Positions 1 through 32,431 of a stretch of 32,431 nucleotides of DNA are shown one piece after another. Each line of letters begins with the position of its first letter. Positions within the stretch are counted from its first letter, which is position 1. The DNA comes from Sphingosinicella sp. YJ22 (lineage in GTDB: Bacteria; Pseudomonadota; Alphaproteobacteria; Sphingomonadales; Sphingomonadaceae), in contig NZ_JAANPA010000038.1 of the NCBI RefSeq assembly GCF_011320075.1, positions 1-32,431 on the forward strand, read 5' to 3'. The notes beneath the pieces are model-generated. The model had not been told where the DNA came from. It did not search any database and was given only the letters and a program-made list of their open reading frames with translations. A program made the position numbers and the translations under genes.

Positions 1-1142
1 GCGGCCGGCGCGGGTGCGCCGGGCGGGGTGCCTGGCAGCGGCGGCGGCCCGGCCTGCGGCCCGATCAGCGCCGCCCGAGCGGAGACGTAGGCCGGGTCGA
101 GCAGCCCGGCGACCGGGACCGACACGAAGGCCGGATCGCCGACATAAAGATCTCGGTCGGCGTACATCAGGCGGCTCGCCTCGGCGAACAGATACCAGGC
201 CTGCGGATCGGCGGGTCCGCGCGCGGCGATGTCGGTGCGTTCCAGCATGCCCATCAACTGGAGCAGGGCGACTCCGCTCGACGGTGGCGGCGGGACGCAG
301 ATCAGGTAGGCGCGATAGGGCCGGCACAGCGGATCGCGCTTCACCGGCCGGTAGCCGCCGAGATCGGCCATCGTCATCGCGCCCGGCAGCGGCCCGGCGG
401 CGAGCCGAGCCACGATCCGCTCGGCGGTCGGTCCGCGATGAAGGGCGTCGGGGCCTTCGGCGGCGAGACGGCGCAGGAAGTCGGCATAGGCCGGATTGCG
501 CAGCCGGTCGCCGGGATCGACGGGAGTGCCGTCGGCTTCCGCGAAATAGGCGCGCACGTCCGGTGTCGCGTTCTGCGGGGATCGACCATTGGTGAAGCGG
601 CCGAGGCGCGGGCTGACGACGAAGCCCTCGCGCGCGGTGCGCTCGGCGTCGCCGAACAAGCCGCTCCACGGCAGCCGGCCATGCTCGCGATGGGCCATGT
701 CCAGCATCCGGACGACGCCGGGCACGCCGGTGGCGCGGCCGCTGACCACCGCCTGGCCGAACGGCAGCGCCTGGCCATTGTCGTCGAGGAACATGTCGGG
801 GGTCGCCCCGGCCGGCGCCGTCTCGCGTCCATCATAGACGGACACGCGCCGCGTGGCGGCGTCATAATGGGTCATGAAGGCGCCGCCGCCGAGGCCGGAG
901 CTTTGCGGCTCAACCAGGGAGAGCATCGCCTCGACGGCGATCGCGGCGTCGACCGCGCTGCCGCCGCGCCGGAGCACGTTCATCCCTGCCTCGGCCGCCA
1001 GCGGATTGGCGGCGGCGACATAGAATTGCCGCGCAGGCTGCGCCGTCGTCCGGTCGCGGGACTCGGGCTGGCTCTGCGCCGTGGCGCAGCCGGCTAGCGC
1101 CGCCGCGACGGCAATCCATAACAGACGGAGGAACGCGCTCAT
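1..1142 (-). CDS. ggt: Gamma-glutamyltransferase lipoprotein, 3' end cut by window edge
   Basis: About 380 N-terminal codons are present; the frame stays open to base 1, so the gene is partial. The family hydrolyses or transfers the gamma-glutamyl group of glutathione in the periplasm. The start at 1142 is followed by a hydrophobic leader and a lipobox LAGC (Cys19), so it is probably a lipoprotein. Visible family signatures are NPLAAEAGMNVLRRGGSAVDAA near residue 46 (core NPLAAEAG), EPQSSGLGGGAF near residue 80, and the PPPPSSGVALLQ region near residue 288. The catalytic Thr that begins the small subunit lies beyond the visible part, so activity cannot be judged. It is divergent from the acyl-CoA synthetase gene. 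The family call is confident; the exact substrate is not known. Confidence 0.9.
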   Translation of the reverse strand, partial: MSAFLRLLWIAVAAALAGCATAQSQPESRDRTTAQPARQFYVAAANPLAAEAGMNVLRRGGSAVDAAIAVEAMLSLVEPQSSGLGGGAFMTHYDAATRRVSVYDGRETAPAGATPDMFLDDNGQALPFGQAVVSGRATGVPGVVRMLDMAHREHGRLPWSGLFGDAERTAREGFVVSPRLGRFTNGRSPQNATPDVRAYFAEADGTPVDPGDRLRNPAYADFLRRLAAEGPDALHRGPTAERIVARLAAGPLPGAMTMADLGGYRPVKRDPLCRPYRAYLICVPPPPSSGVALLQLMGMLERTDIAARGPADPQAWYLFAEASRLMYADRDLYVGDPAFVSVPVAGLLDPAYVSARAALIGPQAGPPPLPGTPPGAPAPA

Positions 1143-1288
1143 GACTCGACCCCACAACATCCAGGTCGGGGGGACCTAGCCAAGCCCTCCCGACCCGTCC
1201 ACATCTGATCCGCCGCGCTCGACAGTCGGAATGAAAACTGAAAGAACCCGCCGTTCGCGACGCGGAACAACCGCGGGTTTAAGGGCGG

Positions 1289-1324
1289 CCGAGATTCACG
1301 CTCCAGGGCCTGGAGCGATCTCGG
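1289..1324. promoter_or_regulatory. Strong dyad upstream of acyl-CoA synthetase gene
   Basis: CGCTCCAGG (1299-1307) and CCTGGAGCG (1309-1317) form a perfect 9-bp inverted repeat around one base. It is flanked by a second matching pair, CCGAGAT (1289-1295) and ATCTCGG (1318-1324). The dyad ends 16 bases before the fadD-like ATG. It could be an operator, for example for a fatty-acid-responsive regulator, or an RNA hairpin next to the ribosome-binding site. The pairing is directly visible; the role is inferred. The rest of 1143-1340 shows no convincing promoter. Confidence 0.6.
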
Positions 1325-1340
1325 TCGTGAGAGGGCAGGG

Positions 1341-3134
1341 ATGCGTCAGCTCGAACATTTTCCGAATCTCGTCGCCATGTTCTTCACCCGGGCGGAAGAG
1401 CGGGGCGACAAGCCGTTCCTGTGGGCCAAGCACGGCGGCATTTGGCAGCCGACGAGCTGGCGGGAGACGGCGGAGACGGTGGCGAAGCTCGCCGCGGCGC
1501 TGAAGCGGCTCGGACTGCAGCCCGGCGACCGGGTGATGCTGGTGTCTGAGAACCGGCCCGAGTGGCTGATTTCCGACCTCGCCATCATGGCCGCCGGCTG
1601 CGTCACCGTGCCGGCCTACGTCACCAACACCGAGCGCGACCACCAGCACATCATGGACGACAGCGGCGCGCGCGCGGCGATCGTGTCCAGCGCCAAGCTC
1701 GCCAAGACCCTGCTTCCGGCGGCGATCCGAGGCTCCAATTGCGAGCACGTCATCGGCATCGAGCCGATGAGCGGAATCGGCCAGTCGGGGGACGTCGAGT
1801 TCCACCAATGGGCGACACTGCTCGCAGGCGAAGCGGCCGACGTCGAGAGTGCCGCCGCCGCCGCGACCTTCAGGCGCCAGGATCTCGCCTGCATCATCTA
1901 CACGTCCGGCACCGGCGGCGCGCCGCGCGGGGTGATGCAGCATCACGGCGCCATCCTCCACAATGTCGAGGGCTGCACGGACATCATCAGCACCGACTTC
2001 GGCTGGGACGAGGAGGTGTTCCTGTCCTTCCTGCCCGCCAGCCACGCCTATGAGCATACCGGCGGCCAGCATTTCCCCATCGGGCTCGGCGCCGAGATCT
2101 ACTATGCGGAAGGGCTCGAGAAGCTCGCCTCCAACATCGAGGAAGTGCGGCCGACCATCATGGTGGTGGTGCCGCGCCTGTTCGAGGTGCTCCGCCAGCG
2201 AATCCTCAAGCAGGTCGAGAAGCAGGGCTGGTTCGCCGAATATCTGATGGCGCGCGCGCTCAACATCGGCGCCAAGAGCTATGCCGGCCGCCGCAACCCG
2301 CTCGACGTGCCGATGAACCTGTTCCTCTCGCGCACGCTGCGCCCCAAGATCCAGCAGCGCTTCGGCGGGCGGATCAAGGCGATGGTGTCGGGCGGAGCGC
2401 CATTGAATCCGGAAGTCGGCATCTTCTTCCATTCATTGGGGCTCACCCTGCTGCAGGGCTACGGCCAGACCGAGGCGGCGCCGGTGATCAGCTGCAACCG
2501 GCCGAAAGCCGGCATCAAGATGGACACGGTCGGCCCGCCTCTGCTCAACACCGAGGTGCGGATCGCCGAGGACGGCGAGATCCTGGTCAAGGGCGAGCTC
2601 GTCATGCACGGCTATTGGCGCAACCACGCGCTGACCGAGCGGACGGTGGTCGACGGCTGGCTCCACACCGGTGACGTCGGCCATCTCGACGACCAGGGCC
2701 GGATCGTCATCACCGACCGCAAGAAGGACATCATCGTCAACGACAAGGGCGACAATGTCGCGCCGCAGAAGGTGGAGGGCATGCTCACCCTCCAGCCCGA
2801 GATCCTCCAGGCGATGGTGGTCGGCGACAAGCGCCCCTATGTCGTCGGGCTGATCGTCCCCGATCCCGAATGGGCCGCCGAATGGTGCACGGCGGGGGGT
2901 CGCAAGTGCAACTTCGCCGACCTCGCCCACGACCCCGATTTCATCCGCGCCCTCGCCGCCGCGGTCGACCGGGTCAATGCCGACCTCTCGGTGATCGAGA
3001 AGGTTCGCCGGTTCATCGTCGCCGACGAGCCGTTCACGGTCGAGAACCAGCAGCTCACCCCGTCGATCAAGATCCGCCGCCACGTCCTCAAGGAGGCGTA
3101 CGGCGCCCGCCTCGACTCGCTCTACGCGCGCTGA
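1341..3134 (+). CDS. fadD: Long-chain fatty acyl-CoA synthetase (AMP-forming)
   Basis: This 597-residue ANL-superfamily enzyme should activate fatty acids with ATP and CoA, through an acyl-adenylate, at the cytoplasmic face of the membrane. The phosphate-binding motif is YTSGTGGAPRGV (187-198), with Gly replacing the usual second Thr. Other motifs are GYGQTEAAP, the A8-region GWLHTGDVG and DRKKDIIVNDKGDNVAPQKVE (core DRKKDIIV), and a C-terminal TPSIKIRR containing the expected catalytic Lys. Length and motif order fit the FadD15/FAA-like long-chain group rather than acetyl-CoA synthetase. The ATG at 1341 follows GAGGGCAGGG. The gene ends one base before the convergent phosphofructokinase stop. 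The upstream dyad suggests specific regulation. The symbol marks the family; the in vivo chain length is unknown. Confidence 0.88.
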   Translation: MRQLEHFPNLVAMFFTRAEERGDKPFLWAKHGGIWQPTSWRETAETVAKLAAALKRLGLQPGDRVMLVSENRPEWLISDLAIMAAGCVTVPAYVTNTERDHQHIMDDSGARAAIVSSAKLAKTLLPAAIRGSNCEHVIGIEPMSGIGQSGDVEFHQWATLLAGEAADVESAAAAATFRRQDLACIIYTSGTGGAPRGVMQHHGAILHNVEGCTDIISTDFGWDEEVFLSFLPASHAYEHTGGQHFPIGLGAEIYYAEGLEKLASNIEEVRPTIMVVVPRLFEVLRQRILKQVEKQGWFAEYLMARALNIGAKSYAGRRNPLDVPMNLFLSRTLRPKIQQRFGGRIKAMVSGGAPLNPEVGIFFHSLGLTLLQGYGQTEAAPVISCNRPKAGIKMDTVGPPLLNTEVRIAEDGEILVKGELVMHGYWRNHALTERTVVDGWLHTGDVGHLDDQGRIVITDRKKDIIVNDKGDNVAPQKVEGMLTLQPEILQAMVVGDKRPYVVGLIVPDPEWAAEWCTAGGRKCNFADLAHDPDFIRALAAAVDRVNADLSVIEKVRRFIVADEPFTVENQQLTPSIKIRRHVLKEAYGARLDSLYAR

Positions 3135-4238
3135 TCAGTAGAGGAACATCGGCATGCCTTCGACGCGCAGGAGACGGGCGCGGTAGAGGGCGGGGTCGTA
3201 GAGGCCGGTGACGTCGACGCTCTTGCGGCCTTCCAGCAGGGTGCCGATCGGGACGTGGCAGTAATTGCCGTCCTTCAGCGCGACCATGCGCCCGGCACTG
3301 CCCTGCTGGACGAGCTGCACGGCGAGGCCGCCGAAGGCGAAGCCGACCATCCGGTCCATCGCGTCGGGCTCGCCGGCGCGCATCAGGTAGGCGAGCTCCT
3401 GGATCACCGCGCCGCTTCCGAGCCGCTCGCTGATCACCCGGCCGAGGCGCTGGCCGACGCCGATCTCGCGGCGGTCGAGCGCCGACTTGGAGCGCTCGAC
3501 GTCCTCGCCGCTGTCCTCGCCGATGATACGCGCGCCTTCCGAGATAACGCACATCGCATAGCCGGCCGGGTTCGACGCCTTGTCCTCGGCGAGGAGGGGG
3601 AGGAGTATGTCGAGATCGGCCGGCACCTCGGCAATGACGGTGCGGTCGACCTGGGCGAGGAAGCCCGCGAGCAAAGCGGTTTCGCCGGAGCGGCGGCCGA
3701 ACAATTCGATGACGCCGATCCGCTCGTGGCTCTCGACCGTGGTGCGCAGGGCGTTGATCGCCTCGACCGAGCGGCTGACGGCGGTCGAGAAGCCGATGCA
3801 ATAGTCGGTGCCGTAGACGTCGTTGTCCATCGTCTTGGGCACCGACACGACCGGCACGCCCTGGCCCGACAGATGGGCGGAGAAGCGCAGCGTGCCGTCG
3901 CCGCCCAAGGTGATCATCGCGTCGATGCCGAGCTTTTCGAGGACGTTCAGCACGTGGCCGGTCTGGTCGCCGCTCTTGTGGGTGCGCGGGTCGGTTCGCG
4001 AGGTGTGGAGGATGGTCCCGCCCATGCGGTCGATGCCGCGCACCGCCTCGCGGTCCAATGGCAGCGAATGGGCGGCGATGCTGGCGGGGTCGCCGGGATC
4101 GATCGCCATCACGCCTTCCCAGCCGCGGCGGAAGCCGGTGACCTGCCAGCCGAGATCGTCGGCCGACAGGGTGACCGAGCGGATGCAGGCGTTGAGGCCG
4201 GGCACGTCGCCGCCGCCGGTGAGGATGCCGATACGCAT
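3135..4238 (-). CDS. pfkA: 6-phosphofructokinase (ATP/PPi family)
   Basis: This 367-residue cytoplasmic enzyme should phosphorylate fructose 6-phosphate. Motifs are TGGGDVPGLN at residues 7-16, GGDGT at 112-116, PKTMDND at 134-140 and FGRRSGETALLAG at 180 onward. The phosphoryl-donor positions are mixed. Gly115 matches the Gly of ATP enzymes, while Lys135 matches the Lys of PPi enzymes and of the ATP-using group III enzymes. The donor therefore cannot be assigned with certainty; Gly115 favours ATP. I chose the ATG at 4238 because the family N-terminus MRIGILTGGG begins there and AAAGGAG lies 11 bases upstream. The in-frame extension further upstream runs through the divergent MATE gene and was rejected. 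A 52-bp gap separates the two divergent starts. Confidence 0.88.
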   Translation of the reverse strand: MRIGILTGGGDVPGLNACIRSVTLSADDLGWQVTGFRRGWEGVMAIDPGDPASIAAHSLPLDREAVRGIDRMGGTILHTSRTDPRTHKSGDQTGHVLNVLEKLGIDAMITLGGDGTLRFSAHLSGQGVPVVSVPKTMDNDVYGTDYCIGFSTAVSRSVEAINALRTTVESHERIGVIELFGRRSGETALLAGFLAQVDRTVIAEVPADLDILLPLLAEDKASNPAGYAMCVISEGARIIGEDSGEDVERSKSALDRREIGVGQRLGRVISERLGSGAVIQELAYLMRAGEPDAMDRMVGFAFGGLAVQLVQQGSAGRMVALKDGNYCHVPIGTLLEGRKSVDVTGLYDPALYRARLLRVEGMPMFLY

Positions 4239-4290
4239 GTGTCCCACAACTCCTTTGCGTCGCGTTGGGGCTCGTCTATCGGCGGCGGCC

Positions 4291-5691
4291 ATGCCGGACA
4301 ACCTGAGCCAGTTCAGCGGAGCCGATGTGCGGGCCGAAGCGCGCCGAATCCTCGCGCTCGCCTGGCCGATCGTCCTGACCGGCCTCAACTGGACGCTCAT
4401 GCAGGTCATCGACGTCGCGGTGGTCGGCCAATATGGCACCGACGAGCTGGCGGCGCTGGGAGCGAGCCGGACGCTGACCTGGATCGCCGTGGTGCTCGGC
4501 ATTTCCTCGCTTACCGGCGTGCTGGTCTATACGGCGCAGGCCGACGGCGGGAAGCGGCTCGCCGAGACCGGCGACAATCTTCGCGCCGGGCTGCTGCTGG
4601 GCGTCGCGCTCGGCACGGGAATCGCGGCCATCCTCGGCCTGGGGGCCTATCCGCTGCTGCGCCTGATCGGCGTCGAGCCGGCGCTGCTGGCGCCGTCGGC
4701 GCCGGTCGTCGAGGCGATGGCGCTCGCCTTTCCCGCCCAGCTCGCTTTCTTCGCCGCTTCCTATTTCCTCGAGGGCATCAGCCGGCCGCGGCGGGTGATG
4801 ATCGTCAATCTCGGCATGCTTGGCGTGAATGCGGTGCTCGCCTGGGCCTGGGTCGGCGGCCATCTCGGCTTTCCCGCCCTCGGCGCGGTCGGCGCGGCCT
4901 ATGCGACGGCGGTGGCGTCATGGCTGGGCGCGGGCGCCATGATCCTGTTCGCCTGGACCGTCTCCGACGCGGCCGAGCGCGGGGTGCGCGACCTGTCCGC
5001 CGGGGCGTTGAAGCGGGCGGCGCTCGGCGTGCCTCGGCTGCTGTGGTTCGGCACGGTTCCGGCGATCGCGGCGTCGCTCGAGCTCGCCGGCTTCGCCTGG
5101 CTGATCGTGCTGTCGACCCGGCTCGGCAACGACGTCGCCGCGTCCTTCCAGGCGATGCTGGCGCTTCACAATCTGCTGTTCGCGATCGCCTACGGCTTCG
5201 CCTCCGCCGCCGGGGTTCGGGTCGGCAACGCGGTCGGTGCCGGCGAGCGCGACCAGGCGTGGCCGCGCGCGCTGATCGCCGCCGGTCTGTCGGTGGCGGT
5301 AATCGGCGTCCTGTCGCTGTTCCTCGTGCTGTTCTCGAAGACCGCGATGCTGCCTTTCTCCGACGATCCCGCGGTGCTCGCGGCGGGCGCAGCGATGCTG
5401 GCGATCATGGCGTCATTCCTGATCTTCGACGGGCTTCAATATCTGTTCGGCGCGGGGCTGCGCTCGCTCAACGAGCAGGTGTGGGCCGGAGTCAACGGCA
5501 TCATCGGCTTCTTCGTCGTCACCGGCGGCCTCGGCTGGGTGCTGGTGAGCAGCGGCTGGGGCGCCAACGGCCTCGCCTGGGCGGCGGCGATGGGCATGCT
5601 GGTGACGGCCGTGCTTCAGTTCGGCCGCTTCTATTATGTGCTGAAGCTGCGCCCGGAGCCGCTCAGGTCAGCGGCGCGAAGCTCAGGTTGA
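4291..5691 (+). CDS. MATE family multidrug efflux transporter
   Basis: A 466-residue, highly hydrophobic protein with about twelve predicted membrane helices, in the size range of MATE exporters (NorM/DinF type). These export cationic drugs or metabolites in exchange for Na+ or H+. Supporting stretches are LAWPIVLTGLNWTLMQVIDV in the first helix, VGQYGTDELAALG, and the mid-protein GAVGAAYATAVASW. The ATG at 4291 was chosen because the MATE N-terminus begins just after it; the open frame extends upstream but is antisense to pfk there. The C-terminus overlaps the convergent DUF3426 gene by 29 bases. No substrate can be inferred. Confidence 0.88.
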   Translation: MPDNLSQFSGADVRAEARRILALAWPIVLTGLNWTLMQVIDVAVVGQYGTDELAALGASRTLTWIAVVLGISSLTGVLVYTAQADGGKRLAETGDNLRAGLLLGVALGTGIAAILGLGAYPLLRLIGVEPALLAPSAPVVEAMALAFPAQLAFFAASYFLEGISRPRRVMIVNLGMLGVNAVLAWAWVGGHLGFPALGAVGAAYATAVASWLGAGAMILFAWTVSDAAERGVRDLSAGALKRAALGVPRLLWFGTVPAIAASLELAGFAWLIVLSTRLGNDVAASFQAMLALHNLLFAIAYGFASAAGVRVGNAVGAGERDQAWPRALIAAGLSVAVIGVLSLFLVLFSKTAMLPFSDDPAVLAAGAAMLAIMASFLIFDGLQYLFGAGLRSLNEQVWAGVNGIIGFFVVTGGLGWVLVSSGWGANGLAWAAAMGMLVTAVLQFGRFYYVLKLRPEPLRSAARSSG

Positions 5692-6415
5692 GATTCTGGC
5701 CGCCCGGCGGGACGTCGGTCGAGGCGCTGTAGAAGGTGACCGCCTCGCGCGGCTGGAGTTGGGCGCGCGGCGGCGCGATCGACCAGGCATAGACGACCCG
5801 GCCGGTGCCATCGAGCAGCTCGGCGCGGATCTGCGGCACGCGCTGCACATCGTCGGTAAGGTTGCGGATCTCGCCGGTGACGGTGAGCAATTCGGTCTCG
5901 GCCGGGCCCGGCTCGCGGCTGACCCGGCCATTGATCTCGAGCGCTTGCGCGCTTGCGGAAGCGAGTCCGAGCCTCTCGCCAATCTCTCCCCAGCCGACGA
6001 AATAGGAGGCGGCGGCGGCACCGACGATCAACAACGCCGCGACGACCGCGGCGATCGGCCAGAAGCGCAGCCGGCGCCGGCGGCGCGGCTCCTCGTCGAT
6101 CTCCATGTCGTGATCGCCGACCCATTCGGGCGGTGCCTCGTCCTCGGGCGCCTCAAACTCGGCCTCGGGCTCGGGCTCGGGTGCCGGTTCCGGCGCCGGC
6201 GCGGCGGCAGGGGGAGGCGCGGGTTCGTCGACGGCCGGCTCATTCACCGGGACCCTTGGCGGAACCGCCGGCTCGCCGGGAGCGAAGGAGTCCTCCGGCG
6301 CCTCCTGGACCCAGCTGAACCGGCATTTGGCGCAGCGCACCTTGCGGCCGCTTCCACTGATCGCGCCGTCGGGGACAGCGTAGCGGGCGCGGCAGGACGG
6401 GCAGGTGAGGATCAT
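5663..6415 (-). CDS. MJ0042-type zinc-ribbon protein with DUF3426 domain
   Basis: A 250-residue single-pass membrane protein. The N-terminus is an MJ0042-type zinc ribbon with CPSC (Cys5, Cys8) and CAKC (Cys28, Cys31). Residues about 50-110 form a Pro/Glu/Ala-rich, acidic linker. An Arg run and one membrane helix follow (about 118-141), then a C-terminal domain like DUF3426, with an FxxLTGEIRN-like strand at VTGEIRNLTDDVQRVPQIRAE (core VTGEIRN). The topology implies a cytoplasmic metal ribbon and a periplasmic C-terminal domain. The gene is divergent from ftsE across 103 bp, a pairing I recall from other sphingomonads. Its function is unknown; a link to envelope biogenesis is only suggested by its neighbours. 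Confidence 0.8.
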   Translation of the reverse strand: MILTCPSCRARYAVPDGAISGSGRKVRCAKCRFSWVQEAPEDSFAPGEPAVPPRVPVNEPAVDEPAPPPAAAPAPEPAPEPEPEAEFEAPEDEAPPEWVGDHDMEIDEEPRRRRRLRFWPIAAVVAALLIVGAAAASYFVGWGEIGERLGLASASAQALEINGRVSREPGPAETELLTVTGEIRNLTDDVQRVPQIRAELLDGTGRVVYAWSIAPPRAQLQPREAVTFYSASTDVPPGGQNLNLSFAPLT

Positions 6416-6518
6416 CTACGCACGGCACCTTTGCGGCTGATACCGGCCTCTAAGCACGGGCGGGGGACACCATCAAGCGAATGCGGGCTTTTCTGCCGCT
6501 TGAGGGCCATAAGCGCGC

Positions 6519-7289
6519 ATGCCATTGGTTGCCCGCGATGAAGGTTCCCGCCCGCCCGTGACCGCTCCCGGCCCGATCGTCCGGTTCGACAATGTCGGGC
6601 TGCGCTATGGCACGGGCGCCGAGACGCTGTCCGACCTGTCCTTTTCGCTGCGCACCGGCGGCTTCTACTTCCTCACCGGGCCGTCGGGTGCGGGCAAGAC
6701 GTCATTGTTGAAGCTGCTTTATCTGGCGCTGCGCCCGAGCCGCGGCCTCATCCGCCTGTTCGGCGAGGATATCGTGACGATGCCGCGCGGCCGCCTGCCC
6801 GGCTTCCGCCGGCGGATCGGCGTCGTGTTCCAGGAATTCCGGCTGGTCCCGCATCTGTCGGCGTTCGACAATGTCGCTCTGCCGCTGCGCGTCGCCGGGG
6901 TCGACGAGCGCGACATCGCGACCCCGGTCAACGAGATGCTCGCCTGGGTCGGACTGTCGGACCGGGCGAGCGCCCGGCCGGCGACCCTGTCAGGCGGCGA
7001 GCAGCAGCGCGTCGCGATCGCCCGCGCAGTGATCGCCCGTCCCGAGCTGCTCGTCGCTGACGAGCCGACCGGCAACGTCGACCCGGAAATGGCCAAGCGC
7101 CTGATCCACCTGTTCGACGCCTTAAACAAATTGGGCACGACGGTGATCGTCGCGACCCACGATCTGCATTTGCTGACCTCGGTGCCGAGCGCGGAGATGA
7201 TCAGGCTCGACCGCGGCCAGCTCGCCGATCCGACCGGCGCGCTGCGCAACCCGCCGCGCAAGGTGGAAGCGGCGGGAGGCGCTCGGTGA
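6519..7289 (+). CDS. ftsE: Cell division ATP-binding protein FtsE
   Basis: A 256-residue ABC ATPase. Walker A is GPSGAGKTS (54-62), the Q-loop region is VVFQEFRLVPHLSAFDN, the signature is LSGGEQQRVAIARA, Walker B is LLVADEPTGNVDPE, and the switch His lies in VATHD. With FtsX it forms a membrane complex that transmits divisome ATP hydrolysis to periplasmic peptidoglycan hydrolases. Order and overlap with ftsX (GTGA at 7286-7289) support FtsE over LolD. The first ~19 residues are not typical of FtsE; an internal GTG at 6558 would give a more usual N-terminus, so the start is uncertain. It heads a five-gene operon. Confidence 0.92.
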   Translation: MPLVARDEGSRPPVTAPGPIVRFDNVGLRYGTGAETLSDLSFSLRTGGFYFLTGPSGAGKTSLLKLLYLALRPSRGLIRLFGEDIVTMPRGRLPGFRRRIGVVFQEFRLVPHLSAFDNVALPLRVAGVDERDIATPVNEMLAWVGLSDRASARPATLSGGEQQRVAIARAVIARPELLVADEPTGNVDPEMAKRLIHLFDALNKLGTTVIVATHDLHLLTSVPSAEMIRLDRGQLADPTGALRNPPRKVEAAGGAR

Positions 7290-8182
7290 CCGCGGCCGCG
7301 CGCGATTTCGGCGCCCGCGATGGCCGCCTCTTCCCGGAAGGCCGGCTGTCGGGGCCGATGCCCTGGGTGATCGCGATCATGATGTTCCTGACGGCGCTCG
7401 CAGCCGCGACCGGGCTCGGGCTGGCGGCCGGGGCGGAGCGGATCGAGGGCCAGATCGGCAATCGGGTCACCGTCCAGATCGTCGAGGCCAATCCCGAGCT
7501 GCGCGACCGCCAGGCGGTTGCCGTCGCCGCCATGCTGGAGCGCGCCGAGGGCGTGACCCGGGTGCGGCCCGTGCCGGCGGACGAGCTCGACGCCTTGCTC
7601 GAGCCCTGGCTCGGTGCCTCGGCGGCGACCGCCGAGCTGCCGGTCCCGGCGCTGATCGACGTCGATCTCGGCGCCGGCGGCCGGGCGCGGCTGCCCCAGC
7701 TTCGCGCCGCCGTGCAGGAGGTGGCGCCGGCGGCGATGGTGTCAGACGTCGCCGATTGGCTCGGGCCATTTTCCGGCCTGCTCGCCTCCTTGCAGTGGCT
7801 GGCGGCGGGCCTCGTTGCGCTGATGATCGCGGCGACCGCGGCCACCGTCGTGCTCGCGGCGCGTTCGTCGCTCAACACCCATGGCCAGACGATCGAGATC
7901 CTTCACCTGATGGGAGCGACCGACCAGCAGATCGCCCGCATGTTCCAGCGCCGAATCGCGCTCGACGTGCTGTTCGGCGGAATCGTCGGCGCCGCGCTGG
8001 CGATTCTCGTCCTCGTTCTGATCGGCGGCCGCGTCGCGGCGATCGGATCGGAGCTATTGGGCTCGATCGCGCTTCCCGGCCATGCCTGGGTGGTGCTCGC
8101 CCTGCTGCCCTTCGCGGGCGCGGTGCTGGCCCTGCTGGTCGCAAGGGTCACCATCCAGCGCGCGCTGGGGAGGCTGCTCTAG
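7286..8182 (+). CDS. ftsX: Cell division protein FtsX
   Basis: A 298-residue membrane protein with one N-terminal helix (about 24-47), a periplasmic domain to about residue 150, and three C-terminal helices. This is the four-helix FtsX layout. The sequence ILHLMGATDQQIARMFQRR (core LMGATDQQIA) is the conserved cytoplasmic loop typical of FtsX. Translation starts at a GTG inside the ftsE stop (GTGA), so the two are probably coupled. It partners FtsE to control cell-wall hydrolysis at the septum. YdcF follows after 2 bases. Confidence 0.92.
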   Translation: MTAAARDFGARDGRLFPEGRLSGPMPWVIAIMMFLTALAAATGLGLAAGAERIEGQIGNRVTVQIVEANPELRDRQAVAVAAMLERAEGVTRVRPVPADELDALLEPWLGASAATAELPVPALIDVDLGAGGRARLPQLRAAVQEVAPAAMVSDVADWLGPFSGLLASLQWLAAGLVALMIAATAATVVLAARSSLNTHGQTIEILHLMGATDQQIARMFQRRIALDVLFGGIVGAALAILVLVLIGGRVAAIGSELLGSIALPGHAWVVLALLPFAGAVLALLVARVTIQRALGRLL

Positions 8183-8184
8183 CG

Positions 8185-8724
8185 ATGCGCCGGCTCCTCC
8201 GCTTCAGCATTTTCCCGGTCCTGCTCTACGGAGCAGGCCTCGCCTGGTTCATGAACAGCCTGCCCGGACCCGCCGGGGCCGAACGGACCGACGGCATCGT
8301 CGTGCTGACCGGCGGCGAGGGACGCGTGGCGCGCGGCTTCGAGCTGATCGAGCGCGGCGCCGCCGACCGGCTGCTCATCTCCGGCGTCGCCAGCGAAGTG
8401 CGCCCGCAGGAGCTCGCCGCCCGCTACGACGTGCCGATGGCCACGATCCGCTGCTGCGTCGATCTCGGCCGGACCGCCACCGATACCCGCACCAACGGCC
8501 AGGAGATCGCCGAATGGGTGCAGCGCCGGCGGCTTCGCTCGATCCGCGTGGTGACCAACGACTGGCACATGCCGCGGGCGCGCAAGGAGATTGGCTGGCG
8601 CCTGGGCAGCGCGACCCGGATCGTCACCGACGCGGTCCATTCGGACCGCACCTTCAAGCAGCTGTTCGTCGAGTATAACAAATATCTGATCAGCCCGTTC
8701 GGCGAGGAGCTGGGCCTGGAGTGA
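8185..8724 (+). CDS. YdcF/ElyC-like (DUF218) membrane-anchored protein
   Basis: A 179-residue protein with one N-terminal membrane helix (about 7-26) followed by a DUF218 domain. Visible family features are GIVVLTGGEGRVARGFEL, LLISGV, a Cys-Cys pair near residue 91, the TATDTRTNGQEIAEW motif, and VVTNDWHMPRARKEIGW (core TNDWHMPRA). ElyC and SanA members of this family affect envelope integrity and undecaprenyl-carrier use in enterobacteria, but the reaction is not established. The ATG lies 2 bases after ftsX, and the stop overlaps plsC (GTGA). The conserved placement between ftsEX and plsC suggests an envelope role. Confidence 0.85.
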   Translation: MRRLLRFSIFPVLLYGAGLAWFMNSLPGPAGAERTDGIVVLTGGEGRVARGFELIERGAADRLLISGVASEVRPQELAARYDVPMATIRCCVDLGRTATDTRTNGQEIAEWVQRRRLRSIRVVTNDWHMPRARKEIGWRLGSATRIVTDAVHSDRTFKQLFVEYNKYLISPFGEELGLE

Positions 8725-9419
8725 CCGTGCTCGCCGCGCTTCGTTCGCTGATCTTCATGATCGTCTTCTATTCGCTGACGGTGCCGATCGTCCTGCTGAC
8801 GGTGCCGGTGGCGGCACTCGGTCGCCGGCCGCTGCGCCGTCACGTCCTTCTCTGGGTGCAGTTCCATGCCTGGTGCTGCCGCTGGATCCTCGGCATCCGC
8901 ACGCGGGTCGAAGGCGACATTCCGGCCGAACCGATGCTGTTCGCAGCCAAGCACCAGGCGATGTACGAGACTCTCGACCTCGTCCGAATCCTCGACGAGC
9001 CGGCCATCGTGATGAAGCGGCAGCTCGCGGACATCCCCGTGTTCGGCTGGGCGACGCGCCGCTACGGCTGCATCGCGATCGACCGGAGCGGCGGCGCTTC
9101 GGCGCTGAGGGCGATGATGCGGGAGGCGGACATGGCACTGGCCGAGCAGCGCTCTATCCTGATCTTTCCCGAGGGGACCCGGGTAGCACCGGGCGAGCAG
9201 CCGCCGCTGCAGCCGGGGTTCAGCGGCCTCTACCGTCGGCTCGGGCTTCCGGTGGTGCCGGTGGCGCTCGACAGCGGGCGGGTGTGGCCGAGGGGTTGGA
9301 TCAAGCGCAGCGGCATCGTCACCATGCGCTTCGGAGCGCCGATCCCCTCCGGCCTTCCGCGCAAGGAGATCGAGCAGCGGGTGCATGACGCCATCAACGC
9401 GTTGGAGAGGGTTGCGTGA
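8721..9419 (+). CDS. plsC: 1-acyl-sn-glycerol-3-phosphate acyltransferase
   Basis: A 232-residue PlsC-type acyltransferase that should make phosphatidate from lysophosphatidate at the inner membrane. An N-terminal hydrophobic segment (about 8-34) anchors it. Motif I is HQAMYE (His78 to Glu83), an HX4E variant of HX4D. Motif III is FPEGTR (149-154), and VPVALDSG near residue 197 matches motif IV. GTG start overlaps the YdcF stop, and its own stop overlaps the GH84 start in the same GTGA manner. The acidic partner is Glu instead of Asp, which I recall as common in alphaproteobacterial members, so loss of activity is not implied. Confidence 0.88.
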   Translation: MTVLAALRSLIFMIVFYSLTVPIVLLTVPVAALGRRPLRRHVLLWVQFHAWCCRWILGIRTRVEGDIPAEPMLFAAKHQAMYETLDLVRILDEPAIVMKRQLADIPVFGWATRRYGCIAIDRSGGASALRAMMREADMALAEQRSILIFPEGTRVAPGEQPPLQPGFSGLYRRLGLPVVPVALDSGRVWPRGWIKRSGIVTMRFGAPIPSGLPRKEIEQRVHDAINALERVA

Positions 9420-10480
9420 TTCCTGAGCTCGGCATCATCGAGGGCTTCTTCGGCCGGCCGTGGAGCTGGCGCGAGCGCTCGGAGACGGTCCGTTACCTGC
9501 GCCCGCACAACTACCTCTTCTACCTCTACGCGCCCAAGGCCGACGCCTTCCTGCGCCGGCGCTGGCGGGAACTTCACCCCGATGCCGAGATGGCCCCGCT
9601 CGCCGCCTTCGCCGCCGAATGCCGGGCGATCGGCGTCCGCTTCGGCGTGGGTCTCAGCCCGTTCGAGCTCCATCTGGCGCCGGAGCGCGGCTGGCAGGAC
9701 ATGCTGGCGCGCAAGCTCGCTCATCTCGACGCGCTCGGCGTCGACGACCTCGCCATCCTGTTCGACGACATGCGCGGCGACGTTCCCGATCTCGCCGAGC
9801 GCCAGGCGGCGATCGTCACCTTCGCCGCCGAGCGCACCAAGGCGACGCGCATCCTGTGCTGCCCGAGCTATTATTCCGACGATTCGGTGCTCGACAGCGC
9901 GTTCGGCCAGCGCCCCGACGGCTATCTGAGCCAGCTTGGACGGCTCCTCGACCCGACGATCGAGATCATGTGGACCGGCCCCGAAGTGTGCAGCCGCGAG
10001 CTGTCGCCGGGCCACCTCGCCCGAATCGCCGGCGAGATCGGCCGCAAGCCGTTCCTGTGGGACAATTACCCGGTCAATGACGGCGCGCGCATGTCGCAGC
10101 ACCTCCATCTGCGCGGCTTCACCGGCCGCCCGGCCGAGATCCGCCGCCACATCTCCGCACATGGCGTCAATCCGGCGTCACAGGCGGTGTTGAGCCGGAT
10201 TCCCGCCCTCACCCTCGCAGAGAGCTACGACCGCGGCGACGATTACGACTATGTCGCAGCGTTTGAGCGCGCGGCTCGTGACGTGCTCGGCGCCGACCTC
10301 GCGGCCCAGGTCCAGCGCGACATGCTGACGCTCCAGGATCGCGGCCTCGACCGGCTCGAGCACCGCCGGCCGATCCTGCGCACCCGCTACGACAGCTACG
10401 CCCATCCCGGCGCGGCCGAGATCGTCGCCTGGCTCGACGGCGTCTGGAACCTCAGCGACGAGGCGGTGCAGACACAGTGA
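9416..10480 (+). CDS. GH84 family beta-N-acetylglucosaminidase (O-GlcNAcase-like)
   Basis: A 354-residue single-domain glycosidase. The start IIEGFFGRPWSW, YLYAPKADAFLRRRW, the acidic pair Asp117-Asp118 in LFDDM, and WDNYPVNDGA are characteristic of GH84, whose members use substrate-assisted catalysis on beta-linked GlcNAc. GH84 includes eukaryotic O-GlcNAcase, clostridial NagJ-type enzymes and the alphaproteobacterial Oceanicola granulosus OGA. No signal peptide or membrane helix is visible, so it should be cytoplasmic, unlike secreted hyaluronidase-type members. The GTG start overlaps plsC (GTGA), making it the last gene of the ftsE operon. Family assignment is strong. The substrate (a GlcNAc-modified protein, a cell-wall fragment or other) is unknown. 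Confidence 0.87.
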   Translation: MIPELGIIEGFFGRPWSWRERSETVRYLRPHNYLFYLYAPKADAFLRRRWRELHPDAEMAPLAAFAAECRAIGVRFGVGLSPFELHLAPERGWQDMLARKLAHLDALGVDDLAILFDDMRGDVPDLAERQAAIVTFAAERTKATRILCCPSYYSDDSVLDSAFGQRPDGYLSQLGRLLDPTIEIMWTGPEVCSRELSPGHLARIAGEIGRKPFLWDNYPVNDGARMSQHLHLRGFTGRPAEIRRHISAHGVNPASQAVLSRIPALTLAESYDRGDDYDYVAAFERAARDVLGADLAAQVQRDMLTLQDRGLDRLEHRRPILRTRYDSYAHPGAAEIVAWLDGVWNLSDEAVQTQ

Positions 10481-10494
10481 CAGTGATGCCCGTC

Positions 10495-10567
10495 ATGCCA
10501 GCGCAGGCTGGCATCTACCGGTCCACGAGCTGTCACCCCGGTAGACCCCAGCCTTCGCTGGGGTGAC
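10495..10567. repeat. Paired REP-like hairpins between convergent genes
   Basis: The 95-bp gap between the GH84 and pheT stops holds two hairpins. The first is ATGCCAGC/GCTGGCAT with loop GCAG (10495-10514). The second is ACCCCAGC/GCTGGGGT with loop CTTC (10545-10564), flanked by GTCACCCC (10532-10539) pairing with GGGGTGAC (10560-10567). The GTCAYSCCAGC...GCTGG style resembles dispersed intergenic palindromes common in sphingomonads. Being between convergent genes, it could act as a bidirectional terminator, although no T-run follows. Confidence 0.6.
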
Positions 10568-10575
10568 GGTTCTTC

Positions 10576-12948
10576 CTAGTCGCGCAGCCGCGCGCCGAGC
10601 TTTCCGGCCGCAGCGACGATTCGGTCGCCGACAGCCTTGAGCTCATCGTCCGTGAAGCTCTTGTCGGTCGGCTGGAGCACCACCTCGAGCGCCAGCGACT
10701 TCTCGCCTTGGGCGACACCCTGCCCGGTGAAGACGTCGAACAGGCTGACCGAGGCGATCGCCGCCTTGTCGGCGCCGCGCACCGCTCGAAGCAGGCGGTC
10801 GGCCTCCAGCGTCTCCGGCACCAGGAAGGCGAAGTCGCGCTTCACCGCCTGCAGCGCCGGCGGCGTGTAGGCCGGGCGCATGCGCCCGTTGCCGCCGCGC
10901 CTGGGCGGCAGCGCGTCGAGGAATATCTGAGCGGCCGTCGCGGGCCCGTCGAGGTCGAACGCCTTGAGGATCCGCGGGTGAAGCTCGCCGAACTCGGCGA
11001 GCACCGCCTTGCCCAATGTCAGCTTGCCGGAGCGGCCGGGATGATAGGTCTCGCCCGCGCCGGCGCTGACCTGGAGATTGTCGACCGGCGCACCGACCGC
11101 GGCGAGGAGCGCCAGCGCCTCGTCCTTGGCGTCGAACGCGTCGAAAGGCGTCGCCCGGCCGCTGCGCCAATGGCGGTGACTCGCCTCGCCGGCGAGGATC
11201 ACGCCGACCGTCAGCGGCTCGCTTTCCTTGAAGTAGCGACGGCCGACCTCGAACAGGCGAACGCTGTCGGCGCCGCGCGCGCGGTTGCGCCGGGCGGCGG
11301 CGATGAGGCCGGGCAGAAGCGACGGGCGCATGACCTTCAGATCGTCGCTGATCGGATTTGCGATGGTCCAGGCCGCGCCGCCGAAATGAGCCGCCTCGGC
11401 CTCAGAAATGAAGCTCCAGGTAATCGCCTCGTTGAGCCCGCGCGCGGCGGCGGAGCGGCGGGCGCGGCGCTCGATCAGCTGCTCGGGGGTCGCGGTCGGC
11501 CGGGCGACCCCGTCGGCGCGCGGCAGCGGAGTCGACGGGATCTTGTCGAAGCCGTGGACCCGGGCGACTTCCTCGACGATGTCCGCCTCGCCATGAATGT
11601 CGGGGCGGAAGGTCGGCGCCGTGACCTGCCACGGATTGCCGCGCGCCACGTCGAAGCCGAGGCTGCGCAGGATCTCCTCCTGCCGGTCCTCGGGGATGTC
11701 GATCCCGGCGAGGGCGGCGCAGCGCTGCGGGCGATAGGCGAAGGTCTGCCGCTCGATCGGCGGCTCGCCGGCGCGCACCACCTCGGACGGCTCGCCGCCG
11801 GCGAGGTCCAGCGCCCATTTTGTCGCGAGCTGGATGCCCGGCTCGACGAAGGCCGGATCGGCGCCGCGCTCGAAGCGGCTGCGCGCGTCGGAGGCGAGCG
11901 CAAGCTTCTGCCCGGTGCGGGTGATCGCGTGCGGATCGAACCAGGCGCATTCGATGAGGATGTCGGTCGTCGCCTCGGTGACGCCGCTATGCTCGCCGCC
12001 CATGATCCCGCCGATGTCGTGCACCGCGACGTCGTCGGCGATTACCGTCATGGTCTCGTCGAGCGTGTAGGTCTTGCCGTTCAGCGCCTCGACCTGCTCG
12101 CCGGGCTTGGCCTTGCGCGCGACCACCGCGCCACTGAGCTTGGCAAGGTCGTAGACGTGGAGCGGCCGGCCGTAGGTCAGGGTGATATAGTTGGTCATGT
12201 CGACCAGGGCGCTGATCGAGCGCTGGCCGACCGCCTGCAGCCGGCGCGCGAGCCAGTCGGGCGACGGGCCGTTGCGGACTCCGCGGATGACCCGGCCGTA
12301 GAAGGCCTTGCAGCCCTCCTTGTCCTCGATGCGGATCTCGACCGGCGACGGGAAGGTCCCGGTGATGTCCGGGATGTCGATCGGCTTCAGGGTGCCGAGG
12401 CCGGAGGCGGCGAGGTCGCGGGCGATGCCGTAGACGCCCATCGCCTCGGGCCGGTTCGGATTGACCGACACATCGATCACCGCGTCGTTGAGGCCCGCAT
12501 AATCGGGGAAGGCGGCGCCGACCGGAGCGTCGTCGGGCAACTCGATAATGCCGTCATGGCCCTCGCCGAGCTCCAGCTCGCGCACCGAGCACATCATGCC
12601 GCGGCTCTCGACGCCGCGGATCGCCGCGATCTTCAAGGTAATTCCGCTGCCCGGGACATAGGCGCCGGGCGCTCCGAACACGCCCTTCATTCCGGCGCGG
12701 GCATTGGGCGCTCCGCACACGACCTGCATCGGGCCCTCACCGGCATCGACGGTGAGGACCTGGAGCTTGTCGGCTTGCGGGTGCCGTTCGGCGGTGAGGA
12801 TCTCCGCGACCTTGAACGCGGCGAGCTTCTCGCCGGGATTGTCGACGCCCTCGACCTCGAGGCCGAGCGAATTCAGCCGCTCGACCACCTCTTCGAGCGA
12901 GGCGTCGGTGTCGAGATGCTCCTTGAGCCAGGACAAGGTGAACTTCAT
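10576..12948 (-). CDS. pheT: Phenylalanyl-tRNA synthetase beta subunit
   Basis: A 790-residue protein, the normal length for bacterial PheT. N-terminal [14 protein letters not shown] is followed by a tRNA-binding (EMAP-like) domain around residues 40-150, the B3/4 editing region with [19 protein letters not shown] (core NPNRPEAMG), the B5 domain, and a C-terminal ferredoxin-fold anticodon-binding domain ending in [17 protein letters not shown]. With PheS it forms the (alpha-beta)2 enzyme that charges tRNA-Phe; the beta subunit edits Tyr-tRNA-Phe. Its ATG overlaps the pheS stop by 4 bases (ATGA). It ends against the REP-like hairpins. Confidence 0.97.
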
Positions 12949-14024
12949 GCGCCGAGTCCCCCGCTCAAAGTGGGCACGTCGAGCGACGCGAAGCCGTAGT
13001 GGCGAAGCCAGCGCAGGTCGCCGTCGAAGAAAGCACGAAGATCATCCATGCCGTATTTCAGCATCGCCAGGCGGTCGATGCCGCAGCCAAAAGCGAAGCC
13101 CTGCCACTCGTCGGGGTCGAGCCCGCAATTGCGGATGACGTTGGGGTGGACCATTCCTGAACCGAGAAGCTCCATCCAATGGTCGCTTCCGCCGAGCACT
13201 CGGCGGCCATTCTGAATCGTATAGCCGACGTCGACCTCGGCCGACGGCTCGGTGAACGGGAAGTAGCTCGGGCGCAGGCGAAGCACGATGTCGTCGCGCT
13301 CGAAGAAGGCCTTGAGGAAGGTCTCGAGAGTCCATTTGAGGTGAGCGAGAGTGATGCCCTTGTCGATGACCAGTCCCTCGACCTGGTGGAACATCGGCGT
13401 GTGGGTGGCGTCGCTGTCGGAGCGGTACACGCGGCCCGGCATCACTGAATAGATCGGCGGCTGCTGTGACGTCATGACGCGGATCTGCACCGGCGAGGTG
13501 TGGGTGCGAAGCACCATCTTGCCGCCGTCCGGGCCGGTCTCGTCGAGATAGAAGGTGTCGTGCATCGCCCGCGCCGGATGGTCGTCGGCGAAATTCAACG
13601 CGGTGAAATTGTACCAGTCGGTTTCGACTTCGGGGCCGCTCGACACCGTGAAGCCCATGTCGGCGAAGATCTCGGCGAGCTCGTCCATGACCTGGCTGAC
13701 CGGATGGACCGAGCCGCGCGGCGCCGGCCGAACGGGAAGCGTCACGTCGATCCGCTCGCGGGCGAGGCGGGCGTCGAGCTCGGCCGCTTCCAGCGCCGCC
13801 TTGCGCTCGGCGAGCGCCGCGGTCACCGCCTCGCGCAGAGCGTGGATTCGCGGGCCCTGCACCTGGCGCTCGTCGGGCGACATCGCGCCCAGGGTCTTGA
13901 GCAGGCCGGTCACCGCGCCATGCTTGCCGAGCGCCGCGACTCGCACGGCTTCGAGCGCGGTCAGGTCGGCGGCGGCTTCCACTTCGGGAAGGATCTGTTC
14001 TTTCAGGGCTTCGGCAGTCGACAT
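12945..14024 (-). CDS. pheS: Phenylalanyl-tRNA synthetase alpha subunit
   Basis: A 359-residue class II catalytic subunit. It has an N-terminal coiled-coil arm (about 1-100), motif 1 around [19 protein letters not shown] (core HPVSQVMDE), motif 2 [10 protein letters not shown]-like [14 protein letters not shown], and motif 3 [11 protein letters not shown]. It forms Phe-AMP and charges tRNA-Phe. I chose the ATG at 14024, preceded by AGAGGGG, over an upstream in-frame TTG. pheT follows with an ATGA overlap. The operon begins 45 bases downstream of a secreted-protein gene on the same strand. Confidence 0.97.
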
Positions 14025-14069
14025 GACCGCCCCTCTACTCAATCCAAGGGGGATTTGAACCCTGCTCTG

Positions 14070-14618
14070 TCAGTCTTCGGCTCGGAGGCTCGCCCGGCGG
14101 AGTGCCTCATCCCTGGGGCGACCGCAGGCCTCCACCGCGGAAACAAGCTCTCCATCGTCCAGCACCCTGGCGCCCACGGCCATCATCGCCTCCATGAAAG
14201 CGTCGAGGGGATAGGTCCGCTGAAGCGCCTCGAACTCGGCACTTTCCTCGGGAGTCTTGTCGGTTTTCCGCGCCAAGAACTCGAAGCGCGCCAGGTCGGG
14301 ACCCTGGTAGAATCGGATCATCGCCTCAACCTTGGTCGTCCCGAGCGTGGCCGCCAGCTGGCGAAGCAGCCGATCGGTCGAGGCGCGCTTGGCCGGATCG
14401 ACGCAGAGAGAATGAGCGCGCAGGATTGGACGGATGTCGCCTTCACGGCCGGGGTTGAGCTGGACCAGCCGCTCCAATTCAGCGAAGTCGATGTCGCCGG
14501 GCTGGCTGTCTCGTTCCGGAAGTGCGGCGATGAATCGGTCGACCAGCTCGGCAGAGGGCGGGGCTTCCGCCTGCGCGACCGACAGGAGCGCGGCGAGGGA
14601 CGTCAACAACGAGGCCAT
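14070..14618 (-). CDS. Secreted hypothetical protein
   Basis: A 182-residue protein that I cannot assign to a family with confidence. The first 17 residues (MASLLTSLAALLSVAQA) look like a Sec signal peptide with AQA cleavage, so it is probably periplasmic. The mature part is mostly helical and charged, with two Cys (in HSLCVDP and VEACGRP) that could form a disulfide. The segment VEAMIRFYQGPDLARFEFLA weakly recalls DUF2059-type sequences, but this is not secure. It lies upstream of pheS on the same strand and has GC-rich codon use like its neighbours. The start has only a weak ribosome-binding site. Confidence 0.6.
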   Translation of the reverse strand: MASLLTSLAALLSVAQAEAPPSAELVDRFIAALPERDSQPGDIDFAELERLVQLNPGREGDIRPILRAHSLCVDPAKRASTDRLLRQLAATLGTTKVEAMIRFYQGPDLARFEFLARKTDKTPEESAEFEALQRTYPLDAFMEAMMAVGARVLDDGELVSAVEACGRPRDEALRRASLRAED

Positions 14619-14687
14619 GCTTCACTTTCGACAGAAATGAAGCCCCATCATGCGGCGGCGCGCGCATTTGTCCACGGTCTTTGGATT

Positions 14688-15209
14688 TCAGCCTTCCGAG
14701 TGGAAGGCGTCGATCGGCAGGCGGCGGGCGAATTGCAGGCCGGCGGTGCCGTCGGCGGCCCAGCGTATCTCGGCCGGGACGATCTCGCCGCTGGTCGAGA
14801 CCAGCTCGATCCGGCCCGCGCTGACCAGTCCCTTGGGGTCGCCGATCTTGGCGCCGCCCGACGACACGTTGTGGATTGCGAAGGCCTGCGGAGAGCCGTC
14901 GATCAGCAAATGGACGGCGCGGCCGCGCACCGGGCGGCGATCGTCCCGGCGCCGCTCGGCCCAGCCGGCCGCGGCGATCGCCACCTGGGCGTCGGGATAA
15001 CGGTGGCTGAGGGCGTCGCCGCCCCATTTGGCGTCGGCGAGGGGCAAAGCGGTGCCGCAGAAGAAGCATTCGGCACTGACCCGGCCGACATACCATTGGG
15101 CATTGCCGCAGCCGGGGCAGCGATTGCTCTCATTGGGACGGAACAGCACCTGGTAACCTCGATTGGCGAGTTCGGGAGGACCCCGTTCGACCCTGGTCAT
15201 CACGCCCAT
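14688..15209 (-). CDS. PilZ domain protein with N-terminal zinc ribbon
   Basis: A 173-residue protein. The N-terminal half holds a CPGC...CFFC zinc ribbon (Cys31, Cys34, Cys48, Cys51). The C-terminal half is a PilZ domain whose c-di-GMP motifs both look present: an Arg-rich RxxxR segment (Arg91-Arg95) and NxSxxG (Asn114, Ser116, Gly119). PilZ proteins bind c-di-GMP and relay it to a partner, here unknown. The ATG at 15209 follows GCGAGGGC; a second ATG at 15200 is possible. No signal peptide is present, so it should be cytoplasmic. A diguanylate cyclase gene is encoded at 30.3 kb in the same window but is not linked. Confidence 0.78.
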   Translation of the reverse strand: MGVMTRVERGPPELANRGYQVLFRPNESNRCPGCGNAQWYVGRVSAECFFCGTALPLADAKWGGDALSHRYPDAQVAIAAAGWAERRRDDRRPVRGRAVHLLIDGSPQAFAIHNVSSGGAKIGDPKGLVSAGRIELVSTSGEIVPAEIRWAADGTAGLQFARRLPIDAFHSEG

Positions 15210-15285
15210 GCCGCCCTCGCTTCCGCTCTGGTCGGTTCGTGATAAGCTGCCCGGGATTGCCAATCTCTTACCGGGGGGTGAGTCG

Positions 15286-16230
15286 ATGAGCGGCACGGGA
15301 AGCGACTGGCCTTCACTGTCGGACGCGCGTGACCGTCCGACCATCGTCACGTTGCACCTCGTCAGCCAGGTGGTGGGCAAGGTGCCGACCGCCTTGCTGC
15401 CGTGGCGCAACCATGGCTGGCACCTCACGTTGCGGGTGACCTCGCGCGGCCTCAGGAGCGAGCCGCTCTACGGGGCCGGCGAGCCGTTCGAGCTGATGAT
15501 CGACCTCGTCAGCCATCGCGTCTGTCTGATCGACGGCCGCGGGGAGTCCTCGATCCCGTTGAAGTCGACGACGATGGCGGATTTCCACGCCGCGTTCATG
15601 ACCTTGCTCGCGCAGTGCGGTCGGGAGGTCGCCATCCATCCCGCCCCCAACGAGGTCGAGCCCGCCACTCCCTTCGCCGAGGACCGCGCGCCGCGCGCCT
15701 ACAGCCGCGACAGCGCCGAGCGGCTTCACGGGGCGTTGCTGGCGTCCGATCGGGTGTTCAAGCTGTTCCGCTCGGGCTTCCTCGGCAAGGTCAGCCCGGT
15801 CCATTTCTTCTGGGGGAGCTTCGACCTCGCCGTCACCCGCTTCTCCGGCCGGCCGGCACCGCTCCACCCCGGCGGAATCCCCAACCTGCCCGACTCGGTG
15901 ACCCGCGAGGCCTACAGCCACGAAGTGTCCAGCGCCGGCTTCTGGCCCGGCGGCGCCGGCGCGGAGGGCGGCCCGTTCTTCTATTCCTACGCCTATCCGA
16001 CACCCGACGGCTTTGCCGACGCGCCGCTTCGGCCGAATGCCGCTCGCTTCGACACGGACTTGGGCGAGTTCGTGCTCGACTATGAGGCGGTGCGCCGCTC
16101 CGAGGATCCCGACGCCGCGCTGCTCGCCTTCCTCACCTCGACCTACGAAGCGGCAGCGAACCTGGCGAAATGGGACCGCGCCGCCCTCGAATGCGATCTG
16201 GGGCGGCCGCGGATTCCGCGCCCCGTCTAG
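15286..16230 (+). CDS. DUF5996 family protein
   Basis: A 314-residue soluble protein that matches the DUF5996 family as I recall it. Key conserved stretches are LVSQVVGKV near the N-terminus, NHGWHLTLRVTSRGL, PFAEDRAPRAYS, the strongly conserved SPVHFFWGSFDLAVTRFSGR (core SPVHFFWGSFDLA), EAYSHEVSSAGFWPGG, and TYEAAANLAKWDR near the C-terminus. Many conserved His, Trp and Glu residues suggest an enzyme, but no reaction is known to me. The ATG at 15286 follows GGGGGGTGAG. An upstream in-frame extension overlaps the divergent PilZ gene and was rejected. The stop overlaps the convergent regulator by 4 bases. Confidence 0.8.
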   Translation: MSGTGSDWPSLSDARDRPTIVTLHLVSQVVGKVPTALLPWRNHGWHLTLRVTSRGLRSEPLYGAGEPFELMIDLVSHRVCLIDGRGESSIPLKSTTMADFHAAFMTLLAQCGREVAIHPAPNEVEPATPFAEDRAPRAYSRDSAERLHGALLASDRVFKLFRSGFLGKVSPVHFFWGSFDLAVTRFSGRPAPLHPGGIPNLPDSVTREAYSHEVSSAGFWPGGAGAEGGPFFYSYAYPTPDGFADAPLRPNAARFDTDLGEFVLDYEAVRRSEDPDAALLAFLTSTYEAAANLAKWDRAALECDLGRPRIPRPV

Positions 16231-17648
16231 CCGACGAACGGATAAGGCGAGATCGTCTTCTGGAGCTCGTTGACGGTGAGCGTTCGGCCGGCGGGGGCGG
16301 CGGCGCGCTGGGGGCAGCGGATCCGCGGGCAGATCGCGCAGGCGGGCCCGATCGGGGTGACCAACGGCTCGGCGAGATCGACGCCGTCGGCATAAGCGAG
16401 CCGTGCGGCATGCTTGACGTCGCAGCCGAGGCCGACGGCGAGGTGGCTGTCCTCGCGGGGGTCGAGGCGGACGGCGCGCTCGACGGTGCGGCCGACCGTG
16501 AAGAAGCGCTGGCCGTCGGGAGTCTCGACCACCTGGGTGACCACCCGGCCCGGCGTCTGGAACGCCGCGTGCAGGTTCCAGCGCGGGCAGGTGCCGCCGA
16601 AGCGCGAGAAGGGGAAGCTCTCGCCGGCGAAGCGCTTCGACACGTTCCCGGCCGCGTCGACGCGAAGCATGAAGAAGGGGATTCCGCGGGCGCCGCTGCG
16701 ATTGAGCGTGGTCAGGCGGTGCGACACCTGCTCGACGCTCGCGCCGAACATTCCGCACAGGCTGTCGATGTCGTAGCGGTGCCGCTCGGCCGCCGCCAGG
16801 AACGGCTCGTAGGGCATCAGGATCGCCGCCGCGGCATAATTGGCGAGGCTCATGTGCAGCAGGCGCCGCGTCGGCATGTCGGGCGGGGCGGCAGCGTCGA
16901 GCATGCGCTGGAGCAAGGGCCGGAACTCGATCAATGCGAGCTGGTAGGCGACCGCGAAGGTGCGGCTCTCCGGGCGAAGCATGTTGGACAGCATCAGCCG
17001 CTTGCGGTGGATGTCGTAATGCTGGCTGGCGCCGTCGAGCACGTCCGGCGGCACCAGCCGCACCTCGACTCCGAACCCGTCCTTGAGCCGGCGCCTGAGC
17101 GGCTCGAACGCCAGCGCCGGCTCGCCGAGCGCGGCGGCGAGAGTCTCTGCCGCCTCCTCGAGATAGCCGAAATGGTTGCGCTGGACCTGGATATGGTCGC
17201 GCACCCAGTCCTCGGGGCGAAGCGCCGGCTTGTCCTCGTCCGGGCCCGGCGGGTTGCGCCGCGCCTCGACCAACGCCGCGTAGAGCCGCGCCACCGCGTC
17301 GGCCACCGCGGGCGCGCTGTCGGCGAGCTCGACCAGCTCGTAGCGCGGCACGGCGAGGTCGCCGAACATCGGGTCGGCGAAGATCTCAGCCAGGGCGTCG
17401 ACGCCCGTGCCCTCGGCGCCCTCGGCGGTCAGCACCTTCAAATCGATGTCATAGACTTCGGCGAGCCGGATCAGGACCTGCGCGGTCACCGGCCGCTGGT
17501 TGCGCTCGAGCAGGTTCAGATAGCTGGGCGAGATTCCGATCTCGGCCGCCATCGCATTCTGGTTCAGCCCCAGCTCGCGGCGCAGACGGCGGACTCGCCC
17601 GCCGAGGAAGAGTTTGCGTTCGGCCATCTTGCTCTGTGAAGCTGTCAT
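16227..17648 (-). CDS. XRE-family regulator of RamB/ScfR type
   Basis: A 473-residue (or 466 from the ATG at 17627) regulator. The N-terminal XRE helix-turn-helix lies at about 18-72 (LGLNQNAMAAEIGISPSYLN). It is followed by an ImmA/IrrE-like region (LALIEF, without the HExxH zinc motif) and a C-terminal DUF2083-like domain with a Cys cluster (CAICPRIRCPQR). Family members include RamB, ScfR/MccR and PrpC-regulon activators, which control acetate, propionate or short-chain acyl-CoA metabolism. It is divergent from isocitrate lyase, the gene RamB controls in Corynebacterium, so it probably regulates that gene. The N-terminus MAERKLFLGGRVRRLR resembles family starts, so 17627 may be the true start. 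Neither start has a good ribosome-binding site. Confidence 0.85.
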   Translation of the reverse strand: MTASQSKMAERKLFLGGRVRRLRRELGLNQNAMAAEIGISPSYLNLLERNQRPVTAQVLIRLAEVYDIDLKVLTAEGAEGTGVDALAEIFADPMFGDLAVPRYELVELADSAPAVADAVARLYAALVEARRNPPGPDEDKPALRPEDWVRDHIQVQRNHFGYLEEAAETLAAALGEPALAFEPLRRRLKDGFGVEVRLVPPDVLDGASQHYDIHRKRLMLSNMLRPESRTFAVAYQLALIEFRPLLQRMLDAAAPPDMPTRRLLHMSLANYAAAAILMPYEPFLAAAERHRYDIDSLCGMFGASVEQVSHRLTTLNRSGARGIPFFMLRVDAAGNVSKRFAGESFPFSRFGGTCPRWNLHAAFQTPGRVVTQVVETPDGQRFFTVGRTVERAVRLDPREDSHLAVGLGCDVKHAARLAYADGVDLAEPLVTPIGPACAICPRIRCPQRAAAPAGRTLTVNELQKTISPYPFVG

Positions 17649-17654
17649 GATTTT

Positions 17655-17721
17655 ACAATGTTGTCGAGTGTAGCCGTTACAGCTGCACTCTTTTAGATGC
17701 TGCCGTGACCGCAGGAGCGGT
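17655..17721. promoter_or_regulatory. Candidate regulatory region between regulator and aceA
   Basis: The 114-bp divergent gap contains two short dyads. ACAA-TG-TTGT is at 17655-17664, just before the regulator start. ACCGC-AGGA-GCGGT is at 17708-17721, on the aceA side. Either could be an operator for the adjacent RamB-like protein. I see no clear TTTGCAAA-type RamB/ScfR motif and no convincing -35/-10 pair, so this is tentative. Confidence 0.3.
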
Positions 17722-17762
17722 GTTCACTTGCACAGAGACTTCAACCTCCTGGGGCCTGTGAC

Positions 17763-19049
<1,287 letters not shown>

Positions 19050-19060
19050 GGAGACCAATC

Positions 19061-19261
19061 ATGACGAAGCGTTACTGGGTGGTCGGGGGCGAATATCAGG
19101 ACCCCGATTTCCGCGCCCTCATCCCGGGCAGCGAAACCATGGCCGGTCCGTTCGAGGACGAGGCCCGCGCCAGGACCGAATGGCAGCGCCTCACCTGCTG
19201 CCCCGACCGAAGCCCCTGCGCCAGCGTCCGCTACGCGATCGCGGCGGAGACCCTCCACTGA
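19061..19261 (+). CDS. DUF4170 family small protein
   Basis: A 66-residue protein whose start [20 protein letters not shown] is typical of the DUF4170 family, small alphaproteobacterial proteins of unknown function. The ATG is preceded by AAGGAG within the aceA stop region, so it is probably translated from the aceA transcript. No signal peptide or membrane helix is visible. It contains a TCCPDRSPC segment with three Cys that might bind a metal, which is speculation. The call rests on pattern recognition of the N-terminal motif. Confidence 0.75.
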
Positions 19262-19378
19262 TCGCTCTTCCCTTCTCCGGGAGGGGGGACGGGGTGAGGG
19301 CCGGCATCGAGTCTCTCTAAGCCCTCGAGGCTCCGCCGCCTTCACCCCGATTCCGCATGATCGTCACGCAAAAGAGAA

Positions 19379-19406
19379 GGCGCGGAGAGCGTGAGCCCTC
19401 CGCGCC
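19379..19406 (-). terminator. Rho-independent terminator of rpmI-rplT
   Basis: Read on the minus strand, GGCGCGGAG pairs with CTCCGCGCC around a 10-base loop, followed by TTCTCTTTT (19370-19378). It lies 25 bases beyond the rplT stop. Stem, loop and T-rich tail fit an intrinsic terminator. The remaining part of 19262-19431 shows nothing else clear. Confidence 0.8.
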
Positions 19407-19431
19407 TCGTTCTGTTCAGCGATGCGCTGGC

Positions 19432-19803
19432 TTACGCCTGGGCCTGCTGCGGCAGAGCGGCCTTGGCCTGGGCGATGATGACGCCGAACGCCTCGCCCTC
19501 GTGCATCGCGATGTCGGCGAGGACCTTGCGGTCCAGCTCGACGCCGGCCAGCTTGAGGCCGTTCATGAACTGGCTGTAGGTCAGGCCCTCGGCGCGAACC
19601 GCGGCGTTGATGCGCTGGATCCACAGAGCACGGAAGCTCCGCTTCTTCACCTTGCGGTCGCGGTAGGCGTACTGCCCGGCCTTCTCGACCGCCTGCTTGG
19701 CGATGCGGATCGTGTTCTTGCGGCGGCCGTAATAGCCCTTCGCCTGCTCGAGCGTGCGCTTATGCTTGGCGCGGGTGGTTACACCCCTTTTGACGCGTGC
19801 CAT
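19432..19803 (-). CDS. rplT: 50S ribosomal protein L20
   Basis: A 123-residue basic protein with the full L20 pattern: [16 protein letters not shown] at the N-terminus, [20 protein letters not shown] (core GYYGRRKN), [20 protein letters not shown] (core [11 protein letters not shown]) and a C-terminal globular domain. L20 binds 23S rRNA early in 50S assembly. In some bacteria it represses its own operon by binding the mRNA; no such element was identified here. rpmI lies 14 bases upstream, and a good terminator follows. infC, often first in this operon, is absent from the window. Confidence 0.98.
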
Positions 19804-19817
19804 GGTCTATATCCTCC

Positions 19818-20021
19818 TTATCTCAGCCCGTAGGGCGCCCACAGCTTCACCGTCTTGGTGTCCGCATCGGACAGGACGGAGGTGCCGCGGTTCTGGCGGA
19901 TATATTTGGCGTTGTGGCTGATCAGGCGGTGGCGCTTGCCGGCGACACCGTGCTTGATCTTGCCGGTGGCGGTGAGCTTGAAGCGCTTCTTGACGCCGCT
20001 CTTCGTCTTGAGCTTGGGCAT
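19818..20021 (-). CDS. rpmI: 50S ribosomal protein L35
   Basis: A 67-residue basic protein with the L35 signature [20 protein letters not shown] and a C-terminal segment that matches the family. It is part of the large ribosomal subunit. I chose the ATG at 20021, preceded by AAAGGAG at proper distance; an in-frame upstream extension lacks family similarity. It is co-transcribed with rplT, and a promoter candidate lies at 20112-20140. Confidence 0.97.
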
Positions 20022-20111
20022 TTTCGTCTCCTTTGACGTCAGTGAACAGCCACGGCAGCCCTTACCGGCCGGGCCGTTCGTCAAACAATTCCAGAGAGCT
20101 GGAAGCGGGCG

Positions 20112-20140
20112 CCTATAGAGAGGAAGCTCCGGAGAGGCAA
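20112..20140 (-). promoter_or_regulatory. Candidate sigma-70 promoter of rpmI-rplT
   Basis: On the minus strand, TTGCCT (20135-20140) and TATAGG (20112-20117) are separated by 17 bases. The pair starts just after the SDR stop and would give a leader of roughly 85 bases before rpmI. It fits alphaproteobacterial TTGC-rich -35 elements. The absence of infC upstream makes a separate promoter plausible. Confidence 0.5.
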
Positions 20141-20143
20141 GCC

Positions 20144-20806
20144 TTACCAGGGGATCTCATTGCCCTGATAATCGAGGAAGCTGCCCGATTGCTCGCGGGT
20201 CAGGCCGGCGATCACGCGGCGAAGGCCGGCGATGCTTTCCTCCGACGGGGTCGGGGCCTGGGCGCCGCCCATGTCGGTCTGCACCCAACCCGGGTGGAGC
20301 ATGGCGACGGCGAGGTCGCGGCCGCGCCAGTCGATGGCGAGGCTTCGCCATGCGGCGTTGAGCGCCGCCTTGGACGAGCGGTAGATGATCCCGCCGCCGC
20401 TCTCATTGTCGGCGATGCTGCCCATCTTGCTGGTGATCGCCACCACCTTGCCGCCCGGCGCGATCCGGTCGACCAGCGCCAGGGCGAGCACAGTCGGCGC
20501 GATCACGTTGACCCGCAGCGTATAAACCCAGCTGTCCGGGTCGACCTCGCTATATTTCCCCATCACGCCGGCGTTGCAGATGAGGTGGTCGACCGGCTCG
20601 CCCACCGTCGCCGCGAAGGCGCGGATCGCGTCGACATCGGCGACGTCGAGCTGCTCGACGCGGATCTCGCCCGGAACCCTGCGCAAGTCGTCGGCGCGAT
20701 CCGGGTTGCGCACCGTCGCGATGACCGTCCAGCCGTCGGCGGCATATTGGCGCGCGAACTCGAGCCCGAGCCCGCGATTGGCGCCGGTGATCAGCAAGGT
20801 GGGCAA
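20144..20806 (-). CDS. SDR family oxidoreductase (C-factor-like)
   Basis: A 220-residue classical short-chain dehydrogenase/reductase. The cofactor motif TGANRGLG is at about residues 7-14, CNAGV matches the NNAG element, and the active-site YRSSK (Tyr-x-x-x-Lys) follows Ser in AITSKMGS. Size and sequence resemble the CsgA/C-factor branch. The substrate is unknown. The start appears to be TTG at 20806, preceded by AGAGGAG. It lies downstream of prs on the same strand, but a long inverted repeat separates them. Confidence 0.85.
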
Positions 20807-20845
20807 CGGGCGTCTCCTCTAACTCCCCCACCCGGCTCCCTCCTA

Positions 20846-20927
20846 TCCGCTCGTCCCGAGCGAAGTCGAGGGGCGTCGGCACGGACTCTGGAGCGGACGC
20901 CCTTCGACTTCGCTCAGGGCGAGCGGA
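20846..20927. repeat. Long imperfect inverted repeat downstream of prs
   Basis: Two 32-base arms (20846-20877 and 20896-20927) match as inverted repeats at 29 of 32 positions, around an 18-base loop. The core is GAGCGAAGTCGA. This resembles the dispersed GCTCAGGGCGAGCGG-type repeat found between genes in many high-GC proteobacteria. It sits between the prs stop and the SDR start, where the RNA hairpin could end or stabilise the prs transcript. Confidence 0.7.
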
Positions 20928-20949
20928 AAGTTGAGGGACTGCCTACCGA

Positions 20950-21885
20950 TCAGTCGAACAGGCTGGAGACCGAGGTCTCGTCGGCGATTCGGCGGATCGC
21001 CTCGGCGAGCAGCGGCGCGACGGTGAGGATTCTAAGCTTCTCGCTCGCCGCGGCGGCGTCGTAGGCGGCGATCGAATCGGTGATGACCAGCTCGAGCAGC
21101 TCGGACTTCTCGACTCGCTGCACGGCGGCGCCCGAGAGCACGCCGTGGGTGCAGTAAGCGATGACGTCCTCGGCGCCGGCCTCCTTGAGCGCCGCGGCGG
21201 CGTTGCACAGAGTCCCGGCCGAATCGACGATGTCGTCGACGAGGATGCAGAAGCGCCCGGACACGTCGCCGATCACGTTCATCACTTCCGATTCGCCCGG
21301 CTTCTCGCGGCGCTTGTCGACGATCGCGAGCGGGGCGTTGCCGATTCGCTTGGCGAGCGCTCGGGCGCGGACCACGCCGCCGACATCGGGCGACACCACC
21401 GCGATGTTGCGGTCGGCATAGCGCGCCTGGACGTCCGCCGACATCACCGGAGCGGCGTAGAGATTGTCGGTCGGGATGTCGAAGAAGCCCTGGATCTGCC
21501 CGGCATGGAGGTCGACCGACAGGACCCGGTTGGCGCCGGCGGTGGTCAGCAGATTGGCGACCAGCTTGGCCGAGATCGGCGTTCGCGGGCCGGGCTTCCG
21601 GTCTTGGCGGGCATAGCCGAAATAGGGGAGAACGGCGGTGATCCGCTTGGCCGACGCGCGCTTGAGCGCGTCGATCATGATGAGGAGCTCCATGAGATTG
21701 TCGTTGGCCGGGTAGGAGGTCGACTGGACCACGAACACGTCCTCGCCGCGGACATTCTCCAAAATCTCGACGAAGATCTCCTCGTCGGCGAATCGCCGAA
21801 CGCTCGCCTCGGTGACTGGGATCTCGAGATAGCGCGCAATCGCCTGGACCAGCGGCAGGTTGGAGTTGCCGGACATCAGCTTCAT
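20950..21885 (-). CDS. prs: Ribose-phosphate pyrophosphokinase
   Basis: A 311-residue enzyme that makes PRPP from ribose 5-phosphate and ATP, for nucleotide, His and Trp synthesis. Class I PRPP synthetase features are [20 protein letters not shown] at the N-terminus, the ATP/Mg segment [20 protein letters not shown] (core [11 protein letters not shown]), [18 protein letters not shown], and the PRPP motif [14 protein letters not shown]. The ATG at 21885 follows AGAGGAA. The open frame extends far upstream across the divergent gltX gene, but that part is antisense shadow. A weak promoter candidate is TTGCCC/TAAAGG near 21918-21945. Confidence 0.97.
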
Positions 21886-21993
21886 GGCGCGCGCATTCCT
21901 CTGGAGGTGATGCGCGCCCTTTAGCCGATGAGGGCGCAGGGGCAAGACCGCGTCATTGCTGGCTGGCGCGGCGCGGCCTAGAGGGCGGCGGAT

Positions 21994-23334
21994 ATGTCCG
22001 TCGTCACCCGCTTCGCTCCGTCGCCCACCGGCCGCCTCCATGTCGGCAACCTGCGCACCGCGATCCACAACTGGTTGTTCGCCAGGCGGCACGGCGGCCG
22101 CTTCCTGCTGCGCATCGACGACACCGACCAGGCGCGCTCGAGCGAGGATTGCGTTCACGCGATCCGCGCCGACCTCGCCTGGCTCGGCATCGTCGCGGAC
22201 GGCGAGGAGCGGCAATCGGCACGGTTCGGCCGCTACGAGGCGGCGCTGGCGCGGCTCCATGCCGAGGGCCGGGTCTATCCGGCCTATGAGACGGCGCAGG
22301 AGCTCGACCTCAAGCGCAAGGTCCAGCTCGGCCGCGGCCTGCCGCCGGTCTATGACCGCGCCGCGCTGGCGCTGAGCGACGACGATCGCGCGCGGCTGGA
22401 AGGCGAGGGCCGCCGGCCCCACTGGCGCTTCAGGCTCGATCACGGTCGCCCGATCGAATGGACCGACCTGGTCCGCGGGCCGCAGCATTTCGACCCCGCC
22501 TTGCTCAGCGATCCCGTCATCCGTCGCGAGGACGGCAGCTGGCTCTACATGCTTCCGAGCGTCGTCGACGATATCGACATGGCCGTCACCCACGTCGTTC
22601 GCGGCGAGGACCATGTCGCCAACACCGCGGTCCAGGTGCAGATGTTCGAGGCGCTCGGCGCGGCGGCGCCGCATTTCGCGCACGAGGCTCTCCTGGTCGG
22701 CGCCGAGGGCAAATTGTCCAAGCGGCTGGGCTCGCTCGGAGTCGACGAGATCAGGGAGCAGGGCATCGAGCCGGCCGCGCTGATGGCCAAGCTGGCGCGG
22801 ATCGGCACCAGCCTGCCGGTGGAGCCGGTCGCATCGCCGGAGCCGCTGATCGAGGGCTTCGACTTCGCCACCTTCGGCCGCGCGCCGGCGCGCTTCGACC
22901 TCGAGGAGCTCGCCCAACTCAATGCGCGTGTGGTTCACCTCCTGCCTTTCGCGGCGGTCGCCGAGCGGCTGCCGGGCGGGATGAGCGAGGCCGACTGGGA
23001 GGCTATCCGGCCCAACCTCAAGAGCGTCGCCGAGGCCGCCGACTGGTGGGCGATCCTCCACGGCCATGTCGAGAACGCCGCCGAAGCAAACGACCGCGCG
23101 CTGCTGGAAGCCGCGGCCGAGGAGGCGGCGGCGATCGACTGGAGCGAGTCGCCCTGGCCCGCCCTTGTCGCGCGGCTCAAGGCGCGCACCGGCCGCGCCG
23201 GCAAGGCACTGTTCCTGCCGCTTCGCCGCGCCCTCACCGGCCGCGACAGCGGTCCGGAGATGGCCGCGCTCCTCCCGCTGATCGGCCCGGACGAGACCGT
23301 CGCCCGACTGCGCAGCGCCGCAGCCCAGGCCTGA
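21994..23334 (+). CDS. gltX: Glutamyl-tRNA synthetase
   Basis: A 446-residue class I synthetase. The HIGH-type motif is HVGN (16-19) after TRFAPSPTG, and the KMSKS-type motif is KLSKR (240-244). Further family features are [13 protein letters not shown] and [11 protein letters not shown]. Alphaproteobacteria often carry two GltX proteins, one of which charges tRNA-Gln for later amidation; which type this is cannot be told. HVGN in place of HIGG or HVGG is a mild deviation. The gene is divergent from prs over 108 bp and is followed by a 139-bp gap with a dyad. Confidence 0.94.
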
Positions 23335-23382
23335 TCCCTCCCGAACGGCAACTCGCCACCCCGCCAATTCGGCCCGGAACAA

Positions 23383-23417
23383 ATGTTATAGCATTACATT
23401 GTGTGATGTTGTAACAT
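23383..23417. promoter_or_regulatory. 35-bp dyad operator candidate upstream of tonB-like gene
   Basis: Bases 23383-23399 and 23401-23417 pair as an inverted repeat at 13 of 17 positions around base 23400; the ends ATGTTA and TAACAT match exactly. The left half alone (ATGTTATA-G-CATTACAT) resembles a Zur-type ATGTTATA/TATAACAT box with two mismatches, and ATGTT-GT-AACAT on the right is itself a perfect short palindrome. AT-rich sequence here stands out from its GC-rich surroundings. It is probably a metal- or other repressor site for the TonB gene. Confidence 0.55.
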
Positions 23418-23473
23418 GCGGATGTCCGCGGGTCAGGAGAAGAGCCTGCGCAGAGGCGTGAAAGGAGAGGAGA

Positions 23474-24163
23474 ATGACCGCTACCGGCTTCCTCGAACAG
23501 AAACCGCGCAGCCCGACCGGCTTCGGCCTGGTGCTGCTGCTCCACGGCGCAGCGATCGCCGGCGTCGTGATGATCAAGGGCCCCGAGTTCATCGGACCTC
23601 GAGGCGCCATCGACATCATCGATATCCGCGCGCCCGAGCCGCCCCCGCCCGTCGACCCACCCCCGCGGGTGGAGCGCGAGGACATTCCACTGCCCGCGCC
23701 GCCGGCGCCCCATGTCCCCGATCGGATCGTCGACACACCACCGACGCCTGGCCCCACCTTTGCCGAGGCGCCGCCGACCGAACGCTTCGATTCGAGGCCT
23801 GCCACCAGCGATCTCGGCACCGGCGGCACCGGCGGCACCGGCGGCACCCCGCCGATCGAGCGGCCCCGCCCGGATCCGGTGCGCACCGAGGCACTATTCT
23901 CGCGCGGAGTCGAGCAGCAGCCGCCTTATCCGGTCAGCGAGATCCGCGGCGGCCGCGAAGGCAACGTGCGCGTCCAGGTCCGCATCGGCACCGACGGCCG
24001 CGTCAAGGCGGTCACCCGCCTCGGCGCGACCAGCGACGCTTTCTGGCGCGCGACCCAGCGCCACGCCCTGTCCAGTTGGCGCTTCCGTCCGGCGACCGAG
24101 GACGGACGACCGGTCGAGAGCAACAAGACACTCACCGTGCACTTCCGATTGGACGGCTCGTGA
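23474..24163 (+). CDS. tonB: TonB family energy transducer
   Basis: A 229-residue protein with the TonB plan: a short cytoplasmic N-terminus, one membrane helix (about 16-34), a Pro-rich periplasmic linker (about 53-130, PPPPVDPPPR and similar), and a C-terminal TonB domain with PPYPVSEIRGGREGNVRVQV (core YPVSEIRGGREG) and WRFRPATEDGRPV. It should pass proton-motive force from ExbB-ExbD to TonB-dependent outer-membrane receptors. No exbB, exbD or receptor gene is next to it. The ATG follows AAAGGAGAGGAGA, a strong ribosome-binding site. The upstream 35-bp dyad suggests control by a metal or nutrient regulator. Confidence 0.88.
   Translation: MTATGFLEQKPRSPTGFGLVLLLHGAAIAGVVMIKGPEFIGPRGAIDIIDIRAPEPPPPVDPPPRVEREDIPLPAPPAPHVPDRIVDTPPTPGPTFAEAPPTERFDSRPATSDLGTGGTGGTGGTPPIERPRPDPVRTEALFSRGVEQQPPYPVSEIRGGREGNVRVQVRIGTDGRVKAVTRLGATSDAFWRATQRHALSSWRFRPATEDGRPVESNKTLTVHFRLDGS
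23821..23847 (+). repeat. Three 9-bp tandem repeats in tonB linker
   Basis: The unit CGGCGGCAC occurs three times in a row and encodes a Gly-Gly-Thr repeat in the periplasmic linker. Copy number may vary by slippage without breaking the frame. Confidence 0.75.
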
Positions 24164-24222
24164 GGGGTGCATGGTGAGGGGGCTGGCGGGAGGGGAGTCA
24201 CCGCATTATCTCTCACATCAAG

Positions 24223-24552
24223 ATGATGCGCCTCCCTCGCCCCGCCAGCCCCAAGGCGCTTTGGAACGACCTGCGTGAGTTCCTGGGCCAGCGCCGGCCC
24301 CACCAATGGGTGGCCGCCGCGCTGGCCCTTGCCATTCCGACGGTAATCGGGGTCACTTTCTTCTATGACACGATCGACGCGCATCGCGTCGGCCCGACCG
24401 TGATGTATCTCGAAAGCTGGCCGGCCGACCGCACGACCGAGCAGATCGTCGCCAAGCAGAAGGCCGACGAGCAGCGCCGCCAGGAGCTTGAGGCCGAGCG
24501 CCGGCGCCAGTTCCAGCGGCTGGAAGACGGCCTCACCAACATGGGCCTTTGA
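24223..24552 (+). CDS. Small membrane protein of unknown function upstream of ribD
   Basis: A 109-residue protein that I do not recognise. Residues about 29-48 (WVAAALALAIPTVIGVTFFY) form one membrane helix. The C-terminal third (about 74-105) is rich in Glu, Gln, Lys and Arg with no helix breaker and looks like a coiled coil. Topology is probably N-in, with the coiled coil in the periplasm. It lies 59 bases after tonB on the same strand and overlaps ribD by 4 bases (TTGA), so its translation is likely coupled to ribD. Two Met codons (24223 and 24226) could start it. Confidence 0.65.
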   Translation: MMRLPRPASPKALWNDLREFLGQRRPHQWVAAALALAIPTVIGVTFFYDTIDAHRVGPTVMYLESWPADRTTEQIVAKQKADEQRRQELEAERRRQFQRLEDGLTNMGL

Positions 24553-25517
24553 CCGACGACGCGCGCTGGATGGCCGACGCGGTCGCGCTCGGCGAGGAGG
24601 CGCGGGGCACGACGGCGCCCGGCGCCAACGTCGGCTGCGTCATCGTCAGGGAAGGCGCGCTCGCCGGCTCCGGGATGACCCAGCCAGGCGGCCGCCCCCA
24701 TGCCGAGGCGGTTGCACTTGAGGCGGCCGGCGACCGCGCCGCCGGCGCCACCATCTACACCACGCTTGAGCCCTGCGCGCACGAGAGCCAGCGCGGCCCC
24801 GCCTGCGCGGACCTTCTCGTTGCCGCCAGGCCCGCACGGGTCGTCTCGGCGCTGCGCGATCCCGATCCCCGCACCGACGGCTCGGGCTTCGACAGGCTGA
24901 AGGCGGCCGGAATCGCGGTGGACGTCGGCGTCGGCGCCGAAGCGGCGGAGCGCTCGCTCGCCGGCTTCCTCACCCGGACCCGGCTCGGTCGCCCCTATGT
25001 GACCCTCAAGCTCGCGCTGTCGATCGACGGCAAGATCGCGCTGCCGTCCGGCGAGAGCAAATGGATCACCGGCGTCGAGGCGCGCCATCACGTCCACCTC
25101 GAGCGCGCCCGCGCCGACATGATCCTGGTCGGCCGCGGCACCTACAATGCCGACGCGCCGGCGCTCGACGTGCGCCTCCCGGGCCTCGAGCATCGCAGCC
25201 CGCGCCGCGCCCTCCTCACCCGCGGCACGCCCGTTGAAGGTTGGACCATTTTGTCGTCGCCCGAGGGCATTTACGACCTCCATGACGTCAACGACTTGCT
25301 GGTCGAAGGCGGATCGGGCGCCGCCTCCGCCTTTTTGACGGCCGACCTGGTCGACCGGCTGCTCATCTATCGCGCGCCGTTGCTGATCGGCGAGGGCAAG
25401 TCGTCGGTCGGCTATATCGGCCTTACCGCCCTCGCCGACGCCCACCAGCGCTGGACCTTCGCCGAAAGCCGCGGCCTTGGCATGGACCGCCTCGAAGTCT
25501 ACGAGCGCACCCGCTGA
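24549..25517 (+). CDS. ribD: Riboflavin biosynthesis bifunctional deaminase/reductase RibD
   Basis: A 322-residue, two-domain enzyme. The N-terminal deaminase has PHAEAVAL and the zinc motif EPCAHESQRGPAC. The C-terminal reductase has RPYVTLKLALSIDGKIALPSG (core VTLKLALSIDGK), SKWITGVEAR and ILVGRGTYNADAP. It deaminates and reduces the pyrimidine made from GTP. The reductase half is shorter than usual (total about 320 against about 360), but key motifs remain. The start is probably TTG at 24549, inside the previous stop (TTGA); ATG at 24570 would give a shorter N-terminus. Its stop overlaps ribE by one base (TGATG). Confidence 0.93.
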   Translation: MTDDARWMADAVALGEEARGTTAPGANVGCVIVREGALAGSGMTQPGGRPHAEAVALEAAGDRAAGATIYTTLEPCAHESQRGPACADLLVAARPARVVSALRDPDPRTDGSGFDRLKAAGIAVDVGVGAEAAERSLAGFLTRTRLGRPYVTLKLALSIDGKIALPSGESKWITGVEARHHVHLERARADMILVGRGTYNADAPALDVRLPGLEHRSPRRALLTRGTPVEGWTILSSPEGIYDLHDVNDLLVEGGSGAASAFLTADLVDRLLIYRAPLLIGEGKSSVGYIGLTALADAHQRWTFAESRGLGMDRLEVYERTR

Positions 25518-26122
25518 TGTTTACAGGAATCGTCACCGACGTCGGGCAGGTGCTCGCCCATGAGGAGCGCGGCGACCTGCGCCTGCGCATCGGCTGCGGC
25601 TACGACATGGAAACGGTCGCGCTCGGCGCGTCGATCGCCTGCTCGGGCGTGTGCCTCACCGTCGTCGACAAAGGCCCGGACTGGTTCGCAGTCGACGTCT
25701 CGGCCGAGACCCGCGCCCGCACCGCCCCCGGCCTGTGGGAGGAAGGCGCCCGCCTCAACCTCGAGCGCGCGCTTCGGATCGGCGACGAGCTCGGCGGCCA
25801 TATCGTCACCGGCCATGTCGACGGCATCGGCGCGGTCGTCGCGGCCGACCAGGTCGGCGATTCCCTCGCCGTCACCATCGCCGCCGGCCCGGCAGTCGCG
25901 CCCTATATCGCCACCAAGGGCTCGGTGTGCATCGACGGCGTCTCGCTCACCGTGAATTCGGTTGAGCCGCTCGCCGACGGCGTCCGCTTCGGCCTCAACA
26001 TCATTCCCCACACCGCGCAGCACAGCACGCTCGGCGCCCTGCGCGCCGGCCGCGAGGTCAATATCGAGATCGATCTCATCGCCCGCTATCTCGAGCGGAT
26101 GCTGGCGAGCCGTACGGCCTGA
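25517..26122 (+). CDS. ribE: Riboflavin synthase, alpha subunit
   Basis: A 201-residue protein with two lumazine-binding repeats. Each starts with a typical segment: MFTGIVTDVGQV at the N-terminus, and HIVTGHVDGIGAV at about residue 95. The internal motifs are CSGVCLTVVD and CIDGVSLTVNSV. It dismutates two 6,7-dimethyl-8-ribityllumazine molecules to riboflavin plus the pyrimidine. The ATG overlaps the ribD stop (TGATG), indicating coupled translation. A 72-bp gap with dyads separates it from ribB. Confidence 0.95.
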   Translation: MFTGIVTDVGQVLAHEERGDLRLRIGCGYDMETVALGASIACSGVCLTVVDKGPDWFAVDVSAETRARTAPGLWEEGARLNLERALRIGDELGGHIVTGHVDGIGAVVAADQVGDSLAVTIAAGPAVAPYIATKGSVCIDGVSLTVNSVEPLADGVRFGLNIIPHTAQHSTLGALRAGREVNIEIDLIARYLERMLASRTA

Positions 26123-26183
26123 GCAACGCTCCGTTGCACCTTCTGATGTGATTCTGCTCTAGTGAATCACATTACGATGTGAT
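26123..26183. promoter_or_regulatory. Hairpin and two overlapping ATGTGAT dyads upstream of ribB
   Basis: GCAACG/CGTTGC (26123-26137) is a short hairpin after the ribE stop. Next comes ATGTGATTC (26146-26154) with GAATCACAT (26164-26172), an exact 9-bp inverted repeat with a 9-base spacer. The second arm is reused in ATCACAT-TACG-ATGTGAT (26166-26183), a perfect 7-bp dyad. GATTC and GAATC are both GANTC, the CcrM methylation site. No FMN riboswitch is present in this short gap. Repressor-operator function is inferred. Confidence 0.6.
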
Positions 26184-26194
26184 ACCAGCCGCCC

Positions 26195-27484
26195 ATGAGC
26201 ACCATCCTTATCGACCGCCTCAACGATCTCGTCGCCGCCGGGGAGATGAGCCGGTCCGGCCTCGCCCGCGCCGCCGGGCTCCACCCCAATTCGCTTCGCC
26301 GCCTCGGCGAGGCCGACTGGAACCCGACCGCCGAGACCCTGATGAAGCTCGAGCGCTTCCTCGCCAGCGGGCCGGGTGACGTCATGGCGTCGCCCGAGCA
26401 GATCATCGACGAGGCGCGCAACGGCCGCATGTTCATCCTCGTCGACGACGAGGACCGCGAGAATGAGGGCGACCTCGTCATCCCCGCCCAGATGGCGACT
26501 CCCGAGGCGATCAACTTCATGGCCCGCCACGGCCGCGGCCTGATCTGCCTGACCCTGACCAGGGATCGCGTCGAGCAGCTCGGGCTCGAGCCGATGAGCC
26601 GCAACAACGGCACCCGCCACGAGACCGCCTTCACTACCTCGATCGAGGCGCGCGAGGGCGTCACCACTGGCATCTCGGCCGGCGACCGCGCCCGCACCAT
26701 CTCGGTCGCGATCGACTCCGGCAAGGGCCGCGACGACATCGTCACCCCGGGCCATGTCTTCCCGCTGATGGCGCGCGACGGCGGTGTCCTCGTCCGCGCC
26801 GGCCACACCGAGGCGGCGGTCGATGTGTCGCGCCTCGCCGGGCTCAACCCCTCGGGCGTGATCTGCGAGATTCTGCGCGAGGACGGGACCATGGCCCGCC
26901 TCGACGACCTCATCCCCTTCGCCAAGCTTCACGGGATGAAGATCGGCACGATCCGCGACCTCATCGCCTACCGGCTGCGCAAGGACCGCCTGCTCGAGGA
27001 GACCGCCTCCGCCAAATTCGACAGCCGCTGGGGCGGCACCTGGACCGCGCGCACCTTCGTCAACAAGGCCGGCGGCCAAGAGCATGTCGCGCTCGTCAAG
27101 GGCGCGATCGACCCGAGCCAGCCGGTGCTGGTCCGAATGCATGCCCTCGACCTCCTCTCCGACGGCTTCGGCGAGGCGTCGGACCGCGGCCGACTGCTCG
27201 AAGGCGCGATGCAGCAGATCGGCGACGCCGGCTCGGGCGTCATCGTGGTCATCAACCGCAACATGCCAGGCGCGCTGTCGCGGGCGCTCAAGGTCCGCTC
27301 GGGCCAGCCGGCGCAACCCGACAATGAGGCGCTGCGCGATTATGGCGTCGGCGCGCAGATCCTCGCAGCGCTCGGAGTCCACGACATGATCCTGCTCACC
27401 AACACCCATCACGCGCCCGTCGCGCTCGCCGGCTACGGTCTATCGATCGTCGAGGAGCGGCCGATTCCGCTGGCGGCCCGCTGA
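26195..27484 (+). CDS. ribB: DHBP synthase with N-terminal HTH and degenerate GCH II domain
   Basis: A 429-residue, three-part protein. Residues about 5-58 form an XRE-like helix-turn-helix ([20 protein letters not shown], then [12 protein letters not shown]). Residues about 65-270 are 3,4-dihydroxy-2-butanone 4-phosphate synthase, with [11 protein letters not shown] at 84-94, [12 protein letters not shown] and [14 protein letters not shown]. Residues about 285-425 resemble GTP cyclohydrolase II, but the three zinc Cys of E. coli RibA are replaced by Asp319, Asp330 and Gly332, and the RQEGRNIGL loop is altered. RibB activity is likely; cyclohydrolase activity is not. This is like the described RibBX proteins, with an extra DNA-binding-like domain. 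ribH follows after 2 bases. The upstream dyads suggest self-regulation. Confidence 0.93.
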
Positions 27485-27486
27485 CC

Positions 27487-27909
27487 ATGGCGAAATTCCT
27501 GATCGTCGAGGCGCGCTTCTACGCGCACCTGAATGACATGCTCGTCGCCGGCGCCACCGCCGCGCTTCAAGCAGCCGGCCACCAGGTCGAGGTCGTGACC
27601 GTGCCCGGCGCGCTCGAAATCCCCGCCGCAATCTCCCTCGCCGCCGAGAGCGGCCGTTATGACGGCTTCGTCGCCATCGGCGTGGTGATCCGCGGCGAGA
27701 CCTATCATTTCGAGATCGTCGCGGGCGAGAGCGCGCGCGGCATCATGGCCCTCACCCTCGACGGCCTCGCCATCGGCAACGGCATCCTCACGGTCGAGGA
27801 CGAGGCCCAGGCCCTGGTCCGCGCCGATCCCGCGCAGAAGGACAAGGGCGGCGAGGCGGCCAAGGCCGCGCTCGCCCTGCTCGACCTTCGCGAGAAGTTC
27901 GGGCGCTAG
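27487..27909 (+). CDS. ribH: 6,7-dimethyl-8-ribityllumazine synthase
   Basis: A 140-residue lumazine synthase that condenses the RibB product with the ribityl-aminopyrimidine. Characteristic features are [15 protein letters not shown], the [21 protein letters not shown] active-site strand (core RGETYHFE), and [13 protein letters not shown]. It is slightly shorter than typical proteins of about 155 residues, with a short N-terminus. The ATG lies 2 bases after ribB, so both are translated from one message. nusB, a frequent follower of ribH, is absent; the next gene is convergent. Confidence 0.95.
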
Positions 27910-27912
27910 CGC

Positions 27913-28524
27913 CTATTCGACCGGAATCAGCACCTCGGCGCGGCGCAGCGGGCCGGGGATCCGCTCCGAATTGTAGAAGGCGCGTTCGGCGGGGCCGGTC
28001 GGCTTGAGCTTCTTGGCGCCGACCCAGCTTTCGAGCTGGGCCTCGCGCGCGCCCAGCGCCGCGCTGACCGGGCCGCCGTGGAAGCGCAGCGCCGCCACCC
28101 GCCGCGGCGGGATCGTCGCGATCCTGATGTCCGTGCCGGGCTCGGGCACGGAATCGGCCGTATAGTAAGCGGGCATCACGAAGCGGGTGAGCCAGCCGCC
28201 GCCGGGCGCGGGAGACGACAGGACCGGCGCCGTCATCGCCACCTTCTCGCCTTCGCGGTGGCGGGCGAAGATATAGTCGGCGAGCCGTGCGAAGCCCTGG
28301 TCGAGGCCATGCTCGCGGTCGCCCTGCACCACCGTCTCGGCGACCAGCAACGCGGGATAGTCGCGCAGCTCGAAGTCGCCATCCTCCTCGATTATCCGGT
28401 AATTGGGCTTCTCGACCGAGCGCTCGCGGTAGAGGAACCAGCCCGCGCCGAGCAAGGCGACCGCGCCCGCCGCGCCGTAAGCGAGCCTTCGCCGCCCGCT
28501 GCCTCGCTTGCCCGCTTCCGTCAT
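27913..28524 (-). CDS. SOUL family heme-binding protein
   Basis: A 203-residue protein with one N-terminal membrane helix (about 13-31), followed by a SOUL/HBP domain. Visible features are NYRIIEEDGDFELRDYPALL near the domain start (core FELRDYP), FARLADYIFARHREGEKVAMTAPV (core EKVAMTAPV), FVMPAYY and the C-terminal LIPVE. The EKIAMTAPV-type motif is the strongest family mark. SOUL proteins bind heme or tetrapyrroles; the bacterial role is not established. The ATG at 28524 follows GGGAGAGACGAGG. It is convergent with ribH with only 3 bases between stops. Confidence 0.87.
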   Translation of the reverse strand: MTEAGKRGSGRRRLAYGAAGAVALLGAGWFLYRERSVEKPNYRIIEEDGDFELRDYPALLVAETVVQGDREHGLDQGFARLADYIFARHREGEKVAMTAPVLSSPAPGGGWLTRFVMPAYYTADSVPEPGTDIRIATIPPRRVAALRFHGGPVSAALGAREAQLESWVGAKKLKPTGPAERAFYNSERIPGPLRRAEVLIPVE

Positions 28525-28621
28525 GCCTCGTCTCTCCCTTGCCAGCCCGGCGATTAAGACCGGGTCGCCGATGAGTCGATATGGCCTTTCACCCCCCGGC
28601 TGTGCCAAGGCCCGCGCACCG

Positions 28622-29512
28622 ATGCAGCCGCTCGCGCCCCGCCTGGCATTTCCCGCCCTGATCGTCGCCAACCTGTTCCTGGCGGCCGGCCCATGGATGG
28701 TGCGCCTCACCGATGTCGGCCCGGTCGCCGCCGGCTTCTGGCGTCTCGCCCTCGCGCTGCCGCTGCTCGCTGCGCTCGCCGTCTGGCAGCAGAAGGGCAA
28801 GCCGCTTCCCGCCTGGAGCCTGGTCGGAGCCGTCGTCATCGGCGGCCTGTTCTTCGCAGCCGACCTCGCCGCCTGGCATGTCGGAATCCTCCAGACCAAG
28901 CTCGCCAACGCCACCCTGTTCGGCAATTTCGCGAGCTTCCTGTTCGCGATCTACGGCTTCATCCTGCTCCGCCGGCTTCCCGACCGGGTTCAGGGCGGTG
29001 CTGTGCTGCTCGCCGTCCTCGGCACCTTCCTGCTGCTCGGCAGCAGCTACGAGCTGTCGCCCGACAACCTCGTCGGCGACCTGTTCTGCCTGCTCGCCGG
29101 CCTGTTCTACACCTTCTACCTGGTCGCGGTGGACCGGGCGCGGCGCAGCCTCGCGCCTTTCCCGACGCTCGCCATCGCCACCGCCGCCGGCACCCTGCCG
29201 ATCCTGCTCTTCGCCATCCTGCTCGGCGAACAGGTCATGCCCGGCGACTGGGGCCCGGTCATCCTGCTGTCGATCGGCAGCCAGCTGATCGGCCAGTCGC
29301 TGCTCGTCTTCGCGATGGGCCATCTGAGCCCAGTGGTCACCGGCCTCGGACTGCTCACCCAGCCCATCGCCGCTGCGGCGATCGGCTGGGGCGTCTATGG
29401 CGAGCGGCTGGGGGCGGTCGACCTGGCGGGCGCGTTGCTGATCTGCGTCGGCCTCGTCCTCATCCGTCTGCCGCAGCGCGGCCTTGCCACCAATCCGTCC
29501 GAGGATCATTGA
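28622..29512 (+). CDS. EamA family (DMT superfamily) transporter
   Basis: A 296-residue membrane protein with about ten helices arranged as two EamA repeats, in the usual size range for drug/metabolite exporters. Key stretches are RLTDVGPVAAGFWRLALALP in repeat one, and SQLIGQSLLVFAMGHLSPVV and LTQPIAAAAIGWGVYGERLG in repeat two, the latter being the typical EamA end. The substrate is unknown. I chose the ATG at 28622, since the upstream ATG at 28571 adds a non-hydrophobic 17-residue tail; neither has a strong ribosome-binding site. COQ9 follows after 6 bases. Confidence 0.85.
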   Translation: MQPLAPRLAFPALIVANLFLAAGPWMVRLTDVGPVAAGFWRLALALPLLAALAVWQQKGKPLPAWSLVGAVVIGGLFFAADLAAWHVGILQTKLANATLFGNFASFLFAIYGFILLRRLPDRVQGGAVLLAVLGTFLLLGSSYELSPDNLVGDLFCLLAGLFYTFYLVAVDRARRSLAPFPTLAIATAAGTLPILLFAILLGEQVMPGDWGPVILLSIGSQLIGQSLLVFAMGHLSPVVTGLGLLTQPIAAAAIGWGVYGERLGAVDLAGALLICVGLVLIRLPQRGLATNPSEDH

Positions 29513-29518
29513 AGCGCC

Positions 29519-30190
29519 ATGGACCAGGCCGCCGCCATCCCGCCCGCCGACATGACCCTCGATGAGCTGAAGGAGGCGCTCGCGCCCTTGCTCGCCGGCC
29601 ACACCGCCTTCGACGGCTGGACGGAGCGGGCGCTCGCCATGGCCGCGTCCGAGCTCGGAGTTCCGGCCGAACGGGCGCGGATCGCCTTCCCCGGCGGCGC
29701 GGTCGAGATGATCGACGCCTGGTTCGACTGGGTCGACCGCTCGATGCTGCTCGCTTTCCCGCCCGAGCGGATCGCGGCGATGAAGATCCGCGAGCGCATC
29801 GGCGAGCTGATCCTGTTCCGATTCCAGCTCCTGCGTCCCCATCGCGAGGCGCTTCGGCGCGCGCTCGCCACGCTTGCCATGCCGCAGAATGCGGTCGCCG
29901 CCGGCCGCCTCGCCTGGCGCAGCGCCGACCGCATCTGGCGCACCGCCGGCGACACCGCGACCGATTACAATCACTACACAAAGCGTGCGATCCTGATCGG
30001 CGTCTACGCCTCGACCACCTTCGTCTTCCTCGACGACGAAAGCGACGACCTGGCCGCGACCCGCGCCTTCCTCGCCCGCCGCATCGACGACGTGATGAAG
30101 TTCGAGAAGGTGAAAGCACAGTTCACCGCTCGCGCTGCCCGCCGCCCCTCGCTGAGCCGTTTCCTCGGGCGCCTGCGCTACCCGAACTGA
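29519..30190 (+). CDS. COQ9 family ubiquinone biosynthesis protein
   Basis: A 223-residue helical protein with a TetR-like N-terminal part and the COQ9 core: GWTERALAMAASELGVP near residue 40, GGAVEMIDAWFDWVDRSM, KIRERIGELILFRFQLLRPH (core IRERIGELILFR), and SADRIWRTAGDTATDYNHYTKRAIL (core DTATDYNHYTKR). COQ9 binds isoprenoid lipids and helps COQ7 hydroxylate ubiquinone precursors in eukaryotes; the alphaproteobacterial protein likely has the same auxiliary role. It is closely linked to the EamA gene. The C-terminus is basic. Possible weak hairpin GGCGG/CCGCC follows the stop. Confidence 0.9.
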   Translation: MDQAAAIPPADMTLDELKEALAPLLAGHTAFDGWTERALAMAASELGVPAERARIAFPGGAVEMIDAWFDWVDRSMLLAFPPERIAAMKIRERIGELILFRFQLLRPHREALRRALATLAMPQNAVAAGRLAWRSADRIWRTAGDTATDYNHYTKRAILIGVYASTTFVFLDDESDDLAATRAFLARRIDDVMKFEKVKAQFTARAARRPSLSRFLGRLRYPN

Positions 30191-30312
30191 GGCGGACGCG
30201 TCTTGGTTGAGACCGCCTTAACCGTGGCTTCTCGCGGTCCATTAATTAGCTTTCGTTAGGCCTTTCTCATCGCGGGAGGGGGCGTCCGCGTCGCAGAAGG
30301 AACGTCGGCGAA

Positions 30313-31518
30313 GTGGACGGAGTGGGTTATGGCGGTTCGGCGCGCTTGCGCGCCACCCGCTGGCTTCTCGATATCGGCAGGGACATTCCGGCGCCCGTGC
30401 GCGCCCGTCTGCTCGCCAACGTCTACGGCTCGCTGACCATCTATGTCGGGGCCGTCTTCAACACGATCCTCATCGCCGCCATCCTCGCCGCGCGCATCGA
30501 TACGCCCCTGCTCTACATCTGGGCAGGCTTCGAGATCCTGCTCGCCGCGGTGAGGCTCCAGGTGCTGCTCGTCTGCCGCCGCGCCAGCGAGAAGGGCGCG
30601 CCGGCGCCCGTCGACCTCTACGTCATTCTGTCGCTTCTGTGGGGCGCCGGCATAGGCCTGGGCACATTCGCGGTGGTGATGAGCGGCGATTGGGTCGCGG
30701 CGACGATCGCCGGCATGTCGATGGCGGCCATGCTCGGCGGACTGTCCTTCCGCTATTTCGGCGCGCCGCGGCTCGCCTGCGCGATGCTGATCGTCTCGAC
30801 CTTGCCGGGAGCGATCGCCTGCGGCCTCTCGGGCGAGCCGATCCTGCTCGTCGCCGCCCTCCAGATGCCGCTCTATGTGGTGATCATGACCCGCGCCGCC
30901 TGGTGGATGAACGGCACCATGGTCGCAGCCTTGTGCGCCGAGCACGAGAACGGGCATCGCGCCCGCCACGACGCTCTGACCGGCCTCCTCAACCGCACCG
31001 GTCTCGCCGATGCGATCGCGGCGGCGCCTGCCGGCCTGCGCCTCGGCTGCCTGTTCCTCGATCTCGACGGGTTCAAGCGGGTCAACGACACGATGGGCCA
31101 CGCGGCTGGCGACGACCTGCTGGCGATGGTCGCCGCCCGCCTGCGCGACACGATGAAAACGGGCGACATCTTCGCCCGGATCGGCGGCGACGAATTCCTG
31201 CTTGTCGCGCCGATGGCGAGCGCGGCCCATGCCCGCGACCGCGGCGAGGCGATGATCGCCGCCGTCGCCGGCCTCCCCTATGTCATCGGCTCGCAGGGCG
31301 TGCTGATCGGCGCCAGCGTCGGCGCCGCGCTTCAGGGCGACAAGGCGCGCAGTCTCGAGGCGATGATCGCCGCGGCCGACGAGGCCCTGTACCGCGCCAA
31401 GTCGGGCGAGCGCTGCTGCTGCGTGGTCGCCGACGAAGCCGACGACGAGGAGGCCGGAAGACCCCTCCCGCCGCAGCTAAGCGATCTGCGAACGGCCGCC
31501 CACGCGGCGCATCGCTGA
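30313..31518 (+). CDS. Membrane-anchored diguanylate cyclase (GGDEF)
   Basis: A 401-residue protein. The N-terminal ~205 residues contain about six membrane helices in a sensor-like module that I cannot name. A GGDEF domain follows (about 215-375), with DALTGLLNRTG, DLDGFKRVNDTMGHAAGDDL (core DLDGFKRVND) and GGDEF at 291-295. It should make c-di-GMP from two GTP. The inhibitory I-site RxxD is KTGD (282-285), with Lys for Arg, so product inhibition may be weak. The C-terminal tail has a CCC run and is acidic. Start is GTG at 30313 after AAGGAA. The 122-bp upstream gap shows no clear promoter. Confidence 0.88.
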   Translation: MDGVGYGGSARLRATRWLLDIGRDIPAPVRARLLANVYGSLTIYVGAVFNTILIAAILAARIDTPLLYIWAGFEILLAAVRLQVLLVCRRASEKGAPAPVDLYVILSLLWGAGIGLGTFAVVMSGDWVAATIAGMSMAAMLGGLSFRYFGAPRLACAMLIVSTLPGAIACGLSGEPILLVAALQMPLYVVIMTRAAWWMNGTMVAALCAEHENGHRARHDALTGLLNRTGLADAIAAAPAGLRLGCLFLDLDGFKRVNDTMGHAAGDDLLAMVAARLRDTMKTGDIFARIGGDEFLLVAPMASAAHARDRGEAMIAAVAGLPYVIGSQGVLIGASVGAALQGDKARSLEAMIAAADEALYRAKSGERCCCVVADEADDEEAGRPLPPQLSDLRTAAHAAHR

Positions 31519-31551
31519 GGCGACATAGGACTCGCTTTCGCCTACTTCTAT

Positions 31552-31566
31552 TGATAATCACTCGCA
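31552..31566 (+). promoter_or_regulatory. Fur-like half site or -10 element immediately before feoA
   Basis: TGATAAT-C-ACTCGCA matches a 7-1-7 Fur box, with a perfect left half and 4 of 7 in the right half. It ends only 3 bases before the feoA ATG. GATAAT (31553-31558) could also serve as a -10 element, which would put the transcript start at or near the ATG. No ribosome-binding site is visible. Iron control is expected for feoAB; the site itself is tentative. Confidence 0.4.
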
Positions 31567-31569
31567 GCA

Positions 31570-31872
31570 ATGACTCTGCGCCTCGATCAATTGCCGTTTC
31601 GCCAAGCCGCGACCGTCATCTCCGTCGACTGGTCCCAGCTCACCGATGCCGATGCCCTGCGCCTGCGCAATCTCGGCCTCGACGAAGGCGTTCAGGTCGA
31701 GGCGCTGCACGGCGCGCCGTTCGGCCGCGATCCGCTCGCCATCCGCATCGGCCGAATGACTCTGGCGATGCGCCGCGCCCATGCGCGGGTGATCGGAGTC
31801 GCGCCGCTCGCCGCCGCCGAGCCGGCCGCTTCCATTCCTGACGGCGTTGCGGCGGGCCTGGCAGCAGAATGA
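31570..31872 (+). CDS. feoA: Ferrous iron transport protein A
   Basis: A 100-residue protein with an SH3-like FeoA fold. Marks are MTLRLDQLPFRQAATVISVD at the start, RLRNLGLDEGVQVEALHGAP (core RNLGLDEGVQVE) and the C-terminal DPLAIRIGRMTLAMRRAHARVI (core IRIGRMTLAMRR). FeoA assists FeoB in Fe2+ uptake at the inner membrane. Its stop overlaps the feoB start (ATGA at 31869-31872). A Fur-like element abuts the start, and no ribosome-binding site is visible. The Ala-rich C-terminal tail is longer than in E. coli FeoA. Confidence 0.92.
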   Translation: MTLRLDQLPFRQAATVISVDWSQLTDADALRLRNLGLDEGVQVEALHGAPFGRDPLAIRIGRMTLAMRRAHARVIGVAPLAAAEPAASIPDGVAAGLAAE

Positions 31873-32431
31873 CCTCAATTCCGCTCGTCGCGGTCGTCGG
31901 CAACCCCAATGCCGGCAAGAGCGCCCTGTTCAACATGCTGACCGGCGCTCGCCAGAAGGTCGGCAATTATCCCGGAGTCACCGTCGAGCGTAAGTCGGGG
32001 CGGCTCAGCCTGGCCGACGGCCGCCCGGCCGAGCTGGTCGACCTTCCCGGCGCCTACAGCCTTGAGCCTTCGAGCCCCGACGAGGCGGTGACCCGCGACG
32101 TCGTGCTCGGCCGCCAGGAAGGCGAGCGCCTGCCCGACGCCTTGCTGCTCGTCCTCGACGCGACCAATCTCGACAATCATCTGCGCTTCGCGCTGCAGGT
32201 GATCGGCCTCGGCATCCCCACCGTCGTCGCGCTCAACATGGTCGACCTCGCCCGCCGCGACGGCCTCAAGATCGACCCGACCGTTCTTGCCGCCGAGCTC
32301 GGCGCACCGGTGATCGAGACCGTGGCGGTGCGCCGCCGCGGCGCCGACTCGCTGCGCGAGGCGCTGTCCGAGGCGGTCGCGGCGCCGCGCGGCGCGGGGT
32401 CGGCGCCGGAGGTCGGAAGAGCACACGCCTG
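31869..32431 (+). CDS. feoB: Ferrous iron transport protein B, N-terminal GTPase part (cut by window edge)
   Basis: Only the first ~180 residues are visible. They form the cytoplasmic G domain: G1 is GNPNAGKS (11-18), G2 lies in VGNYPGVTVE, G3 is DLPG followed by AYSLEPSSPDE, and G4 is NMVD. The membrane permease half, which moves Fe2+, is beyond the edge. The ATG overlaps the feoA stop (ATGA). The final 22 bases match adapter sequence rather than gene sequence, so the last 7-8 encoded residues should be disregarded. Confidence 0.93.
   Translation, partial: MTSIPLVAVVGNPNAGKSALFNMLTGARQKVGNYPGVTVERKSGRLSLADGRPAELVDLPGAYSLEPSSPDEAVTRDVVLGRQEGERLPDALLLVLDATNLDNHLRFALQVIGLGIPTVVALNMVDLARRDGLKIDPTVLAAELGAPVIETVAVRRRGADSLREALSEAVAAPRGAGSAPEVGRAHA
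32410..32431. other. Likely Illumina adapter remnant at contig end
   Basis: The last 22 bases equal the common TruSeq read-1 adapter start (AGATCGGAAGAGCACACG followed by TCTG) at 20 of 22 positions. The differences are A to G at 32412 and T to C at 32428. The adapter was recalled from memory. The reverse strand encodes MCSSDL, a peptide often seen in adapter-contaminated proteins. Confidence 0.85.

Follow-up and report, generated by a model that had tools for sequence, protein, structure and literature searches.

Why should an enzyme of riboflavin synthesis carry what reads as a DNA-binding head, and is there a site in the genome for such a head to bind? The question is raised by a rib locus of Sphingosinicella sp. 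YJ22 (family Sphingomonadaceae), located on the 32,431-nt stretch analyzed here (the window) in the gene order ribD-ribE-[72 bp]-ribB-ribH. The initial annotation had proposed that a helix-turn-helix (HTH) of the XRE type is joined in frame to an intact 3,4-dihydroxy-2-butanone 4-phosphate (DHBP) synthase, RibB. The locus and the predicted parts of the fused gene, HTH-RibBX, are as follows:

24549-25517, + strand: ribD (Pfam RibD_C and deaminase domains)
25517-26122, + strand: ribE, riboflavin synthase (Pfam Lum_binding, 153.5 bits)
26195-27484, + strand: HTH-RibBX gene, 429 aa (open frame; Pfam and NCBIfam domains)
26216-26386, + strand: XRE/Cro-C1-type HTH domain, residues 8-64 (Pfam HTH_26; AlphaFold2, Foldseek)
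26282-26305, + strand: putative recognition helix, residues 30-37 (HPNSLRRL), placed by comparison with the XRE pattern
26396-26971, + strand: DHBP synthase (RibB) domain, residues 68-259 (Pfam DHBP_synthase, 275.6 bits)
27002-27463, + strand: degenerate GTP cyclohydrolase II-like (X) domain, residues 270-423 (Pfam GTP_cyclohydro2, 120.3 bits)
27487-27909, + strand: ribH, lumazine synthase (Pfam DMRL_synthase, 144.9 bits), directly 3' of ribB and presumably sharing its transcript

The fusion itself was borne out. The frame at 26195-27484 starts with ATG and holds no internal stop, the RibB domain scores 226.5 bits against NCBIfam TIGR00506 (cut-off 177.45), and the positions aligned with the active-site residues R37, E38, D42, H153 and E174 of E. 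coli RibB are all identical. The X domain lacks the zinc cysteines when aligned with E. coli RibA, and a separate RibA that has them, with the sequence HSECLTGDALGSLKCDCG, is encoded elsewhere in the genome, where this ribB was the sole copy found. Judged by its predicted domains, the enzyme part is of the RibBX type with an extra N-terminal head. Alignments with 17 PDB relatives containing RibB begin no earlier than residues 63-69, and in the one HTH-bearing record whose annotation was examined the protein is named just ribB.

The reading of the head as XRE-type has some profile support. In a search of residues 1-68, HTH_26 (Cro/C1) matched residues 8-64 at 24.1 bits, above its curated cut-off of 22; the same match reached 19.6 bits, under the cut-off, when the whole protein was searched. 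Among 72 aligned N-termini, picked earlier by the start of their match to the query, Pfam matches at E ≤ 0.01 were obtained for HTH_26 in 11, HTH_31 in 17 and HTH_3 in 20, and NCBIfam found little on the N-terminus. A profile of these N-termini against PDB sequences gave no significant match (best E 0.1, to T4 lysozyme, a chance match). The structural check proposed in the initial annotation came out mixed. AlphaFold2 modeled residues 1-70 from 72 sequences with a mean pLDDT of 81.7 (about 90 over residues 11-50), and Foldseek returned 273 PDB matches, of which the 50 listed were mostly XRE/Cro/C1 folds (probability up to 0.98), including CapH, HipB, C.AhdI, 434 Cro and repressor, and SinR. 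The best E-value was 0.21, however, and DSSP assigned no helix in the models at residues 27-45, where the recognition helix is expected. A full-length AlphaFold2 model from 24 sequences (pLDDT 66) was too poor for a fold to be read from it. Overall, support for a predicted XRE fold is moderate.

A24, G28, L29, H30, N32, L34, R35, W42, N43, P44, T45 and T48 are invariant in the 72 aligned N-termini, and these include H30, N32, L34 and R35 of the putative recognition helix (72/72). Over 46 HTH codons, the median dN/dS was 0.34 (10-90% range 0.19-0.54) for the 2278 pairs passing the synonymous-divergence filter.

The survey of the fusion's distribution covered 196 genomes from the order, of which 113 belong to the family of the window and 83 do not. 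A ribB with the HTH N-terminus, recognized by the motif GLHxNxLR, was found in 102 of the 113 family genomes (hereafter HTH+; invariance of the motif residues among these 102 is partly by definition). Ten family genomes have a single-copy ribB lacking the HTH (HTH-); nine of them come from a single genus, which contributes four HTH+ genomes to the sample as well. One further family genome (G157), reported as 100% complete, had no RibB match and possibly represents a riboflavin auxotroph or a gap. Beyond the family, an HTH search of 385 genomes of the class gave eight matches: four came from the fused gene of family members, and the other four lay outside the family with no RibB motif seen nearby. 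The same search gave no match in the HTH- family genome G005, so no free-standing copy of the HTH was found there. Small stand-alone HTH relatives with the same (W)NPT pattern occur outside the family at L154 and L156 (around 1501), the latter frame resembling an antitoxin-type XRE protein; such proteins are a possible source of the HTH of RibB.

Upstream of ribB, within 26123-26195, the stretch proposed earlier for a gel shift, lies a perfect palindrome that the initial annotation had not mentioned, accompanied by a further copy of its half-site:

26166-26183, no strand: predicted operator palindrome ATCACAT-TACG-ATGTGAT, co-conserved with the HTH
26147-26151, + strand: extra half-site TGTGA, 19 nt 5' of the palindrome start, recurring in relatives

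The palindrome (ATCACAT-N4-ATGTGAT) sits in the 72-bp gap, 11 nt 5' of the ribB ATG. It does not represent a CRP-type site, the consensus of which is TGTGA-N6-TCACA, because its half-sites face the opposite way (TCACA-N6-TGTGA).

To each of 130 ribB upstream regions an operator score was assigned, defined as the best match of 14 bases within -200 to +20. The set consisted of 102 HTH+ regions, all in the family, and 28 HTH- regions, the latter made up of the ten single genes and two second copies from the family together with regions from 16 of the 83 genomes outside. All 102 HTH+ genes scored 10-14 (2, 9, 18, 32 and 41 genes at 10, 11, 12, 13 and 14), with 91 at 12 or above and the eleven weakest operators retaining just 10-11 of the 14 bases. 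All 28 HTH- genes scored 6-9 (1, 7, 15 and 5 genes at 6, 7, 8 and 9). Single-base shuffles reached at least 12 in 0.03% and at least 10 in 4.5% of cases. In the aligned sites, ACA and TGT were present in 102/102, the outer C in 101 and the outer G in 99. In 62 of the 102, an extra TGTGA stands 17-21 nt 5' of the palindrome; at control distances its frequency was 0.14 per position. When the scoring was repeated on 80 named Sphingomonadales records selected by the HTH, some from assemblies shared with the first set, 79 usable regions were left after one record was skipped at a contig end; all scored at least 11 and 75 at least 12 (4, 13, 30 and 32 regions at 11, 12, 13 and 14). Plasmid records followed the same division, as two from Novosphingobium with the HTH scored 12 and 13 and three without it scored 7-8. 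The initial annotation had counted homologues that start at about residue 64 and lack the extension as a refutation, but this is true only of the genes without the operator.

A tree was next built for 44 RibB proteins, leaving out the HTH columns. HTH+ genes did not form one clade (p-AU 0.0005), and the best tree required seven HTH changes, three of them forced by starred branches. Operator (score ≥ 10) and HTH presence agreed in 44/44 rows; thus, on this tree the predicted operator and the HTH change together. The agreement extends to 3/3 independent pairs, a number too small for a sign test (p 0.25). One genome, G179, has both kinds of gene, with close scores of 10 for the HTH+ copy and 8 for the HTH- copy. 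Gene context points in the same direction. Whereas 25 of 28 HTH- ribB genes stand behind ribE, this holds for 28 of 102 HTH+ genes, while nine are divergent from a flavin-reductase-like gene and 65 have neither neighbor within 600 nt. HTH+ ribB retains its operator also where the gene lies away from ribE, and the operator therefore follows the HTH, not the rib operon. At L174, the operator lies between a flavin-reductase-like gene (PF01613; 906-1463, - strand) and HTH-ribB (1530-2840, + strand), so the flavin-reductase-like gene may be co-regulated.

Near-perfect copies of the site are mostly found at ribB. Allowing at most one mismatch, a search of the 113 family genomes counted 84 copies of the palindrome, 73 at HTH+ ribB (a count taken from the ribB operator scores and not matched coordinate by coordinate) and 11 elsewhere; none at this level lies in the ten HTH- family genomes, and the only such site in the window's genome is the one at ribB. 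The reversed pattern gave seven sites in the same 113 genomes. The 11 non-ribB sites are no excess, because 40 sites were found in the 83 order genomes outside the family. A wider regulon at this level was accordingly rejected, with second sites examined near genes for enolase/DivIC, an OmpA-like protein and an aldo-keto reductase having no clear riboflavin link. When a looser pattern of 12 bases was used, 44 sites turned up, versus five for the reversed pattern, in 12 genomes that were chosen mostly for having several sites, and the reversed pattern holds TA steps that may make it too rare as a control. Twelve of the looser sites were in G152 and four in the HTH- genome G053, with none for the reversed pattern in either. 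Weaker candidate sites beyond ribB may form a wider set.

The sequences flanking the palindrome suggest how it could act. Ahead of it, T is over-represented at 6 and 5 nt and G at 4 nt (62, 71 and 51 of 102), an A follows it directly in 88/102 (the mirrored T is present in 19/102), and the first in-frame ATG lies 11-13 nt past it in 72/102. These features are consistent with a sigma-70-like promoter that has the operator as its spacer and a transcript start at or near the ATG, although the -35 position of the window itself is a poor match:

26160-26188, + strand: presumed promoter, with -35 position 26160-26165, -10 position 26183-26188 and the operator as spacer

Following this reasoning, HTH-RibBX is probably a bifunctional trigger enzyme that represses its own gene at its own operator. 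Two features of a trigger enzyme were found, namely a predicted DNA-binding domain on an enzyme with active-site residues and a specific candidate operator at the enzyme's own gene. The basis is one of sequence: the fusion, the predicted operator, the strict coupling of the two, and near-perfect sites mostly at ribB. From these we infer physical binding, and repression over activation. In the proposed mechanism, the C-terminal part would act as DHBP synthase and include the degenerate RibA-like X domain. RibB is dimeric, and two N-terminal XRE heads paired by enzyme dimerization would bind TCACAT-N4-ATGTGA, with the extra TGTGA half-site probably engaged by a second dimer or subunit. The bound protein would block transcription of ribB(-ribH) from the promoter that presumably has the palindrome as its spacer, so that the enzyme would limit its own synthesis. 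The earlier proposal of a DNA-binding, transcription-controlling RibB thus gains strong indirect support from the co-conserved palindrome, its candidate target, and as a whole it is partly supported.

Other explanations have to account for the same observations. The HTH could bind the operator and activate the ribB promoter, given that XRE proteins can act as activators and that the extra half-site is located 5' of the -35 position; we consider this quite unlikely, as the palindrome fills the -35/-10 spacer, a usual position for a repressor site. Alternatively, the palindrome could be bound by another transcription factor, with the HTH of RibB being a structural or oligomerization segment that was lost alongside. 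The HTH profile scores, which are weak in many members, would fit such a segment. Agreement between operator and HTH in 130/130 upstream regions and 44/44 tree rows, the concentration of near-perfect sites at ribB and the invariant residues of the putative recognition helix all argue against it, making this alternative very unlikely.

The palindrome could also act in RNA, as a leader hairpin controlling translation or attenuation, since its halves could pair over 7 bp around a loop of 4 bases. Pairing would not account for the base identities that are kept (ACA and TGT in every HTH+ site) or for the third, unpaired TGTGA copy that recurs upstream. The flanks resemble a promoter with its start at the ATG, and no Rfam family matched the window at the gathering score, all of which leaves an RNA element as a most unlikely explanation. 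Control by an FMN riboswitch (RF00050) was rejected, as no match was found in the window or, using Infernal with stricter filters, in any of the 113 family genomes, against matches in 16 of the 196 order genomes. No riboswitch was found in the ten HTH- family genomes either, so control is not always needed, a point that counts against the proposed autorepression.

Autorepression by HTH-RibBX at its own operator could be coupled to the state of the pathway, since DNA binding might plausibly respond to a ligand bound by either the RibB or the X domain. It is about as likely as not that the protein senses flux, serving as its own transcriptional feedback sensor that represses its own promoter. 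Under this reading, the signal would be either ribulose 5-phosphate or DHBP bound at the RibB site, or else a flavin or GTP bound in the inactive RibA domain. The RibA at L002:1438-2487 (- strand, 349 aa) has about 160 residues before its cyclohydrolase domain with no Pfam match at E ≤ 0.001; this N-terminal part is perhaps a decayed RibB half.

Fusions of this general kind are known. RbkR of archaea joins an HTH to riboflavin kinase, another flavin-pathway enzyme, and differs in its enzyme, its HTH type and its archaeal origin. The closest parallel in kind is NadR of Enterobacterales, in which an N-terminal HTH precedes NMN adenylyltransferase and ribosylnicotinamide kinase domains and pathway genes are repressed; its HTH is likewise confined to one lineage, with most orthologues elsewhere lacking it (PMC12421817). 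NadR has other enzymes, serves another cofactor and represses several genes, whereas the near-perfect predicted sites of HTH-RibBX are mostly at its own gene. For the origin of such fusions, the closest case is BzdR, an N-terminal HTH on a shikimate kinase-like domain; its enzyme activity has been lost (PMC3602430), in contrast to HTH-RibBX, which keeps its active-site residues. The enzyme part is closest to RibBX, with the same degenerate RibA-like domain, reported in Shewanella to regulate RibB activity; the available text mentions no HTH or operator for RibBX (PMC10012899). Wolbachia wBmxR1 and wBmxR2 are HTH_XRE-superfamily regulators acting on the riboflavin gene ribA (PMC3518464), but are separate proteins, unfused to an enzyme, that also act on secretion genes. 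A literature search of titles and abstract openings, with subscription papers mostly outside its reach, returned no DNA-binding RibB; a term search of the accessible part of PMC4418817 gave no match, and the accessible part of a 2026 review on riboflavin regulation mentions none (PMC13028884).

For several lineages without the FMN riboswitch, the control of riboflavin synthesis has been described as an open question (PMC3766115). If the flux-sensing reading is true, HTH-RibBX would be the protein equivalent of the FMN riboswitch across most Sphingomonadaceae and would form a self-contained enzyme-plus-operator cassette, functional within or outside the rib operon. The finding also suggests a possible role for the RibA-like X domain, and the coupled changes of HTH and operator offer a natural series for studying how enzymes turn into regulators. 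In most of the family's genomes, control appears to rest with the pathway enzyme itself, through a defined predicted operator.
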